The notes under the pieces: model-generated
Databases searched by the model: none
What the model was told of the DNA's origin: nothing
What the model saw: the letters and a program-made list of their open reading frames with translations, nothing else
Made by a program: the position numbers and the translations under genes
In this document: positions 1 to 64,000 of the stretch, piece by piece
How the letters are laid out: the number at the start of each line of letters is the position of its first letter
Position numbering within the stretch: the stretch's first letter is position 1
Assembly: GCA_025517425.1 (NCBI GenBank)
Contig: JAOPJY010000001.1
Span: 1,598,217-1,662,216, forward strand
Length of the DNA stretch: 64,000 bases
Source: Halobacteria archaeon AArc-dxtr1
GTDB taxonomy: Archaea; Halobacteriota; Halobacteria; Halobacteriales; Natrialbaceae
Direction: 5' to 3'

Positions 1-2
1 CG

Positions 3-347
3 ATCGAACGGGGCTACTCGCGGCGCAAGAGCGATACTGTCCACTACGTTGCTGCTCCCGACGACGTCGCCGGAATCGAAGAGCACATCGAGGGATTTCT
101 CGATGTCCACGACGGTAAGCGACGGATCAGCTTCGATTCGGTAACTGAACTGGCCTACTACGCCGACGACGAGACCGCGATCGAGTCCGTCTCGCGAATC
201 CTCGAGTTACTCGAGACGTACGACGCCATCGGCCTCTTTCATCTCTCGGAAGAAGTCCACGACGACGACGTCGTCGACCGATTCCGCGAGCTGTTCGACG
301 GGGTCATCGACCTTGGCGCGGACGGAAGCGTCAGCGCGGAGTTCTAG
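3..347 (+). CDS. C-terminal part of a haloarchaeal RecA/KaiC-like (HTR-like, DUF7504-type) protein, partial
   Basis: An open frame enters from the left edge and runs 114 codons to a TAG. It is acidic and has strong haloarchaeal codon bias, so it is coding. It begins with an RGYSRRKSDTVHYVAAP stretch followed by alternating helices ending in FDGVIDLGADGSVSAEF. This resembles the C-terminus of haloarchaeal HTR-like proteins, which have a RecA/KaiC-type ATPase core without a clear Walker motif. The N-terminus and any nucleotide-binding site lie outside the window, so the family call rests on recall of the tail only. The next gene converges on it from the other strand 24 bp away. Confidence 0.6.
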   Translation: MERGYSRRKSDTVHYVAAPDDVAGIEEHIEGFLDVHDGKRRISFDSVTELAYYADDETAIESVSRILELLETYDAIGLFHLSEEVHDDDVVDRFRELFDGVIDLGADGSVSAEF

Positions 348-371
348 GGGAGGCTGCGTCAGACCGCGCGC

Positions 372-1157
372 TCACTCTTCGGCTAGGGCGTCGAACGTCT
401 TCTCGACCCAGCGGACGGCGTACTCGCTGCCGTGGTCGCGGTAGGCCGACGTATCGAGGGCCGCAAACGGCGCCGGAAGCTCGATCGCGTGCTTGATTGC
501 GGCGCAGGCGAGTTCGGTCGCATCCGCGAACTCGGTGTCGCCGCGGGCGACCGCACGCGGAAGCCCCGAGACCCGGCCCTCGACGCGGGTGCCGGCGTCC
601 TGCCAGGCCGCGGCGAGTTCGGGGTGGGCGTCGTGCCAATCAGCGAAGATCGGTCGCGTGTGTAGCCCCTTCCAGCCGTCGAAGAGAGCGGCTGCGACCT
701 GGTAGGTCGCGTTCGGGCCGAGTGGCGTGCCGGCCGAGAGCGCCGGATACCGGTTGGCGAAGAAAGGCAGGAAATGCTCGGGGAGCTCCTGCCCGAGTTC
801 GACGAAGGCCTCGGCGAGCAGAAAGGAGACGAACGAGTCGGGTGAGCCGGAGATCCGCGGTTTGACGAGAACCACCGGCGGATCGGTCTGGCGAGTCCAG
901 ACGATACTGCCGTCGCCGGGCATCCCGATCGTGAAGTCACTCCCAGCGTATCGCGAGAGTAACTGCGGGGCGTCCTCGGGGAGCCAGTCGGCAGGGTAGG
1001 TGGCCGGATCGAGGGCGTCGACGACCAGTCCGAGCTCCTCGGCCTGTGCTGGCGGGAGCGTCTCGAAGTCCCGGTCGCAGTCGAAGACGAGTGCCTCAGG
1101 GGCGTGTTCGTCGCGGATAGCCGCGACCGGCTCCGCGAGGGTGCGAGCGTCGAACAT
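372..1157 (-). CDS. conserved haloarchaeal hypothetical protein (261 aa)
   Basis: A 261-residue acidic soluble protein starting MFDARTLAEPVAAIRDEH. The ATG at 1157 was chosen over the upstream GTG at 1250 because the upstream extension is basic and low-complexity, and because the ATG overlaps the TGA of a tiny upstream ORF (TGATG), a usual sign of translational coupling. I see no catalytic motif, signal peptide or membrane segment. The middle (about residues 80-160) has a FVSFLLAEAFVELGQELPEHFLPFF helix-rich stretch. I do not recognise a function; it looks like a lineage-specific conserved family. Confidence 0.75.
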   Translation of the reverse strand: MFDARTLAEPVAAIRDEHAPEALVFDCDRDFETLPPAQAEELGLVVDALDPATYPADWLPEDAPQLLSRYAGSDFTIGMPGDGSIVWTRQTDPPVVLVKPRISGSPDSFVSFLLAEAFVELGQELPEHFLPFFANRYPALSAGTPLGPNATYQVAAALFDGWKGLHTRPIFADWHDAHPELAAAWQDAGTRVEGRVSGLPRAVARGDTEFADATELACAAIKHAIELPAPFAALDTSAYRDHGSEYAVRWVEKTFDALAEE

Positions 1158-1246
1158 CAGGCTGCGACGGTCTGGAAGACGAGCAGGACCGACAGCAGCG
1201 CCGATGCGAGAACCGTCGTGAGGACGATCTTGGTTGCGGTGCTCAT
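1157..1246 (-). CDS. tiny single-span membrane peptide (29 aa)
   Basis: The ATG at 1246 opens a 29-codon frame whose product is one hydrophobic helix (KIVLTTVLASALLSVLLVF) with a short polar start MSTAT. Its TGA overlaps the ATG of the following 261-aa gene by one base (TGATG), so the two are probably co-translated. Haloarchaeal genomes carry many one-helix peptides of this kind ahead of soluble genes. The hydrophobic composition in an otherwise acidic proteome, plus the overlap, is the evidence; no family is known to me. Confidence 0.55.
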   Translation of the reverse strand: MSTATKIVLTTVLASALLSVLLVFQTVAA

Positions 1247-1369
1247 ACACGGCCAGAGTCGGCGGCGTCGCTTAAATCCATCTTTCCCCAGACGGATCCA
1301 CCGCGACAGCGACGGCAGCTAGGTGATCGATATGCAAACAGTTGCAGGTGTTACGATAGCGGTCGGGAA

Positions 1370-2200
1370 TCACTCGTCGGTCGCGTGCCAGGACTCTGGC
1401 ACGTCGATGACGTACCGACCGTCTTCTTGCAGGGAGATGATGTACTCGTCGCGGTTGTACAGCTCCATCAGATTGAGCTCGTACTGGCCCGGGTTGACGA
1501 TCTTGATGCTCTCGAACTGTTGGTTTAACTCCTCGCGGAGGTCGTCCAGAGAGGGCTGGTCGTCTTCGGGCTCGCTGACCACGCGCCCGTCATCGGGAGC
1601 GTCGGGTCCCGAAGTGGGTGGGGAGTCAGATGCCGCCTCTACCGGCGGCAGCTCCTCGTTCGAGACGACGTCCGATCGGGCACTCGCCTGCGCGGTGTCT
1701 TCTGAGGAGGGTGCGTCCTGGGTCGACGCCGAAGAGGGAGCATCGGCGAACTTCTCCGTCGCCGGTTCGGTGAACCCGTTCATTCCGGAGTCGTCCGTCG
1801 TCGACGGCTCGCTCGGAGCGGATTCGCCGTCGGCAGAGCGTGCACCGTCTGCGGACGCGCCAGACTCGTCAGGTGGAGACCGATGGGCCGGCCGGCGGGC
1901 GGTTTCGGGCCACTCGTCGAAGACGTCTGCAGGCGATCCATCCGACGGAGAGCGGTCGGTTTGCCCTCCGGTAGACGTCGGCGCGTCGGCGTTCGTCGCC
2001 GGCGCACTGTCGGCCACAGCGTCGCCGGTTGTGCCGGCATCACTCGTCGCTTCGGTCTCGCCGCTGGTTCCGGCTCCGTCACCCTCGTCGGTCGCCGGGG
2101 CGAACTGAAACCGGTTTCCGCCACAGTCGGGACAGCCCGAGAGCATCTCCTTCGAGCCGTCGGGAAACGTCCGTCCGCAGTTGGTACACTGGTGTGGCAT
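1370..2200 (-). CDS. oapC: OapC-like zinc-ribbon protein
   Basis: A 276-residue protein with an N-terminal zinc ribbon (CTNCG at residues 5-9, CPDCGG at 23-28), a long acidic Ser/Asp/Pro/Thr-rich linker (about 40-205) and a conserved C-terminal domain (about 215-276) with SIKIVNPGQYELNLMELYNR. This is the architecture of OapC, the third gene of the oapABC set described beside the main replication origin of Haloferax volcanii. The start overlaps the TGA of oapB (TGATG). Zinc binding is inferred from the four Cys; its molecular role is not established. The linker is probably disordered and poorly conserved. Confidence 0.85.
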   Translation of the reverse strand: MPHQCTNCGRTFPDGSKEMLSGCPDCGGNRFQFAPATDEGDGAGTSGETEATSDAGTTGDAVADSAPATNADAPTSTGGQTDRSPSDGSPADVFDEWPETARRPAHRSPPDESGASADGARSADGESAPSEPSTTDDSGMNGFTEPATEKFADAPSSASTQDAPSSEDTAQASARSDVVSNEELPPVEAASDSPPTSGPDAPDDGRVVSEPEDDQPSLDDLREELNQQFESIKIVNPGQYELNLMELYNRDEYIISLQEDGRYVIDVPESWHATDE

Positions 2201-2598
2201 CAGTTCCGGGAGACGAGGGCGCTGATGAGCGTTTCGTCCTTATGCAGGGTCTCGATCTGGTTCGCCGGGCCGATCACCGTCAGCTTGTTCGTCGACTCGT
2301 CGGTTCCGATGAGACGGCCGAAAAACGACGATCCCGACGCGCTGGAGCGTGGATAGGTCTCGATCTCGATCCCGTTGAACTCGTCCGGGCTGATCTCGGT
2401 CATCGTCACCTCGATCAGCTTGCTCTCCTCGTCAGGTGTCAGTCCCTGTTCTAAGATGACGATGTTGCCCTCGCGAACACCGTCTAAGATCATCCGGATC
2501 TTCTCCATGCTCGTCAGCCCGTCCATGCGTTCGCCGCTTATCAGGTCGATCTGGACGCCGTCTCCGGCCTCGTCGTCGGCGTTCGTAGCTTTCGGCAT
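2200..2598 (-). CDS. oapB: OapB, DUF2073 family protein
   Basis: A 132-residue protein with the DUF2073 pattern: GVQIDLISGERMDGLTSMEKIRMILDGVREGNIVILEQGLTPDEE. In Haloferax this gene is oapB, between oapA and oapC. Its biochemical activity is not known. It starts 6 bp after the stop of oapA and its own stop overlaps the oapC start, so the three genes are a single operon transcribed leftward. No membrane segment or signal peptide is present. Confidence 0.88.
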   Translation of the reverse strand: MPKATNADDEAGDGVQIDLISGERMDGLTSMEKIRMILDGVREGNIVILEQGLTPDEESKLIEVTMTEISPDEFNGIEIETYPRSSASGSSFFGRLIGTDESTNKLTVIGPANQIETLHKDETLISALVSRN

Positions 2599-2604
2599 CT
2601 CAGC

Positions 2605-3243
2605 TCACCCGAAGTACTCCGCGATATTCTCGTAGACTTCGTCCATGTTCTCTCCCTCTTTGGCCGAGAGCGGAATCGTCTTGTGCTGTGGGAAGGCGTC
2701 CTCGATCCGCTTGACGCTCGACTCGGGGAGGTCGATCTTGTTCGCGAAGATGAGCACGGGAAGCTCCCGGGATTCGATGATCCCGATCAGCATCGTGTTG
2801 ACCTGCGTGATCGGATCCTCGGCGCTGTCTAAGACGTAGATGACGCCGTCGACGTCCTCGCGCAGCCAGTGCATCGCCTCGGCGACCCCCTCGGTCGCCT
2901 CGCGCGAGCGTCGGATCGCGTCGTCTTCGTCCATCTCGTCGGTGAACTCCTCGTAGTCGACTTTCGTCGTCACACCGGGCGTGTCGACGATGTCGATCGT
3001 CACCGACTTGCCGTTGCGTTCGATCTCGACGTCCTCCTTGCGGCGGGCGCGGCGCGTTTCGTGAGCGATGTGGCTCTCGGTACCGATCGCGTCGCCGGTC
3101 CAGTCGCGGGCGATACGATTTGCGAGGGTCGTTTTGCCGGCGTTCGGCGGGCCGTAGATTCCGATCCGTTTCGGTTCCTGTTCGGAGAACAGGCCGTCGG
3201 TCACACGAGAGATGCTATCTTTGAGTCCTGTTAACAATCCCAT
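2605..3243 (-). CDS. oapA: OapA, Era/TrmE-like small GTPase
   Basis: A 212-residue GTPase with all core motifs: P-loop GPPNAGKTT (about residues 31-39), a DTPGV switch II motif, and the NKID guanine-specificity motif near residue 166, followed by SAKE (G5). It belongs to the Era-like GTP-binding group found as the first gene of haloarchaeal oapABC. It is the promoter-proximal gene of the operon. In Haloferax this set neighbours oriC1 and orc1; here the next gene to the right is a small membrane protein and no Orc1/Cdc6 gene is in the window. Confidence 0.9.
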   Translation of the reverse strand: MGLLTGLKDSISRVTDGLFSEQEPKRIGIYGPPNAGKTTLANRIARDWTGDAIGTESHIAHETRRARRKEDVEIERNGKSVTIDIVDTPGVTTKVDYEEFTDEMDEDDAIRRSREATEGVAEAMHWLREDVDGVIYVLDSAEDPITQVNTMLIGIIESRELPVLIFANKIDLPESSVKRIEDAFPQHKTIPLSAKEGENMDEVYENIAEYFG

Positions 3244-3419
3244 CCTTGGGGGCCTCCGGCACCACGGGGTGCGTCTGCGCGTACAACCGAACTGGATCCA
3301 CTTAAGCCTACGTCAGACGAGTTGTGAGTCCCCTCGGTGTGACGGTCACGTACTCGAGAGCATTTCACACGGGCACGAAATCGGCACGCTCTTTTTGCCC
3401 GAGAGAGCGCGTTCAGCCA

Positions 3420-3791
3420 GTGTCACTTCCCGATCGCCTCGAACAGGTCGGTATCGTCGTCGGCTGTGCCATCCTGCTGGCGCTTCCCACGAGCGCGCTG
3501 CTTGGCATCTTCGTCGACGCGGTCTTCCTGCCGTGGCAGCTCAGCCTCCTCGCCCTGCTGCCGGGGATTCCGGTCGGCTTCCTCGCAGCCTCGGAGTCGC
3601 GGCTGACCTACGGCCACGTCTGGCGGTTTGCGATCACGAACTGGCTGGTGGCGTTCGTCCTCTGGGGCGCGTTCGACATCTCCCAGGACGGCACCGAACT
3701 CGGCCTCGCGCTTGCGTGTTGGGGCGGGGCGTTCGTCGCCGGGCTGGCGGTGGCGACGACGGATAGCTGGCTCCCGCAGCTTCGCTCCTGA
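3420..3791 (+). CDS. small four-helix membrane protein of unknown function
   Basis: A 123-residue protein read from GTG at 3420 (VSLPDRLEQVG). The track upstream of this codon is basic and uncharacteristic, so the later start is preferred. Four hydrophobic segments are visible: VGCAILLALPTSALLGIF, LSLLALLPGIPVGFLA, ITNWLVAFVLWGAF and LALACWGGAFVAGLAV. I recognise no functional residues. It is divergent from oapA across a 176-bp gap and converges on trmG10. Confidence 0.7.
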   Translation: MSLPDRLEQVGIVVGCAILLALPTSALLGIFVDAVFLPWQLSLLALLPGIPVGFLAASESRLTYGHVWRFAITNWLVAFVLWGAFDISQDGTELGLALACWGGAFVAGLAVATTDSWLPQLRS

Positions 3792-3809
3792 AGCGTTGCA
3801 AGAGCCGCC

Positions 3810-4868
3810 CTACTCCGTGAGAACTAGCACGTACCGCGTCAGCGACCGATGGACGCGGCGCTCGAATGCGGCGTCGATCTCCCAGCCCGCCTCGCGGGCT
3901 GGTTCATCCCAGTGACGGTCGGCGACGATGACCGCCCGCGAGGCGACGCGCCGAGCTTCGCTCAGTGCACCACCAACCAGGTCGGAGAGTCGGTGGGTTT
4001 CGATCTTCGACTGCCGGCCGTAGGGTGCGTCGAAGACGACTGCGTCGACCGCGTCGTCGGCAAGCGGAAGGGCGGTCGCGTCGCCGCGGGCGATCCCCCA
4101 CGAGCCCCGAGAGACGCCCGACGGTGACGGTGTGTCGTCGTCCAGAAAGTGCGAGAGGTTTTTCCGGGCCCCGTCGACCATCTTCGCCTGTGCGTCGGTG
4201 CCGAGGACGTCCGCCCCGACGAGGCCGACCTCGACGAGCACGCCGCCAGTTCCACACATCGGGTCGAGGACGGTTCGGCCGGACCGGGCGCCGGCGACGT
4301 TGGCCACGGCGCGCGCGAGCAGGGGATCCATGCTGCCGGGCTGGAAGAAGGGTTTGTCAGTCGGCGCACGCTCGCCGAAGTCGCGAACGCTCTCAGCGGC
4401 GAGCCAACCGAGCGCACAGACCGAGGCGGAGCCGTCGTCCGAAACAGCGGACGCGGCCGACCCCTCCTCGCTATCCGTTCCGGCCGAAAACGCCGCCCGG
4501 AGGACGTGGTCTGGATCGTCGAGGTCGACCGTGAAGCCGCGCTCGACGAGCACCTGACCCAGCGCGCGCTCGGCATGCTGGGTGTCGACCCCCGTCGACC
4601 CGCGGACGTCGACCGCGCGAACGGCGACGGTACCCTGTCGATCGAGGGTGGCCGCAGCGAGCAGCGCGCGAGCGCCGGAGACGCTGGCGTCGGTGCGTCC
4701 GAGCAACTCGCTCGCGCGGTGAACGTAGGCCAAGCCACGGACGCGGTCAGGGACGATCCCGCGCGCGACGGCGAGACCCGGCGCAATCCGCCGGACGCCG
4801 GTCGCGGCGCTTTCGGCCTCGTAGGCCGCGAACGCGTCGTCCTCGCCGCCGAGTTCGAGGAGATACAC
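3810..4868 (-). CDS. trmG10: tRNA (guanine-10-N2) methyltransferase, Trm-G10 family
   Basis: A 352-residue protein. The N-terminal half has the ferredoxin-like/THUMP region, including AERALGQVLVERGFTVDLDDPD near residue 115. The C-terminal half is a class I methyltransferase with SAM motif LDPMCGTGG (near 200) and catalytic motif IV DAPYG (near 283; DPPYG in most relatives). This matches archaeal Trm-G10, which makes N2-methyl- and N2,N2-dimethylguanosine at tRNA position 10. The start is placed at GTG 4868 (VYLLELGGEDD), which fits the usual family N-terminus better than TTG 4874. Confidence 0.87.
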   Translation of the reverse strand: MYLLELGGEDDAFAAYEAESAATGVRRIAPGLAVARGIVPDRVRGLAYVHRASELLGRTDASVSGARALLAAATLDRQGTVAVRAVDVRGSTGVDTQHAERALGQVLVERGFTVDLDDPDHVLRAAFSAGTDSEEGSAASAVSDDGSASVCALGWLAAESVRDFGERAPTDKPFFQPGSMDPLLARAVANVAGARSGRTVLDPMCGTGGVLVEVGLVGADVLGTDAQAKMVDGARKNLSHFLDDDTPSPSGVSRGSWGIARGDATALPLADDAVDAVVFDAPYGRQSKIETHRLSDLVGGALSEARRVASRAVIVADRHWDEPAREAGWEIDAAFERRVHRSLTRYVLVLTE

Positions 4869-5020
4869 GCGCAAGATTCACCCGGGAACGGCCAAGAGGG
4901 TACCGTTTTCGCCGCCATGGCGCTGGCAGGGAGGATAGACGAGGCTGGCGGCGGGACGGAACCGACCGACCGAGCGGGCTGACAGTCAAACAACCGGACA
5001 AATCAGGTGGCGGCACCAAC

Positions 5021-5056
5021 CTTTATAAACCTTAAATACGTCTTTTTAAGCGACTT
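5021..5056 (+). promoter_or_regulatory. AT-rich tbp promoter with repeated TATA-like boxes
   Basis: Just before the tbp ATG, in otherwise GC-rich DNA, the sequence reads TTTATAAACC (5022-5031), CTTAAATA (5031-5038) and TTTTTAAG (5043-5050). CTTAAA and TTTAAG form an inverted pair across 8 bp. TTTATAA is a good archaeal TATA box placed about 27 bp before a short-leader or leaderless start. The extra boxes may allow TBP to bind its own promoter; that part is inference. Confidence 0.6.
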
Positions 5057-5617
5057 ATGACGGACCCGAAGGACACCATCAACATCGAAAACGTGGTGGC
5101 GTCGACCGGCATCGGACAGGAACTCGATCTCCAGAGCGTTGCAATGGACCTAGAAGGGGCCGACTACGACCCCGAGCAGTTCCCCGGTCTCGTCTACCGC
5201 ACCCAGACACCGAAGTCTGCGGCACTGATCTTCCGCTCGGGGAAGATCGTCTGTACCGGCGCAAAGAGTACCGACGACGTCCACGAGAGCCTGCGTATCG
5301 TCTTCGACAAGCTCCGTGAACTCCAGATACAGGTCAACGAGGATCCAGAGATCGTCGTCCAGAACATCGTCACCTCGGCCGACCTCGGACGCAATCTTAA
5401 CCTGAACGCGATCGCAATCGGCCTCGGCTTAGAGAACATCGAGTACGAGCCCGAGCAGTTCCCGGGTCTCGTCTACCGCCTCGACGAGCCCGAGGTCGTC
5501 GCCCTGCTGTTCGGCTCGGGCAAGCTCGTCATCACCGGCGGCAAGAAGCCGGTGGATGCCGAGCACGCCGTCGACAAAATCGTCTCCCGACTCGAAGACC
5601 TCGGCTTGCTCGAGTAA
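5057..5617 (+). CDS. tbp: TATA-box binding protein
   Basis: A 186-residue TBP made of two direct repeats, recognisable by INIENVVASTGIGQELDLQSVA (residues 8-29) paired with VQNIVTSADLGRNLNLNAIA (about 99-118), and by two copies of PEQFPGLVYR. It binds the TATA box and nucleates the archaeal preinitiation complex with TFB. The length equals the family standard. Haloarchaea often carry several TBPs; this single chromosomal copy beside conserved core genes is likely the housekeeping one, an inference from context. Confidence 0.97.
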   Translation: MTDPKDTINIENVVASTGIGQELDLQSVAMDLEGADYDPEQFPGLVYRTQTPKSAALIFRSGKIVCTGAKSTDDVHESLRIVFDKLRELQIQVNEDPEIVVQNIVTSADLGRNLNLNAIAIGLGLENIEYEPEQFPGLVYRLDEPEVVALLFGSGKLVITGGKKPVDAEHAVDKIVSRLEDLGLLE

Positions 5618-5659
5618 TCGACGCGACAGCGGGGGAGTTCGGTCGGCGGCGAGCGTCGC

Positions 5660-6625
5660 TTACGGCTCGAGGACGACTTTTCCGAAGAGACTCTCACTGA
5701 GGACCGCACTTTGGGCTGCGTCGGCCGCGTCGAGATCGTCGCTGCGCGCGGTCCGTATCTCGATGGCGCCCGTCTCGAGCAAGTGTGCGATTCCACGCAG
5801 CGGCACCCGCAAGTCCGGCGTGTTGAACATGCTCATGAAGTGGTAGCTGACGTCGTTGGACCTCGCGACGCCGTCGTTCGAAAAGGCCGGATCCGGACTG
5901 TTCTCGCCGATTCCGACGACCCGACAGCCCGTCGCGGCCACGTCGGCGTCGAACTGGAGATACTCGTCCAACCGGTGGTCGAGGACGACGTCGACACCGC
6001 CGTCGGAGGCCTCGAGCACCGGTTGGACGAGGTCGTCACGGCTGTAGTCCAGGACGGTCTCTGCGCCGAGTTCGCGGAGAACGTCGTGATACTCGGGTGC
6101 TGCGGTGGCGATCGGACGGGCGCCAACTGCAGCGGCGAGCTGGACGGCGACGTGGCCGACGCCGCCGGAGCCGCCGTGGACGAGACAGTACTCGGCGGGA
6201 TCGAGGTCGGCCAGATCGACCAGCGCCCGCCAGGCCGTGACGCCGACGACGCCCGCAGCACCGGCATCGGCCGCATCGACGCCGTCGGGGAGGTGGACGA
6301 CGCGATCGGTTGGAACCGTCGCGTACTCCGCGTACGCTCCCTGGTGAGTACCGTTGCCGATCCCGGTGCCGTAGACGCGGTCGCCGACCGCGAACTCGGA
6401 GACGGCCGTGCCGACAGCTGTGACGGTGCCTGCGAAATCGACGCCGGGCGTAAAGGGGAGCGCCACGGGCTCGTAGGAGCCATCACAGAAGTAGGTGTCG
6501 ACGGGGTTAACGCCCGCAGCGGCCACCTCGACAAGGAGTTCGTCCGCGTCGGGTTCGGGGCGGTTGACGTCCTCGACCTGCAGTACCTCGGGTCCGCCGT
6601 GTTCGCGCAAGCGTACGGCTCGCAT
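5660..6625 (-). CDS. NADPH:quinone reductase-like, zinc-free MDR-family oxidoreductase
   Basis: A 321-residue medium-chain dehydrogenase/reductase starting MRAVRLREHGGPEVLQVEDV, a classic quinone-oxidoreductase N-terminus. The NADPH-binding loop is HGGSGGVGHVAVQLA (near residue 150). GVNPVDTYF and PGVDFAGTV are family signatures; Cys ligands for catalytic zinc are missing, as expected for the zinc-free QOR branch. The ATG at 6625 was taken because the upstream extension is basic and non-conserved. Electron acceptor and physiological role are unknown. hisG lies upstream on the same strand 53 bp away. Confidence 0.85.
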   Translation of the reverse strand: MRAVRLREHGGPEVLQVEDVNRPEPDADELLVEVAAAGVNPVDTYFCDGSYEPVALPFTPGVDFAGTVTAVGTAVSEFAVGDRVYGTGIGNGTHQGAYAEYATVPTDRVVHLPDGVDAADAGAAGVVGVTAWRALVDLADLDPAEYCLVHGGSGGVGHVAVQLAAAVGARPIATAAPEYHDVLRELGAETVLDYSRDDLVQPVLEASDGGVDVVLDHRLDEYLQFDADVAATGCRVVGIGENSPDPAFSNDGVARSNDVSYHFMSMFNTPDLRVPLRGIAHLLETGAIEIRTARSDDLDAADAAQSAVLSESLFGKVVLEP

Positions 6626-6678
6626 GTGGGTCGGACCGAGGGCGTAGGGCGGCAAAAGGCTGCCTGACCGCCGTCGCC

Positions 6679-7533
6679 TCACTCCACGAGACGCTCGATC
6701 TCGGTGACCAAAATATCGCTGGCGCCCGCGTTCTTGACCGCCGTGATCGTCTCGAAGACGTCGCGTTCGTCGACGACGGCGTGGACGGCGACTTTCTGTC
6801 CCCCGCCGTTGGCGATGTCCATGATCGTCGGGCCGCCGAGGCCGGGGATGACGTCACGGACGGCCTCGAGGCGGTCCTCGGGGACGTTCATCATCAGGTA
6901 GCGCTTGCCGTCGGCCGCGAGGACCGAAGAAAGCGCGGTCCGAATCTCCTGTACTTTCGGCTCGTCGGCAACGTCGGCGCGGGCGACGAGGTGGACCGAA
7001 CTCTGGAGGACTTCCTCGACGATCGCCAAGCGGTTCATCTTCAGGGTCGTCCCCGTCGAGGTGATGTCGACGATGGCGTCGGCCATCTCGACGTGGGGAG
7101 TCAACTCGGTGGCGCCCGTGACCTCGACGATGTCGGGCTCGATCCCGCGCTCGTCGAAGAAGTCGCGAGTGACGTTCGGGAACTCCGTCGCGACGGTCTT
7201 GCCGGCGAGGTCGGCGGCCGCCTCGATCTCGCTGTCTTCGGGTGCGGCGAGAACGAGCCGGCAGCGACCGAACTGGAGGTCGAGTAGCTCCTCGACGGGT
7301 TCGGTTTCGGCCTCGCGGACCTGATCTAGACCAGTGATTCCGATGTCGGCGGCGCCGTCGGAAACGTACTCGGGGATGTCGGCCGCGCGGGCGAACAGCA
7401 CGGTTACGTCGGGATCGACCGTCTCCGCGTAGAGTTTGCGGTCGGCACCGTTCTCGATGTGTAGCCCCGCCCGCTCTAGGAGGTCGATCGTCGGCTCGTG
7501 CAGGCGGCCCTTGTTGGGAACGGCGATTCGCAT
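6679..7533 (-). CDS. hisG: ATP phosphoribosyltransferase, long form
   Basis: A 284-residue HisG beginning [24 protein letters not shown]. It joins ATP and PRPP, the committed first step of histidine synthesis. The catalytic part occupies about residues 1-205, with the PRPP-binding region [13 protein letters not shown] near 155-167. The C-terminal ACT-like regulatory domain (about 207-284) makes it the long form, which acts without HisZ and is usually feedback-inhibited by histidine. No other his genes are in the window. Confidence 0.95.
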
Positions 7534-7710
7534 TTGCTCCCCATTCGGGACCGGCAGGCAACTGTCTTTTCATCCGGATTGGCTGCCGTATGGTGGGTCT
7601 CGGAGGGGGTGACGAAGGTCGAGTTTGTTTTCGAAGGTGAAGCGAGCCTGTAGGATTGAATTCCAAATCCAGTTCGTGAGAGTCTTCTCGATCGAGGCCG
7701 TACGGTGCGT

Positions 7711-8316
7711 ATGCGCGACTTAGACGAAACCGACGCCGAAATTCTGGCGATGCTCCAAGAGAACGCCCGACGGCCGTTCAGCGAGATCGCCGAGAGAGTG
7801 GGACTCTCGGGACCGGCCGTCTCAGACCGCGTGACGCGCCTCCAGGAGGCTGGCGTGATCGAGCGGTTCACCGTCGACGTCGACCAGTCACAGCTCCGGG
7901 CCGGTGTGCCGGTGTTCGTCCGGGCGACGCCTCCGACGGAGGTGGACGACGAGAGACTATCGGGGGTCGAGAGGTGCAGGGAGACCGTCGCGGCCGCCGA
8001 CGCCGTCGAGCACGTCTTCGTGACCGCCGACGGAGAGCTCTGGTTTTACGCCCGTGTCCAGGTCGGGAGCGTCCGGCGCTGGCTCGACGGGCTGCTCCCC
8101 GACGGCGCGGAGTACGCGGTGACGCTGGTCGACGACGCGGCGTGGACCCCCTCGCTCGACGGCGCCGCGTTCGCACTCACCTGCACAGAGTGTGGGAACA
8201 CGGTCGACAGCGAGGGCGAATCGACCCGGATCGATGGCGAGATCTACCACTTCTGCTGCCCGTCCTGTGCGGGTCGCTTCGAGGAGCGGTACGATCGATT
8301 CGAATCGGACGCCTGA
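7711..8316 (+). CDS. Lrp/AsnC-type regulator with C-terminal TRASH metal-sensing domain
   Basis: A 201-residue regulator (ATG 7711; a GTG two codons earlier is less likely). Residues 1-55 form an Lrp-type helix-turn-helix (LDETDAEILAMLQENARRPFSEIAERVGLS). The middle is an AsnC-like ligand/oligomer domain. The C-terminus (about 155-197) is a TRASH domain with CTECG and CCPSC, a Cys-rich knuckle proposed for heavy-metal sensing. The gene directly precedes and is codirectional with a copper ATPase, so copper-responsive control of copA is the natural inference, as for related haloarchaeal regulators. Confidence 0.87.
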   Translation: MRDLDETDAEILAMLQENARRPFSEIAERVGLSGPAVSDRVTRLQEAGVIERFTVDVDQSQLRAGVPVFVRATPPTEVDDERLSGVERCRETVAAADAVEHVFVTADGELWFYARVQVGSVRRWLDGLLPDGAEYAVTLVDDAAWTPSLDGAAFALTCTECGNTVDSEGESTRIDGEIYHFCCPSCAGRFEERYDRFESDA

Positions 8317-8329
8317 GTGAGGACATGCA

Positions 8330-8367
8330 ACTTTGGAAAGTAAGGTATAGCGGAGAGAGTACTTTGG
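8330..8367. promoter_or_regulatory. candidate operator of copA: ACTTTGG repeats
   Basis: In the 98-bp gap ahead of copA, ACTTTGGAAAGT (8330-8341) is a dyad with 5-bp arms, and its left half ACTTTGG recurs at 8361-8367, 31 bp further on. Position between the TRASH regulator and the copper ATPase suggests a binding site. Only the sequence repetition is observed; binding is inferred. Confidence 0.4.
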
Positions 8368-8414
8368 GTTCTAACGGACAAACTGCCTAAGTGAGGGGGA
8401 CGTAGAGAGACACA

Positions 8415-11117
8415 ATGAGTACACGGATCGCCCACCTCGAGATCTCGGGGATGTCCTGTTCGACCTGCTCGGGGAGCGTCGAAGACGCCGTCGAGGCGGT
8501 AGACGGCGTCACCTCGGCGAGTGCGAACTACGCCACCGACGAGGGGACCGTCGAGTACGACCCGGAGGAGACGTCGCTCGGGGATATCTACGACGCGATC
8601 GAGAGCGCTGGGTACGAGGCGGCTGCAGAGACGACGACGGTTCCCGTTCTGGGAATGTCGTGTACCAGCTGCTCGGAGTCGGTCGCAGACGCCGTCTCCG
8701 GGCTTCCGGGCGTGATCAGCGTCGACGTGAACGTCGCCGCCGACGAAGCCCGGATTCGGTACAACCCGAACGACGGCTCTCTCGCGGGGATTCGCCGCAC
8801 AATCGAGGAGGCGGGCTACGAGCCGGTCGTCGAGGACGACGATGAAGCGGGCGACGAGGCGAGCGGGCGCGAGTCAGCCGTCGAGCGCGAGCTGCGCCGC
8901 CAGCGCCGACTGGTGCTCGGCGGTGGGCTGCTGACACTGCCGTTCGTGCCGATGATGGTCGACATGCTGTTCGGCCTCGCGGGACTCTCTTCGCCGGTTC
9001 CAGCAGCGATCGCCCACCTGCCGGGGGGGCTCGAGTTCGTCCTGGCGACGGCCCTGATGGCGACGCTCGGCAGAGAGTTTCTCGTGGGCGCCTACCGGGC
9101 ATTCGCGAACGAGCGGCGGGCGAACATGGACACTCTCGTGGCCATGGGTACCTCAGCAGGGTACGTCTACAGTACGGCCGTCCTCTTCGAACTCATCGCT
9201 GGCGCGGGGCTGTACTTCGAGGCCGTCGCGTTCATCCTCTGGTTTATCACCCTCGGCAACTGGCTCGAGGCGCGTTCGAAGGCCCGTGCGGGCAGCGCGC
9301 TTCGGGAGCTACTCGAGATGGAAGCCGACGAGGCGACCCTCGTGGAGTGGAATCCAGACGGAGGCGACGGCGGGACCGCCGGCGAAGAGCGCCAGGTACC
9401 TCTCGACGCCGTCGAGCCCGGCGACGTGATGAAGGTGCGACCGGGCGAACAGATTCCGACCGACGGCGTCGTACTCGATGGCGAGAGCGCGGTCGACGAG
9501 TCGATGCTGACCGGCGAGTCGGTCCCGGTCGAAAAGGGCGCAGGCGACGAGGTCGTCGGCTCGACGATCAACGAAAACGGCGTCCTACTCGTCGAGGCAA
9601 CGAAAACCGGCTCCGAGACGGCGATCCAGCAGATCGTCGACCGGGTCAAAGAAGCCCAGTCGCGCCAGCCCGAGATCCAGCGGCTGGTCGACCGGGTTAG
9701 TGCCTACTTCGTCCCCGCGGTGATCGCCAACGCCCTTCTCTGGGCAGCCCTGTGGATCGCCTTCCCCGAACAACTCGCAGGGTTCGTCGACGTACTGCCC
9801 CTCTGGGGGCTCGTCGAAGGTGGCCCGGAGGTCGCGGCGGTCGGCGGCGCCGGGGTTCCCATCTTCGAGTTTTCGGTGATCGTCCTCGCCTCCGCGTTGC
9901 TGATCGCCTGTCCCTGCGCGCTGGGGCTGGCGACGCCGGCGGCGACGATGGTCGGCTCGACGCTGGCCGCCACCAACGGCGTCCTGTTCAAAGGCGGCGA
10001 CGTGTTAGAGCAGGTCCGGGGCATCGATACGGTCGTCTTCGACAAGACGGGGACGCTGACGCACGGCGAGATGGTGCTGACTGACGTCGAACTCGTCGGA
10101 GAGCAGGCGGCTGCAGACGGCGGCGCGGCGGATGGCACCGCCCCCGACGGGGGTGCGCTCACGGCACCGACAGAGCGCGAGGGGGATCTCGCGTCGCTCG
10201 TCCTCGGCGCGGCAGCCACGGCCGAATCCGGCTCCGAGCACCCGATCGCCCGGGCGATCGTCGCGGGCGCGAAAGAGCGCGACATCGAGGTCGGCGATCT
10301 CGAGGCGTTCGAAAACGTCCCGGGTCACGGCGTCCGTGCCGAGACCGGCCGCGGGAGCGTACTGATCGGACGTCGGAAGCTGCTCGAAGAGGCTGGGATC
10401 GACACCGAACCCGCAGAAGCGACCCTGACACGGCTCGAGCGCGAGGGGAAGACGGCGATGGCGGTCGCCGTGGATGGCCAGTTGTTGGGCGTGCTCGCGG
10501 TCGCCGACGAGGTCCGCGAGAGCGCGACCGAGACCGTCGCCGCGCTCCGAGAGCGGGGCACCGAGGTCGTGATGCTCACTGGAGACAACGAGCGAACCGC
10601 GAGAGCGGTCGCCGAGCGCGTCGGAATCGACCCCCAGAACGTCCGCGCGGAGGTGCTGCCCGAGGACAAGGCCGATCACATCGAGGCGCTGCAGACGGGC
10701 GGCGAGGACGGGCCGGGCGCCAGGGTCATGATGGTTGGCGACGGGGTCAACGACGCGCCAGCGCTGACGACCGCCCAGGTCGGGGTCGCGATCGGCTCCG
10801 GGACCGACGTCGCGATCGAGTCGGCCGACGTGACGCTGATGCGGGACGATCCCGCGGACGTGTTGAAGGCCGTCCGCATCGCCGAGGCGACGATCTCGAA
10901 GGTGCGCCAGAACCTCTTCTGGGCGTTTGCCTACAACACGACATTGATCCCGATCGCCTCGCTTGGCCTGCTGAACCCAGCGCTGGCGGGGCTCGCGATG
11001 GCGACCTCGAGCGTGAGCGTGATGGCGAACAGCCTGGCGTTTACGAACTACGATCCCCACGAGGACTACCGGCTGGCCATGACGCGGCCGCTCTCGTGGC
11101 TCCGGGCGCGGTTCTGA
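8415..11117 (+). CDS. copA: copper-exporting P1B-type ATPase with two HMA domains
   Basis: A 900-residue heavy-metal ATPase. Two N-terminal HMA domains carry CSTC (Cys15, Cys18) and CTSC (Cys83, Cys86). The transmembrane metal site is CPC (Cys499-Cys501), diagnostic of Cu(I) pumps. Also seen: TGES in the actuator domain, DKTGT with phosphorylated Asp543, the HP dipeptide in SEHPIA, and GDGVNDAP. It moves cytoplasmic Cu(I) outward using ATP. It follows the TRASH regulator, together forming a copper-resistance module. A basic/acidic linker (about residues 145-165) separates the HMA domains from the membrane core. Confidence 0.96.
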
Positions 11118-11139
11118 GAGACAGCGGGAACGCGGGGTT

Positions 11140-12045
11140 CTAGATGTCGAAGAGGAACTCAGCGATCGGAATCGTCAGGTAGGCCTCGACGAATGCGGCC
11201 AGGACGAGAACGAGCCAGGCGAGCAGGACCAGCAGTCCGGTTCCCAGGAGGTACTCACGGGTGAACAGCGCCTCGCGAGTCCCGAGGAGGCGCTGGCTGG
11301 CACGGTGGACGAACCGAAAGCCGACGCCAGCGGCGACGAACAGCGCCGGCAGCTCGAAGACGCCGTGAGGGACCAGGAGCGCGAGGATGGGACCGAACCC
11401 GGTCTCCAGCCCGGAGACGACCGCGAGATTGCCGACGAGGACGCCGTTTAGGACCATAATAAGGACCGTGACCAGGCCGAGTGTGAGCGCGCCGAAGATC
11501 GACATCAGGAACGGCGGTGTGTTGTTGACGATGAAAAACGTCGCCGTCAGTTCGAACGGGTCGCCCTCAGCTTGCGGATCGAGTTCGTCGCCGAACTCGT
11601 CTTCGAAGAGTTCGAGGATCAGCTCGGTGAGGTCGACGCCTGCGGCGACGAGCGCGACGCCGACGAGGATGCCGAGCCCGAAGAACCCGGTCGCGAGGGC
11701 GACGTGCGGGCGGTGTTCGGTCCAGACGTCGTCGAGAGCGACGAGCAGGTGGGGCGCGAGGTTGCGGACCACGAGCAAGAAGAGTCCGAAACCGAGTGCC
11801 AGGACGAGCGATCCGACGGCAGCGTCGGTGGTCTCCGTACCGTGTATCGCGGGAATCGCCGCAGCACTCACGAGCGAGAGGAGCGCAAGCGCGGAGAGTA
11901 GAACCGTCCAGTTCCGGACAGTGCGGTCGTCGGGCGAGTCGGAGCCATCGCCCCCGGGCGGTCGATCCGGGCCTCCCACCGAGGGAGCCTCGCGCTCGCG
12001 GACAGTACCGGCGGCAACGCTATCGTCGTCTTCGTCGCCGTTCAT
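11140..12045 (-). CDS. SpoIIM-like (DUF95) multi-span membrane protein
   Basis: A 301-residue membrane protein with an acidic soluble N-terminus of about 45 residues and about seven hydrophobic segments. The conserved core includes NNTPPFLMSIFGALTLG, LNGVLVGNLAVVSG and LLVPHGVFELPALFVA, the pattern of the stage II sporulation protein M family; in archaea the family role is undefined and unrelated to sporulation. ATG 12045 (MNGDEDDDSV) was chosen because the longer form adds a basic stretch. It converges on copA with a 22-bp gap. Confidence 0.82.
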   Translation of the reverse strand: MNGDEDDDSVAAGTVREREAPSVGGPDRPPGGDGSDSPDDRTVRNWTVLLSALALLSLVSAAAIPAIHGTETTDAAVGSLVLALGFGLFLLVVRNLAPHLLVALDDVWTEHRPHVALATGFFGLGILVGVALVAAGVDLTELILELFEDEFGDELDPQAEGDPFELTATFFIVNNTPPFLMSIFGALTLGLVTVLIMVLNGVLVGNLAVVSGLETGFGPILALLVPHGVFELPALFVAAGVGFRFVHRASQRLLGTREALFTREYLLGTGLLVLLAWLVLVLAAFVEAYLTIPIAEFLFDI

Positions 12046-12118
12046 ACCGTTTCGTACGTCGAATCTCGTGTTAAAGACGGCGACTGAACGATCAGTCAAC
12101 TAGAGCGGCGTCGCGGGG

Positions 12119-13078
12119 TCAATCGTCGCCGACGAGACGCTGGATCTGCCGGCGTAACTGAGATCGTCCTCGCTGGCTACGGGCGATCCTCGCGTAGTTG
12201 GCGCCGGACTGGGCGAGCCAGAGGAGCTTGGAGCGCCGGAGGCGACGATCGAGGTCGGTGGTGAGTGAAACTGGCCCGTTCTCGGTGTAGGCGCGCCTGA
12301 ATCGGCGTCGAAGTGTCTCACGTTGTTGTTTCGGGAACCGATACCGATCGACGAACCGGATCTCGGCGCGAGCGAGGGCGTACTCGGCGTACGTGAGATG
12401 GGCGTTCCCCCAGTCGAGGACGGCGGCGATTCCCCCCTCCTCGCGAGAGAGGAGATTCGCGGGCTGGTAGTCGCCGTGGGTGAGGACTGGCCGGCAATCC
12501 GAGTCGCCAGTAACGGGGATCGACAGTGCCCGGATCGGCGACTTCGGGGCCGGATCGACCGCGTGCCAGCCGTCCGGATCACGAACGTGGAGGGAGCCGG
12601 CACGGTCGGCGAAGGCGTGAGTTCCGCCGTCACGATTCGCCGCGAGCGCGAGACCGCCGACGCGGTCGGCCGGACAGGCGCAGTGGAGGCGACCAAGCAG
12701 CCGCCCGGCCTCGGCGGCAAGGTCCCGTCGGTGGTCGGGGTCGAGGGCGGCGTACCGGCCGCGGAGGGGCTCTCCCTCGCAGCACTCGTAGAGCGCCCAG
12801 CGGGTCGGCCCCTCGAGAGAGGCACCACGAACGGTACCAGACGCAAGGACCGAAGGCACCGGCAGGTCGGTGCGCTCACCCACGAGGCGGACGACGAGGG
12901 GTTCGACGACGTCGCCAGTCCAGACGCTCGCACCGCCGAGCTTGCAGACCGCACGCCCCGGATCGTTATCGAGCGAGAGGAGGTAGGTGTCGGCGACCGA
13001 ACCCGCAGTTGCTCGCTGCCAGGACGCAAGGGAGGCGCCGAGAGCGTCGTCAACGATGTGATCGAGAACGCGCTCCAT
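12119..13078 (-). CDS. aminoglycoside-phosphotransferase-family kinase-like protein
   Basis: A 319-residue protein with the APH/choline-kinase fold. The catalytic loop is HGDYQPANLL (Asp and Asn for catalysis and Mg binding) and the DFG-equivalent is VLDWGNAH. The N-lobe has VADTYLLSL and VCKLGG (Lys for ATP). Substrate is unknown: archaeal members are not shown to be antibiotic enzymes and small-molecule or sugar phosphorylation is equally possible. It lies downstream of nothing on its strand; the right-hand gap contains the MITE-like repeat. Confidence 0.85.
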   Translation of the reverse strand: MERVLDHIVDDALGASLASWQRATAGSVADTYLLSLDNDPGRAVCKLGGASVWTGDVVEPLVVRLVGERTDLPVPSVLASGTVRGASLEGPTRWALYECCEGEPLRGRYAALDPDHRRDLAAEAGRLLGRLHCACPADRVGGLALAANRDGGTHAFADRAGSLHVRDPDGWHAVDPAPKSPIRALSIPVTGDSDCRPVLTHGDYQPANLLSREEGGIAAVLDWGNAHLTYAEYALARAEIRFVDRYRFPKQQRETLRRRFRRAYTENGPVSLTTDLDRRLRRSKLLWLAQSGANYARIARSQRGRSQLRRQIQRLVGDD

Positions 13079-13132
13079 TCGACTCTGAATGGTCGGGCGA
13101 GCGTCCTAATCGTTCGGGTCGGGGCGGCGCGT

Positions 13133-13257
13133 CTATAGTGACAACTGAAACGAGTTACACACTGCTCGCAGCTAAACGGCCGGGAGGCGGTGTTGTGGAC
13201 CGCCTCTCGGCCGTGGATCGCGAGCAGGTGTGCAATGACTTTCAGTGGCTACTATAG
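13133..13257. repeat. 125-bp MITE-like imperfect inverted repeat
   Basis: Both ends read CTATAGT inwards. The left arm (13133-13191) and the reverse complement of the right arm (13199-13257) share CTATAGT, ACTGAAA, CACAC, TGCTCGC, ACGGCCG and AGGCGGT in the same order, with scattered mismatches and two single-base gaps; the loop is only about 7 bp (GTTGTGG). It fills most of the 250-bp gap between two genes. No transposase is present. It could be a miniature inverted-repeat element or a conserved hairpin-forming intergenic element; no clear target duplication is visible. Confidence 0.75.
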
Positions 13258-13328
13258 TAGAGGGATCACCGCTGGTCGGGAGTCGACTTGGCGAAAGAAC
13301 GAACAGGAGTCACTGCGTCGGCCAAGAT

Positions 13329-14132
13329 ATGCAGGAGACGACTGCGGCGGCGAAAGCGCGGACGGCCGCAGCGGCGAAACGATTCGGGAGCCGCGTCCGC
13401 CACAGCCTCCGCGGTGTCGCCTACCGGAGCTACTACCGGCTCGCGCGGGCGAACTACGAACGCGAGCTGTTCGCCCGCCACAATCGGACGCCTGCGGGCA
13501 CGTTTCGGTGCTACGAGCCGCTGAACCGCCACGGCGACGACCGGATGCTCGCGGCGGTCGACGCCCGCTGTGGGTCGGACGCAGTCGTCTACGACGCGGG
13601 CGCCAACGTCGGAATCTACGCGCTCGCACTGACGACGGGCGAGCCGGATCGTCGAGTGGTGGCGTTCGAGCCCGCACCCCTGACCGTCGAACAACTCCGG
13701 GCGAACGTCCGTCTGAACCGGCTGGAAGACCGAATCGAGGTGCGAGCGTGCGGGCTCGGCGAAGAGAGCGACACGCGTCCGTTCTACGTCTCTACATACC
13801 CCGAACTGTCGGGATTCGACCGGAAGAGCGCGACGCGGTGGGAGGCGCGAGTCGAGTCGGTCGTGTCGGTACCGATTCGTCGAGTAGACGGCCTCCTCGG
13901 AGATCTCCCACCACCGGACGCGATCAAACTCGACGTCGAGGGTGCAGCCGCGGCTGTCCTGCGGGGTGCCCGTGAGACACTCGAACGCCACCACCCGGTG
14001 CTGTTCGTGGAGATACACGATCAGGGACTCTCTGCAGACGTGCCAGGGGAGATCCACGACCTGTTGGTATCCCTCGAGTACGACGTACTGGTGGAGACGA
14101 ACGGTGAGTTCTGGCGCTGCGAGCCGCGGTAG
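13329..14132 (+). CDS. FkbM-family methyltransferase
   Basis: A 267-residue protein. A basic, Ala-rich N-terminal stretch (about 1-60) precedes the class I methyltransferase core: VYDAGANVGIYALAL (SAM motif I, near residue 92), VVAFEPAP (motif II) and IKLDVEGAAAAVL near the C-terminal third, the FkbM signature. Such enzymes O-methylate sugars or secondary metabolites. The ATG at 13329 is preferred over the upstream frame start at 13245, which overlaps the MITE-like repeat. Substrate cannot be told from context. Confidence 0.87.
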   Translation: MQETTAAAKARTAAAAKRFGSRVRHSLRGVAYRSYYRLARANYERELFARHNRTPAGTFRCYEPLNRHGDDRMLAAVDARCGSDAVVYDAGANVGIYALALTTGEPDRRVVAFEPAPLTVEQLRANVRLNRLEDRIEVRACGLGEESDTRPFYVSTYPELSGFDRKSATRWEARVESVVSVPIRRVDGLLGDLPPPDAIKLDVEGAAAAVLRGARETLERHHPVLFVEIHDQGLSADVPGEIHDLLVSLEYDVLVETNGEFWRCEPR

Positions 14133-14244
14133 GCGACGCAGCGATCGAAGAGTACGCCGTCCGTAGCGACGAGAGGCGAGCCCCGCAGGTCGACGGGTGC
14201 CGACTGGCCGAAGCTACATGTGGCCGTGGCCAAATATGTGATCG

Positions 14245-15831
14245 ATGTCACAGATGTCGGAGCCAGCAGTCCTCGCGCGGACGTCTCTCTCAAGGACGCT
14301 GCTCGATCGACTGAGTGTCCGAGTCGAGACAGTCGACGACCGACCGTCCATCGAGATACGAACACCGATCACAGACGACGCAGTTGCCACAGTACCCGCC
14401 TGCAGCCCCGGCGACGTCACCGCAGCTGCCGAACGCGCTCGCGAGGCCCAGTCGTCGTGGGCGAACCGGTCAGTCAACGAGCGCGCCACCGTCCTCGAGC
14501 GATTCGGCGACCTAATCGACAACCACCAGGAGACGGTGCTCGATATCGTCCAACTCGAGACAGGAAAGGCGCGCCACCACGCGCTCGAGGAGGTCCTCGA
14601 CGTTCCGCTTACGTGTTCGTACTACGCCGAGAACGGGTCTGCAGTTCTTGCAGACGAGACGCGTTCCGGAGCGGTCCCGCTCGCCGCCGACGCCACGGTA
14701 ACCTACGAACCAGTCGGCGTCGTCGGAGTGATCTCGCCGTGGAACTATCCGCTGACGCTGGCGATAACCGACGCCATACCGGCGCTGCTCGCCGGCAACG
14801 CCGTTATCTGCAAACCCGACGAGCGGACGCCACTGATCGCGCTCGTACTCGCTCAACTGCTCGAGAAGGCGGGGCTCCCCGACGGACTCTTCCAGATCGT
14901 TACCGGCGAGGGGTCGACTGTCGGTCCCGCGATGATCGATGCGGTCGATTACGTTTCCTTCACGGGCGGGACAGAAACGGGACGAACCGTCGCCGAGCAG
15001 GCTGGACGAAACCTGATCGGCTGCTCGCTCGAGCTGGGTGGGAAGAACCCGATGCTCGTCCTCGACGACGCCGATCCTGAGACGGCTGCCCGCGGCGCGG
15101 TCAAGGGAGCCTTTACCAACGCAGGTCAGCTCTGTCTGGCGCCCGAGCGGATCTACGTCGACGAGCGTCGGTACGACGAGTTCCTCGACGCGTTCGTCGG
15201 CGCGACCCGCGGGCTGTCGATCGGCCTCGAATTCGGCTACGGCCCCGACGTGGGCTCGCTAATCGACGACACACACCTCGAGCGCGTTCGTGGCCGCGTC
15301 GAGAGTGCGGTCGACAACGGTGCCTCGCTGCTTTCGGGCGGACGCACTCGACCGGATGTCGGCCCGTTCTGCTACGAGCCGACGATTCTGACGGACGTCG
15401 AGCCGGACTCGCCGATCGTCCGCGAGGAGACGTTCGGCCCCGTCGTCACGGTCACTCCCGTCGCCGACGTCGACGAGGCGGTCGAGCGGGCCAACGACAC
15501 GCCCTACGGCCTCAACGCGAGCGTCTGGACGGCCGACCGCTCGCGGGGTCGCGCGGTCGCCCGGAGAATTGACTGCGGAACAGTCTGTGTCAACGACCCG
15601 TACACGGTCGGCTGGGCGGCCGTCGACGCCCCCATGGGCGGCTTCGGGGACTCCGGGCTTGGCCGCCGCCACGGCCCCGAAGGCCTCCGGCGATACGTCG
15701 ACGCCAGGACGATCGCGACCTCGCGGATCGGTCCGCTGGATGCACCATCGGGCGTCTCGACGCGCTGGTTCGCCGGGTTCATGAGCGGACTGGCGGCGGT
15801 CCAGCGACAACTGACGAGGTGGCTGCCGTGA
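14245..15831 (+). CDS. aldehyde dehydrogenase (succinate-semialdehyde dehydrogenase type)
   Basis: A 528-residue NAD(P)-dependent aldehyde dehydrogenase. Key parts: SPWNYPL (near residue 165), FTGGTETGRTVA (cofactor loop), catalytic Glu in ELGGKNP (near 262) and catalytic Cys in NAGQLCLAPER (near 296), plus the late EETFGPV motif. Overall closest by recall to succinate-semialdehyde or fatty aldehyde dehydrogenases. Its stop overlaps the start of the SDR gene (GTGA), so the two are a coupled pair. An extended, Arg-containing C-terminus (after residue 490) exceeds the family norm and ends in an amphipathic helix (FAGFMSGLAAVQRQLTRWL), perhaps a membrane anchor. Confidence 0.92.
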   Translation: MSQMSEPAVLARTSLSRTLLDRLSVRVETVDDRPSIEIRTPITDDAVATVPACSPGDVTAAAERAREAQSSWANRSVNERATVLERFGDLIDNHQETVLDIVQLETGKARHHALEEVLDVPLTCSYYAENGSAVLADETRSGAVPLAADATVTYEPVGVVGVISPWNYPLTLAITDAIPALLAGNAVICKPDERTPLIALVLAQLLEKAGLPDGLFQIVTGEGSTVGPAMIDAVDYVSFTGGTETGRTVAEQAGRNLIGCSLELGGKNPMLVLDDADPETAARGAVKGAFTNAGQLCLAPERIYVDERRYDEFLDAFVGATRGLSIGLEFGYGPDVGSLIDDTHLERVRGRVESAVDNGASLLSGGRTRPDVGPFCYEPTILTDVEPDSPIVREETFGPVVTVTPVADVDEAVERANDTPYGLNASVWTADRSRGRAVARRIDCGTVCVNDPYTVGWAAVDAPMGGFGDSGLGRRHGPEGLRRYVDARTIATSRIGPLDAPSGVSTRWFAGFMSGLAAVQRQLTRWLP

Positions 15832-16928
15832 CTGACACCGATCCCGACGTCTTTCTCACCGGCTTTCCCGGCTTCCTCGGCTCGGCGCTGGCAGAGCGCG
15901 TACTCGCACGTGGTGACGGCCCCGTCGCCTGTCTGGTTCAGCCCCAGTATCTGGAGACCGCGCGCCAACGCGTGAACGCGATCACGGCGGATCTCGAGGG
16001 CGTCGACCGAGACGACGTTCGCCTCTACGAGGGGGACATCACGGACCCCGACCTCGGCCTCCGCGAGGGGATCGAGGCACTCGAAGGGGTCGACGAGATC
16101 TACCATCTCGCAGCAGTGTACGACCTCGGCGTCGAACCTGACCTCGCGGAGGCGGTCAACGTAGGCGGCACCGAGCACGTTCTCGCAATCGCCGAAGAAC
16201 TGGCCGTCGATCGGTTCCACTACGTCAGCACCTGTTACGTCAGCGGCCGCTACGACGGCGTCTTCACCGAAGATCACCTTCGGGAGGGGCAGACGTTCAA
16301 CAACCACTACGAGGAAACCAAGTACCGCGCGGAGGTGGCGGTACAGAATCGGATGGACGACGGTTTCCCGGCAACGGTCTACCGCCCTGCGATCGTCGTC
16401 GGCGACAGCCAGCACGGCGAGACGGACAAGTACGACGGCCCCTACTACCTGCTTCGGCTACTGCTCGCTCAGCCAGCCCGACTCTCGGTGCTGTTCACGC
16501 TCCCGGGTGCGAGCGACGCCGAACTCAACGTCGTCCCCCGAGATTTCGTCGTCGACGCGATCAGCTACCTCAGCGGTCGTGGCGACTCGATCGGCGAGGT
16601 CTACCAGCTGTGTGATCCCGCACCGCTTCCAGTTACGCGGTTCGTCGACGTTCTCGCCGACGCTGCCGGACACCAAACCGTGCGTCTGCCGACAACGAAA
16701 TCGCTCGCCCGGGCGGGTAGCGAGCACCTCGGGTCGTCCCTGCTTGGGATCGATCTCGAGCCAGAAACGCTCGCCTACCTCGATCACCCGACGCGGTACG
16801 CCTGCCCGAAGACGCGACGAGCGCTTTCGGGCAGCGGGCACGAGGTACCACCAGTCGAGTCGTACGTGGATCGACTGGTGGAATACGTGCGGCGCAATCC
16901 GGACGTAGGCGACGACCCAATGGTCTGA
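15828..16928 (+). CDS. extended SDR-family reductase, thioester/acyl-CoA reductase-like
   Basis: A 366-residue extended short-chain dehydrogenase read from GTG 15828, which overlaps the TGA of the aldehyde dehydrogenase. NAD(P)-binding motif TGFPGFLGSALAERVL is at residues 9-24. The catalytic pattern is STCYVSG (Ser) and YEETKYRAE (Tyr-x3-Lys). The general layout resembles the NAD-binding domain of fatty acyl-CoA reductases and thioester reductases. With the linked aldehyde dehydrogenase, interconversion of an acyl compound, aldehyde and alcohol is a reasonable guess, but the substrate is unknown. Confidence 0.85.
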   Translation: MTDTDPDVFLTGFPGFLGSALAERVLARGDGPVACLVQPQYLETARQRVNAITADLEGVDRDDVRLYEGDITDPDLGLREGIEALEGVDEIYHLAAVYDLGVEPDLAEAVNVGGTEHVLAIAEELAVDRFHYVSTCYVSGRYDGVFTEDHLREGQTFNNHYEETKYRAEVAVQNRMDDGFPATVYRPAIVVGDSQHGETDKYDGPYYLLRLLLAQPARLSVLFTLPGASDAELNVVPRDFVVDAISYLSGRGDSIGEVYQLCDPAPLPVTRFVDVLADAAGHQTVRLPTTKSLARAGSEHLGSSLLGIDLEPETLAYLDHPTRYACPKTRRALSGSGHEVPPVESYVDRLVEYVRRNPDVGDDPMV

Positions 16929-17006
16929 TCGAGCACGAGACCGCACGCAGTACCTCAACGATATCGGACCGATACGCTAACCCACTCGGCGCGAGAAGCG
17001 CCCCGC

Positions 17007-18311
17007 ATGAGTGCGAACCGACTCGCGATCGTCGGCGGACAGGTGCTGCGACCCGATGGCGCGATCGAACGGGCTGACGTGCTGGTAGACGAAGAGAGTG
17101 GAACGGTACTCGAGGTGGGCGACGACCTCGCCGGGGATGCCGAGAGGACCCTCGACGCGACCCAGGGGCTGGTGACGCCAGGGTTCGTCAACGGCCACTG
17201 TCACGTCGCGATGACACTGCTTCGGGGCTACGCCGACGACAAGCCCCTGGACGCGTGGCTTCAGGAGGATATCTGGCCGACAGAAGCCGCGCTGACGCCT
17301 GCAGACGTCCGCGCAGGCGCCGAGCTCGGGCTCGTCGAGATGATCAAAGGGGGGGTGACAGCCTTTGCGGATATGTACTTCATGGTGCCCGAGATCGCCG
17401 CCGCCGTCGAAGCGGCCGGCGTCCGCGCCCGGATCGGCCACGGCGTCGTGACCGTCGGGAAAGACCTCGAGGACGCCCGCGAGGACGCCACCGAGGGACT
17501 CGAGATCGCCCGCGAGTTCGACGGCGCCGCAGGCGGGCGGATTCGGACAGCGTTTATGCCCCACTCCCTGACGACGGTCGCCGAGGAAATCCTCGAGGAG
17601 TTCGTCCCGAAGGCCCGCGGGGCCGGCGTTCCGCTGCACTACCACGCCAACGAGACGGTCGACGAGGTGACGCCGATCGTCGAGGAACACGGCGTTCGTC
17701 CGCTCGAGTACGCCGACGAACACGGGATGCTCGAGGAGGGTGATTTCCTGGCTCACTGCGTTCACGTCGACGAGCGCGAGATCGAGCTCCTCGCGGAGTC
17801 TGGCGTCGGCGCGATCCACTGTCCGGCCTCGAACATGAAACTCGCAAGCGGAATGGCCCCCATCCAGGAGATGCTCGACGCAGGTGCCAGGGTGGGGATA
17901 GGTACCGACGGCGCCGCCTCGAACAACGACCTCTCGATCTTAGACGAAGCTCGCGATGCCGCGATGATCGGCAAGCTCGCCGCAGAAGACGCGAGCGCGG
18001 TCGACGCCGGGACCATCGTCGAGCTGTTGACAGCGCGTGGCGCCGAGGCCGTCGGTCTTCCCGCCGGACGGCTCGAGTCGGGGGCGCCCGCAGATCTGGC
18101 GGTGCTCGATCTCGACCAGCCACATCTGACGCCTGCCCACGACGTGGCGAGCCATCTCGCCTACGCCGCCGCCGCGAGCGACGTCCGGCACACGATCTGT
18201 GACGGAACCGTGCTCATGCGTGATCGCGAGGTACAGACGCTAGACGAAGGTGCGGTGATGAACCGTGCCCGCGAACAAGCGGCGTCGCTCGTCACTCGAG
18301 CCGAGGAGTAA
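17007..18311 (+). CDS. dadD: 5'-deoxyadenosine / MTA / SAH deaminase, amidohydrolase family
   Basis: A 434-residue amidohydrolase. Metal ligands: HCH in FVNGHCHVAM (near residue 62), His in LHYHANE, HCVHVDE, and Asp in GIGTDGAASNN. The spacing fits the MTA/SAH deaminase (TrzN/AtzA-like) subfamily, which in archaea deaminates 5'-deoxyadenosine, 5'-methylthioadenosine and S-adenosylhomocysteine, clearing SAM-enzyme by-products. The ATG at 17007 follows a short GC-rich leader. It is monocistronic and converges on tatC. Confidence 0.88.
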   Translation: MSANRLAIVGGQVLRPDGAIERADVLVDEESGTVLEVGDDLAGDAERTLDATQGLVTPGFVNGHCHVAMTLLRGYADDKPLDAWLQEDIWPTEAALTPADVRAGAELGLVEMIKGGVTAFADMYFMVPEIAAAVEAAGVRARIGHGVVTVGKDLEDAREDATEGLEIAREFDGAAGGRIRTAFMPHSLTTVAEEILEEFVPKARGAGVPLHYHANETVDEVTPIVEEHGVRPLEYADEHGMLEEGDFLAHCVHVDEREIELLAESGVGAIHCPASNMKLASGMAPIQEMLDAGARVGIGTDGAASNNDLSILDEARDAAMIGKLAAEDASAVDAGTIVELLTARGAEAVGLPAGRLESGAPADLAVLDLDQPHLTPAHDVASHLAYAAAASDVRHTICDGTVLMRDREVQTLDEGAVMNRAREQAASLVTRAEE

Positions 18312-18360
18312 GCGCCGGCCACAATTTCCGGAAGGGGAACACAGCGTAGCGGAGCGACGG

Positions 18361-19692
18361 TCAGCGTCCCGTCCACTTCAGCAGCAAGAGCGTCCCCTCG
18401 AAGAGGACGATCATCGTGAGCGTCACGAACACCGGCGCCATCGCGGTCGGGTCGAAGGTGAACATGAACGCGAGTCCGAGGAAGCCCGCCCAGAAGAACA
18501 GTCGCTTTTCGGCCAGCCACTCCCGGGTGGTGACGCCCATCATGATCGCGAGCATGATAAAGAGCGGAATCTGGAAGACGATCGCGAGGAAGCCGGTGAG
18601 GGTGATCACGAGGTCGAACGTCTCCCCGAGCGCGTAGGCGATCATCGCACTCCCCTCCGAGTAGAACGTGAAGTACTGGAAGAGGATCGGGAGGATCACG
18701 AGATACGAGAAGATCATCCCGACGCCGGCGAGGACGACGCTCGTCGGGACCGCTGCGAGGTAGTACTTGCGCTCGTTGGGGTAGAGCCCGGGGCGCATGA
18801 ACAGGTAACACTGGTAGACGAACATCGGTAACGCGACCATGATCCCCAGTAGCGCGGAGACCTTGATCCGGGTCAGCCACAGTTCAAGTGGGTGATAGAT
18901 GTGTGGCGGGCGTTCGGTAGCATTCGGAATCACGTCGGTCCAGATGAACGTGATGACATCCGATGCCCACAACAGCCCGACCGCCGTCCCGGCCGCACCG
19001 AACAGCAACACGACCGCCAGGCGGAGGATCATCTCCTCGATGTGATCGGCCAGGGGCATCTCCTGGTCGTCCGGAGGGGTCGAGACGCCGCCGAGATCGT
19101 CGTCGTCGATCGACTGCTTTCGGTTCTTCTTGTGGGCGCTTTCGGTCGAGGAGGGGGGTGAGTACGCATTGACCCGAGAGCCCGCGTAGATCTCGGGGCC
19201 GCCGTTGAGGAGTCCTTCGCCGTCGGTCTCGACAGGATGGGGCTCGCCGTCCGACTCGACCGCTGGATCGTCGGAGTCGGCGTCTGCGTCCGGCTCGTCT
19301 GCATCTGTCTCGGCGTCTGCGTCGGCGTCTGCATCTGTCTCGGCGTCTGCGTCGGCGTCTGCATCTGTCTCGGCGTCTACGTCGGCGTCTGCATCTGTCT
19401 CGGCGTCTACGTCGGCGTCTGCATCTGTCTCGGCGTCTACGTCGGCGTCGGCATCTGCCTCGGCGTCTACGTCGGCATCGGACCCGGTCTCTTTGTCGTC
19501 GCTGTCCGCGTCGGCGTTCGCGCGCGGCTGCTCGTCGTCCGACTCGGCCGCCGGATCGTCCTGGGCGGTGTCGTCGGACGAGGGGGCTGCAGCCTGCGTC
19601 TCGTCGGCGGTGGGGGGCTGTGGGGCGTCCGAGTCGTCCGCGGACTCGTCCGGCCGCTGGTCGGTCCCACCGTCGTCCGGCTCGTCCGGCAT
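18361..19692 (-). CDS. tatC: twin-arginine translocase subunit TatC (TatCo type) with long acidic N-terminal repeat region
   Basis: A 443-residue protein. Residues 1 to about 205 are hydrophilic, Asp/Ala/Glu-rich and repetitive; the TatC core follows (about 212-443) with MPLADHIEEMILRL, the conserved HPLELWLTRIKVS loop and FMRPGLYPNERKYY, and six membrane helices. TatC recognises the RR signal peptide and, with TatA, exports folded proteins, the dominant export route in haloarchaea. The acidic extension is much longer than usual and is encoded by a 30-bp tandem DNA repeat. It is divergent from the double TatC gene. Confidence 0.95.
   Translation of the reverse strand: MPDEPDDGGTDQRPDESADDSDAPQPPTADETQAAAPSSDDTAQDDPAAESDDEQPRANADADSDDKETGSDADVDAEADADADVDAETDADADVDAETDADADVDAETDADADADAETDADADADAETDADEPDADADSDDPAVESDGEPHPVETDGEGLLNGGPEIYAGSRVNAYSPPSSTESAHKKNRKQSIDDDDLGGVSTPPDDQEMPLADHIEEMILRLAVVLLFGAAGTAVGLLWASDVITFIWTDVIPNATERPPHIYHPLELWLTRIKVSALLGIMVALPMFVYQCYLFMRPGLYPNERKYYLAAVPTSVVLAGVGMIFSYLVILPILFQYFTFYSEGSAMIAYALGETFDLVITLTGFLAIVFQIPLFIMLAIMMGVTTREWLAEKRLFFWAGFLGLAFMFTFDPTAMAPVFVTLTMIVLFEGTLLLLKWTGR
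19301..19480. repeat. six tandem 30-bp units inside tatC
   Basis: The unit beginning GCATCTGTCTCGGCGTCT starts at 19301, 19331, 19361, 19391 and 19421 with only G/A changes (TGC versus TAC), and a degenerate sixth unit starts at 19451. On the coding strand each unit gives ten residues of the type ADVDAETDAD. The near-identity between units suggests recent expansion by slippage or unequal crossing over, so copy number probably varies between strains. Confidence 0.9.
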
Positions 19693-19707
19693 CTATGTGA
19701 CATAGAT
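19691..19707. promoter_or_regulatory. perfect palindrome across the tatC start codon
   Basis: ATCTATGT-G-ACATAGAT is a perfect dyad with 8-bp arms; its left end contains two bases of the tatC start codon (19690-19692). On the tatC strand a TATA-like CCTATAAC lies about 30 bp before the ATG, so the dyad occupies the transcription start region. A repressor site in the tatC core promoter is the simplest reading; binding is not shown. Confidence 0.5.
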
Positions 19708-19830
19708 TCGGCCCCAGTTATAGGCCTTTTTCTTACGAGCACCTGCAGAGAGTGTGGAACCGAACCGGCGGCGAGCCGGCGAAGGTACACGAAAGGTTGA
19801 TAACTGGATGTAGGGTATCGACAGACAGGA

Positions 19831-22173
19831 ATGAGTTCTGCGGTCGGCGAAGACACCGCGCAAGCTATCAACAGCGGCCGAGAGACGATCGGAACGCTAC
19901 TCTCTGCCGCGCAGACGCATCTACAGAAGGTGTTCATCGTCTTCGTCATCGGATTCATGGGGTCGTTTTACGCCCTGCGAGTCTGGATCTGGGACTTCTT
20001 GGAGGAGACGGCGACGGCGGAGATGGATCCGGATCTGGTGCAGGCGACCGACATCATCACCCGAACACCGTTCGAGGTAATCCTGCTTCAGGCTAAAATC
20101 GGGCTGTTCATCGGGGTTCTGGTCGCGATCCCTGCACTCCTTTACTTTTCCCGAGACGCCCTGCGAAAGCGGGGTGTCGAGAGCGTCGTCCCGATCTCGA
20201 AGTGGTATATGGCGGCGTTCGCCGCAGCGTCTATCTCGCTGTTTTCTGCCGGAGTCGCCTACGCCTACGGGATCTTCTTCCCCTACGCGTTTTACTTCCT
20301 CGGAGAGGTCAGCTACTCCGCCGGCGTGAAACCGAGCTGGGGCATCACGGAGTTCACCGAGTTCGTCGCCCTGCTCACGCTCTCGTTCGGACTGGCAGCC
20401 CAGCTCCCGCTGTTCATGGGGGTGCTTTCCTACACCGAGATCGTCCCCTACGAGTTCTTCCGTGACAAGTGGCGCCACGCGATCGTCACCCTCACCGCGT
20501 TCGGCGCGGTGTTCTCGCCGCCGGACCCGTTCACGCTGATCATGTGGGCGATCCCGCTCGTGTTGCTGTACGTGTTCAGTTTGGGCGTCGCAAAGTTGGT
20601 CGCGAACACTCGCCGCCGCGGCGCAGCAGAGATCGGCAGCGGCGTCGGACTGGTCAAACGACGCGTGCTCCAGTTTACCGCACTGATCGCCGCCGCCACC
20701 GCCGTCTCCGCAGCCGCGTTTCAGGCCGGCGCTCGCGAGTACTACATCGAGACCGTGCTCCCGTACATCCCGTCGTACCTCCAGTCCGAGGGGCCGACTA
20801 CGCTCGACATACTGGTGACCCAGCACGGGCTCCTCGGCATCGTCGGGGCCGGTGTGCTCATCGCGGTCGGGCTAGGGCTTGCGATCCTCGTGGTCGTGAC
20901 GATTAAAGTCCTCCAGAGCCCGGTCTATCCGCGCGAATCGGCGCTACGGACGGCACAGACCGCCGAGGACGTCGACTTCGACGTACTGGACGCAACCGAC
21001 ATCGAGCGCGTTCCGGCACCAGTCTTCCTCGGAATGGAAGAGGAAGACGCCTTAGAGACGGCCCGGGAGGCGATGTACGACGACAACAAGGACAAGGCTC
21101 AGGCGATCCTCGATCGGTACGACACGCTGCACGCGGAGGCAGAGGCCGAGGACGGTGAGGGCGACGAGGCCGCAGCGGGCGGAGCCGCCGGCGCCGCCGC
21201 AGCTGAGGGCGAAGCGGCCGCCGAAGAGGAGTCAGGCGGGTTCTTCACGAGCACCGCCGCCGACGTCCTCGATCCGTTCACCGAGGAAGAGACCACCGAG
21301 GAGGATATCGGCGGCTACGCCTACGACATCGCGTTTATCCTGAACAGTCTCACCTCGAAGGTGTTTCGCATCGTCGCGGTGTTCATGGCCGTACTTGCGG
21401 GATCGTTCTTCTGGCTGTACACCGACGGTATCCGGGTTATTCTCGCACAGTTCGTCGACCGAGTTCCGGACTCGGTGCTGGCGGAGGTCGCCGAGCAGCA
21501 GGACGTCGATCCCGCCGAGTACGGCGATACGACCGAACTCATTCAGGCGCTCGACTTCGTCATCGCCCTCCACCCCGTCGAGGTGCTGATCTTCATCGTG
21601 AAGGTCTCGACGCTCGCGGCGATCATCTCGGTCCTCCCGATGGTGCTTTACTACGGCTGGCCCGCGGCCAAAGAGCGCGGCCTCGTCCGTGGTGACCGTC
21701 GGATCTTCCTCCTCTGGGGTGGGGGGCTGTTCGCCGGCTTCCTGGTCGGGACCTACCTGGGGTTCTTCTGGGTCGCTCCCGCGGTAATCTCGTACCTGAT
21801 CACCGACGCGATCACGAACGGGATGGTGGTCTCCTACCGGATCAGGAGCTTCTTCTGGCTCGTGATCTTCACGACCGTCGGGATCGGGTTCCTCTTTAAC
21901 ATCATCGTCACGATGGCGCTGTTCCACATCGGCGGCATCGTCAACTACCGGACGATGCTTCGCGGCTGGCGCCCCGTCGTCGTCGGGATTTTCACCATCT
22001 CGGCGCTCGTGAGCCCGAAGGGGATCCTCACGATGTTGCTCTTTGCGATCCCGATCGCGCTGACCTACGTACTCGGACTGGCCCTCCTCTATCTCCTGAC
22101 CGGGGGTGGGCGGCTCTTCGGCGGCAAGCGCCGGGGGCCCGATCTGGATACGGGGCTGCTCGGCGGGCGGTAA
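19831..22173 (+). CDS. tatCt: TatCt, fused double TatC translocase subunit
   Basis: A 780-residue membrane protein containing two TatC domains, roughly residues 1-300 and 495-780, joined by extra helices and an acidic Ala/Glu linker (about 390-480, EEEDALETAREAMYDDNKDK onward). The first copy has GSFYALRVWIWDF and EIVPYEFFRDKWRHA; the second ends with a matching FFWLVIFTTVGIGF segment and a Gly/Arg-rich cytosolic tail. This duplicated 14-helix form, TatCt, is restricted to haloarchaea and works with a TatA protein not found in this window. It starts divergently from tatC 138 bp away. Confidence 0.93.
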   Translation: MSSAVGEDTAQAINSGRETIGTLLSAAQTHLQKVFIVFVIGFMGSFYALRVWIWDFLEETATAEMDPDLVQATDIITRTPFEVILLQAKIGLFIGVLVAIPALLYFSRDALRKRGVESVVPISKWYMAAFAAASISLFSAGVAYAYGIFFPYAFYFLGEVSYSAGVKPSWGITEFTEFVALLTLSFGLAAQLPLFMGVLSYTEIVPYEFFRDKWRHAIVTLTAFGAVFSPPDPFTLIMWAIPLVLLYVFSLGVAKLVANTRRRGAAEIGSGVGLVKRRVLQFTALIAAATAVSAAAFQAGAREYYIETVLPYIPSYLQSEGPTTLDILVTQHGLLGIVGAGVLIAVGLGLAILVVVTIKVLQSPVYPRESALRTAQTAEDVDFDVLDATDIERVPAPVFLGMEEEDALETAREAMYDDNKDKAQAILDRYDTLHAEAEAEDGEGDEAAAGGAAGAAAAEGEAAAEEESGGFFTSTAADVLDPFTEEETTEEDIGGYAYDIAFILNSLTSKVFRIVAVFMAVLAGSFFWLYTDGIRVILAQFVDRVPDSVLAEVAEQQDVDPAEYGDTTELIQALDFVIALHPVEVLIFIVKVSTLAAIISVLPMVLYYGWPAAKERGLVRGDRRIFLLWGGGLFAGFLVGTYLGFFWVAPAVISYLITDAITNGMVVSYRIRSFFWLVIFTTVGIGFLFNIIVTMALFHIGGIVNYRTMLRGWRPVVVGIFTISALVSPKGILTMLLFAIPIALTYVLGLALLYLLTGGGRLFGGKRRGPDLDTGLLGGR

Positions 22174-22255
22174 CGGTTGAACGTCCCATGTGGCAGGCGA
22201 CGCCGTCGCTCGGACTGGCACACAGTATAAACGGCCTGCGTTCAAAGGCGGAGCT

Positions 22256-22435
22256 ATGCCCAAAATTAGCGTGGAGATCCCACAGGAGTTACTCGACGAT
22301 CTGGACGCTCACGTCGGCGACGACGGGAAGTTCGTCAACCGAAGTGACGCGATTCGGGCCTCGGTCAGAAAGACTCTAGACGTCTTAGACGAGATCGATG
22401 CACGTCACGACAGGTTGGAAACCGACGACGAGTGA
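22256..22435 (+). CDS. small ribbon-helix-helix (CopG-like) DNA-binding protein
   Basis: A 59-residue protein starting MPKISVEIPQELLDDLDAHV. The first strand (KISVEIP) and the NRSDAIRASVRKTL helix pair are the RHH pattern, in which a dimer places a two-stranded sheet in the major groove. The start is ATG 22256; the longer frame adds a non-conserved stretch. Small RHH proteins are common haloarchaeal regulators (for example CdrS in cell division), but target genes here are unknown. It converges on rlmE. Confidence 0.85.
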   Translation: MPKISVEIPQELLDDLDAHVGDDGKFVNRSDAIRASVRKTLDVLDEIDARHDRLETDDE

Positions 22436-22468
22436 GCGCGGGCATAACATCGCGAGGCGGCCAGCGAC

Positions 22469-23245
22469 TCAGTCCCGATCCAGACGCTGTGCGAACCCGA
22501 AGTTCGGCTTGACGTCCGTGACGCGGACCGCGACCGTCTCGCCCGTCTCGGTGCCGGGAACGAACAGCCGGTAGCCGTCGATGGAGGCGATACCGTCGCC
22601 CTCTCCGCCGACGTCGACGATCTCGACCTCAAGTTCGTCGCCCGGTCGGAGAGGTGCGGTGAGCCGGCCTTTTCCGATGAAGTAGACCTCCGAAGAGGTC
22701 TCGCGGGAGGCCTGCGGACTCGTCGCGCGGACGTACTGGAACTCGTCTTCGACGTCGGACCGGAAGTCATCGACGTCAGGACCCTCGAAGACCTTCACGA
22801 CGAAGTCCCCACCTGTATCGAGGAGATCGAGAGCGGTCTCGAACGCCTGTCTGGCGAGGTACAGCGAACGGGCCTGATCCAGTGAGTACTCGCCGGACAT
22901 GTTTGGCGCCATGTCCGAGACGACGACGTCGACGGGACCGCCCGCCGCATCGGTGACGCGCTCGCGGGTCCGGTCTTCGGTCATGTCGCCGCGGACGGTC
23001 TCGATGGTGTCGTGATCCTCGAAGTCGCGAATCCGCTGGAGGTCGACGCCGATCACCTGGCCGTTCGATCCAACCGCCTCGGCGGCGACCTCGAGCCAGC
23101 CGCCGGGGGCGGCCCCCAGGTCGACGACCGTATCGCCCGGCGAGAGAACGTCCTCGAGTTCGTCTAGCTGCTTCAGTTTGTAGGCGGCCCGACTCCGGTA
23201 CCCCTCCTGTTTGGCCTTGTTGTAGTAGTGGTCTTTTCGTGCCAT
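22469..23245 (-). CDS. rlmE: 23S rRNA 2'-O-methyltransferase RlmE with C-terminal TRAM domain
   Basis: A 258-residue protein. Residues 1-195 are the FtsJ/RlmE fold: MARKDHYYNKAKQEGYRSRAAYKL, SAM motif VVDLGAAPGGWLEVA (near 44-58), the catalytic K-D-K-E set including VVVSDMAPNMSG and VVKVFEG. Residues about 200-258 form a TRAM domain (DELEVEIVDVGGEGDGIASIDG), an RNA-binding module fused in archaeal RlmE. It methylates a uridine ribose in the 23S A-loop. ATG 23245 was chosen because it matches the family N-terminus. A short dyad CAGGTG-A-CACCTG (23327-23339) lies upstream. Confidence 0.94.
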   Translation of the reverse strand: MARKDHYYNKAKQEGYRSRAAYKLKQLDELEDVLSPGDTVVDLGAAPGGWLEVAAEAVGSNGQVIGVDLQRIRDFEDHDTIETVRGDMTEDRTRERVTDAAGGPVDVVVSDMAPNMSGEYSLDQARSLYLARQAFETALDLLDTGGDFVVKVFEGPDVDDFRSDVEDEFQYVRATSPQASRETSSEVYFIGKGRLTAPLRPGDELEVEIVDVGGEGDGIASIDGYRLFVPGTETGETVAVRVTDVKPNFGFAQRLDRD

Positions 23246-23390
23246 TGCGATGTCGCTCAGTTGGAACGTCATACTCGGCCGAGACGGATAGGTGTCGCGA
23301 CTCGCGGGGGAGCGGTCGGTATTTGCCAGGTGACACCTGTGGTCGAAGGGCGCAACGGTAGAACTGAAGCGGACACTGCGCGAAAGGTCG

Positions 23391-25007
23391 TCAGTCAGAA
23401 GGTGGCTTCGAGGGAGAGTTAGAGTCCGTGTCAGCCGAATCAGCAGTTGGATCGGTAGGCGTGGCTACTCCGTGTTGTTCGATCCGGGTCGCCCGCGTCC
23501 AGACAAAGTCGTGTCTAAAGAGGACGTCGAACAGGCACTTGACGTTCAAGGCGTCGTGAAACTGCTTGTATCCGATAACGAGCAGGGGCGCATAGACCAA
23601 CAATCGCCAGTCCTCACCCTCGAGTTGGATTCCGAGGGCGGCAATAAGCAAGACAATGCTCGTAAAGAAGACAAATACCGCGAGGACGACGAGGAGGTGG
23701 CCAGCGGCGACGAGCCAGGCGATGTAGGCGAGGACCACGAAGCTCGCCAGTGGCAAGAAGAACATCTCGACAAACCGGAACGGGATCGCAATCCGATTTA
23801 AGTAGCCGTAGGAGGGATCAGTGACAATCGACCAGTGTTTGATGATAGTGGCGTAGTTGCCTCGGTACCAGCGCAGCCGTTGGCGGTACAGATCGTGCCA
23901 GGTGGACGGCGCTTCGGTGTAGACGCGGGCATCACTGACGGAGACACGATGGCCGGCTCGAAGAACCTTCATCGTGACATCGAAGTCTTCGGTGAGCGTA
24001 TCCGGATCGTACGCGAAGACCGTATCGAGCACCTCTCGGCGGTACGCCCCGAGGCAGCCGGGAACCACCATTACGATGCCGAAATAATCGAGCGCCCGTC
24101 GGTAGATGTTGACGCCGATCGTGTACTCGAGTTGCTGGCACCGGGTGACGAGTGAGTCGCGGTTCCAGATGGTGACGTTGCTGGCGACTGCACCGATCTC
24201 TTCGTCGACCCGGAACGGCGCCACGATTCGTTTCAGGGCGGACGTGGCGACGATGCTGTCGGCGTCGACCGTGACGATCACTTCACCGGTTGCGAACAAC
24301 AGCCCGTAGTTCAGTGCGGAGTACTTGCCGCCGTTTCGCTTGCTGACGGCTGTGACTTGGTCGTGTGTCGCTTCGAACGCACTGGCCTCCGCGAGCGTCG
24401 TGTCGGTACTCCCGTCGTCGACGGCGATGATTTCGAGGGCCTTCTCGGGATAGTCGGCATCGAGTAGTGACTGGATCGTGCGGCCGACGTAGCCCTCCTC
24501 GTTGTAGGCGGGGATAAGGACGGTCACGTTCGGATACGGGGGTTCGGGATCGTACTTCGACCGGCCGAGTTGATCGTGGAAGAACGCGATAAACGCGATA
24601 AACCAGTAGTAGACGAAGATCAACACGACTGCGCCGAGGTGGACGACGGCGACCGGAGTAGGTGCGAGCCAACCCAGCCAGACGACGGTGAGGAGATAGG
24701 CACACAATCCGATAGCGAGCGCCCGGGCACCAAACAGTGACTGATACTGTGGGGCGTGCTCGATGACGTAGTAAGACCATGCGAGGTACGTCGTCAGCAG
24801 TCCGCCTAGCAGGGCAATCGCATACAGTGTTCCCGGGGCCATGACGTCGACCAGCAGACCGAACGGGACCAACGCCGATACGAAAAGCGCCAGCGGGCGC
24901 CACTTGATCGCACGTAGGTGTCCGTCAACGCGCCCAGCGGCTCCCCTGAGAAAGGCGGTGCCAGCCGCGAAGCGGCGCCGCGGGATCGAGAGCCAGGACG
25001 CAGCCAT
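23391..25007 (-). CDS. membrane glycosyltransferase family 2, PgaC/NodC-like polysaccharide synthase
   Basis: A 538-residue processive GT2 enzyme. Several N-terminal helices (about 33-120) precede the catalytic domain with LIPAYNEEGYVGRT, DDGSTDTT, VDADS, the base-like EDFD and the processivity motif QRLRW in YRQRLRWYRGN. More helices follow (about 385-480). This layout matches poly-beta-1,6-GlcNAc synthase, hyaluronan synthase and NodC. Its ATG overlaps the TAA of the deacetylase-like gene upstream (TAATG), so they are translated together. The product is probably an extracellular polysaccharide; the sugar is inferred. Confidence 0.9.
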   Translation of the reverse strand: MAASWLSIPRRRFAAGTAFLRGAAGRVDGHLRAIKWRPLALFVSALVPFGLLVDVMAPGTLYAIALLGGLLTTYLAWSYYVIEHAPQYQSLFGARALAIGLCAYLLTVVWLGWLAPTPVAVVHLGAVVLIFVYYWFIAFIAFFHDQLGRSKYDPEPPYPNVTVLIPAYNEEGYVGRTIQSLLDADYPEKALEIIAVDDGSTDTTLAEASAFEATHDQVTAVSKRNGGKYSALNYGLLFATGEVIVTVDADSIVATSALKRIVAPFRVDEEIGAVASNVTIWNRDSLVTRCQQLEYTIGVNIYRRALDYFGIVMVVPGCLGAYRREVLDTVFAYDPDTLTEDFDVTMKVLRAGHRVSVSDARVYTEAPSTWHDLYRQRLRWYRGNYATIIKHWSIVTDPSYGYLNRIAIPFRFVEMFFLPLASFVVLAYIAWLVAAGHLLVVLAVFVFFTSIVLLIAALGIQLEGEDWRLLVYAPLLVIGYKQFHDALNVKCLFDVLFRHDFVWTRATRIEQHGVATPTDPTADSADTDSNSPSKPPSD

Positions 25008-26401
25008 TATCGACTCACCCCGCGCTGGCTCGCAGCGAGTACGTCGCCGAGTCGACTCGTAACGTCGTCGTTCGCTCCAGTCCCGTCGGACTCCTCGAGG
25101 GCGTAGGCAGCGGGCTCGAGGACGCGCCAGCCGTCGTCGGTCTTTTCGACGACGCCGGTCTCGAGTCCGAGCGCGAACTGCTCGATGGTGAGGATACCGG
25201 CATCATCCTCACTCGTGACGTGCTGGATCACCGACTCGAGCAGTTCGAGTCGATCGTCCGTCGTGAAGTACTGGTAGTGGAACATAAAGACGTGGACGCC
25301 GTTCCGGTCGTGCGCCGCGTCGAAGGAGTCGGTGAGCGTTTCGAGGGGCTCGAAGGGAACGTAGGTCTCGCTTTCATTTTCGTTGTCAACCAACTCCTCG
25401 TAGGCCGTCCAATCCTCGAACGCCTGCGTTTCGGAAACGTGGTGGAGACCGCCCGCCTCGAAGTGGGAGCTCTCGTTGGGCTCGTAGTACTGGTCGGTAA
25501 ACCACGAACCGCCGGAGACGGTCGTGTAGTTCGCCTCGTCGAGAACCTCCGTGGTCGTCTCGTCGTAGGTGTTCATCGGCGGAATGAACGTTGAGGAGGG
25601 AGCGGTGACGCAGTCGCCGAGCAACGCCTCGCCATCGGTGAGACGCTCACGTTGCTCCTGGTAGGGAAGATCACCGAACTCGCTGCCGTTGTAGAAGTCC
25701 GTTACGGGTTCGTGAGTGTAGCCGTGTAACGCCATCTCGAACTGGCCCGGGTAGTCCGCTTCGAGCGAGCGGAGGTACGAGCAAACGTCAGGATCATCCG
25801 TTATCGGCGCCTCTCCGTTCGTATTGGGGATAATCCCGAGCGTGACGGGGACATCCGCGTCGATGAAAATGTCGTTAACTTCACGGAGTTCGTCTTGGTT
25901 GTACCAGGCCTGTATATCGTCGTTTCTGAAGATCACGATCGAGTCGTACGTTTCCCACTCGGTGTCGGTCGTCACGGACTCAGTCGGATCGCCCCCGAGC
26001 ATCGGAGAGACGGAGACCGCGCCGGTAATGCCGGCGACAAGCACCATCACGATCAGCGCTGTCGTAAAGAGTTGGCGCTGGAGTCGGGATTCGGGAACGA
26101 ACCGCTCGGGGATCCACTGGAGGTGGTCTTCGGGCGTCGGCAGCGTCGGGAAAGTAACTGCCGGCAGCGGCCCCACCGCGTCGTCATCGAGTGGCGTCGA
26201 CCAGCGGTGACCGCAGTCGGGACACCGCTTGATCGTCTGCACCGGCGTCAACCACTCGTCAGTAGTAGGACGATCGCACTTTACACACCCGTCGTCGAAG
26301 TGGTTGCGGGCAGCGACGAATCCGCAGTCGTGTTCGACGATGCGCTCGTCGACGGCGATTGCATCGCAGTGCGGACAGGAGGGTGAGAAGCGGTCGGCCA
26401 T
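25007..26401 (-). CDS. polysaccharide deacetylase-like protein (DUF2334 type) with N-terminal zinc ribbons and one membrane span
   Basis: A 464-residue protein. Residues 1-70 hold Cys pairs (CPHC, CVKC, CPDCG) with HDCG, suggesting zinc ribbons. One helix follows (LFTTALIVMVLVAGITGAV, about 110-128), so the rest is outside the cell. The extracellular part has the deacetylase-like pattern IVIFRNDDIQ (Asp-Asp), HGYTHEP, and FMFHYQYF near the end. Deacetylases in exopolysaccharide loci trim N-acetyl groups from chains made by a GT2 enzyme, as PgaB does for PgaC. The fused cytosolic zinc ribbon is unusual. Confidence 0.85.
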   Translation of the reverse strand: MADRFSPSCPHCDAIAVDERIVEHDCGFVAARNHFDDGCVKCDRPTTDEWLTPVQTIKRCPDCGHRWSTPLDDDAVGPLPAVTFPTLPTPEDHLQWIPERFVPESRLQRQLFTTALIVMVLVAGITGAVSVSPMLGGDPTESVTTDTEWETYDSIVIFRNDDIQAWYNQDELREVNDIFIDADVPVTLGIIPNTNGEAPITDDPDVCSYLRSLEADYPGQFEMALHGYTHEPVTDFYNGSEFGDLPYQEQRERLTDGEALLGDCVTAPSSTFIPPMNTYDETTTEVLDEANYTTVSGGSWFTDQYYEPNESSHFEAGGLHHVSETQAFEDWTAYEELVDNENESETYVPFEPLETLTDSFDAAHDRNGVHVFMFHYQYFTTDDRLELLESVIQHVTSEDDAGILTIEQFALGLETGVVEKTDDGWRVLEPAAYALEESDGTGANDDVTSRLGDVLAASQRGVSR

Positions 26402-26563
26402 TAGTATCAGGACCGCTCCAGGGATCCAGTACTGTCGGCAAGGTAGAGGTAGCCCGACAGAGTTACTTCGAAGTTACTAGCCGGTTGAGAGGCATGCAAA
26501 CGTCCTGTTTATCATCACAGAATCGGTACAGTAGACGTACAGACCGTCGCGACAACTTCGATC

Positions 26564-27448
26564 ATGACTCAGTCACCGAACCCAGCACAGTCGACCGCTA
26601 AGTCGATCCTCGGCACCAAGTGGAAGCCGCAGTTGATCGTCGCCCTCTCCGCAAAGGGACGACTCGGGTTCGGCGACTGCAAGCGCGAACTCGAAGGAAT
26701 CTCGAGCAAAGTGCTCTCGAACAACTTAGAAGCACTCTGTGAAGATGGCGTCGTCGCACGTGACATCGTTCAAGAGCGTCCGCGCCGCGTCGAGTACGAG
26801 CTCACGGCAGCCGGTCGAGAGCTGTACAGGATCCTCGAGTCGATGACCGAGTGGGACGCAACTTACGCTGCGGAGACGGGCGTACCGACAGTGTTGCTCG
26901 CCGAAGACGACGCCAGACTCCGAGAGCTCTACGCGCTGTGGCTCGCAGGCGAGTACGACGTCGTGACGACGGGCGATGGGCGGGAGGGGCTTCGGCTGCT
27001 CGACGAGGATGTCGACGCCGCGGTCCTCGACCGAACCATGCCGAGACTGACCGGTGACGAGATCGCCAGAGCCGTCTCGATGGTCGGGCAGCGGACACCG
27101 ATCGCCGTCCTCACCTCGGCACAAGTCGATCCGACGGACGCCTCGCTTCCGGTAGACCGGCTCCTTCGAAAGCCGCTCTCGAAGACGGATCTGCTCGATG
27201 CGGTCGAGACGCTGCTCGGCCTACCAGGGGCGTCGCCGGTCGCTCGAGACGTCCAGACGCGACGCCACCGGCTCGCGTTTGTCGAGCGTCACCTGGGATC
27301 GACCGCTGCGGAGACAGAGCCGTACCAGGAGGCTGCTGCGGAGCTAGCGCGGATCGAATCCGAACGGGCGATCGAGAGCCGGCGGCGTCAGCCGTGGCGC
27401 CAGCGGGTCGACGGAAGGAGCGACGACGTGGCAGAAAAAGAATCCTGA
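26564..27448 (+). CDS. HxlR-type HTH fused to a response-regulator receiver and HalX domain
   Basis: A 294-residue protein. Residues 1-100 form an HxlR winged helix: ILGTKWKPQLIVAL, FGDCKRELEGISSKVLSNNLEAL and VEYELTAAGRELYRIL. Residues 108-220 are a receiver domain with acidic pocket Glu114-Asp115-Asp116, phosphoacceptor Asp156 (VLDRTMP), Thr184 and Lys203. Residues about 230-275 look like a HalX helix pair. HxlR proteins normally lack receivers, so this joins DNA binding to phosphorelay in an unusual order. The gene is 40 bp from a receiver-kinase on the same strand, its likely partner. Confidence 0.88.
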   Translation: MTQSPNPAQSTAKSILGTKWKPQLIVALSAKGRLGFGDCKRELEGISSKVLSNNLEALCEDGVVARDIVQERPRRVEYELTAAGRELYRILESMTEWDATYAAETGVPTVLLAEDDARLRELYALWLAGEYDVVTTGDGREGLRLLDEDVDAAVLDRTMPRLTGDEIARAVSMVGQRTPIAVLTSAQVDPTDASLPVDRLLRKPLSKTDLLDAVETLLGLPGASPVARDVQTRRHRLAFVERHLGSTAAETEPYQEAAAELARIESERAIESRRRQPWRQRVDGRSDDVAEKES

Positions 27449-27488
27449 CGGGACGGGATTCTTTGCCTCCTCGCGTGGTGGGACCGAC

Positions 27489-28589
27489 ATGAGCAGCGAT
27501 CGGGGAGGATACAGGATACTGCTCGTCGAAGACGACGAGCTCCAGGCGCGGCTGTACCGGACGATGCTCGATCAGGGTGGCGCCCAGGCGAACGCGCCGG
27601 CGGATGGGCGAGCCGTCGTCGAGACGGCCGGGACACTCGAGGAGGCACGCGAATCGATTGAGTCGGCGAAGAAAGACACGGGGTTCGACCTGATCCTGCT
27701 CGATCTGAACCTGCCGGACTCGAGAAAGTTGGCGACGCTCGACGCGATCCTCGAGGCGGTCGAGGAGGCGGCGGTCGTCGCCCTCACAGAGATCGACGAC
27801 GACGAAATCGGCCGACGTACAGTCGAACGAGGCGCCCAGGACTACCTCGTGAAGGATCACGTCACCCCACGCCTGCTGCGACAGACAGTCACGTACGCCG
27901 TCGAGCGCCGGAGCCGAACTGTCCAAGCCGAGCGCCAGCGCCGCGAGCTAGCGATGTTACACTGGTTGACCCGCCACGAGATCAGAGACGACGCCGCGGT
28001 CGTCTTGGGGTGGGCCTCCGAACTCTCCCCGTCGGACCCAAACGAGGCGCGGACCGTCTCGCGGATCGTCGACGCCGGCGAACACATCGTCGAACTCACG
28101 GAGTCGGTCGGCGCGATAGTCCAAGCGATCGAGAAGCCGGCGGCGGCGCTGACGAGCGTCGATATGGAGGCCGTAGTCGCAGAGGAGAGCCGGCGTATCG
28201 AGAGGCGGTACGAGGATGTACGCGTCGCGTTCGATGCGTCCTCGGAAGAGACCGCCGTCCAGGCGGATCGGTTTCTCAACGTCGTCGTCCGAAACGTCCT
28301 GACGAACGTCGCGAGCGAAGACCGCGACGAGAACGATGTGGAGGTGACAGTTCGCCGCGTTGGCGCCGGGGAGGCGGTCGAACTCGAGGTTTCTGTGGGG
28401 CAGGTCAACTCGAACGCAACGAGCAGCGGTCTGTCGCGCCGAGGGGAGTCAGAAGTGGCGAAGCGCGACGTCGGGCTGTTTCTGGTACGGACGTTCGTCG
28501 AGCGATACGGCGGTCGACTCGAGATCGAGGATGGTTCCGGTTCGGAGGGAGGACGTACTGTCCGCGTTACGATTCTAGCGGCCGAGTGA
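27489..28589 (+). CDS. receiver domain-histidine kinase hybrid
   Basis: A 366-residue protein. The N-terminal receiver (about 8-128) has Glu-Asp-Asp at 15-17, phosphoacceptor Asp72 in LLDLNLPDS, Thr100 and Lys122. A HisKA-like helix follows with the candidate His163 in LTRHEIRDD. The C-terminal HATPase-like region has an N-box-like RNVLTNVA and GLFLVRTFVERYGGRLEIED, but I do not see a clear DxGxG box, so ATPase activity may be weak or lost. No sensor or membrane segment is seen; input is presumably phosphorylation of the receiver. Probably co-transcribed with the HxlR-receiver gene. Confidence 0.87.
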   Translation: MSSDRGGYRILLVEDDELQARLYRTMLDQGGAQANAPADGRAVVETAGTLEEARESIESAKKDTGFDLILLDLNLPDSRKLATLDAILEAVEEAAVVALTEIDDDEIGRRTVERGAQDYLVKDHVTPRLLRQTVTYAVERRSRTVQAERQRRELAMLHWLTRHEIRDDAAVVLGWASELSPSDPNEARTVSRIVDAGEHIVELTESVGAIVQAIEKPAAALTSVDMEAVVAEESRRIERRYEDVRVAFDASSEETAVQADRFLNVVVRNVLTNVASEDRDENDVEVTVRRVGAGEAVELEVSVGQVNSNATSSGLSRRGESEVAKRDVGLFLVRTFVERYGGRLEIEDGSGSEGGRTVRVTILAAE

Positions 28590-28639
28590 CAGGAAAGAGG
28601 GACAGTTAACAGAGTTGAGACAGAGCGCGGACGGTGGCC

Positions 28640-28848
28640 CTGAACCACCAAAGTCAGCAGAGCCGCTACGCGAACCCGGACAAACCGTCTCCACCCGCTC
28701 GTTCTGGAACCAGAGCGTGAGGACCTCGGTCAGGGCTGAGCCAGACAGGAGCGTGGTGATTCCGATCCCAACGTGAGAAAGCGCCAGAACGGGACATTCA
28801 ACAGGCCGAACAGGAGCGCCAGCGAGACGCGGAGAAAACGGTTTCCGG
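28640..28848 (-). pseudogene. possible frameshifted remnant of a two-helix membrane protein
   Basis: Downstream of glmS on the same strand, the frame from 28848 reads RVSLALLFGLLNVPFWRFL, then hits a stop; shifting frame near 28766-28770 continues as GIGITTLLSGSALTEVLTLWF and QNERVETVCP. Both pieces are convincing hydrophobic helices with no stop between them if one shift is allowed. There is no start codon. It could be a decayed gene or chance; I cannot assign a family. Confidence 0.35.
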
Positions 28849-28849
28849 A

Positions 28850-28861
28850 GGGCGAAAGCCC
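28850..28861. terminator. GGGC-GAAA-GCCC hairpin after glmS
   Basis: A perfect 4-bp GC stem with a GAAA loop begins 4 bp beyond the glmS stop. It sits where the glmU-glmS mRNA should end, but lacks a following T-run on that strand, so it may stabilise the 3' end rather than terminate. Confidence 0.35.
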
Positions 28862-28864
28862 GTG

Positions 28865-30696
<1,832 letters not shown>

Positions 30697-30697
<1 letters not shown>

Positions 30698-31869
30698 CAG
30701 GAACGCACCTCGGCTTCGTCGTCGATCCGGCCGCGGACCGTCGCGCCGGACTCGATCGTCGCGGCCGCCCCGACGATCGCCCCGGGAACGTAGGTCACGC
30801 CACCATAGTCGGTAACGCGGTCGGCCAGCAACGCGCCGATCGGCTCGTCCTCGAAGAACTGGTCGCCGACGCGGACGTCGCCCGGCCCACCGGGGACGAC
30901 CGTCCCGGGGCCGACGTCGACGCCGACGCCCGTCACGCACTGGACGATCGCAGCGGCAGCCCCAATCCTGGTGTCGGCGTCGATCACGCTGCGCTCGACG
31001 ACGGCGTTCGAGCCGACGGTCACGTTCTCACCGAGGGACGCGTGAGGGCCGACGACGGCGCCGGCGCCGATCTCGCAGTCGCGATCGACGACGACAGGCG
31101 GACGGACAGTCGCAGTCTCGTGAACCGTCGCCGAATTGGCGATTTCGTCGCCGATGACTCTCTCGTAGAAGAGGGTATCAGAGACGTCGAGGAGGTCCCA
31201 GGGGTACATCGCGTCGATCCAGCAGCCCTCGGAGACGACGCCACGAACCGATTCGCCGGCGTCGATCAGCGCCGAGATAGCGTCGGTCAGCGAGCGCTCG
31301 CCCGCACCCGGGTCGATCCCGTAGACCGCATCAAGTATCCTGGGTTCGACGACGTAGACCCCGGCGTTGAGCCGGTAGGGCCGGTCGTCTTCCGGACAGT
31401 CGACGATCTCTGTGACCGCGTCGCCGTCGAGCAAGACGCCGCCGTACTCGCCGATCTCCTGGCGAGCGAGCAGCCCGAGCGTCGCGACGTCGCCGCGTTC
31501 GTGGGCGTCACAGACGTCCGCGACGATCCGGCTGTCGACGAACTGGTCGCCGTTGACGACGAGCGTCGGGCCATCGACGGTCTCGGCCGCGGCTGCCAGG
31601 GCGTGACCGGTGCCGAGCTGGCGCTCCTGATCGACGTATGTCAGCTCGCGGTCCCGATAGGTCGAGCCGAAGTGCGATCGGATGCGATCGCCACGGTAGC
31701 CGACGACGACCGCGAGTTCGTCGATGCCGGCAGCGATCAGCTGGTCGAAGACGTGGGCGAGGATGGGACGGGTTCCGGCCGGCAGCATCGGCTTGGGTCG
31801 GTTTCGCGTGAGCGGACGAAGCCTAACGCCCTCGCCGGCCGCGAGCACGATGGCAGTAGAGGCGCTCAT
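30697..31869 (-). CDS. glmU: bifunctional sugar-1-phosphate nucleotidyltransferase / acetyltransferase, GlmU-like
   Basis: A 390-residue protein. The nucleotidyltransferase domain (about 1-230) begins [15 protein letters not shown] and contains [12 protein letters not shown] and VVNGDQF. The C-terminal left-handed beta helix (about 245-390) is built from hexapeptide repeats such as [21 protein letters not shown]. In archaea such proteins acetylate glucosamine-1-phosphate and form UDP-GlcNAc; since glmS is coupled downstream, that assignment is favoured over glucose-1-phosphate thymidylyltransferase. ATG 31869 ([12 protein letters not shown]) is taken over the GTG-type start 21 bp upstream. 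Confidence 0.9.
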
Positions 31870-31969
31870 ACACCTGCCGCAGAGCGCCACTGTATTTCGT
31901 TTGGGCCATCTTACAACCGGGGCGTCGAATCGTTCAGGCCGAACGACCGATCGGATAACCGAATTACCA

Positions 31970-32009
31970 ACTGGAAACCGTCTCCCACGACTGGAAACCG
32001 TCTCCCACG
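31970..32009. repeat. two perfect 20-bp direct repeats upstream of pcn
   Basis: ACTGGAAACCGTCTCCCACG occurs twice back to back (31970-31989 and 31990-32009), 71 bp before the PCNA start and just upstream of its TATA-like TTTTTATGG (about 32048). The first copy is preceded by CCA, giving CCAACTGGAAACC, which is reminiscent of the dyad core of archaeal origin-recognition boxes. Position fits a regulatory site of pcn or of the divergent glmU. Confidence 0.65.
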
Positions 32010-32079
32010 GACGCTTTCAGGCGCCGCGCTCGCGCGTAAAGGGTGGCTTTTTATGGCAACCGTCCGTACCCCGACGCAT

Positions 32080-32823
32080 ATGTTCAAGGCCATCGTGAGC
32101 GCGGAAACGCTCACCAGCGCGCTCGATTCGGTGAGCGTGCTGGTCGACGAGTGTAAGATCCACCTCGAGGAAGAGGGACTCGAGATCCGGGCCGTCGACC
32201 CCGCGAACGTCGGGATGGTCGATCTCTCGCTCGACGCGTCGGCCTTCGAGTCCTACGAGGCCGACGGCGGCCTGATCGGTGTCGACCTCTCGCGGCTCGA
32301 GGATATCGCGGGAATGGCCGACTCCGGCCAGTTGATCCAGTTCGAACTCGACGAGGAGACCCGAAAGCTCCACATCCAGATCGACGGCCTCGAGTATACG
32401 CTTGCGTTGATCGACCCGGACTCGATCCGCCAGGAGCCCGACATTCCGGATCTCGATCTTCCCGCCGAAGTTGTTCTTGAGGGGAAAGACGTCAACCGGT
32501 CGGTGAAAGCCGCCGACATGGTTTCCGATCACATCGCCCTCGGTGTCGACGAGAGCGGCGAGTTCTTCTACGTGAACGCAGAGGGAGACACCGACGACGT
32601 CCACTTGGAACTCACGCAGGAGGATCTGATCGACCTCCAGGTCGGACCGGCGCACTCGCTGTTCAGCCTCGACTATCTAAAGGACATGGACAAGGCGATC
32701 CCCGGCGACGCAGAGGTGACGGTGGCACTCGGCGAGGAGTTCCCGATTAAGCTGTTCTTTGGCTTTGCAGAGGGACAGGGGCAGGTCACGTATATGCTCG
32801 CGCCACGGATTCAGAGCGATTAA
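32080..32823 (+). CDS. pcn: DNA polymerase sliding clamp PCNA
   Basis: A 247-residue PCNA starting [11 protein letters not shown] and ending in [13 protein letters not shown], matching haloarchaeal PCNA throughout, including [26 protein letters not shown] and [33 protein letters not shown]. It forms a homotrimeric ring that tethers polymerases, ligase and FEN1 to DNA; RfcS encoded at 39.8 kb helps load it. An ATG 27 bp upstream (32053) is in frame but the family start is the one used. It is divergent from glmU-glmS. Confidence 0.98.
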
Positions 32824-32945
32824 TCGCCAGCACGCAGCGTCTCAGTGACGACGAGCCCAGTTCGACAACTGCGTTCAACAGCGCAAGTGGCTACAGTTTC
32901 GACACCGGCAACGCAGGAGCCGTTCGGCCGGCGACGACCGGGTGG

Positions 32946-33389
32946 TTACGCATCGAACGGTTTCAGTCCCGCGTTCGTGAACGTTCGACCCGAGAGATCG
33001 TCTGGTACCAGCCGGTAGAACCGCATCGAGAGCTCCTCGACCGACGCGTCGGGAAACACGTTTAACGTCGGAATGTCGGCGTTGTCGGCGATCGCCGCCG
33101 CGGCGCAAGAGTGTGCTGCCTCGGGAACACGTTCAAGCGAGCCGCTGACGATCACACTTTCGGCCGGCTCCTCGGTGTAAACGGTGAGCGTAGCGGTGTC
33201 CGTGGTTTCGGCGAACGCCAGCTTTCGGGAGTCGTCGACGACGACGAACTGAAAGTAGACGTTCTCGCCGTCGTAGCCGAACGATTCGGGGATTGCGTAC
33301 GTGTCACCAGCGTCGCTGAGTGACAGCACGCCAGTCCCTTCGCGCGTGAGCAACTCGTCGATCATCGACCGGTCCATCACAGCAGCCAT
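32946..33389 (-). CDS. pyridoxamine 5'-phosphate oxidase-like flavin-binding split-barrel protein
   Basis: A 147-residue protein of the haloarchaeal PNPOx-like family: GTGVLSLSDAGDTYAIPESFGYDGENVYFQF is the split-barrel core, followed by SGSLERVP and VFPDASVEEL. Members bind FMN or F420 or have lost the cofactor; the substrate is unknown. Length and start (MAAVMDRSMIDELL) are typical. It converges on pcn with a 122-bp gap in which I see nothing. Confidence 0.85.
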   Translation of the reverse strand: MAAVMDRSMIDELLTREGTGVLSLSDAGDTYAIPESFGYDGENVYFQFVVVDDSRKLAFAETTDTATLTVYTEEPAESVIVSGSLERVPEAAHSCAAAAIADNADIPTLNVFPDASVEELSMRFYRLVPDDLSGRTFTNAGLKPFDA

Positions 33390-33473
33390 TTCGGGAGAGG
33401 GTTTGGACGGCAGAAACCTATCAGTTGAGAGAGTTCCAGCTTCGTGGGAAAATCCAATTAGATGTCTGAGACG

Positions 33474-34364
33474 TTACTCGAGTGCAGGATCGGCAGCGCT
33501 TTCCGGACGATCGGAAACAGCCTCGCGAAGCACGCTCGTCGTTTCGGCGGCCGACTCGATCGGGAACAGATGGCCACCGTCGACGTACTCGAGGCGGGCG
33601 TTCGGTATTGCGTCGGCGAGTATCTCGGCGTTCTCGGGTGGAATAACGCGATCGTCACGGCCGTGGAGCACGAGTGTCGGAGCACGGATACGGTCCAGGC
33701 GATCACCGGCATCGAATCCGGAGAGGGCAGCGAGCTGAGCCCACTGGGCGGCCGGGCCGGCGTCCTGCTCGAGACGCCACTCGACAATCTGTTCTAACAG
33801 GTGAGGGTTGCGATTGACGAAGCGCTCGGCGAACAGCGGGCGCGTCCGATCGCGCATCACGTCCCGATCGGTGGTGCCGGACGGAGAGTCAAACGCCTGC
33901 TTACGAACGTCTTCGGGCATTGGAACCGCCGTATCGCCGCCCGACGTCGTCCCGCAGAGGGTAAGCGTCTCCACCCGCGAGTGCTCGGCGGCGTAGACCT
34001 GAGCGATCACGCCGCCCAGTCCGAGCCCGACGAGGTGGACGCGCCGGAGCCGTGCGTCTTCGAGCACTGCCTCGAGATCGGCGACGAGTCCGGAAACGGA
34101 GTATCCAGCGACCGATCCGGGGAGTCGCCGTCGCAGCGGGTCGGGTACTCGACCCACAAGGGGCGGAAGGCCAAGCGCTGATCGGCCCGTCCCCCGCGTG
34201 TCGGGTACGATAACCCGCCGGTCCTCGGCGAGGGCGTCGCGCTGCCAGCGCCACGACCAGCGACCGAGACCGAGCCCCTGGAGCAAGACGACCGGCGCAG
34301 TGTCGGACGGGCCGTCGTCGCGCTCGTAGAACAGCGACGTTCCGTCCCTCGTGAGCTGTGGCAT
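33474..34364 (-). CDS. alpha/beta-hydrolase fold protein lacking the nucleophile serine
   Basis: A 296-residue protein beginning MPQLTRDGTSLFYERDD. The fold is clear: VVLLQGLGLGRWSWRWQ (oxyanion region), PDTRGTGRS, LHGRDDRVIPPENA (acid) and VDGGHLFPIE (His). At the nucleophile elbow the sequence is VGLGLGGVI (residues 112-120): Gly115 stands where G-x-S-x-G has Ser. Acid and His are retained. A paralogue at 45.8 kb has the same change. Either a non-hydrolytic role or a different nucleophile is possible. It is divergent from priL. Confidence 0.85.
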   Translation of the reverse strand: MPQLTRDGTSLFYERDDGPSDTAPVVLLQGLGLGRWSWRWQRDALAEDRRVIVPDTRGTGRSALGLPPLVGRVPDPLRRRLPGSVAGYSVSGLVADLEAVLEDARLRRVHLVGLGLGGVIAQVYAAEHSRVETLTLCGTTSGGDTAVPMPEDVRKQAFDSPSGTTDRDVMRDRTRPLFAERFVNRNPHLLEQIVEWRLEQDAGPAAQWAQLAALSGFDAGDRLDRIRAPTLVLHGRDDRVIPPENAEILADAIPNARLEYVDGGHLFPIESAAETTSVLREAVSDRPESAADPALE

Positions 34365-34508
34365 AGTCGATCCGACGCGGCGGACGCCCTTAATATGTGG
34401 CGCAGCCCGGTGTGGGCGACGAGAGGGAAGCGACCGACTCGCGAGCGTGTGCCCGGGATCGACGCCCAACCAGCGCGCTTAACCTCCCCGAGTAATATCC
34501 TCTTACCG

Positions 34509-35594
34509 ATGCAGCGACTGCACGCCCGGTACCCGTTTCTCGCAGCGGCCCGCGAGGCCGTCGCCACGGAGGCGGTCGATCTGGCCACCGTCGTCGAGCA
34601 GGACGACGCGGTCGTCGAGCGCGCTCGAGAGCGCGTCGTCGGCGCGCTGAAGGCGGGTGACGTGGGCGATCCCCACCGCGACGCTCGCGTCGAGTTACTC
34701 TCCTATCCCGTCGCACGGGTACTGGTCTCGCTGGGTAATACGCCACTACTCGTCCGAAAGTACGCCAGCGCCGAGGCGGAGGCGGCGTTCGAACGGTTCA
34801 CGAGCGAGCTAGCGGACACCACGGAGCTCAAAAGCGTCGAGACGGCGGGACTAGACCTCGAGACGCTCCTCGCGGAGTTCGATCTGGCGGAGTCAGTCCA
34901 AGCGGACGCGGCCGCGAGCGGGACCGAGCCGGCGTACCGGGTTGACGTGGGAACGTACCTCCGGCTCTCGGGCGATCTCTGGGGCGACGAGTGGCGGCTG
35001 GTGAACCGTCCCCTCGCCGACGGCGAGATCCGTCTCGACGAGCGCGAGTTGCTGACGCTGCTGCGGGAGGCGGTCCGCGAGCGCGTCGCCGACGGGTTGC
35101 CCTTCGACGTGCCAGAGCCGATCGCCGCAGCACTCGAGTCTGAAGCCGAGACGGTACAGGACGTACTCGCCGAACTCGATCTCACGCGGGAGATCGATAC
35201 GGTGGTTCCAGACCTCTTTCCGCCGTGTATGAAGGCGCTGCTGGACCAGATCCAGAAGGGCGAACACCTCCCCCACCACTCTCGCTTTGCGATCACCGCC
35301 TTCCTGACGAGTATCGGGATGTCGACCGACGAGATCGTCGATCTCTACCGGGTGAACTCCTCGTTTGGCGAGGAGATGACCCGTTACCAGACCGACCACA
35401 TCGCCGGCGAGACGTCGCCGACGGAGTACTCCCCGCCGTCGTGTGCCACGATGCAGTCTTACGGTGACTGCGTGAACAAAGACGACCTCTGCGAGCGGAT
35501 TCCACACCCGATGGCCTACTACGAAGAGCGGATCGACGACGCCGACGAAGACGAGTTAGACGACTGGCGAGAGTCAGCCGACAAAGCAGCGTAG
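34509..35594 (+). CDS. priL: DNA primase large subunit PriL
   Basis: A 361-residue PriL beginning MQRLHARYPFLAAAREAV. The C-terminal Fe-S domain has the expected four cysteines: LFPPCMKALL, then PPSCATMQSYGDC and DDLCERIPHPMAYY. KGEHLPHHSRFAITAFL is another family signature. PriL regulates and extends RNA-primer synthesis by PriS, whose gene is not in the window. The ATG at 34509 was chosen; the upstream frame overlaps the divergent hydrolase gene's promoter. Confidence 0.95.
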   Translation: MQRLHARYPFLAAAREAVATEAVDLATVVEQDDAVVERARERVVGALKAGDVGDPHRDARVELLSYPVARVLVSLGNTPLLVRKYASAEAEAAFERFTSELADTTELKSVETAGLDLETLLAEFDLAESVQADAAASGTEPAYRVDVGTYLRLSGDLWGDEWRLVNRPLADGEIRLDERELLTLLREAVRERVADGLPFDVPEPIAAALESEAETVQDVLAELDLTREIDTVVPDLFPPCMKALLDQIQKGEHLPHHSRFAITAFLTSIGMSTDEIVDLYRVNSSFGEEMTRYQTDHIAGETSPTEYSPPSCATMQSYGDCVNKDDLCERIPHPMAYYEERIDDADEDELDDWRESADKAA

Positions 35595-35621
35595 CGGCAA
35601 CAAAGACGACCGCGAGACCTC

Positions 35622-35897
35622 CTACCGGCGCAGCAGTCCCGTGGAACTCCCTGCCGAACTCGCGTCAGCATCGGAGCCGTCTTCGGGCTCGTTCATCGTG
35701 AACGCGAGTGCGACGCCGACGCCGACCAGCAGCAAGATGAAGCCGACAATCGTCAAGACGAGAAGTTCGCCGCCTTCTGGGGAGAGGGTTCCGTTTTCGC
35801 CGCCGTAGGTGGATCCGATCGAAAGCATAGCCCCGATCATCACGAGGACGACGACGACGGAGACGACGATTTCGATGAGTCGCTCACGCTCGAGCAT
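35622..35897 (-). CDS. small two-helix membrane protein
   Basis: A 91-residue protein, start MLERERLIEIVVSVVVV. Two hydrophobic helices (about 8-28 and 47-68: LLVLTIVGFILLLVGVGVALAF) flank a short outside loop STYGGENGTLSPEGG; the C-terminal tail is acidic and Ser-rich. The pattern recurs in haloarchaeal genomes beside priL, by recall, but no function is known. It converges on priL with a 27-bp gap. The 194-bp gap to its right holds only a TATA-like GAGTTATACC. Confidence 0.7.
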   Translation of the reverse strand: MLERERLIEIVVSVVVVLVMIGAMLSIGSTYGGENGTLSPEGGELLVLTIVGFILLLVGVGVALAFTMNEPEDGSDADASSAGSSTGLLRR

Positions 35898-36091
35898 TAC
35901 GCGGGAAATTCGTCGGGCCAGCCAAAAGCGTGTCGAAGGCCCGCTATCGATGGCGGCGATGCAAGCGCTGTCGGATGGCACTGATGCGAGATTCGACGCG
36001 ACCAGGATCTGGCCGGCGCGGGAGTTATACCGCCTGAGACCCTCCTAGAGGTGTAGCGCCATCCGACCGATAGCAGCCCCGACGCACCCCT

Positions 36092-36724
36092 ATGAACACG
36101 ATCGCGTCACCGAAAGCGAGCCTGCCAGTACCGTCCCCAGAGATACCACAGCGAGCGCTCCGCGCACGCACGGAGCCCATGTCCGTGCTCGCGCTCGGCG
36201 ACGGCCTCTACGAGGTCGAGTCCGCGAGTGAAACCACCTACCTCGTCGATCTCGAAGCCGGTCGCTGTAGCTGCCCGGATCACGTCTTTCGTCACACCCG
36301 GTGTAAGCACGTTCGGCGCGTCGCCATCGAGATCACCGACGGCCGAACGCCACCGCCCGGACTGATCGTCCGCGCCTGTGACGACTGCCGGGAGCGGGTG
36401 TTCGTCCCGGAACAGACACCCGAGCCCGTCTACTGCGACCGCCACCGGATCCGCCCCGGCGATGCGGTCCGAGACCGAGAAACCGGCGACCGCCTGGTCG
36501 CCGTCGACGTCTCGGACCGGCGGGCCGACGCCGTCTTCGTCGGCGACGGAGAGACGACCGTCGCCGACTACGCGACCAACGAGAGCTACGATCCCGACGT
36601 CCCGGTCGTCGGCGCGATCTACCCGCATGCGACCGTCGCAAAAAACGGCGTCGTCCCGGAGTCGCTCAGAGTCTACGTCTTCCCGCGGACGCGGCTACAA
36701 CGGATCACCCGAGACCGGCGGTAA
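36092..36724 (+). CDS. SWIM zinc-finger protein
   Basis: A 210-residue protein. Residues about 30-75 contain a SWIM finger: CSCPDHVFRHTRCKH (CxC...HxxCxH), in the context YLVDLEAGRCSCPDH. A second Cys set (CDDCRERVF, VYCDRH, near 92-115) may be another zinc site. SWIM domains bind DNA or proteins, for example with Rad51 paralogues, but this protein has no second known domain. The C-terminus (VVGAIYPHATVAKNGVVP) is conserved-looking but unassigned. Confidence 0.82.
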   Translation: MNTIASPKASLPVPSPEIPQRALRARTEPMSVLALGDGLYEVESASETTYLVDLEAGRCSCPDHVFRHTRCKHVRRVAIEITDGRTPPPGLIVRACDDCRERVFVPEQTPEPVYCDRHRIRPGDAVRDRETGDRLVAVDVSDRRADAVFVGDGETTVADYATNESYDPDVPVVGAIYPHATVAKNGVVPESLRVYVFPRTRLQRITRDRR

Positions 36725-36881
36725 TATCGTTTTGTGAAGGCGCCGAGAGCGGTTGCCGCGAGTTCACGACCACCAGCAGTGGCGTGGACGACCGCCGATA
36801 GAGGGATAACTGCCTTCGAGAGAGAGAGCTACCTTCGATGGGAGCTCCGGCTTTTTGGGGTACGATCGCATACGCCAGTGC

Positions 36882-37286
36882 ATGCTCCGCGAACTGCTGA
36901 TCGCCTTCGGCGTCATCGAGATCCTGGTTCCACAACCTATCGTCGACGCCTGCGAGCGAATCGGACTCGAGAATCCGGACGCGGCGGAGCTGCGCTCGAA
37001 GGCGCTCGTGCTTGCCCGGCTTGAGGGGGCACTCGTCGTCTTGGCGCTGGTCCGCGGGCGAGAGGGGTCGCCAATCGCCCGGGGGCTCCTGACCGGCGCC
37101 GGGCTGGCGGCGCTGCTCGTTCCGCGGCCGTTGATCCGATTCAGCCAGCACTTCGCCTACGAGAACCCGACCGATCTCCAGTTGAAACCGTGGGTCGTCC
37201 CCGCGACGCGGCTGCTAGGAGCCTGTTATCTGCTCGTGGCGGCGCTTTCCACCCGGTCGACGCCGGCGACGGACGAGGCGGTGTAA
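36882..37286 (+). CDS. membrane protein built from two internal repeats
   Basis: A 134-residue protein from ATG 36882 (MLRELLIAFGVIEI). The two halves align: RELLIAFGVIEILVPQPIVD...GLENPD...RLEGALVVLAL against RGLLTGAGLAALLVPRPLIR...AYENPT...RLLGACYLLVAL. Each repeat has a hydrophobic helix, an LVP-P turn, an amphipathic segment with ENP, and a second helix, so four spans in all. I know no function. Confidence 0.75.
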   Translation: MLRELLIAFGVIEILVPQPIVDACERIGLENPDAAELRSKALVLARLEGALVVLALVRGREGSPIARGLLTGAGLAALLVPRPLIRFSQHFAYENPTDLQLKPWVVPATRLLGACYLLVAALSTRSTPATDEAV

Positions 37287-37345
37287 ATCACACGGGAGAG
37301 CGAGTGGGGTGAACGCGGCCGCAAGAAGTATCGGCGGTCGGAGCG

Positions 37346-37708
37346 CTACCGACCCGCAATTGCGTTCTTCGCACGCTCGCCGAGGCTGGGTTCTGGCTCG
37401 GGTTCGGTGCGAAGGCGCTGTTTGGCCATCGTCCGGATACCCCCAGAGTCACCCGACTGGCCGCCGGTGTCGACCACCCAGTTCGGAAGCTGGCCTTCGA
37501 TCTCGCGGCGCTTCTCGTCGCGCAGCGTCCCATACTTCCGGAGCGCGAGCCCGATCCCGATGAACAGGCCGGCGTCGAGCAGCTCGCGTTTGAACCGCGT
37601 CGAGTCGTTTCGGAGGGCGATCGCCTTGAGTAGCGAGACGGCGCCGATCCCGAGGTAGAGCATCGAACGCCGCCGCGGATCGCCCGAGAGCAGCTGTCGG
37701 TAATCCAT
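37346..37708 (-). CDS. hypothetical protein, weakly membrane-associated
   Basis: A 120-residue protein starting MDYRQLLSGDPRRRSMLYLG. Two short hydrophobic stretches (LYLGIGAVSLLKAIAL and LLDAGLFIGIGLAL) are followed by a charged tail with RTEPEPEPSLGERAKNAIAGR. Acidic bias and codon use indicate a real gene; I recognise no family. It converges on the duplicated membrane protein and lies 48 bp from the GNAT gene on its strand. Confidence 0.65.
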   Translation of the reverse strand: MDYRQLLSGDPRRRSMLYLGIGAVSLLKAIALRNDSTRFKRELLDAGLFIGIGLALRKYGTLRDEKRREIEGQLPNWVVDTGGQSGDSGGIRTMAKQRLRTEPEPEPSLGERAKNAIAGR

Positions 37709-37756
37709 AGGCGCCGCGACGTACCACGGTCTCGATGATAAACGTGTGGCCGGGAG

Positions 37757-38194
37757 TCACCGGGACCGATCGCGGTAGCCGCGAAAACGCCGGTCGTCGA
37801 TGGGCTCGATGTGAAAGGAAAGCGCCTCGTAGAACGGTCGCACGTCGGCGTCGAACCGCGCCGTCAGCGTCGGCTCGCGTTCGGCTGCGTGCTCGACGAG
37901 TGCGCGGCCGATTCCACGGTCGCGGTGGCGGCGACGGACGCCGATCGCGGCGATGTGTGCGCTTTCTGCACCTGGTTCGAGGACGAGCGTTCCGAGAATG
38001 CGCTCGCGAGTCGACTCGCCGTGATCCGAGCTATTAGCCGAGTCTGCAGCGCGGGAAACGCGGTCGGTCGCCACCAGGACGTCACCCGCCTCGATCCGTC
38101 CCTCGACGTTGCCGGGTTCGAGCATCGCGGCGTCTAAGATGCGCCTGACGTCGATGGCGTCGGCTGGCCTGGCAGTGCGAACGCGAACGGACAC
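37757..38194 (-). CDS. GNAT-family N-acetyltransferase
   Basis: A 145-residue protein read from GTG 38194. The acetyl-CoA binding motif is RRRHRDRGIGRALVEHAAER (R/QxxGxG/A pattern), preceded by the strand HIAAIGV, followed by VRPFYEALSF. A Ser/Asp-rich insertion (about 48-66) separates motifs. Acceptor unknown. It starts 3 bp after the stop of the samp2 gene and is probably co-transcribed with it. Confidence 0.88.
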   Translation of the reverse strand: MSVRVRTARPADAIDVRRILDAAMLEPGNVEGRIEAGDVLVATDRVSRAADSANSSDHGESTRERILGTLVLEPGAESAHIAAIGVRRRHRDRGIGRALVEHAAEREPTLTARFDADVRPFYEALSFHIEPIDDRRFRGYRDRSR

Positions 38195-38197
38195 CGG

Positions 38198-38416
38198 TTA
38201 TCCCCCCTTGATGAGCCGCAACACCGTCACGCGGTCGGTGTCGACGGGCTGGTCTTCGGGAACGGGACGGCCGTCGACGAGGACGGAGACCTCGTGGGGG
38301 CTGAGATCGATCGCGGCCAGCAGATCGGCGTAGGTCGGCGCCTCGCCAGACGCTGTGAGGTCGGCGCGGGCCAGTTCGTGTGTCTCCTCACCTTTGACGT
38401 CGACGGTGACTGGCAT
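38198..38416 (-). CDS. samp2: ubiquitin-like small archaeal modifier protein SAMP2
   Basis: A 72-residue beta-grasp protein ending in Gly-Gly. The sequence (MPVTVDVKGEETHELARAD, YADLLAAIDLSPHEVSVLVDGRPVPEDQ, VTVLRLIKGG) closely matches Haloferax SAMP2, which is attached to lysines by UbaA and also supplies sulfur for wobble-uridine thiolation of tRNA. ATG 38416 gives the normal size; the upstream extension is basic. Located between a bactofilin-like protein and a GNAT gene on the same strand; no ubaA is in the window. Confidence 0.94.
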   Translation of the reverse strand: MPVTVDVKGEETHELARADLTASGEAPTYADLLAAIDLSPHEVSVLVDGRPVPEDQPVDTDRVTVLRLIKGG

Positions 38417-38502
38417 ACCAGTCGTATACTCCGCGCGAACTTGAACGTGCGGTGATCGAGCGGTGAGGCGCATTCGCGGGGGAGCAGACGAACGGCCTGG
38501 AT

Positions 38503-39576
38503 TCAATCGACGGTCGGCTCTCCCACCGTCGACGTGCCGGCGGATCGACGCCGCCCGGCGAGCGCGAGCGCCAGCGCCCCCAGCCCGAGCAGGAAGACGG
38601 CCAGGTTCACCAACCCGCCGAAGATCGGAATGAGCCCGACCAGCGCGAAGCCGACCAGCCCGACGACGAGCGCGAGCCAGCGGTTGTCAGCACCCAGCCG
38701 AGACAGCAGCCACGCTGCGACCGCAAATCGGCCGTAGACGATCCCGACCCAGACGACGAGAGCGAACGCGAGCGCGCCGATGAGCGCAATCGGGATGCCG
38801 AGAATCGTGATGGCGATCAGCGCCAGAAGGATCGGAACGCCGACGAGGAGCCCGAGGCCGACGAGGCCGGATTTGAGGGGTGAGCCCGCGACTCGATCGG
38901 CGACCGACGTCGAGAACCGGGGGAAGAGTACGAGTAATGCGGCGCCAAGCAGCAGGTTCAGGAGGAGTGCATAGATGGCAAACACCACCGAGAAGAGCGG
39001 ATCGAGCACGGGAGCGACGTCGGTGCCGATCGTCGAGTCCTGGATCGTCTCGCCCGCGACGACGCCGGTGTCACCCTCCAGCGACCCGTCGTACCTGAGG
39101 TCGCCCTCGATCGCCGCGGTCTCGCCGAGCTGGATCGTCTCGGCGCCGATTGTGGCGTCGCCACCGATCGTCCCGTCGACGACGACGGTTCCGGCGCCGA
39201 CGCTGAACTCGCCGCCGACCGCGCCGTCCTCGCCGAGGACGACGTTCCCGGCGGCACCCTCGACGTCGCCCGCGACTGTGCCGGAAATCTCGATATTACC
39301 AGCCAGTGCCGAGAGGTCGCCTTGGACCTCACCGTCGACGTAGACGTTGCCCGCAACCGCGCTGACGTCACCCGTGACAGTGCCCTCGACGTAGACGTTT
39401 CCCGCGAACGCGTCGATGCTGTCGACGGTCTCGCCCTCCTCGACGACGACCGTGCCGCCGACGCCGTCGCTTCCGTCGACGGACTGGGCGAGGACTGTCG
39501 CCGGCAATGTGGCGATGAGGAGCACGACAAACACCAAGACGGCAATTCGGCCGGTGTGAGAGGCCAGCGCTGACAT
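38503..39576 (-). CDS. bactofilin-like beta-helix protein with C-terminal membrane domain
   Basis: A 357-residue protein. An N-terminal hydrophobic helix (IAVLVFVVLLIATLPATVLA, residues 10-29) ending in VLAQ may be a Sec signal peptide or anchor. Residues about 40-175 form Gly/Val repeats every 18-20 residues (GNVYVEGTVTGDVSAVAGN), the polymer-forming cytoskeletal/bactofilin beta-helix pattern. Four or more membrane helices follow (about 190-340). Extracytoplasmic adhesion or envelope scaffolding is an inference. ATG 39576 avoids a non-conserved upstream extension. Confidence 0.83.
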   Translation of the reverse strand: MSALASHTGRIAVLVFVVLLIATLPATVLAQSVDGSDGVGGTVVVEEGETVDSIDAFAGNVYVEGTVTGDVSAVAGNVYVDGEVQGDLSALAGNIEISGTVAGDVEGAAGNVVLGEDGAVGGEFSVGAGTVVVDGTIGGDATIGAETIQLGETAAIEGDLRYDGSLEGDTGVVAGETIQDSTIGTDVAPVLDPLFSVVFAIYALLLNLLLGAALLVLFPRFSTSVADRVAGSPLKSGLVGLGLLVGVPILLALIAITILGIPIALIGALAFALVVWVGIVYGRFAVAAWLLSRLGADNRWLALVVGLVGFALVGLIPIFGGLVNLAVFLLGLGALALALAGRRRSAGTSTVGEPTVD

Positions 39577-39617
39577 AAGAACGGTACCACCGCAACCACA
39601 ATAAATCACATACCGCA

Positions 39618-39771
39618 ATACCAAATAGAGTGTGGCGCGTCACGCGATGCCAACGACCGAAGCCGACGTTCGATACCAAATAGAGTGTGGCGCGTCATTC
39701 AGACGTGTGCTCTTCCGATCTCGTTCGCCACCGGTAGTCGACTACCGCGTCGAACGTCGGCTTCGGTCGTT
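39618..39771. other. assembly artefact: Illumina adapter sequence with duplicated and inverted flanks
   Basis: Bases 39698-39721 match the 3' 24 nt of the TruSeq read-2 adapter exactly (contains GTGTGCTCTTCCGATCT). The 25 bp just before it (39673-39697, ATACCAAATAGAGTGTGG...) also occur at 39618-39642. The 22 bp at 39652-39673 (AACGACCGAAGCCGACG...) recur as a perfect inverted copy at 39750-39771. A palindrome CGGTAGTCGACTACCG is at 39732-39747. Together they indicate adapter read-through or a chimeric join, not biology. Confidence 0.93.
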
Positions 39772-39800
39772 TTATCTTCGACCCCACCCTTGGCGCGGAC

Positions 39801-40787
39801 ATGAGCGAGGCCGACGCCGAGACGGAGGCGACGCCGGGGCGGACCGAGGTCTGGATCGAAAAGTACCGACCCGAGCGCCTCGACGAGATCAAGGGCCACG
39901 AGAACATCGTCCCGCGCCTGCAGCGGTACGTCGAGCGCAACGACCTGCCGAATTTGCTCTTTGCGGGGCCGGCCGGGACGGGGAAGACGACGGCTTCGAT
40001 CGCTATCGCCCGCGAGGTCTACGGCGAGGACTGGCGGGAGAACTTCCTCGAACTCAACGCCTCCGACCAGCGCGGGATCGACGTCGTCCGCGACCGGATC
40101 AAGAACTTCGCGCGCTCGTCGTTCGGCGGCTACGATTACCGCATCATCTTCTTAGACGAGGCTGACGCGTTGACGTCGGACGCCCAGTCTGCTCTGCGTC
40201 GGACGATGGAGCAGTTCTCCCACAACACCCGCTTTATCCTCTCGTGTAACTACTCGAGTCAGATCATCGATCCGATCCAGTCGCGGTGTGCGGTCTTTCG
40301 GTTCACCGAACTGTCCGAGGAGGCGATTGCCAGCCAGGTTCGGGAGGTCGCCGAGACGGAGGGAATCGCATTGACCGAGGACGGCGTCGACGCGCTCGTC
40401 TACGCCGCCGCGGGCGACATGCGCAAGGCGATCAACGGGCTGCAAGCCGCCGCGGTGATGGACGACGCGGTCGACGAGGAGGCCGTCTTCGCGATCACCG
40501 CCACCGCCAGACCCGAGGAGGTCGAGGCGATGGTCGAACGCGCGATCGGCGGCGATTTCAGCGCGGCCCGTTCGACGCTCGACGACCTGCTGACCGATCG
40601 CGGACTGGCGGGCGGGGACGTCATCGACCAACTGCACCGGTCGGCCTGGGAGTTCGACCTCGAGGAACGAGAGACGGTCCGACTCTTAGAGCAACTCGGC
40701 GAGGTCGACTACCGGATCACCGAGGGCGCCAACGAGCGCCTACAGCTCGAGGCGCTGCTGGCGAGTCTGGCGCTCGACAGCCAGTAA
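39801..40787 (+). CDS. rfcS: replication factor C small subunit
   Basis: A 328-residue AAA+ clamp-loader subunit. Motifs: [18 protein letters not shown], Walker [14 protein letters not shown], Walker [15 protein letters not shown] motif [10 protein letters not shown], and sensor 2 [11 protein letters not shown]. With RfcL it opens PCNA and loads it on primed DNA. No intein is present although haloarchaeal rfcS genes often carry one. The coding region is intact, but its promoter lies in the suspect adapter-bearing stretch. Confidence 0.97.
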
Positions 40788-40823
40788 GAGCGGGGCAGAG
40801 GTTCGAGAACTCGGTTTTTCGAC

Positions 40824-41279
40824 TCAGGTTCGAACACCGCGGACGAACGCGGTCGAGACGCGGTAGATGACGAGAAGCCAGCAGAGCCCGACGAGCGCCG
40901 CCAGCGCGTAGGGGAGCGGGCCCGACGCGCGAAATAACACCGAGAGGACGCCCCAGGTGATCGCGGCGACGAGACCGAGAGAGACGATCGTCAGGCAGAG
41001 CGTGCGGACCAACGCGATTCGCGGAGAGCCGCGGCCGAGTGCCTCGAAGCCGGCGGTCTGCACCGCCGCCACCTCGACAGCCAGCTGGAGTCCAAGGAAA
41101 ATCGACGCGGCCCAGAGAACGACGACGGCTGCCGGCGAGTCGGCGTACGCCTCGAGTCCGACCGCGTCGAGCCCGGCGTCGAACGCGGAGAGGAGGACGA
41201 AGATGGCGGGAACCCCGACTACGAGAACGGACGCCAGAAAGAGGGACGCGGCGCGAAGTGTCGAACGGAACTCAGGCAT
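40824..41279 (-). CDS. four-span membrane protein of unknown function
   Basis: A 151-residue protein, start MPEFRSTLRAASLFLASVLVVG. Four hydrophobic segments (about 8-30, 48-70, 85-110, 118-143). Its ATG lies 8 bp inside the end of the next upstream gene, so it is the last member of a three-gene overlapping operon (42671 to 40824). No functional residues are recognised. Confidence 0.72.
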   Translation of the reverse strand: MPEFRSTLRAASLFLASVLVVGVPAIFVLLSAFDAGLDAVGLEAYADSPAAVVVLWAASIFLGLQLAVEVAAVQTAGFEALGRGSPRIALVRTLCLTIVSLGLVAAITWGVLSVLFRASGPLPYALAALVGLCWLLVIYRVSTAFVRGVRT

Positions 41280-41961
41280 CGATCACACCCTCCTCGCTGC
41301 GTTCGGCGGTGCCGAGGCGCGCCCAAGCGTACCAGTAGACACCGAGCAGGCCGGCAGTGACGAGCCAGAGCGCGCCGAAGGGGGCGTACCACTCCGCCAT
41401 GTAGCTCGGAACCGCGAGCACGAATCGGGCCGCGGCGACGGCGGAGACGATCGAGATGACGGTGACGAACAGCAGCGTGTCGAGGTCGGGCACCGCGCGC
41501 CGCCACGGGAGCAGAGCCCCCGTCCGGCGGACTCCGGTCGCGTAGACCGCGACGACGCTCGCGGCGGCGCCGACGGTGAGGGCGACAACCGCGTCGAGCC
41601 CGAGGATGTAGCGTCCGGCAGCCAACTCGGCGAGGACGACCGGAACGAGCGCCAGGGCAAACGCCGTCACGGGGCCGCCGTTCCAGCCGGCGTAAACGAG
41701 CGGCGCGACGGTGATCGTCAGCGTCGCGAGGAGGATGAGAACGGTACTGACCGTGTCGAACCGAGGCGTAAGCGTGTCGAGCGTCGCACCGTCGACGGTC
41801 ACGGTCGTTCCCAGGTAGCTGACAGCGAACAGCGCGACGAGAACCGCGACGTAACCGAGAGTGAGGAGCGTGCGGCGGCGCTCGAGGCCGATCCAGGGAT
41901 GGTCGAGGACGGGGACGGCGTCCGAGCCAGCGGCCGTCTCGGTGCGCCCGTCGGTACTCAC
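41272..41961 (-). CDS. six-span membrane protein of unknown function
   Basis: A 229-residue protein read from GTG 41961, which overlaps the TGA of the Tat-like gene upstream (GTGA). After an acidic start (about 1-30) there are six hydrophobic segments with few polar residues. Middle gene of the operon. I know it only as a haloarchaeal conserved membrane family. Confidence 0.72.
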   Translation of the reverse strand: MSTDGRTETAAGSDAVPVLDHPWIGLERRRTLLTLGYVAVLVALFAVSYLGTTVTVDGATLDTLTPRFDTVSTVLILLATLTITVAPLVYAGWNGGPVTAFALALVPVVLAELAAGRYILGLDAVVALTVGAAASVVAVYATGVRRTGALLPWRRAVPDLDTLLFVTVISIVSAVAAARFVLAVPSYMAEWYAPFGALWLVTAGLLGVYWYAWARLGTAERSEEGVIDA

Positions 41962-42671
41962 GGGTCGACCTCCGTCGACGGTTCGCCCGCGGGCGGGGCT
42001 GCAGCCTCGGGTTCGGTGATGACGGTCGCGAACCCGTCGTGGTCCGGATCGCTCGGGTTGTCGAGGTCGATCGCCACCGGCGTAACGTCCCAGCCGGCGC
42101 GCTCGTAGAGTCCCTCCATGGCGCGCCGACCGCGCTCGTAGGAGGCGATCCCGTGTTTCGGCCGAGCGCCGGTATCCTCGTGGGCCTGCATCGAGACGAC
42201 GCCCTCGAAGTACCAGCAGCGAACGTGGAGACGCCCGCTGGTTCCGTAGTACGTCTCAGCGGCGGTCGCCTGCTGGCGGACGTAGCGCTCGCGCTCGCGG
42301 TCCCAGGCGTAGCGAGTGTACTCTTCGGGCTCGGCGACCCAGCCCGCGTCGGCGAGGACGGCCATCGTCCGTTCCAGCCCGCCCGTCTCCTCGGCGGGAA
42401 CGAAGACGACGTTGACCGGCGCCGTGGCGACGTAGCCGTCGCCGACGCCCTCGGCAGCGCGGTACTGATATCGCGCGATCGGCGACGCATCTTCGTCGTC
42501 GACAGTGATCTCGGCCCACTCGGCCGCGAGCGACGAGAGGGGCGCCGGATCGACGTGGGCGTCGACCGGCGACGCGTCTGGCGGCGAGGGGAGGGCGGCG
42601 AGACCGACGCCAGCGCCGAGCGCCGCGACGCCGAGCTTGCGGAGGATCGGGCGGCGTCCGGACGACGTCAC
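41958..42671 (-). CDS. exported protein with Tat-like signal, function unknown
   Basis: A 237-residue protein from GTG 42671. The N-terminus SSGRRPILRKLGVAALGAGVGLAALPSPPDASP has an RR pair followed by a hydrophobic stretch, a likely Tat signal. The mature part has EITVDDEDASPIARYQYRAAEG and several Trp/Tyr-rich strands (RCWYFEGVVSMQAHEDTGARPKHGIAS). First gene of the three-gene operon. The 278-bp gap to its right, before alaS, shows no gene or RNA that I can support. Confidence 0.75.
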   Translation of the reverse strand: MTSSGRRPILRKLGVAALGAGVGLAALPSPPDASPVDAHVDPAPLSSLAAEWAEITVDDEDASPIARYQYRAAEGVGDGYVATAPVNVVFVPAEETGGLERTMAVLADAGWVAEPEEYTRYAWDRERERYVRQQATAAETYYGTSGRLHVRCWYFEGVVSMQAHEDTGARPKHGIASYERGRRAMEGLYERAGWDVTPVAIDLDNPSDPDHDGFATVITEPEAAAPPAGEPSTEVDP

Positions 42672-42949
42672 GGCGCGAACACCGGACCCGGCTGCGGTCG
42701 GTTGGGGCCCGCTGTAGAGGGTGGCGAGCTGTCAGCAGGGCGATTCGACAGCATCGCGTGAACGAACGGAGCGGGAGAAGGTCAATCTTTCGTCAAGAGT
42801 CAGCCCGGACGACGCCAGCAATCGGAGCCGGAGACGGAGAAGGTCCAGAGGAAACAGCGGGGTGAGCGAGGCTCCATCGGCCGGTTTTCCGCCTTCCGGG
42901 TGGCGTTGCGGAACTGTTTTAGGCCCTGCAGAGCCACACACACGTAAGA

Positions 42950-45724
42950 ATGAGCGAACTGGAGGAAGAGTACCGCCTCGCGTACTTCGAGGAGGAAGGC
43001 TTCGAGCGGACATCGTGCTCGGAGTGTGGCGCGCACTTCTGGACGCGCGACCACGATCGGGAAACCTGCGGGGAGCCGCCGTGTGCCGAGTACGATTTCA
43101 TCGACAACCCAGGGTTCGAGGGGGAGTACGCGCTGGAGGAAATGCGAGAGGCGTTCCTCTCGTTCTTCGAGGAACAGGGGCACGAGCGCATCGATCCGTA
43201 TCCAGTCGCGGCCAACCGCTGGCGAGACGACGTCTTACTGACGCAGGCGTCGATCTACGACTTCCAGCCGCTGGTCACGTCGGGCGAGACGCCGCCGCCG
43301 GCGAACCCGTTGACTATCTCCCAGCCCTGTATCCGGATGCAGGACATCGACAACGTCGGCAAGACGGGCCGGCACACGATGGCCTTCGAGATGATGGCCC
43401 ACCACGCCTTCAACGTCCGCGAGGACGCCACAGAGGAGTACGCCTACGATGGGGAGGTCTACTGGAAGGACCGCACGGTCGAGCTCTGTGACGGGCTGTT
43501 CGACTCGCTCGGCGTCGATCTGGAGGAAGTGATCTACATCGAGGATCCGTGGGTCGGCGGCGGCAACGCCGGGCCCGCGATCGAGGTCATCTACCGCGGC
43601 GTCGAGCTCGCGACGCTCGTGTTCATGTCCCTAGAGCAGGATCCAGACGGCGAGTACGAGATGAAAGACGGGAACCGCTACAGCCCGATGGACACCTACG
43701 TCGTCGACACCGGCTACGGGCTCGAACGGTGGACGTGGGTCTCCCAGGGCACGCCGACCGTCTACGAGGCAGTCTACCCCGACATGATCGCGTTCTTAAA
43801 GGAGAACGCGGGAGTCGAACACACGGACGCAGAGGAAGAGCTGGTCCATCGGGCCGCGAAACACGCCGGCCACATGGACATCGACGAGGCCGAGGACATG
43901 GAGACTGCCCGCGGCGAGATCGCCGCCGAACTCGGCGTCGAAGCCGCCGAACTCGAGGCGCTGATGGAGCCCCTCGAGTCGATCTACGCGATCGCCGACC
44001 ACTGCCGGACGCTGGCGTACATGCTCGGCGACGGCATCGTCCCCTCGAACGTCGGGACGGGCTACTTGGCGCGGATGGTCCTGCGCCGAACGAAACGGCT
44101 CTGTGACACCGTCGGCGTCGACGCCCCGTTAGACGAGCTCGTGGATATGCAGGCCGAGCGCCTCGAATACGAGAATCGGGATACGATCCGCGACATCGTC
44201 CGCACCGAGGTCGAGAAGTACCGCGAGACGTTAGAGCGGGGTGGTCGCCGCGTCGAGTCGCTGGCCGAGGAGTACGCCGAGCGAGACGAGCCGATTCCGA
44301 CGGCAGAGCTGATCGAGCTCTACGACTCCCACGGCATCCAGCCCGACATGGTCGCCGAGATCGCCGCGGAGTCGGGCGCCGACGTAGACGTCCCCGACGA
44401 CTTCTACAGTCTGGTTGCCGAGCGCCACGACGCGGCCTCGGCGGTCGAACAGGAAGAACAGGCGGTCGACGAGCGCTTTGCCGACCTCCCCGATACGGAG
44501 AAACTCTACTACGACGACCAGGCACGCACGCAGTTCGAGGCGGTGGTCTTAGACGTCGCCGAGCGCGAGGATGGCTACGACGTCGTCTTGGACCAGACGA
44601 TGTTCTACCCGGAAGGCGGGGGCCAACCCGCCGATACCGGAACGCTCTCGACCGGCGAGACGACCGTCGACGTCGTCGACGTCCAGATCGAAGACGGCGT
44701 CATCCGACACCGAACCGACGCGGATCCGGGCAAAGGCGAGTTCGTCAACGGGCAGATCGACTCGGCTCGGCGGCGCCAGCTGATGCGCCAGCACACGGCG
44801 ACGCACCTCGTCGTCCACGCGGCCCGGCAGGTGCTCGGCGAGCACATCCGCCAGGCCGGCGCTCAGAAGGGCGTCGACTCCTCGCGGATCGACGTACGCC
44901 ACTACGAGCGCATCGAGCGGGCTGACGTCCGCGAGATCGAGCGCGTCGCAAACGAGATCGTCATGAAGAACGTCTCGGTCACGCAGGAGTGGCCCCACCG
45001 CCACGAGGCCGAGGCCGAGCACGGCTTCGACCTCTACCAGGGCGGCATCCCGCCGGGAACGAACATCCGGCTGATCCACGTCGCCGAGGACGTTCAGGCC
45101 TGCGGGGGGACCCACGTCGCCCGCACCGGCGAGATCGGGACGATCAAGATCCGCTCGACCGAGCGCATCCAGGACGGCGTCGAGCGGCTCACGTTCTCGG
45201 CCGGCGAGGCCGCCATCGAGGCGACCCAGGAGACCGAAGACGCCCTCTACGAGGCCGCCGACGTATTGGACGTCTCCCCCGAAGAGGTTCCCGACACCGC
45301 CGAACGCTTCTTCGAGGAGTGGAAGGCCCGCGGGAAGCAGATCGAGGAGTTGAAAGAACAGCTTGCCGCAGCCCGCGCCGGCGGGGGAGGCGGCGGCGAG
45401 GAGGTCGAGGTCGGCGAGACGACCGCGGTCGTCCAGCGTCTCGACTCCGACATGGACGATCTGCGCGCAACCGCCAACGCGCTCGTCGAGGAGGGCCAGA
45501 TCGCCGTCCTCGGCTCCGGAGCCGACGGCGCACAGTTCGTCGTCGCGGTCCCCGACGGCACCGGTGTCAACGCTGGCGAGGTCGTCGGCGAACTGGCCGG
45601 CCGAGTCGGCGGCGGCGGGGGCGGCCCGCCTGACTTCGCCCAGGGCGGCGGTCCCGACGAAGGGGCGCTCGACGAGGCGCTCGAGGACGCGCCGGACGTG
45701 TTGCGCCAGGTTCTCGACGCCTGA
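42950..45724 (+). CDS. alaS: alanine--tRNA ligase
   Basis: A 924-residue class II AlaRS. The N-terminus has an archaeal zinc-containing extension ([23 protein letters not shown], residues 24-46). The aminoacylation core contains motif 2/3 regions [13 protein letters not shown] and [22 protein letters not shown]. The editing domain has HTATHLVVH and [13 protein letters not shown] (zinc site). Near the C-terminus Gly-rich loops (GGGGGGEEV) are followed by a DHHA1-type domain. Start ATG 42950 matches the family. Confidence 0.97.
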
Positions 45725-45798
45725 GCAGGCCACGAGTGGCTCGAGAACGGGCTCGTGGAATCACGAGGTTTCTCTGTCAGGAGCCCGTCGGCTTGCGT

Positions 45799-46581
45799 AT
45801 GCCCACAACTTCGAACGGCGACGTCTCGCTTTTTTATCGACGTGAGGGCGACGGCGAGCCCGTCGTCTTCGTCTCGGAAGCCGGCCTCGGGGGCTGGCTG
45901 TGGGGCTGGCAACACGCCGCGCTGGCCGGCCCCTTCGAGACGATCGTCTGGGACCTGCGGGGAACCGGCCGCTCGGACGCCCCGCCGGGTCCCTACGAGA
46001 TCGAGACGCTCGTCGAGGATCTAGAGGCAGTCCTTGCCGCTTGTAAGGTTCGATCTGCTCACGTCGTCGGCTGCGGTCTGGGGGGTGCGGTGGCGCTCGC
46101 GGCCGCCAACCGATCGAGTCGAGTGCGAACGTTGACGCTGTTTGGAACCGCAGCCGAGGGTGAGGCGTTCGGGCTCGAGGCACTTTGCGCGTCGCCCGCG
46201 GACCGCGAAGAACTCCGGTTGTCGCTCGAGCACGCACTCTCCGCTGAGTTTCGCGCGGGCCAGCCCGACGTCGTCGACGGCATCGTCGACTGGCGGGCCG
46301 ACGGCGACGCCGACCGCGAGGGGTGGGACGCCCAGCTCGCAGCGCTCGCGGATTTCGATGCGACCGACTGGCTCGTCGAGGTGACCCAGCCGACGCTCGT
46401 CGTCCACGGGATGGCCGACGAGCTCGTTCCCTCCGCGGTGGGTCAAGAGCTGGCGCGCGGGCTGCCCCGCGGAACGTTCGAGGGAATCGACGGGGCCGGG
46501 CACCTCGCGTTCGTCGAGCGTTCGCGTGCGGTGAACGACCGACTCGCGACGTTTCTGGACGAGCACACCGAGGACGAGTAA
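45799..46581 (+). CDS. second alpha/beta-hydrolase fold protein lacking the nucleophile serine
   Basis: A 260-residue paralogue of the 33.5-kb protein, starting MPTTSNGDVSLFYRREGDGEP (compare DGTSLFYERDD). Shared blocks: GLGGWLWGWQHAAL, WDLRGTGRSD, and the elbow VVGCGLGGAVAL, in which Gly93 replaces Ser of GxSxG. The acid (VHGMADELVP) and His (GAGHLAFVE) are present. A Cys (Cys92) sits next to the expected nucleophile, so a Cys nucleophile shifted by one is a remote alternative. ATG 45799 chosen by homology with the paralogue. Confidence 0.83.
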   Translation: MPTTSNGDVSLFYRREGDGEPVVFVSEAGLGGWLWGWQHAALAGPFETIVWDLRGTGRSDAPPGPYEIETLVEDLEAVLAACKVRSAHVVGCGLGGAVALAAANRSSRVRTLTLFGTAAEGEAFGLEALCASPADREELRLSLEHALSAEFRAGQPDVVDGIVDWRADGDADREGWDAQLAALADFDATDWLVEVTQPTLVVHGMADELVPSAVGQELARGLPRGTFEGIDGAGHLAFVERSRAVNDRLATFLDEHTEDE

Positions 46582-46687
46582 CAGTATCCGTCGGACTCTC
46601 GGTGGCGTCGATGGCCGCGGTCCGCGACTGCGGCAACGTCCAGTCAGGGCACAAGGCCTTTTCCGCCGGAGCCCTCACACGTCTCCA

Positions 46688-47416
46688 ATGAGTCAACTGC
46701 GGATCGCCGTCCTGGACGCCACCCGGGACGATGAAAACACGGTGCGAAACTTTCGGCGCGAGCTCGACGCCTCGCTTTCGGAGTTCGATGTCGTGGAAGG
46801 GGAACTACCGGATGGGTTCGACTACGACGGGGTCGTGGTCACCGGTTCGCGATCGTCGGTCTACTGGGACGAGCCGTGGATCGGGCCCGTCAAGAAGTGG
46901 GTCGGCGACGCGATCGATCACGGCGTGCCGTGTCTCGGAATCTGTTGGGGCCACCAGCTGCTCGCGGACGTGCTCGGCGGCACCGTCTCCGATATGGGCG
47001 TCTACGAGGTTGGGTACAGCCGAATCGAACACGACGGGCGTTCGCGGCTGTTCGAAGGAGTCGGGAGCGAGTTTACGGCCTTTACGAGCCACAGCGACGA
47101 GGTCGCGGAGCTGCCACCGGGAGCGACCAGTCTCGCCGCAAACGAGTACTCGAACCACGGCTTCCGAAAGGACCGCGTCTTTGGCGTCCAGTTCCACCCC
47201 GAGTACGACCCGAAGACCGCCCGAGAGCTCGTCCGGGGCAAAGATCTCGCCGAAGACCGCCGGGAGGCCGTCCTTGCTGAGATTACTGAGGAGAACTACC
47301 GCCAGGCGGGGGAGGCAACGCTCGTCTTCGAGAACTTCCTCGCGTTCGCCCGTGAGGTTCGGGGCGAGGAGGGAGCGACCGGCGAGACAGGAGATGCGCC
47401 AGCAGCAGGGGGCTGA
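46688..47416 (+). CDS. class I glutamine amidotransferase-like protein
   Basis: A 242-residue GATase of the GMP-synthase-like type. The nucleophile elbow is GICWGHQLLADVLGG (Cys near residue 83), the oxyanion-side motif VVVTGSRSSVYWDEPW, and the His-Glu pair VFGVQFHPEYD. No synthetase domain is attached, so it may supply ammonia to an unknown partner or cleave gamma-glutamyl compounds. The tail after residue 225 is low-complexity Gly/Ala/Glu. Confidence 0.88.
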   Translation: MSQLRIAVLDATRDDENTVRNFRRELDASLSEFDVVEGELPDGFDYDGVVVTGSRSSVYWDEPWIGPVKKWVGDAIDHGVPCLGICWGHQLLADVLGGTVSDMGVYEVGYSRIEHDGRSRLFEGVGSEFTAFTSHSDEVAELPPGATSLAANEYSNHGFRKDRVFGVQFHPEYDPKTARELVRGKDLAEDRREAVLAEITEENYRQAGEATLVFENFLAFAREVRGEEGATGETGDAPAAGG

Positions 47417-47479
47417 CCACCAGCCAACGGGTTCGACCTGAGAATCAGGGGCCTCAGAACCTAAAACCAGCCATCCGCA

Positions 47480-47575
47480 GGGCCTGAACACCGGCCAAAC
47501 GCAGCCATCTTCTTTCTGTGTGAGCAGGTCGTAGCCCTCCGGAGTGTCCTCGAGCCCGAACCCGTGGGTCGCGAG
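47480..47575 (-). pseudogene. decayed C-terminus of a zinc-type alcohol dehydrogenase
   Basis: Directly after the TAA of the PRC-barrel-like gene, the same frame reads LATHGFGLEDTPEGYDLLTQ then KEDGCVWPVFRP. This strongly resembles the end of class III-like zinc alcohol dehydrogenases (VTHR-PLEDAPEGYELF-KEDGC-KVV). The rest of that gene is missing, so it is a remnant left by deletion or replacement. The remainder of the gap to 47417 shows nothing else. Confidence 0.6.
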
Positions 47576-47911
47576 TTACCGATCCTGCCCGTAACCGCGC
47601 TCTTCGGTCACCGTCCGGTCGCCCTGGGGCGGTGCGTCCTCGCCGTCCGCCTCCGCGTCGGTCGTCAGCGGGCGGTACGCGCCGAGATGAATCGCGGCGT
47701 CGGTGATCTCGTCGATGTCGGTTCCCTCGATCGGGGCGGTGTCCTCGCGACCGATCTCCCATCGGAGGGCAGCTTTGATCGAACCGACCAACCCCGGCTC
47801 TGGCTGGACGTAGGCCCTCTCGCCGTCGACTGCCGCGACCATCCCGAACAGCTTCCCGTTCTCGCTTTCGACCGACTTGCCGACGTCGTCCGCGGAGAAG
47901 GTCGGGCTCAT
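47576..47911 (-). CDS. PRC-barrel-like small protein
   Basis: A 111-residue protein starting MSPTFSADDVGKSVESENGKLFGMVAAVDGERAYVQPEPGLVGS. This is the haloarchaeal PRC-barrel-like pattern (DDVGK...G-VAAV-G--AYV-P-PG), with a charged tail after residue 85. An in-frame GTG 57 bp upstream would add VPYYAGTNRFGQPVVVPID; I prefer the ATG because homologues begin there. PRC-barrel proteins bind RNA or membranes; role unknown. Confidence 0.75.
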   Translation of the reverse strand: MSPTFSADDVGKSVESENGKLFGMVAAVDGERAYVQPEPGLVGSIKAALRWEIGREDTAPIEGTDIDEITDAAIHLGAYRPLTTDAEADGEDAPPQGDRTVTEERGYGQDR

Positions 47912-48007
47912 GTCGATCGGGACTACCACCGGCTGGCCAAAGCGATTCGTGCCTGCATAGTACGGCACCCTGCCGGGAGTCCGGAGCGCGCCGCCGGCTG
48001 CTCGCAG

Positions 48008-48871
48008 TCAATCCGGGTCGCGGGCGGAATCAGGCGGCCGGTATCGCCAGACCGGTTCGTCGCCAGATCGATCGACGGAAACGCTGGGAACCGTGGAGAG
48101 CATCTCGTCGAGTCGGGCGACCCACTCGTCCATGTCGTCGGAAATCCCAGAACTGTCGAGAAGATCTGCTTCCGTCAGCCGCCCGCCGGCAACCAGCGCG
48201 GCGAACGCCGCACGGGCGGCCGTCAGCTCGTCTGCCGAGAGATCGACGGACGCGAAGGCGTGTCGCGCGCTGCCGGCGACGTGAGCGGTCGACGGCGGGT
48301 CCGGCACGTCACGTCCGTCTGCATCCTCTGGCCGGTCGATCGTGGCGGGTCCCTCGTACCGCCAGCGTTCGCCGACCCAGTCGTCGGGCGAGACGCCGAC
48401 GCGGGGCAGCGCCGCGAGGCGATCGCGGATGCCGTCGTCCCACCATCGGTCGGCGGACCCGTAGCCCGCCGGAACCTCGGTGTAGATCGCGTCGATCACC
48501 TCGGCGCTCGTCGCCTCTCCCCAGTAGCGCAGAAAGGAGAACGCGCCCCGGATCGCGGCGGCCTCGTCGGGGCGAAGCGAGAGTTTCTCGATCGCCCGCT
48601 CGACGTCGTCCGGGATGTCGATCCGGTCGTCGCGCGCGCCGATCGGGGTAGCCGCGAGCACGCGCTCCCCGTTCTCGGTTATCTCGTAGGCCTGCCCGCC
48701 AGAATCGTCGACAGCCCGGATCAGCGCGTTGTCGGCGAGTTGGGCGAGGCGCTCGTCGATAGCGTCGCGGGAAGCGTTAGCCGTGGACGCGACCTCGTCG
48801 ACAGTGACTCGGCCCGCTGCGATCACCTCGAGGATCGTCCGACCCAACTCGTCTAGCGTGTTCGAGGACAT
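48008..48871 (-). CDS. winged-helix DNA-binding protein with a second domain of unknown function
   Basis: A 287-residue protein, start MSSNTLDELGRTILEVIAAG. Residues 3-75 form a winged helix (VTVDEVASTANASRDAIDERLAQLADNALI, then YEITENGERVL). The rest is acidic, with two regions resembling further helix-rich modules (IEKLSLRPDEAAAIRGAFSFLRYWG; ADELTAARAAFAALVAGGRLTEADLL) and two strand pairs ending in WRYEG and WRYRP, suggesting an internal repeat. Regulated genes are unknown; the neighbour PRC-barrel gene is on the same strand 96 bp on. Confidence 0.75.
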   Translation of the reverse strand: MSSNTLDELGRTILEVIAAGRVTVDEVASTANASRDAIDERLAQLADNALIRAVDDSGGQAYEITENGERVLAATPIGARDDRIDIPDDVERAIEKLSLRPDEAAAIRGAFSFLRYWGEATSAEVIDAIYTEVPAGYGSADRWWDDGIRDRLAALPRVGVSPDDWVGERWRYEGPATIDRPEDADGRDVPDPPSTAHVAGSARHAFASVDLSADELTAARAAFAALVAGGRLTEADLLDSSGISDDMDEWVARLDEMLSTVPSVSVDRSGDEPVWRYRPPDSARDPD

Positions 48872-49131
48872 ACCGCCGATACGACGCGATGGCACTTAAT
48901 TCGCCGACGGTGACCACGGCGACATCGATCGCGACAGTCGTCGAGAGTTCCGTCCTCAGACGGGACCAGTACTGCCAGCGGGTCGGCCCGAGCGATACTG
49001 CCCATCTGCATACCGGGTATACGAAGGCATGGTTGTCCCCCCACGGAGATATATTAAAGCTGTCCAGAATGTATCGTCTTATGGTTGTTCTGGCGACTGA
49101 GAAACGGATAAAAGCCGAATTCAGTCGTCCG

Positions 49132-51936
49132 TCAGTCCGACCCGACCAGGAAGCCCCCACAGCGATCTTCCATCCAGCCCACACCAGTGAAGTGGCCCTC
49201 GATAGTGGTGGTGTCGCCGCGTATCGACGTGGTGTAGGGTCCGAACTCCCCGTCGAACACCTGCAGATCGCTCCCGTCGAGAGCGCCTTCGGGGACGATC
49301 CGACGCGTGATCGTGATCGGCACGCGGTCGACAGCTGTGCCAAACCCAATTGTGCCCCTGGTCGAGTCATCTTCCCAGTCGTCCAGGGTCACGTACCCCG
49401 GAACCAGTTGTGGCTCCCCGAGTGGTAGGGCTGGCAGGTAGACCCCAGGAAGTTCCATCCGGAGTTCGATTATCGCGCCGGTGTCCCACCAATCGGGATG
49501 AGTCGAGATCTGGCTCAGTGCAGTCTCCTCAGTACCCGAGAAGCCGTGGCTATCCACGCACGTGTACGAATGCGAGACGGATTGTGGGCCGCCGCTAACT
49601 TCGACGAACAGTTCGTTGCAGTCTTCGCTGATCACGAATCCCAGCCGATCGTTCACGCCGCGATCGTCGTCGAGCCAGAACTCCAGTTCTACCACGCCCT
49701 CCGCGGACGGGACGAACGTCCCGTTCGGGGTGACGTCACCGTCTCCCTCGCCCTCGATGGCCCAGGTGAGTTCGTCGAGGGCGACCGGCTGGCCGTCGAG
49801 CGTGAACGAAAGCTCGTGGGTTTCGTCGGGGTCGAGACAACCGGGGGTCGGGCCGACGAGGAGTTCCTCGTCCTCGTCGGTGACGAGGATGGTCACCCGG
49901 TCTCGGCGAGGGGGCTCGAGGTCTGCGCGCGCCCCCTCCTCGGTGACGGCCTCGACCTCGATCACGTACTGTGGTTGTTCGTACCCGGAGAAGTCGACGC
50001 CGGAGAGATCGACGGTCGCCTCGGGTGGATCGCCCGATGCTGGCACCGGGACGGGGATCGCTGGTCCGGCGATCACCTCGTGGCGCCACTCCAGGTCGTC
50101 GTTCTCGGCGTTCTCGGCGTTCTCGACGATGGCGCGGAGCTGGAGCGTCAGGGCGTCTTCGTCGGGATCCAGCCGGATAATTTCCGGTCTGGTTCCGTCC
50201 GTGGCGTCCTCGATGTTCACCTCGATGGGGTGGACCGTGAGTTCGATCAGATCCGAGGCGGTCGCACCGCCGAATCGGTCCTCGTCCGGGCGCATCGTCA
50301 CCGTCGCTTTGCCCACCGCCTCCGGTTCGTACTCCAGGTCGAGCGCGTCGAACGAGAACGGGTCCTGAGAGGTCTCCCGGTCGATGGTCTCGAAGTCGAC
50401 CTCCAGAAATGAGCCGTCCGTGTGCGGATCGACGTCGACGGGCCCGTAGATGCCCGGCGGGAAATCGATCGGTCCGTCGTCTTCGAGCTGGCTCCAGGTG
50501 GCCGACATGGACGTCTGCAGGAAACTCAGGAGGTTCTCGTCGAAGTCTACCATCCGCGACGCCTGACGTCCGAAGCGGCTCGTCACCCTGGCAGCCAACC
50601 CAGCGCCCGGAACGTCGCCGAGCACCGATGGCCAGGTGTAGGTGAAGCCCTCGCTGTGTCCGTCGACCGTCGCCGAGAGCGTGCCGGTCGAGCCGTCGTC
50701 CTCGTTGTAGTCGGTCGGGTCGCCCTCGAGTTCGATGTCGAGAGTCGACGGGAGCTGATTCTCGGCGAGGGCGATCAGCAGGTTCGTGATCGCGAGCGTC
50801 GCCGAGCCCACGGCAGCGGCCCCCTGTCCGCCGGGGACGAGCGCGCACCCGGCCACCACGACGCTGCCGAGGTCCCGCGAGAGTGCCGCGGCGCCGTCGT
50901 TTGCGTTCGCAAACCGGGCTTGGACGTCCATCCAGTACTCGAGGTCCTCGACCGAATCGATCGACGGGCTGTCGACCACGACCGGATCGCCCTGCCCGGC
51001 CAAGCGGGGTTCCGACCAAGAGATCCGATCGTGCCCATCCGACCAAGAGATCCGACGGGGTCCATCCGACACGGATCGACCCTCGCGTTCCCGGGCACTC
51101 TCGGGGTCGGCCGCTGCCGCCCGCGCGGCCGATTCGACCCCGCCCGCGCCGTCGGTTGGCGGTGCATCGAGGTCATTCATTGCACCGACAGCGTCGAGGA
51201 TCGCCGTCGAGAAGCCGCTCTCGTTCGCGATCGCGTCGGCGAACTCGATCGCGGTTTCGTCCCCATCGTCGAAGTGTTCGGACTCGCCGTTCAGGAGTGA
51301 CCGAATCGTCTCCCCGTCACCGTCGATAGTCTGCAGTGCAGCGGCGATACCGTCGACGGGTGGCGGAAACTCCGCCGGATCGACGCCGACCAGCTGCTCT
51401 GGGTCGTAGCCGAACGTTCCGGCGACGTCGGTCAACACCGACTCGACCTCGTCGACGGTGTCCGTCAGCGTTCCCAGGGCGGGTTCGAGCGCCTCGATGG
51501 TGAATTCGATTCCCGCCGTTACGATTTCCTCGCCGTCTTCGTCGAGGATCTCGATCTCGACTGGCCCGCCGCCCATCGCGTCACCAGGATGGGGTGGAAC
51601 GAAGAATCGCTCCTCGTCGACGTCGACGAACACCGGGGTTCGGTCGTCCTCGCCGGGATCGTCGACCGCCGCGTCGTAACACCAGGCGATCGGTTCATCG
51701 CCGGCCGACCCCGGGACCCCCGAGAGGTCGACGATCGTCCCCGGCGGTGCAGCGCTCGTTCCGATCGAGAGCTCCTCGTCGGTGCCGTCACTGGACCCGT
51801 CTTCGTCGCCGTTTTCTGGATCGTTTCCGCCCCCGTCGTCGGCTCCCGAATCGTCCTCGGAGAGCAATCCCTGACAGCCCGCGACGACGGCGGCCGAGGA
51901 AGCGCTCGCCGCGGCCAGCAACGCCCGCCGCTTCAT
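49132..51936 (-). CDS. large Tat-exported lipoprotein of unknown function
   Basis: A 934-residue secreted protein. MKRRALLAAASASSAAVVAGC is a Tat signal with a lipobox ending at Cys21, followed by an acidic linker (about 25-60). A domain near residue 65 (APPGTIVDLSGVPGS) recalls an IPT/TIG-type strand. A tandem duplication (RISWSD, RISWSE) is near 300. Beyond about residue 440 there are several Ig-like strand blocks (AEGVVELEFWLDD) and the end repeats EDRCGGFLVGSD. Probably surface-exposed. The longer frame adds only basic residues, so ATG 51936 was used. Confidence 0.8.
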   Translation of the reverse strand: MKRRALLAAASASSAAVVAGCQGLLSEDDSGADDGGGNDPENGDEDGSSDGTDEELSIGTSAAPPGTIVDLSGVPGSAGDEPIAWCYDAAVDDPGEDDRTPVFVDVDEERFFVPPHPGDAMGGGPVEIEILDEDGEEIVTAGIEFTIEALEPALGTLTDTVDEVESVLTDVAGTFGYDPEQLVGVDPAEFPPPVDGIAAALQTIDGDGETIRSLLNGESEHFDDGDETAIEFADAIANESGFSTAILDAVGAMNDLDAPPTDGAGGVESAARAAAADPESAREREGRSVSDGPRRISWSDGHDRISWSEPRLAGQGDPVVVDSPSIDSVEDLEYWMDVQARFANANDGAAALSRDLGSVVVAGCALVPGGQGAAAVGSATLAITNLLIALAENQLPSTLDIELEGDPTDYNEDDGSTGTLSATVDGHSEGFTYTWPSVLGDVPGAGLAARVTSRFGRQASRMVDFDENLLSFLQTSMSATWSQLEDDGPIDFPPGIYGPVDVDPHTDGSFLEVDFETIDRETSQDPFSFDALDLEYEPEAVGKATVTMRPDEDRFGGATASDLIELTVHPIEVNIEDATDGTRPEIIRLDPDEDALTLQLRAIVENAENAENDDLEWRHEVIAGPAIPVPVPASGDPPEATVDLSGVDFSGYEQPQYVIEVEAVTEEGARADLEPPRRDRVTILVTDEDEELLVGPTPGCLDPDETHELSFTLDGQPVALDELTWAIEGEGDGDVTPNGTFVPSAEGVVELEFWLDDDRGVNDRLGFVISEDCNELFVEVSGGPQSVSHSYTCVDSHGFSGTEETALSQISTHPDWWDTGAIIELRMELPGVYLPALPLGEPQLVPGYVTLDDWEDDSTRGTIGFGTAVDRVPITITRRIVPEGALDGSDLQVFDGEFGPYTTSIRGDTTTIEGHFTGVGWMEDRCGGFLVGSD
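51011..51055. repeat. short in-frame tandem duplication in the lipoprotein gene
   Basis: TCCGACCAAGAGATCCGA occurs at 51011-51028 and again at 51038-51055. The 27-bp offset equals nine codons, so the duplication keeps frame and doubles a RISWS motif. Confidence 0.75.
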
Positions 51937-52039
51937 ACGAGTCGCGGATCCTCTTCGGCCGCTCGTCGGCTGTCGATCCGACCGAACGGTGGCGACCGAT
52001 CCGTGACGGGACGCCGAGCCCAACCGTCCGGCATTCGCC

Positions 52040-52813
52040 TCACGCCCCCTCGCACGGCATATCCGGCGGCGTAATCGGGTCGACCTCGCCCCACGAGTGG
52101 AAGTCGGCCCGACTGTTCGGCCACTCCGAGCGAACCGGGTAGCCGGTCGTCGTGCTGAGATACTCGACCGTGATGTGGTGCTCGAAGACGTAGACCTCCT
52201 CGCCGCGGACGGTCGTCGTGCCGGCGGCGGACAGGCTGGCGTACTCGTCGTCCCGCGCCAGGTCGACGGGAACGTACTGTGCCTCCTCCGGGTCGCGGCT
52301 CTCGAGGTCGCAGTAGCCCATCACGACCGTGTAGAGGTCGCCGCCGACGCCGTACATCTCGATCTCCTCGGATCCGTCGATGTAGACGTAGTAGTTCCCG
52401 TCGTGGACCTCCTGGAAGCCCGTCGCCGGCTCCGGAGATGAAAGCGCGAGGTCGGCAACGAACGAGGACTCGTAGTCGATCACGTCGCCGAAGTACACCG
52501 CCTCGGACAGTTCGTCAAGCTCGCCGTCGGCGACGCCTGGGGTGAAGTCGTCTTCGAGGGGGTCCCCACCGTTCGTTCCGACGTCAGCCAATCCGGCGTC
52601 TCCGTCATCGCCAGGAGACCCCGGTCCACCCGAATCATCGGATCCGTCCGAGTCGTCGGATCCGCCGGTACACCCCGCCAGGGCCGCGACACCCGCCCCG
52701 GTCAGGCCGGTCAAAAGCCGTCGTCTACTCACCGGTCCGGTCCGGCCGCCGGCACTCTCGACGCGGCGGTGGTTCCGACCGGCGGACGCTACGTATTCGT
52801 TCTCTGTAGCCAT
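52040..52813 (-). CDS. Tat-exported lipoprotein of unknown function
   Basis: A 257-residue protein. The N-terminus is longer than usual before the Tat motif SRRRLLTGLTGAGVAALAGC (Cys near residue 48). An acidic Gly/Ser/Asp-rich linker follows (about 49-90), then a globular part with YYVYIDGSEEIEMYGVGGDLYTVVMGYC and EEVYVFEHHITVEYLSTTTGYP, typical of beta-rich secreted domains. It precedes the 934-aa lipoprotein by 103 bp on the same strand, likely one operon. Ligand or role unknown. Confidence 0.83.
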   Translation of the reverse strand: MATENEYVASAGRNHRRVESAGGRTGPVSRRRLLTGLTGAGVAALAGCTGGSDDSDGSDDSGGPGSPGDDGDAGLADVGTNGGDPLEDDFTPGVADGELDELSEAVYFGDVIDYESSFVADLALSSPEPATGFQEVHDGNYYVYIDGSEEIEMYGVGGDLYTVVMGYCDLESRDPEEAQYVPVDLARDDEYASLSAAGTTTVRGEEVYVFEHHITVEYLSTTTGYPVRSEWPNSRADFHSWGEVDPITPPDMPCEGA

Positions 52814-52854
52814 TATCGCGTAGTTTTCAGCACTTGTTCGGTAATAAAGATATT

Positions 52855-52870
52855 CTGTACGACAGTACAG
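52855..52870. promoter_or_regulatory. palindrome upstream of the lipoprotein promoter
   Basis: CTGTAC-GACA-GTACAG is a perfect dyad with 6-bp arms, 42 bp before the 257-aa lipoprotein ATG. On that strand a TATA-like TCTTTATTA lies between the dyad and the start, so the dyad sits just upstream of the core promoter, a normal activator position. The neighbouring ArsR-like protein is a candidate binder; this is inference. Confidence 0.4.
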
Positions 52871-53012
52871 TAACCGTGGCGATCAGATGGCCGCCGTGGA
52901 CTATCCGTAACAAGACTGGGACAGTCCGTCGGCGATGCCGAACTCGCCAGTAATGACAGGGTAGTCCGTTGGCGACGGTGGAACGACCAGTCGGCAGCGC
53001 CGTGACAGCCAG

Positions 53013-54002
53013 TCAACGACGCTGGTGACGACTCGTCTCGACGACGTGCAGGTCACCGTCGAGGATCAATCGGAGTTCCTCGTCCTCGCAGGGGGCCGTG
53101 AGCGCGACACACAGCGGGGCTGACTCGATGACTTCCTCGACGACCGTCAGCCCCCGTTGGAACGTCGCCCACGAGGCGAACCGATAGTCGATCCCGTGAT
53201 CGTGGTAGAACGCCGTCACGGCAGGATGTGCAAGGACCGCAATCGCGAGCGGGCCGCGGGAGACCGCCTTACACTGCTGGCAGACCGCTGCGACCTCGAT
53301 CAGGTGACGACGATGACACACCGGACACCCGCCCCCGTCTCGGGGCTCGTGTGCCCGACAGAGATCGAGCGACGTGTCGACCGAGCCCGAGCAATCGGGA
53401 CAGATGCCGGCGACGAACGATCGCACCCGGTTGAGATTGTACGCGAGCGTCGCGTGAAACACCTCCTGTGGCGTTCGATCAGCTAGGCCCGTCGGTGGGA
53501 ACGGGAACGTAAACAGGACCCCGTCGTCGCCGTCGGCATTTTGCCAGAGGCCTGGACAGCGGCTACACGACACAGCCACGTGGTGATTTCCGTAGTCGAT
53601 CGCGACGGGAGCGTCACACCGGGGGCAGCTCGCGTCGATCTCTGTGGGGTCGACGGTCGGGCAGTCGCGAACCGTTCCCGCGACGATCGCTCGGACGACC
53701 TCGAAGCCCGCCTCGGTGAGTTCGTAGCCGGCGTCCGTCCGACGGACGAAGTGGTCGGTGAGCTTCTCCAAGTGGTAGTTGAAGTTCCCGGTGTCGTCAT
53801 AGCCGACCCTGTCATACAGCTCCGAGAAGGGAACCGCAGCGTCCGAGTCGTACAGCTCCGCGAACTTGACCACGTTGGCAGGATCGTCCGGTTCGTACAG
53901 GTCCCACAGCGTGTGAACGATGGCGAATCGCGTCTCGTTGCCGAGGACGGCGAACGCCTCCTCCGGCGAGAGGCTCATCGAGCCGTCGTCGGTGTATGTC
54001 AT
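53013..54002 (-). CDS. ArsR-like winged-helix regulator with three zinc ribbons
   Basis: A 329-residue protein, start MTYTDDGSMSLSPEEAFAVLG. Residues 10-105 are an ArsR-type winged helix (LGNETRFAIVHTLWDL, FSELYDRVGYDDTGNFNYHLEKLTDHFV, YELTEAGFEVVRAI). The rest has three Cys pairs sets: CPRC...CSRC, CPDC...CRAH and CPVC...CQQC, plus a C-terminal domain with ASWATFQRGLTVVEEVIESAPLCVAL. Haloarchaea have many such ArsR-zinc ribbon proteins. It lies upstream of the two lipoproteins on the same strand. Confidence 0.87.
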   Translation of the reverse strand: MTYTDDGSMSLSPEEAFAVLGNETRFAIVHTLWDLYEPDDPANVVKFAELYDSDAAVPFSELYDRVGYDDTGNFNYHLEKLTDHFVRRTDAGYELTEAGFEVVRAIVAGTVRDCPTVDPTEIDASCPRCDAPVAIDYGNHHVAVSCSRCPGLWQNADGDDGVLFTFPFPPTGLADRTPQEVFHATLAYNLNRVRSFVAGICPDCSGSVDTSLDLCRAHEPRDGGGCPVCHRRHLIEVAAVCQQCKAVSRGPLAIAVLAHPAVTAFYHDHGIDYRFASWATFQRGLTVVEEVIESAPLCVALTAPCEDEELRLILDGDLHVVETSRHQRR

Positions 54003-54151
54003 GAAACTCCATTACTGTAACGAGAGAAAACCGTTCCGCTCGCAACCGTTTGCGCCCAGCCACCGCACAACTTCGTCCGTTCGGGCTGGCTGCGAGTCGT
54101 TGTTGACATCCGAGCCATGAATTTAAGTACCAACCCGCGGCCAACGAGTCC

Positions 54152-54916
54152 ATGATCGACGACACGCTCGGCGTCCTCGCGGGCGACTGCACCGTCATCG
54201 CCGACGGCACCGACCGCGAGGAGTACCGCGGCCGCGTGACGACCATCGTCAAACCCGACAACACCGTCTTAGTCCACGACGTCGACGGCTACCAGCCCGT
54301 CGCCTGGCTCACTCGCGCTGACAGCGTCTCGAGCAACCGCTCGGACGGCTTTACACTCGTCGCGAAGAAGGACACGCAGACGCTGCGAATCGCCGCCCAC
54401 GAGCGCGACGGCTTCGCGAGCTATCCAGCCTCTGCGGCCGGTACACCGGTTGGCGATTGTCCGGACTGCGACGGAGCGCTCGTCCGCGCAAACGGGATCA
54501 CCTGCGTGAGTTGTGGCGCCCGACACGGCGTCCCGTCGGACGCCGAGATCCGGGAGCAACGCTGTGACTGCGGGCTGCCGCGGATGCGCGTCGAGCGCGG
54601 GCTGGCGTTCGATGTCTGCGTCGACCGAGACTGCGAATCCCTCGACGCCGCGGTGCGCGAGGCGTTCGACCGCGAGTGGGACTGTCCGGAGTCGGACTGC
54701 GACGGCTCCCTCCGGATACTCCGACGAGGAGGACTCCTTGCCGGCTGTGAGAACTACCCCAACTGCGACACCGGGTTCCGGATGCCGGCGGGTGTCGTCG
54801 ACGGCAGATGCGGATGTGGACTCCCGACGTTCAGCACCCCCAGCAGGACCCGGTGTCTGGATGCGACGTGCGATGCGCGGCGAGCACCCGTCGCCGAGGC
54901 GACCGACGACGACTAA
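54152..54916 (+). CDS. NucS N-terminal-like DNA-binding domain fused to topoisomerase-type zinc ribbons
   Basis: A 254-residue protein. Residues about 8-100 (GDCTVIADGTDREEYRGRVTT...KPDNTVLVHDVDGYQPVAWL) resemble the N-terminal DNA-binding domain of NucS mismatch endonuclease. The C-terminal nuclease domain is absent and replaced by Cys-rich zinc ribbons: CPDC...CVSCG (about 108-127), CDCG, and CPESDCDG...CENYPNC, then CGCG...CLDATC, like those at the end of bacterial topoisomerase I. A DNA-binding accessory role is probable. A TATA-like TTTAAGTACC is at 54121. Confidence 0.8.
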   Translation: MIDDTLGVLAGDCTVIADGTDREEYRGRVTTIVKPDNTVLVHDVDGYQPVAWLTRADSVSSNRSDGFTLVAKKDTQTLRIAAHERDGFASYPASAAGTPVGDCPDCDGALVRANGITCVSCGARHGVPSDAEIREQRCDCGLPRMRVERGLAFDVCVDRDCESLDAAVREAFDREWDCPESDCDGSLRILRRGGLLAGCENYPNCDTGFRMPAGVVDGRCGCGLPTFSTPSRTRCLDATCDARRAPVAEATDDD

Positions 54917-54968
54917 CGAGCGCAGCCGGATCCGCAGCCCCTTAGTGGCGGGTCGCCAAGTCACCGGT

Positions 54969-56015
54969 ATGTCACTCGAGGGGCGACTGGACCGACAGGA
55001 GGGCGTCGTCCACGTCGGCGGCGACGCACGCCAGCGGTATCACGACTCGCGGGGGTACGGCTACCCGCTGACGGGCAACGAGATCGCCCTCGCCCCCGTC
55101 GAAGCGGCACACCTGCTCTACCGGGGCGACCTGTCGGCGGTCGTCGACGACGACGACCGACTCGACTTCCGGTCGTTCGTCACTCGCGAGCCCGATCCGG
55201 AGTTCGGGATTCGATTCTTAGTCTATGCCGACCTGCGGTCGCGGGGATTCTATCTCTCACCGGCCGCGGAACCGTGGCTTGCGAACCCACCGGAGGCGGA
55301 CTTCGCTGTCTTCCCGCGCGGAAAGGGGCCGGGCGACGGTGAGATCGAGTACGCGCTGTGGACGGTCGGCGAGCGAACCGACGTCGCAGCACGCGACCTC
55401 GCGGAAGGCGTCCTCGCGGTCGTCGACGAAGAGAGTGAGATTACTTACTTCGAAGTCGAGCAACGAGAGCCGTCGGGCTCGTCTGAAGCGGCCCTTCCGG
55501 ATGGATGTGACGCCGATCTGCTCGCAGATCGCGTCGTCGTGTGGGATCCCCCGAGCGAACTCTACGAACGGACGTTCTACGGCCAGCCACTCGAAGGTCG
55601 AGAGTACGACGAACCGACGCTGCAGTGTTCGCTGCTCGAAGCGGCCTACCTCGCCGAGCGAGCGGCGATCGACCTCGATCCGGAAACACTTCACGACCGT
55701 GGTCGTGACGTCGAAGGCGAGCGGTTCGACCGCCGCCTACGCGTCTACACCGCCCTACGCGAGCGCGGCATCGTCCCCAAGACCGGCTACAAGTTCGGGG
55801 CGGACTTTCGAACCTACGCGGACGTCGAGTCCGTCGACAACCTGGGCCACTCGGAGCTGTTGATTCGGGTGTTGCCAGCCGATCATATCTTCGAACCGCG
55901 CGACCTCGCGCTCGACGTTCGACTCGCACACGGCGTCCGGAAGACGATCGTATTCGCGCTGGTCGACGACAGCGGTGCGATCGAGTGGTGGTCGTTCGAG
56001 CGGCTGACGCCCTGA
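54969..56015 (+). CDS. endA: tRNA-splicing endonuclease, fused double-domain form
   Basis: A 348-residue EndA, about twice the length of the single-domain enzyme, as in other haloarchaea where a two-repeat chain forms a dimer. The N-terminal half (1-170) is the catalytically degenerate copy. The active C-terminal half has Tyr283 (FRTYADVE), His294 (GHSELLI) and Lys325 (RKTIVFAL). It cuts the bulge-helix-bulge of pre-tRNA introns, including that of tRNA-Trp. ATG 54969 is used; the longer frame is antisense-like. It is followed by trpS, a recurrent pairing. Confidence 0.94.
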   Translation: MSLEGRLDRQEGVVHVGGDARQRYHDSRGYGYPLTGNEIALAPVEAAHLLYRGDLSAVVDDDDRLDFRSFVTREPDPEFGIRFLVYADLRSRGFYLSPAAEPWLANPPEADFAVFPRGKGPGDGEIEYALWTVGERTDVAARDLAEGVLAVVDEESEITYFEVEQREPSGSSEAALPDGCDADLLADRVVVWDPPSELYERTFYGQPLEGREYDEPTLQCSLLEAAYLAERAAIDLDPETLHDRGRDVEGERFDRRLRVYTALRERGIVPKTGYKFGADFRTYADVESVDNLGHSELLIRVLPADHIFEPRDLALDVRLAHGVRKTIVFALVDDSGAIEWWSFERLTP

Positions 56016-56101
56016 GTGGAGTGAGGCGAGAGCTGGCTCACCGTGCCGGGGAACGAACGAAGGCGAAGGCTTTTGCGCGCTGGCGCGCCAAAACGGGGGT
56101 A

Positions 56102-57721
56102 ATGACCGGAGACGAGTCACTCGAGGAGTCCGGGGAACTGCAGACCGACGGTGGCGCCGCTGGAGCCGACAGCGAGGGATCGAAGATCCCTCGTGCAGAC
56201 GGCGGAGCCGTCGACGACGTCGCGTTAGACCCCTGGGGCTCCGCGGCCGTCTCCGACTACCGGAAGCTCTTCGAGGAGTTCGGCATCGAGGAGTTCGACG
56301 AGCTGCTCCCGGACGTGCCGAACCCCCACTACCTGATGCGTCGGGGCGTCATCTTCGGCCATCGAGACTACGGACCGGTCGCAGAGGCGATGCGAGAGGG
56401 CGAAGACGCGGCCGTCCTCTCGGGGTTCATGCCGACCGGTGATCCACACATCGGTCACAAGCTGGTGTTCGACGAGATCATCTGGCACCAGCAACAGGGG
56501 GCAGACGCCTACGCCCTGATCGCCGACTTAGAGGCCAACGCGGCCCGCGGGATGAGCTGGGAGGAGATCGACGAGCACGCCCGCAGCTACCTGCTCTCCT
56601 TGCTCGCGCTGGGATTCGATCCCGAGGAGGGGACACTCTACCGCCAGTCCGAAAACCGCGAGGTGCAAGACCTGGCGTTCGAGCTCGGTGCCGAGGCCAA
56701 CTTCTCCGAATTCCAGGCGATCTACGGCTTCGACGGCGAGACGGACGTCTCGCACATGCAGTCGGTCGTGACGCAGATGGCAGACATCCTCTACCCGCAA
56801 CTCGAGGAGCCAAAGCCGACGGTGATTCCGGTCGGTCCGGATCAGGACCCCCACGTGCGACTGGCACGTGATCTGGCCGAGCGGATGCGCTTTTTCAAGG
56901 TGAGCGAGGCATACGCGAGTTTCGAGCTTGACGACGACGAACGGGACCTCGTCGCCGAGTACTACGAGCGGCTCGACCCTGCCGACTTCGACGACGACAC
57001 GCTCCGGTGTGTCCACGTCGCGCAGGTGCTCGAGGAGACACCCCTCGAAGAGCTTACCGTCCCCGCGGACACGCTCGGTTCGGTGCTGACGAAGCTGAAC
57101 GAAGCCGGAATGGAGCCGGTCCGCCCGCGAACGCGCTTTTTCGACCGGCGGGCCACCGACGAGGCGTTCGAGGCGCTCATCGACGCCGTCGAAGGCGAAA
57201 AGCGGGTGTACGAGAACCACGTGGATGCCTTCGACCTCGGTTCCGACGAGGCCGAAACGCTCGCCCGCGAGGTCGAAGTCGAAAACGGCGGCTACGGCTT
57301 CCAGCCGCCGTCGTCGATCTACCACCGGTTTATGACTGGCCTCACCGGCGGGAAGATGTCCTCGTCGATTCCCGCAAGTCACATCTCCCTGCTCGACGAT
57401 CCCGAGGAGGGCTACGAGAAGGTGAAGTCGGCGACGACGGGCGGGCGAGAGACCGCGGAGGAACAGCGCGAACTCGGCGGCCGGGCCGACGAGTGTCCGG
57501 TCTACGAGCTGTACGCCTACCTACTGGCCGGCGACGACGACGAGTTCGCGAAACTCGTCTACGACGAGTGCGTCGGCGGCGAGCGCCTCTGTGGCGACTG
57601 CAAGGAGCAGGCCGCCGAGTTGATGAGAGAGTTCCTCGCAGAGCACCAGGAGAAGCGCGAGGACGTAGCAGAGTTGCTGGAGGCGGCGGATATCGAACTC
57701 GAGTCGTCCCGACGTCGGTAA
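56102..57721 (+). CDS. trpS: tryptophan--tRNA ligase
   Basis: A 539-residue class I archaeal TrpRS. GDPHIGHK is the HIGH motif (near residue 113) and GGKMSSSIP the KMSKS motif (near 420). An acidic N-terminal extension (about 1-45) precedes the core. VIPVGPDQDPHVRLARDLAER is the conserved dimer/active-site helix region. The start at ATG 56102 follows a pyrimidine-poor leader. It is co-directional with endA, 87 bp away. Confidence 0.96.
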   Translation: MTGDESLEESGELQTDGGAAGADSEGSKIPRADGGAVDDVALDPWGSAAVSDYRKLFEEFGIEEFDELLPDVPNPHYLMRRGVIFGHRDYGPVAEAMREGEDAAVLSGFMPTGDPHIGHKLVFDEIIWHQQQGADAYALIADLEANAARGMSWEEIDEHARSYLLSLLALGFDPEEGTLYRQSENREVQDLAFELGAEANFSEFQAIYGFDGETDVSHMQSVVTQMADILYPQLEEPKPTVIPVGPDQDPHVRLARDLAERMRFFKVSEAYASFELDDDERDLVAEYYERLDPADFDDDTLRCVHVAQVLEETPLEELTVPADTLGSVLTKLNEAGMEPVRPRTRFFDRRATDEAFEALIDAVEGEKRVYENHVDAFDLGSDEAETLAREVEVENGGYGFQPPSSIYHRFMTGLTGGKMSSSIPASHISLLDDPEEGYEKVKSATTGGRETAEEQRELGGRADECPVYELYAYLLAGDDDEFAKLVYDECVGGERLCGDCKEQAAELMREFLAEHQEKREDVAELLEAADIELESSRRR

Positions 57722-57799
57722 TCGCCAGGCGACAGGAAGGCCCAAACGCTCCGACATTCGGGCGTAACGTTTTTGCTCGCCCGCTTCGAGGCTCTCGCC

Positions 57800-57880
57800 A
57801 TGGTATCCGAGCCCGATCACCGGTGTGTCGTCCGCGACCGCAAGCCGCGCCCGGGGCTCGGCTTTTTTACCGCTCGCTGA
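57800..57880 (+). CDS. possible 26-aa leader peptide ahead of pheS
   Basis: An ATG at 57800 opens a 26-codon frame ending MVSEPD...PGLGFFTAR. Two adjacent Phe codons lie four codons before the stop, and the stop is followed at once by the structured leader before pheS. The same layout as bacterial pheST attenuators is suggestive; no archaeal precedent is known to me. It may be chance. Confidence 0.3.
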   Translation: MVSEPDHRCVVRDRKPRPGLGFFTAR

Positions 57881-57881
57881 C

Positions 57882-57942
57882 CGGACCGTGGACTCGGGGG
57901 CGTCCCGCCGGACGCCCGCGGCGAAACGGTCCGCTGCGAGTC
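57882..57942 (+). ncRNA. structured pheST leader RNA with competing helices
   Basis: CGGACCGT (57882-57889) pairs with ACGGTCCG (57926-57933) and encloses a perfect hairpin GGGCGTCC-CGCC-GGACGCCC (57898-57917). GACTCG (57891-57896), inside the outer stem, can pair with CGAGTC (57937-57942), outside it, so the two long-range helices compete or form a pseudoknot. No tRNA shape fits. The pheS start is 43 bp further on. Confidence 0.5.
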
Positions 57943-57984
57943 GGAACCGCTAACTGACCGACCTACGGCAATCAACATAAGCGA

Positions 57985-59532
57985 ATGCAACTTCCCGAAG
58001 CACAGGCCGCGGTCGTCGAGGCCGCGAGCGCGGACGAGGCACAGTCAGTCGACGCCCTCGCCGCGGCGACAGACCTTCCCCCAGAGACCGTCACCGGCGC
58101 GGTGTTCGCGCTCGAAGCGGAGGGGCTGCTCGCCGTCGCAGAGCGCGTCGAGGAGACGATCGAACTCACCGAAGAGGGACACGAGTACGCCGCCGACGAG
58201 CTGCCAGAGGTGCGGCTCTATCGGGCCGCGCTCGAGGCCGGCGCTGCCGACGGCTCGGCCCCGATGGGCCAGGTTATCGGTGCCTCCGGACTCGAAGGCG
58301 CAGGCGTCGACATCGCCCTCTCGAACTACGCCCGGAAGGGGTACGGGGCGATCGAGAGCGGCGAGATCACCGCCGATCCGGACGCCGATCCGGCGGCGGA
58401 CCCCGAGGCGACAGCGCTGGCCGCGCTCGCCGAGGCAAGCGAAGCGTCGGCCGATGCGGAAGGCGGGAGCGTCGACGGCGCCGATATCGACGAGGAGACG
58501 CTCTCTCAGCTCGATCGGCGCGGACTCGTCGAGCGACCCGAGACGACGATCCGAGAGGCGACGCTCACCGAGCGCGGCGTCACCGAGCTGATGGCCGGCA
58601 TCGAGACGAGCGAGGCGATCGGCCAGATCACCCCCGAGCTGCTCACGAGCGGGGAGTGGCAGGACGCCGAGTTCGCGGAGTACAACGTCGAGGCCGACGC
58701 CGAGCGCGTCGACGGCGGTCGGGTCCACGTGCTCCGGCGGACGGCCGAGCGGGTCAAAGACGTACTCGTCGGCATGGGCTTCCAGGAGATGGACGGCCCC
58801 CACGTCGACGCCGACTTCTGGATCAACGACTGCCTGTTCATGCCCCAGGACCACCCGGCTCGGACCCACTGGGACCGGTTCGCCCTCGAGAATCCGACCC
58901 ACGTCGACCACCTGCCGGCGGATCTCGTCGACGCCGTCGAGCGCGCCCACCGCGAGGGCGTCGGCGAGGACGGCGAGGGCTACCGCTCGCCGTGGGACGA
59001 GGACTTCGCGCGGGCGCTCGCGCTTCGCGGGCACACGACGTCGCTGTCGGCCCGTCACCTGGCGGGGGTCGCGAGGGGCGACCTCGAACCGCCACAGCGC
59101 TTCTTCAGCGTCGAGAAGGCCTACCGGAACGATACGCTGGACGCGACCCACCTGCTCGAGTTCTACCAGATCGAGGGCTGGGTGATGGCCGAGGATCTCT
59201 CGGTGCGGGATCTGATGGGCACCTTCGAGGAGTTCTACGCCCAGTTCGGGATCACGGACATCGAGTTCAAACCCCACTACAACCCCTACACGGAGCCCAG
59301 TTTCGAGCTGTTCGGCACCCATCCGACGACCGGCGAGTTGATCGAGATCGGCAACTCCGGGATCTTCCGCCCAGAGATGCTCGAACCGCTCGGGGTCGAC
59401 TGCGACGTGATGGCCTGGGGGCTCGCACTCGAGCGCCTCGCGATGCTCGTGACCGGCGCGGAAGACATCCGCGACCTCCACGGGACGCTCGCAGACCTCG
59501 AGTTCCTGCGGAACGCCGAGGTGACCTACTGA
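57985..59532 (+). CDS. pheS: phenylalanine--tRNA ligase alpha subunit
   Basis: A 515-residue archaeal PheRS alpha chain. Residues 1 to about 210 are winged-helix modules (LPPETVTGAVFALEAEGLLAVAERVEETIELTEEG). The catalytic part has HTTSLSARHL, YRNDTLDATHLLEFYQIEGW and FELFG, and ends with GIFRPEMLEP and GLALERLAMLV (motif 3). It charges tRNA-Phe together with PheT. Its TGA overlaps the pheT ATG (TGATG). Confidence 0.96.
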   Translation: MQLPEAQAAVVEAASADEAQSVDALAAATDLPPETVTGAVFALEAEGLLAVAERVEETIELTEEGHEYAADELPEVRLYRAALEAGAADGSAPMGQVIGASGLEGAGVDIALSNYARKGYGAIESGEITADPDADPAADPEATALAALAEASEASADAEGGSVDGADIDEETLSQLDRRGLVERPETTIREATLTERGVTELMAGIETSEAIGQITPELLTSGEWQDAEFAEYNVEADAERVDGGRVHVLRRTAERVKDVLVGMGFQEMDGPHVDADFWINDCLFMPQDHPARTHWDRFALENPTHVDHLPADLVDAVERAHREGVGEDGEGYRSPWDEDFARALALRGHTTSLSARHLAGVARGDLEPPQRFFSVEKAYRNDTLDATHLLEFYQIEGWVMAEDLSVRDLMGTFEEFYAQFGITDIEFKPHYNPYTEPSFELFGTHPTTGELIEIGNSGIFRPEMLEPLGVDCDVMAWGLALERLAMLVTGAEDIRDLHGTLADLEFLRNAEVTY

Positions 59533-61241
59533 TGCCAACCGTCGAAATCGACCCCGACGAACTGCGCGGACTGACCGGCCACGACGAGAAGGGCGACGAC
59601 GAACTGATCGACGATCTGTTCGCGCTCGGCCTGGAGTACGAGGGCGAGACCGAGGACGGCGAGTTCGAACTCGAGTTCGCGCCCGACCGGCTCGATCGCC
59701 TCTCCGTCGAGGGGGTCGCCCGCTCGCTTCGCTACCAGTACGGCGACGTCCGGGGCGTCTCGGTGCCGAGCACGAACGCCCCGGAGTGGACGATCGAGGT
59801 CGACGAGGCGGTTCCCGACGAGCGTCCGTTCGTGACGGGGGCCGTGATTCGAGGCGTGGATCTGGACGAGGACGCTCTCGACTCGCTGATCCAGCTCCAG
59901 GAGAAACTCCACGCGACGATGGGGCGTGGCCGCGCGAAGGGTGCGATCGGGATTCACGATCTCACGATGTTGAAAGGGAGTCCCGCGACGGAGGGAGCCC
60001 CGAGCGTCCGCTACACCGGTGTTGCCCCCGAAGAGGATCGGTTCGTCCCGCTGGATTCGGATCAGGAAATGACTCCCGCACAGGTGCTCGAAGAGCACCC
60101 GACCGGAGAAACGTACGCGGATCTCGTCCGCGAAAACGCCCGGTATCCAGCGATCTACGACGATCTCGGCCTCTTCTCGTTCCCACCGGTTATCAACGGT
60201 CGGCGGACCGAAGTGACGACCGACTCCCGAGAGCTGTTCGTCGAGCTAACCGGCACTGACCAGTGGACGATCGACAAGATGTGTGCGATCGTCTGTTACG
60301 CACTGGCCGCCCGCGGCGCGACGATCGAGTCCGTAACGGTCGAGTATCCCTCCAGAGAGCTGGTCCGGCCCAACTTTTCGACGAAGACCAAGACCGTCAC
60401 GCACGACCGCATCGAGACGATTCTGGGGATCGGACTCGATCCCGAAGAGGTCGTGGACCTGGCCGAACGGTCGGGTCTCGACGCCGAAATCGTCGACGTC
60501 GGCGGCGAGGCCGCCTACGAGATGACGATCCCGCCGTACCGCGTCGACGTCCTCCATCCGGTGGACCTGATCGACGACGTCGGCCGGGCGTACGGCTTCA
60601 ACGAGCTTGAGCCGACCTACCCCGACGTCGGAACCGTCGGTGGCCGCCACGAGCGCAGCCGACTCGGGCGGTCGGTCCGCGAGCTGCTCGTCGGCCTCGG
60701 CTTCGAGGACATGCTGAACTTCCACATGACCAACGAAGCCGAGAACTTCGAGCGAGCCGAACTTTCGCCCGACGACGACGTCTACGGCGCCGGAGAGCCG
60801 GCGACGATCAAGGAGGTCTACAGCGAGGACTACACGATCCTCCGGACGTGGACGCTCCCGTCGCTGCTGACAGTTCTCGAGCGAAACACCCACCGCGCGT
60901 ACCCACAGGATCTTTCTGAGGTCGGCTTCGCTGCGATGGTCGACGAGGCCGAGAACACGGGTGTGGTCGAGCGCCGCAGTGTGGGCGCCGTCCTCGCCCG
61001 CCACGATGCAGCCTACGAGGATGCGAAGGCGCGTCTACAGGCAATCGCCCGAGCGTTCGGCGTCGAGATAGAGACACCGCCGACCGAACACCCGACCTTC
61101 GTCTCGGGTCGAACGGCGAGCGTCGTGATCGACGGCGAGAACGTTGGCGTGATCGGCGAGGTCCATCCGTCGGTGCTCACGGAGCGCGATCTGGAGGTGC
61201 CGGTCGCAGCGTTCGAGTTCGATCTCGCGGCCCTGCAGTAA
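59532..61241 (+). CDS. pheT: phenylalanine--tRNA ligase beta subunit
   Basis: A 569-residue archaeal-type PheT, shorter than the bacterial one. It begins MPTVEIDPDELRGLTG, has the B3/B4 editing-like region (about 90-260, GAIGIHDLTML, ENARYPAIYDDLGLFSFPPVING), a B5 segment (YRVDVLHPVDLIDDVGRAYGFNELEP near 335-360) and an inactive synthetase-like C-terminal domain with GFAAMVDEAENTGVVERR. Coupled to pheS. Confidence 0.96.
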   Translation: MPTVEIDPDELRGLTGHDEKGDDELIDDLFALGLEYEGETEDGEFELEFAPDRLDRLSVEGVARSLRYQYGDVRGVSVPSTNAPEWTIEVDEAVPDERPFVTGAVIRGVDLDEDALDSLIQLQEKLHATMGRGRAKGAIGIHDLTMLKGSPATEGAPSVRYTGVAPEEDRFVPLDSDQEMTPAQVLEEHPTGETYADLVRENARYPAIYDDLGLFSFPPVINGRRTEVTTDSRELFVELTGTDQWTIDKMCAIVCYALAARGATIESVTVEYPSRELVRPNFSTKTKTVTHDRIETILGIGLDPEEVVDLAERSGLDAEIVDVGGEAAYEMTIPPYRVDVLHPVDLIDDVGRAYGFNELEPTYPDVGTVGGRHERSRLGRSVRELLVGLGFEDMLNFHMTNEAENFERAELSPDDDVYGAGEPATIKEVYSEDYTILRTWTLPSLLTVLERNTHRAYPQDLSEVGFAAMVDEAENTGVVERRSVGAVLARHDAAYEDAKARLQAIARAFGVEIETPPTEHPTFVSGRTASVVIDGENVGVIGEVHPSVLTERDLEVPVAAFEFDLAALQ

Positions 61242-61394
61242 CGCTGCTTAGTCGCTCTCGAGCCGTGACAGCCGTTGTTCGGTCGAGAAATTGCACCGTG
61301 AGCGAGGCCGTAGGCCGAGCGAGCGGGCCGACGACTGACCCGGAACGAGCGTAGCGAGTAAAGGGGAAGGAAGAGCGCTTTTGCTCGACCCTGA

Positions 61395-61549
61395 GCGGGA
61401 GCAAAGCTCCCGCGAGGTCGTCGGCGCAAAGCGCCGACTGCCCGAGGGACCTACGGTCCCTCGCTGTCCAAAAGAGCGCATAGCGCTCTTTTGAAGATTT
61501 TGCCGAAGGACGTTGCGCTGTGCGACAGCTACGCTGTCGCCAGCGCAAC
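61395..61549. repeat. array of five perfect hairpins
   Basis: Five consecutive stems, each with a 3-nt loop: GCGGGAGC/GCTCCCGC (61395-61413), GTCGGCGC/GCGCCGAC (61420-61438), CGAGGGACC/GGTCCCTCG (61443-61463), CAAAAGAGCGC/GCGCTCTTTTG (61469-61493), and GTTGCGCTG-t-GCGACAGC/GCTGTCGC-CAGCGCAAC (61512-61549). They fill much of the 332-bp space between pheT and a convergent gene. Loops are AAA, AAA, TAC, ATA, TAC. Confidence 0.85.
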
Positions 61550-61573
61550 AGACTGCAGCGCAAAAGGTCGTTG

Positions 61574-61771
61574 TTAGAACTCGTGTTCGACGTCCTCTTC
61601 GTCCGCTTTCTGGATGATGATCTTCCCGTCTCGAACGCGGACGAAGACCTCATCCCCGATGTCCATACCTGCGACCGCGAGTTCGTCCTCGTGGAGATTG
61701 AGGTGAACGTTGTGATAGTTGCCGTCTTCGTCTTTCGCACCGCTTGGACTCAGCTTCTTTTTCCGGACCAT
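61574..61771 (-). CDS. small AbrB/SpoVT-like protein
   Basis: A 65-residue protein: MVRKKKLSPSGAKDEDGNYHNVHLNLHEDELAVAGMDIGDEVFVRVRDGKIIIQKADEEDVEHEF-type, here read as a basic start, an NVHLNLHEDEL strand, GDEVFVRV and GKIIIQK. The GDEV...GKIII pattern is that of AbrB-like swapped-hairpin dimers, which bind DNA. A TATA-like ACTTAAGTATATCC upstream on its strand supports a leaderless transcript. Likely a regulator or chromatin-associated factor; targets unknown. Confidence 0.8.
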   Translation of the reverse strand: MVRKKKLSPSGAKDEDGNYHNVHLNLHEDELAVAGMDIGDEVFVRVRDGKIIIQKADEEDVEHEF

Positions 61772-61904
61772 CGCGGGATTCTAACTCGAACTTCGCCGTA
61801 GGATATACTTAAGTGTTTTCTACGCCGCAGGAAAGAGTCACAGCGAACCATGCTGACCGACGAGTCGTGATGTCACTTCGCCGTAAGAATGGTGGAGGGA
61901 AAAT

Positions 61905-61953
61905 ACATAAAGATACCGGCGCAGTCGGTCGGTTTTCGGGGATATCTTTATGT
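61905..61953. promoter_or_regulatory. inverted pair of TATA-like elements before the MC1 gene
   Basis: ACATAAAGATA (61905-61915) and its exact inverse TATCTTTATGT (61943-61953) are 27 bp apart. The right copy is a suitable TATA element for the MC1 gene (ATG 61990; GGAGGG at 61977-61982 near the start). The left copy would direct leftward transcription. Promoter activity is inferred. Confidence 0.45.
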
Positions 61954-61989
61954 CGCACCGTGTGCTGATTTGACACGGAGGGACAAACC

Positions 61990-62298
61990 ATGGTACGTGA
62001 AGATGGTAAGCGGAACTTCGCGCTGCGCGAGGGCAACGGCGATGAATCGAGCGTCTTTTCCGGAAACACGCCGCGGCAGGCGGCACTCAAGGCAGCCCGA
62101 CGGTTAGATCCCGGCTCCAGCGAGGACGAGGCCGATCGGGTCGAGCTCAAACTCCGCGAAAAAGGCACCGACAAGGTACACATCTACGACGGCTGGGCGT
62201 GGGAAGAGACGGCCCCCGACGACAAACCGGACTGGATGCCCGGTGAGATCACGGAGGCGAACGTCTCGAAGAAAGGTATCGAGCATCTAGAGGAGTAA
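61990..62298 (+). CDS. chromosomal protein MC1
   Basis: A 102-residue MC1-family DNA-bending protein: MVREDGKRNFALREGNGDESSVFSGNTPRQAALKAARRL, then RVELKLREKGTDKVHIYDGWAWEE. MC1 binds DNA as a monomer, bends it sharply and coats the chromosome in haloarchaea and Methanosarcina. The C-terminal acidic tail (ITEANVSKKGIEHLEE) is typical of haloarchaeal forms. Confidence 0.95.
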   Translation: MVREDGKRNFALREGNGDESSVFSGNTPRQAALKAARRLDPGSSEDEADRVELKLREKGTDKVHIYDGWAWEETAPDDKPDWMPGEITEANVSKKGIEHLEE

Positions 62299-62501
62299 TT
62301 CCACGACAGTCGCCTGTTCGATGCAGACGGCTTCGATTGATAGCAGCGGCGCCACGCCGAAGAGGCCGAGCGACCCTCGCTCGCGGCGGCGATCTATCGT
62401 TTCCGCTTCCGTAGAGAACGACGACTCGATTTGGAGGTATCGACTTCGACGAATAGTTGCACGTCGCGACCACGTACGAGGTGTTTACTGCCTTCCGCGT
62501 C

Positions 62502-62624
62502 ATGGCCTCGCTGGCTGGGGTTACGTTCGTTATCGGCACCCAGCACGTCGCCCAGTGGTTCGAAGAGGAGAACCTCGGGCTCGCAGAGTGGACGACGGTC
62601 TTTTTGCCCCGTCAGCACAAGTAA
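62502..62624 (+). CDS. possible small membrane protein upstream of pheA
   Basis: A 40-codon frame from ATG 62502 ([20 protein letters not shown], then an acidic stretch to LPRQHK) ends 6 bp before the pheA ATG. In-frame GTG at 62481 or TTG at 62457 would give 47 or 55 residues and an intact helix with [15 protein letters not shown]. One hydrophobic segment is followed by a charged tail. Codon choice and tight spacing to pheA are favourable, no homologue known. The rest of the 332-bp gap (62299-62456) shows no gene. Confidence 0.4.
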
Positions 62625-62630
62625 GCGGTA

Positions 62631-63440
62631 ATGACGACAGTTACACTCGGACCCGAGGGGACCTACTCCCACCGAGCCGCACGGGCGGTCGCTGAGAACG
62701 GGATCGACTTTCGCCAGTCGGTGACGGCGATCGTCGACGCCGTCGCGAACGAGGGATACGAGTACGGAGTCATTCCAATCGAGAACAGTATCGAGGGGAG
62801 CGTCACCGAGAGTCTCGACGCAATCGGAGAGTACGACGTGGCCGTCGTCCGCGAGATCGTCACCCCAATCACGCACGCACTGCTCGCCCAGGGCTCGGAG
62901 TTCGAGACGATCGCCAGCCACTCCCAGGCGCTGGCACAATGTCGGGGCTACCTCGACCGAGAGTATCCGGAGGTCACACTCGAAGCCGTCGCGAGCACCG
63001 CCCAGGGCGTCGAGTACGCCCACGAAGATCCAACGATCGCGGGGATCGGGCATCCGGACAACGCCGACGGCGAGTTGCAGGTACTCGCCGAAGGGATCCA
63101 GGACCAATCGTCGAACGCGACGCGCTTTTTCGTGGTCGCACCCGTCGATGCGCGCTCTACAGGGGGCGGGAAGACCTCGCTCGTCGTCTACCCAGACGTC
63201 GACTACCCAGGCCTGCTACTCGAGCTGTTGAAACCGTTCGCCGAGCGAAATATCAACCTGACGCGCCTCGAGTCCCGCCCGAGCGGGGAGCGTCTGGGCG
63301 ACTACGTCTTCCACATCGACATCGAAGCGGGACTGTACGAGGAGCGGACGGACGAAGCACTCGCGGACATCGAAGCGCTCGCAGAAAACGGCTGGGTCCG
63401 GCGGCTCGGTTCGTACGACACCGAACACGTCGTGGAGTAA
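62631..63440 (+). CDS. pheA: prephenate dehydratase
   Basis: A 269-residue monofunctional PheA. Residues 1-180 are the catalytic domain: TLGPEGTYSHRAA, GVIPIENSIEGSVTESLDAI and SSNATRFFVVAP with the essential TRF motif. Residues about 185-269 are an ACT domain with ESRPSGERLGDYVFHIDI, the ESRP Phe-binding motif that gives feedback inhibition. It converts prephenate to phenylpyruvate. Close to pheST, giving a phenylalanine-related neighbourhood. Confidence 0.95.
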   Translation: MTTVTLGPEGTYSHRAARAVAENGIDFRQSVTAIVDAVANEGYEYGVIPIENSIEGSVTESLDAIGEYDVAVVREIVTPITHALLAQGSEFETIASHSQALAQCRGYLDREYPEVTLEAVASTAQGVEYAHEDPTIAGIGHPDNADGELQVLAEGIQDQSSNATRFFVVAPVDARSTGGGKTSLVVYPDVDYPGLLLELLKPFAERNINLTRLESRPSGERLGDYVFHIDIEAGLYEERTDEALADIEALAENGWVRRLGSYDTEHVVE

Positions 63441-63564
63441 GAGCGGGCGTGAGGTGAGACCGGACGTGGAGTGAAGGCGGTGCATCTACAAGACGGACCA
63501 GCCACCGACAGCGAGCCCCCATCCGCGGGCAGAGTTTATCCTCTTGGGAGGCCTACAGGCGAAT

Positions 63565-63984
63565 ATGCGACGCAATCCGTTCGACGAACTCGAGGAGATG
63601 CTAAATCGAGTGAGCCGGCAGGTCGAAGAGGGTGTAACCGCTGGCGGGCTCCAGACGCCGGGCTCGGTCGCCGTCGACGTCGTCGACGCGGGCGAGGCGT
63701 ACACCGTCACCGCCGACCTCCCGGGATACGAGACCGAGGACCTGGAGCTAACGCTGACGGAGGGGACGCTCCAGCTCGAGGCGGCCCGCGAGCGATCCCG
63801 CGAACACCAGGAGGGCGAGTACGTCCGCCGCGAGCGGACAGGACAGACGGTGAGCCGGCGAATTCGCCTCCCAGAGCCCGTCGACGAGGAGGGAGTTTCG
63901 GCGACCTACAACAACGGTGTGTTGACGGTACGGCTGCCGAAGGAAACTCCCGGCGGAGACTCGAAACAGATCGACATCGAGTAA
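63565..63984 (+). CDS. Hsp20 / alpha-crystallin small heat-shock protein
   Basis: A 139-residue sHSP. Start MRRNPFDELEEMLNRVSRQVEE (ATG 63565). The alpha-crystallin domain is about residues 40-130: VAVDVVDAGEAYTVTADLPGYE, LTLTEGTLQLEA, and the A-x-x-x-n-G-V-L-x-V-x-L-P hallmark ATYNNGVLTVRLPKE. Such proteins hold unfolding clients in oligomers. The end KQIDIE is a C-terminal I-x-I-type element. Confidence 0.94.
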   Translation: MRRNPFDELEEMLNRVSRQVEEGVTAGGLQTPGSVAVDVVDAGEAYTVTADLPGYETEDLELTLTEGTLQLEAARERSREHQEGEYVRRERTGQTVSRRIRLPEPVDEEGVSATYNNGVLTVRLPKETPGGDSKQIDIE

Positions 63985-64000
63985 CTCGCACGCCAAAGTG

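Follow-up and report, generated by a model that had tools for sequence, protein, structure and literature searches.

The site analysed here separates two divergent, intact genes in a 64,000-nt stretch of the Halobacteria archaeon AArc-dxtr1 genome, referred to as the window. The gene on the minus strand (38503–39576) is called bactofilin-like after an earlier sequence-only reading of this DNA; it gave no Pfam or NCBIfam match and shares 53–67% identity with genes located near rfcS in relatives. The gene on the plus strand, rfcS (39801–40787), encodes the small subunit of replication factor C, contains Rep_fac_C and AAA domains and is mostly 84–87% identical to its counterparts in relatives. 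About 20 genomes of the family, L011 and L015 among them, show an interruption of the match to RfcS at approximately residue 64, in the P-loop; it continues about 2 kb further on, as a rule inside a single long open frame. An intein would produce this pattern; rfcS of the window carries none. The presumed core promoter element of rfcS, CTTCGGTCGTTTTATCTTC (39761–39779, plus strand), is located about 22–40 nt upstream of the ATG and was identified by comparison with the upstream regions of relatives and by alignment within the genus. The sequence CTTCGGTCGTTTTAT or close variants of it precede rfcS in 84 relatives, 27 of which have identical first 15 nt, and CTTCGGTCGTTTTATCTTC, which is intact in the window, aligns without gaps with the same-genus genomes. 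Rfam and tRNA searches gave no match within the window. Elsewhere in the window, an ORF on the minus strand (18361–19692) contains a 30-bp tandem repeat (19277–19476, 6.6 copies, 96% matches). The product is predicted to be a membrane protein and appears TatC-like by eye; its N-terminal extension includes the acidic, D/A/T-rich repeat that results.

Between the two genes, the 24 nt at 39698–39721 (plus strand), TTCAGACGTGTGCTCTTCCGATCT, match positions 11–34 of the 34-nt Illumina TruSeq read-2 primer at all 24 positions and thus represent the 3′ portion of this adapter. The TruSeq sequences used for this and the second assignment described below are the standard ones. With uniform base composition, approximately 2 × 64000/4^24 = 5 × 10−10 such matches would be expected by chance in the window. 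The 24-mer was found in none of the 124 other genomes of the family; among all 125, the genome of the window (G000) alone has it. Within the remnant, the core AGATCGGAAGAGC is read on the minus strand at 39709–39721, and a search of the entire assembly (five contigs, 2.81 Mb) detected this core at one further position, C4:136295–136307. There, the contig ends in 41 bases (C4:136295–136335, corresponding to L023:6296–6336), of which the first 33 are the TruSeq read-1 primer, complete and in reverse complement; the remaining 8, TAAGCTTG, have the place and length of an i5 index and therefore appear index-like. This one assembly thus contains both kinds of TruSeq adapter. Adapters of the Nextera mosaic-end type were not found in the genome. 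An exact match far beyond chance, its absence from relatives and a second adapter in the same assembly together identify the 24 nt as adapter contamination.

The remnant is surrounded by two perfect repeats. A direct repeat of 25 bp (25/25 identical) is formed by 39618–39642, presumably the native copy, and 39673–39697, presumably an artefactual copy that adjoins the adapter; both lie on the plus strand. An inverted repeat of 22 bp (22/22 complementary) is formed by 39652–39673 and 39750–39771. The second of these arms is presumed to be native: it runs into the rfcS promoter, and the bases on its 3′ side, CTTCGGTCGTT, are conserved among relatives. The first arm (plus strand) would then be an artefactual fold-back copy of DNA that precedes this promoter and extends into it. 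Among 60 simulated sequences of 64 kb (first-order Markov), exact close repeats reached at most 15 nt (direct) and 17 nt (inverted), both shorter than those observed, and neither repeat is therefore due to chance. A perfect 16-bp palindrome, CGGTAGTCGACTACCG, lies near the junction at 39732–39747. The repeat finder returned exactly the two repeats described in the sequence-only reading, and the coordinates reported there for the adapter match, the duplication and the inverted segment agree with ours to the base. A mobile or repeated element was considered as the source of the 25-bp repeat and rejected, as the genome contains only these two copies and the core 19-mer occurs nowhere else in it.

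The adapter also gives rise to open reading frames. One on the minus strand (39695–39940) ends in ...RSEEHTSE, this end being encoded by the adapter, and one on the plus strand (39632–40165) passes through the adapter and continues out of frame into rfcS. Neither has a Pfam match. Both are products of adapter read-through or of out-of-frame translation rather than genes, and they should stay unannotated.

The intergenic region is too long in comparison with close relatives. From the start codon of the bactofilin-like gene to that of rfcS, we counted 224 bp, whereas the four genomes of the same genus used for comparison have 138, 161, 162 and 162 bp, a surplus of about 62–86 nt here. Removal of the adapter alone leaves 200 bp, which fits the range of 138–162 bp less well. 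Removal of the 70 nt from 39652 to 39721 (inverted arm, second copy of the direct repeat and adapter) leaves 154 bp, within the range of the relatives. An alternative removal of 79 nt, comprising the first copy of the direct repeat, the spacer, the inverted arm and the adapter, leaves 145 bp and fits as well, so that more than one native sequence is compatible with the lengths; the intergenic sequences of the same genus are too diverged to prove which copy of either repeat is native. By length, 39652–39721 is most likely the surplus segment and the best candidate for a spurious insertion. The doubtful stretch extends from about 39618 to 39750, and the span of 39.58–39.80 kb that had been distrusted before is too wide.

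Parallels were found in a scan of GTDB contigs, in which the 24-mer occurred in at least 120 stretches; the 80 listed loci that we analysed contain 82 copies. Among these listed matches, 81 of the 82 copies lie no more than 200 nt from the end of the stretch, which was taken as the contig end for long contigs and is the contig end itself for the shorter, complete ones. Sixty-eight of the 82, again among the matches listed, run on into the next 10 adapter bases, CTCCAGTCAC. These cases of TruSeq carry-over at contig ends (L033–L112) resemble the site in the window by the same read-2 24-mer in read-through orientation directly after the end of an insert. In contrast to them, the remnant described here is internal to C1, a contig of 1.75 Mb, is cut short to 24 nt and borders on genomic sequence instead of CTCCAGTCAC plus an index. 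Two of these loci resemble the flanks as well. In a Flavobacteriaceae MAG (L057), the adjacent genomic DNA forms a hairpin that encloses the adapter, and in a Bacilli MAG (L095), CTTATTAAGACCTTCC occurs as two direct copies with both adapters between them. Adapter chimeras elsewhere can thus have flanks that are inverted or directly duplicated, whereas in the window an inverted and a direct copy occur together, both presumed artefactual copies being on one side of the adapter. For libraries fragmented by sonication or by enzymes, reads that are chimeric and contain inverted repeats or palindromes have been documented (PMC10908179). The PDSM model proposed in that study, in which partial single strands pair, predicts reads that join inverted nearby copies around palindromes or inverted repeats; such reads would suit the arrangement in the window, but the description of the model covers human DNA and does not extend to adapter junctions.

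The alternative that survives best is that only the 24 adapter bases are foreign and that both repeats are native, for example as a regulatory inverted repeat common to the two divergent genes. The palindrome adjoining the repeats would suit such an arrangement, and so would AACGACCGA, 9 nt inverse to the promoter element, which two same-genus genomes (L009 and L015) contain roughly as far from their bactofilin-like gene. These two loci suggested a conserved inverted promoter arm, which was rejected across 84 rfcS upstream regions. Only L009 and L015 among the 84 relatives have AACGACCGA (0.27 expected by simulation), 8-mers of AACGACCGA are about as frequent in these regions as in the simulation, and inverted matches in them reach at most 9 nt, compared with 22 nt in the window. 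Furthermore, the second copy of the direct repeat abuts the adapter exactly, and native repeats would leave the region at the excessive length obtained when the adapter alone is removed. We therefore regard native repeats as unlikely; the same applies, as judged from these comparisons, to a long inverted repeat peculiar to this one strain. Even less probable is the specific version in which both repeats, minus the 24 adapter bases, are real and form a strain-specific operator shared by the divergent genes.

A wrong join of two distant contigs, which would mean that the bactofilin-like gene and rfcS are not true neighbours, is very improbable. Adapters mark contig ends in other assemblies, so a join of assembly tips probably did occur at this position. 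Against a distant origin of these tips, same-genus genomes contain the same divergent pair, with g38198, g37757 and g37346 to one side of it and alaS to the other; the order g37346, g37757, g38198, bactofilin-like gene, rfcS, alaS is kept there, with extra genes between some members. The stretch available for G004 comprises rfcS in its first part only, at which an apparent intein starts, and does not include alaS. A bactofilin-like gene is located near rfcS in most of the family loci examined, and the repeats on both sides of the adapter come from one and the same 150 bp. Recurrence of the junction pieces at other contig ends would have pointed to a misjoin with one of these contigs; this was rejected, as only the 9-nt spacer CGCGATGCC recurs there, which is too short to be meaningful. 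The comparison of gene order with relatives gave no indication of a large-scale misjoin. Hence, two doubts raised by the sequence-only reading were not borne out: the adjacency of the two genes is conserved together with the gene order on both sides, and the rfcS promoter, which had been considered untrustworthy, starts 39 nt past the end of the adapter and agrees with that of relatives.

That the 24-mer is a natural haloarchaeal sequence resembling the adapter by coincidence can practically be dismissed, given its chance expectation, its absence from all other genomes of the family and the companion read-1 adapter at the end of C4.

We conclude with a probability of about 97% that the site around 39698–39721 is a sequencing and assembly artefact without biological function. 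The earlier interpretation as an artefact of untrimmed or chimeric adapter reads is strongly supported by the adapter at the end of C4, the absence of the 24-mer from 124 relatives, its copies at contig ends in GTDB and the surplus length of the intergenic region. In two cases, C3 with itself and C1 with C2, contig ends overlap by exactly 55 nt, which points to a de Bruijn assembly of short reads with k = 55; the repeats of 22 and 25 nt would then be too short to serve as graph overlaps of the last k. The joining step was presumably provided by real chimeric reads or by a gap-closing routine.

A sequence of events leading to such an artefact may be proposed as follows. A library molecule would have begun at 39722 (CGTTCGCC..., next to the ligation T of the adapter) and been read through into the read-2 adapter, yielding a right-hand assembly tip that begins with 24 nt of adapter. 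The left-hand tip would have carried a short fold-back and duplicated pieces (22 and 25 nt) of the same intergenic region, probably derived from chimeric reads around the palindrome at 39732–39747, which is a possible seed of the fold-back chimera. Fusion of both tips by the assembler would then have placed about 70 surplus nucleotides (39652–39721) into a native intergenic region of approximately 154 bp. This particular order of read-through tip, chimeric tip and fusion is about as likely as not.

The contig ends of this assembly show some further features. The contig C3 (271,966 bp; L030, L154), whose own ends overlap as mentioned above, is probably a closed circular replicon left linear. 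The ends of C1 and C2 (L028, L029, L153) have CACTACCGGGTCCTTCGGACCGCTCGTTCGCGCGAATGCTCGTG... in common, a repeat that probably represents a repeated element where the assembly was interrupted. With 2.8 Mb at 98.8% completeness, the genome is smaller than those of its same-genus relatives (3.2–4.7 Mb).

The significance of the site is one of quality control only. The record should be masked at about 39652–39721, the terminal 41 nt of C4 should be trimmed or masked, and no regulation is to be read into the repeats. The site holds no new biology, and both the flanking genes and the order in which they occur can be relied on without change.

Follow-up and report, generated by a model that had tools for sequence, protein, structure and literature searches.

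A conserved Phe-codon leader peptide and its RNA structure upstream of pheST in Halobacteria: a putative archaeal attenuation-type leader

T-box leaders regulate aminoacyl-tRNA synthetase genes by tRNA charging, which they do through direct tRNA binding and with no leader peptide. Streptomyces possesses a ribosome-mediated Trp attenuator, in which a leader with Trp codons lies upstream of an auxiliary trpS gene. In E. coli, the accessible text of two accounts of pheM-pheST describes a Phe-rich leader peptide upstream of pheST, as at the locus reported here, together with overlapping stem-loops and tRNA-Phe-dependent control (PMC4082710, PMC5371410); this bacterial system employs a terminator hairpin with alternative structures, according to the accessible part of the latter account (PMC5371410). 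In archaea, no transcription attenuation or antitermination was known as of 2021 (PMC8448881), and a literature search, whose coverage did not extend to most subscription papers and preprints, found neither a later account of such control nor any description of an archaeal leader with Phe or Trp codons. Both support the view, put forward in a preliminary description of this DNA, that a Phe leader switch would be novel for archaea.

The pheST locus was examined within a 64,000-nucleotide stretch of haloarchaeal DNA, which in its full length is referred to here as the window (Table 1). Its PheS has its closest named relatives in Natrialbaceae. Between trpS and pheS lies a short ORF ending in a pair of Phe codons, which are the sole U-rich tract from the leader promoter to pheS. 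Over its two strands, the window has 140 ORFs that begin with ATG and span 18-34 codons, and the leader ORF alone combines at least two Phe codons among its last ten codons with a TATA-like box at a leaderless distance. Its own cluster has only two Phe codons, a point against the reading as an attenuation-type leader. The trpS gene of the window has no Trp leader, and the Trp-leader covariance model introduced below (R2) has no match in the whole genome. In 82 of the 85 distinct leaders, a T[TA]3+ run is found at -36 to -16 relative to the ATG, and the median centre of the T-rich box is -27.5 from the ATG (10-90 percentiles, -28 to -26.5). Since a centre near -27.5 is the spacing expected for a leaderless archaeal transcript, the Phe leader probably has its own promoter and its transcript is probably leaderless.

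Table 1. Coordinates of the features of the pheST locus, as positions of the window.
Feature	Start	End	Strand	Sequence	Remarks
trpS	56102	57721	+		Upstream neighbour; own leaderless-type promoter
Putative leader promoter	57764	57774	+	GTAACG + TTTTT	BRE/TATA-like, by sequence; 26-30 nt 5' of leader ATG
Leader peptide ORF	57800	57880	+	MVSEPDHRCVVRDRKPRPGLGFFTAR-stop	26 codons
P0, 5' arm	57807	57814	+	CCGAGCCC	Leader codons 3-5; pairs with 57854-57861
P0, 3' arm	57854	57861	+	GGGCTCGG	One base 5' of Phe codons
Control codons (Phe-Phe)	57863	57868	+	TTT TTT	
P1, outer 5' strand	57882	57889	+	CGGACCGT	Directly after stop codon; pairs with 57926-57933; double changes
P1, interior	57890	57925	+		GGA 57890-57892 opposite GAA 57923-57925, around variable hairpin 57898-57905/57910-57917
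Crossing helix of the preliminary description	57891	57942	+	GACTCG/CGAGTC	57891-57896/57937-57942; present, unconserved
P1, outer 3' strand	57926	57933	+	ACGGTCCG	Conserved with double changes
P2 element	57944	57959	+	GAACCGCTAACTGACC	41 nt 5' of pheS ATG; candidate pheS-proximal promoter
pheS	57985	59532	+		Phenylalanine--tRNA ligase alpha subunit; NCBIfam PRK04172.1, E 7e-179
pheT	59529	61241	+		Phenylalanine--tRNA ligase beta subunit; NCBIfam pheT_arch, E 3e-131

For comparison, we assembled 110 pheS loci, of which 106 are distinct. An ORF rule identified a Phe-ending leader at 85 of the distinct loci, and either this rule or a covariance model built from 71 leaders (R1) identified one at 93, which leaves 13 of the 106 without a leader. 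The consensus of the encoded peptides is MA(S/P)E(S/P)H...GFGFFFA(R)-stop. It should be mentioned that some of the eight loci recognized by the model only are degenerate: L068, from a metagenome-assembled genome, is out of frame and L062 lacks a start codon where the model places it; the two keep the leader RNA and may reflect assembly error or decay. In a search of 292 Halobacteria genomes from 77 genera, model R1 matched 236 genomes in 68 genera, mostly with a single match per genome, and pheS adjoined the match at all 30 of the best-scoring loci. In a 246-genome sample of the phylum, 33 genomes matched, all 33 of them from the order of the window, and there was no match outside this order. 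A short ORF near and upstream of the operon that it would control, as is typical of attenuators, is therefore present at 93 of 106 loci and 30 of the 30 best matches. The preliminary description had drawn a 26-codon frame with Phe-Phe near its stop and the pheS start further 3', and had asked for conservation of this ORF upstream of pheS in relatives; the frame is there as drawn, and the distribution just given bears out its conservation. On this comparison, the ORF of the window belongs to a leader peptide family that is widespread in Halobacteria.

Model R1 is blind to reading frames, and we examined 70 of its matches further (the 30 best and 40 chosen lower down), 55 of which had a coding sequence outside the training set. 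In all 55, the reading frame that begins at the model start runs uninterrupted until a stop within the match and has at least three Phe codons among its last ten, which constitutes the cluster of cognate control codons expected of an attenuator. Across 85 distinct leaders, the last ten codons contain a mean of 3.59 Phe, whereas the codons before them, 1425 in total, contain only 5 Phe altogether. These leaders use TTC for Phe more often than TTT (235 TTC and 70 TTT; 77% TTC); therefore, it is the codons that seem to be under selection, rather than a U-run as such. Within the last 12 codons, 35 of 88 leaders have no T-run longer than three, and 83 of 88 have at least six T within an 8-nt stretch. 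A codon comparison of the leaders showed no visible amino-acid constraint on the peptide outside the Phe run. We also considered a functional micropeptide and rejected it, as the real frame was hardly better than the others when synonymous and non-synonymous single changes were compared (380/608, 370/655, and 304/779). The retention of Phe at the end of an otherwise unconstrained peptide fits a control-codon leader and not a functional peptide.

The leader RNA contains two helical elements conserved with compensatory changes. P0, which joins leader codons 3-6 to the bases directly before the Phe codons, is the best-conserved helix and lies inside the ORF; it had been overlooked in the preliminary description. 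P1 follows the ORF. Both were evaluated in an alignment (A1) of 71 of the 81 prepared sequences, 10 having been omitted by eye as near-duplicates or for odd lengths, after the exclusion of L022, L043, L085, and L088; the tree-aware test left out L029 as well, where the pheS match is split. P0 was 96.0% paired with double changes in the 71 sequences and 98.1% paired in the 70 model matches, while the inner helix of P1 was 91.5% paired in the 71-leader alignment with double changes at all 4 pairs. Taken together, P0 and P1 were paired in 90.3% of cells in this sequence-only alignment, with 188 double-changed cells versus 54.1 for shuffled and 25-42 for slid partners. The repeat with the 70 model matches gave 187 versus 65.9, on a model-fitted alignment that leans towards structure. 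RNAalifold recovered both elements unprompted from the 71-leader alignment, so a compensatory-change-supported RNA structure overlapping the leader, another mark of attenuators, is present. In the tree-aware test, one inner P1 pair alone reached significance on its own (E about 0); the remaining P0 and P1 pairs ranked near the top with E above 1, and most of the next-ranked pairs, apart from those of overlapping columns, belong to P0 or P1. Single-sequence folding of the region modestly outperformed shuffles (z -1.85). The distance from the stop codon to the GGA of P1 is 4-15 nt across 85 loci, with a median of 10. The GGA/GAA internal loop is nearly invariant while the helices on either side covary, and this purine-rich loop (YGGA/GAAA) resembles a protein or tertiary contact site. 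A kink-turn and a bulge-helix-bulge were both rejected for it, as their geometry, judged by eye, does not fit.

We found no conserved pair of mutually exclusive structures in the Phe leader, which would be expected of a classical attenuator. Eight element-versus-element searches for a helix competing with P0 or P1 all remained at the shuffled level. The preliminary description had placed a 6-bp helix across the outer stem to make an exclusive switch; this crossing helix occurs in the window, but across 84 loci it averages 3.33 of 6 pairs versus 3.49 for shuffled partners, with all six pairs in 3 loci, and it was rejected as a conserved element. The covariation that the preliminary description had proposed to seek in its three helices was thus observed for the outer stem and the inner hairpin of P1 and not for the crossing helix. 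Its outer 8-bp stem right after the ORF is real, being the outer stem of P1, and covaries across the class; its perfect 8-bp inner hairpin is present and is variable in relatives. From the Phe-responsive switch that it envisaged, the Phe-codon leader and a conserved RNA structure stand, whereas the switch as drawn falls with the unconserved crossing helix and the lack of a competitor. A bacterial-type intrinsic terminator, consisting of a hairpin and U-run, was absent between the leader ORF and pheS in 85 loci, as was any T-run longer than three between P1 and pheS. An Rfam scan of positions 57650-58050 returned a sole match, to mir-6790 (E 3.9), which is attributable to chance, and identified no T-box, riboswitch, or amino-acid leader.

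A second leader precedes trpS genes. In many haloarchaea, a diverged trpS paralogue has its own small ORF with the consensus MTSAL.WRWH.PSRADSV....DAA and a helix that surrounds its Trp codons. Trained on 16 such leaders, a second covariance model (R2) matched 112 of 292 Halobacteria genomes and 42 of 77 genera. Examination of 50 matches yielded 40 new coding sequences, 36 of which were followed by trpS; all 36 of these leaders contain at least one Trp codon and 33 contain at least two. The 1:2 helix of the Trp leader was paired in 99.2% of cells, with 36 double-changed cells versus 9.5 shuffled. The 2:3 helix, in which region 3 is a U/C-rich tract after the stop codon, was paired in 95.0% of cells (49-63% for slid controls), with 18 double-changed cells versus 6.3. 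At least 8 of the 9 pairs of 2:3 were present in 44 of 45 sequences versus 29% in shuffles, a count for which one sequence was skipped and L267, L268, L278, and L280 were left out. A weaker control, in which the majority and variant forms of region 2 were exchanged, had little effect, so the claim of covariation for 2:3 rests on the double-change test. Two mutually exclusive helices, as expected of an attenuator, are therefore found in the Trp leader, and this RNA, with region 2 predicted to pair with either region 1 or region 3, is a true exclusive switch. Trp leaders were noted in L141-L160, L231-L266, L269-L277, L279, and L341-L345, with some unclear cases (e.g. L142 and L155). In L261-L264, a Trp leader precedes the main-type trpS, ~2 kb upstream of the Phe leader. 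The same architecture without Trp codons precedes GNAT acetyltransferase-like genes in L267, L268, and L278, an identity that comes from Pfam for L268 and L278 and merely from leader similarity to L268 for L267; these GNAT-associated leaders are possibly a drug-sensing variant. In L280, a Trp-leader-like element precedes a gene whose product has an ABC transporter membrane domain. Among other synthetases, we found no His-rich leader ORF before hisS (15 loci of 16 matches; L289 was poorly placed) and no Cys-rich leader ORF before cysS (15 of 16).

Both leaders appear to have been mapped in Haloferax volcanii. Table 2 of a transcription start site (TSS) map lists, in the accessible text of that paper, a 26-aa uORF before pheS (HVO_2948) and a 23-aa uORF before a trpS (HVO_A0127), each in a mapped 150-250 nt 5' UTR and neither with a further TSS indicated at the gene that follows (PMC4983044). 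The same accessible text does not treat Phe or Trp codon content, conservation, or structure, and contains neither 'attenuat' nor 'leader peptide' (PMC4983044). In the genus to which a Haloferax larsenii locus in our comparison belongs, the Phe leader is usually 26 aa long, and six of these 26-aa leaders share a pI of 5.94; a length of 23 aa was found for two Trp leaders. As far as the accessible text allows, the H. volcanii uORFs are very likely members of the Phe and Trp leader families; the identity falls short of proven because the masses printed there, 2772 (pheS) and 2743 (trpS), match no leader exactly (26-aa Phe leaders, 2792-2850; Trp leaders, 2671 and 2625) (PMC4983044).

From these results, we assign a probability of roughly 78% to ribosome-mediated control of an attenuation type, in which the Phe leader of Halobacteria would sense charged tRNA-Phe and adjust pheST accordingly. 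Cognate sensing of charged tRNA is favored because two unrelated leaders each carry codons for the amino acid of the synthetase that follows, Phe ahead of PheRS and Trp ahead of TrpRS. The sensor, in which the ribosome would stall on the Phe codons whenever charged tRNA-Phe is short, is well supported by the sequence. A ribosome covers ~15 nt ahead of its P site. From this footprint and the geometry of the leader, plentiful Phe-tRNA should bring the ribosome to the stop codon, where it would cover the 5' strand of P1, and P0 could close behind it with the U-rich Phe tract left bare. With scarce Phe-tRNA, a ribosome stalled on the Phe codons would cover the 3' arm of P0 together with the U-rich tract, P1 would be free to fold, and expression of pheST would be expected to rise. 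We suggest, at slightly less than an even chance, that stalling lets transcription evade a premature, aCPSF1/FttA-dependent termination that would otherwise occur at the U-rich tract when it lies exposed. Shielding of the Phe tract is favored because, if transcription is attenuated, this tract is the sole U-rich site and because aCPSF1, which has a role in archaeal termination, binds U-tracts, according to the accessible text of PMC8716108. The Trp leader would follow the same logic, as its region 2 can hide the U/C-rich tract.

Alternative outputs, acting on pheS translation or mRNA stability, are serious rivals to termination. The same Phe-codon sensor could have a purely post-transcriptional effect upon pheS translation or the stability of the long mRNA, with no premature termination at all, and we consider this quite conceivable, if well short of probable. 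It is in keeping with P1 and pheS having neither a U-run nor another conserved terminator between them, and the 5' arm of P0 begins at nucleotide 8 of the leaderless mRNA in both Phe and Trp leaders, from where it could gate re-initiation. Furthermore, the minus-strand locus L022 keeps P0 and the Phe codons with neither P1 nor P2, and its stop codon lies just 37 nt before pheS, which makes it a naturally reduced form of value for work on the mechanism. However, no conserved pairing that masks the pheS start was found, and in the Trp leader the alternative helix is formed with a downstream tract whose U/C-richness would suit a termination signal. P1 might instead be a binding site for PheRS or another protein, serving as an autoregulatory RNA element to which the Phe codons are secondary. 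The nearly invariant loop between covarying helices is what such a site might look like, but the frame and Phe codons were kept in 55 of 55 new matches, the Trp leader has Trp codons without such a P1, and L022 dispenses with P1 altogether, which together render this explanation improbable.

Near pheS, we identified a further conserved element, P2. Its motif GAACCGYTAACTGA was present with 0-2 mismatches in 72 of 110 loci, whereas none of 550 shuffles fell below 3 mismatches, and it is retained where the leader is missing (e.g. L016, L026, L040, L069, and L081). Because P2 resembles the leaderless-type promoters upstream of cysS, it is probably a second, pheS-proximal promoter, from which many species may start additional pheS transcripts 3' of position 57942. 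If so, the leader would control just part of pheST transcription in such species. In the accessible text on E. coli, pheST is similarly transcribed from a native promoter subject to attenuation, and an alternate promoter has been proposed ~45 bp before pheS (PMC4082710). The persistence of P2 without the leader would also agree with the leader being an independent small gene or transcribed relic that does not interact with a pheST unit driven by P2, and independent small genes are indeed offered by Babski et al. as an alternative for such uORFs in the accessible text (PMC4983044). This is nevertheless very improbable, given the absence of amino-acid constraint except in the Phe run, the adjoining pheS in 30 of the 30 best matches, the presence of a Trp leader before trpS, and the lack of a second TSS at pheS (HVO_2948) in the accessible H. 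volcanii table (PMC4983044). Finally, P0 and TTTTTT could be read as an intrinsic terminator of trpS with the Phe codons as a by-product of the U-run, as the window has, 3' of trpS, an 8-bp GC stem and then T6, but this is scarcely credible in view of the leader's own promoter, the preference for TTC and the leaders without T-runs above three described above, and the fact that trpS ends within 300 nt of pheS in just 4 of the 80 named loci (L001-L030 left out), yet the leader is class-wide.

Returning to the Phe-codon sensor with a termination output, we can speculatively extend it to both families: Halobacteria would possess leader-peptide attenuation on leaderless mRNAs without terminator hairpins, in which a U-rich tract is either shielded by a stalled ribosome (Phe) or sequestered by RNA (Trp) from aCPSF1/FttA-dependent termination. 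This general scheme is rather unlikely as it stands. If true, it would be the first archaeal switch to link translation to factor-dependent transcription termination, and it would have evolved independently for two synthetases and possibly been reused with other codons before drug-resistance-type genes. The two leaders constitute natural, class-wide systems with compensatory changes, and as Haloferax is genetically tractable, the idea that archaeal ribosomes control gene expression through stalling on leader codons becomes directly testable. They also provide a candidate function for two mapped H. volcanii uORFs that are left uninterpreted in the accessible text of PMC4983044.

By description, the haloarchaeal Trp leader is like the Streptomyces trpS attenuator in having Trp codons before an auxiliary trpS, although the latter operates with the bacterial transcription machinery. 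For the Phe leader, E. coli pheM-pheST is, by analogy, the functionally closest system. The haloarchaeal leader differs in its archaeal promoter, its probably leaderless transcript, and its lack of a post-ORF terminator and of a conserved exclusive pair of structures, and the two have no sequence relation. Because it is without a post-ORF terminator and exclusive helices, we do not place the Phe leader within the E. coli pheM-pheST type. Overall, leader-peptide attenuation is a kind of regulation known from bacteria, and the haloarchaeal leaders suggest that it now appears in a domain where it was unknown.
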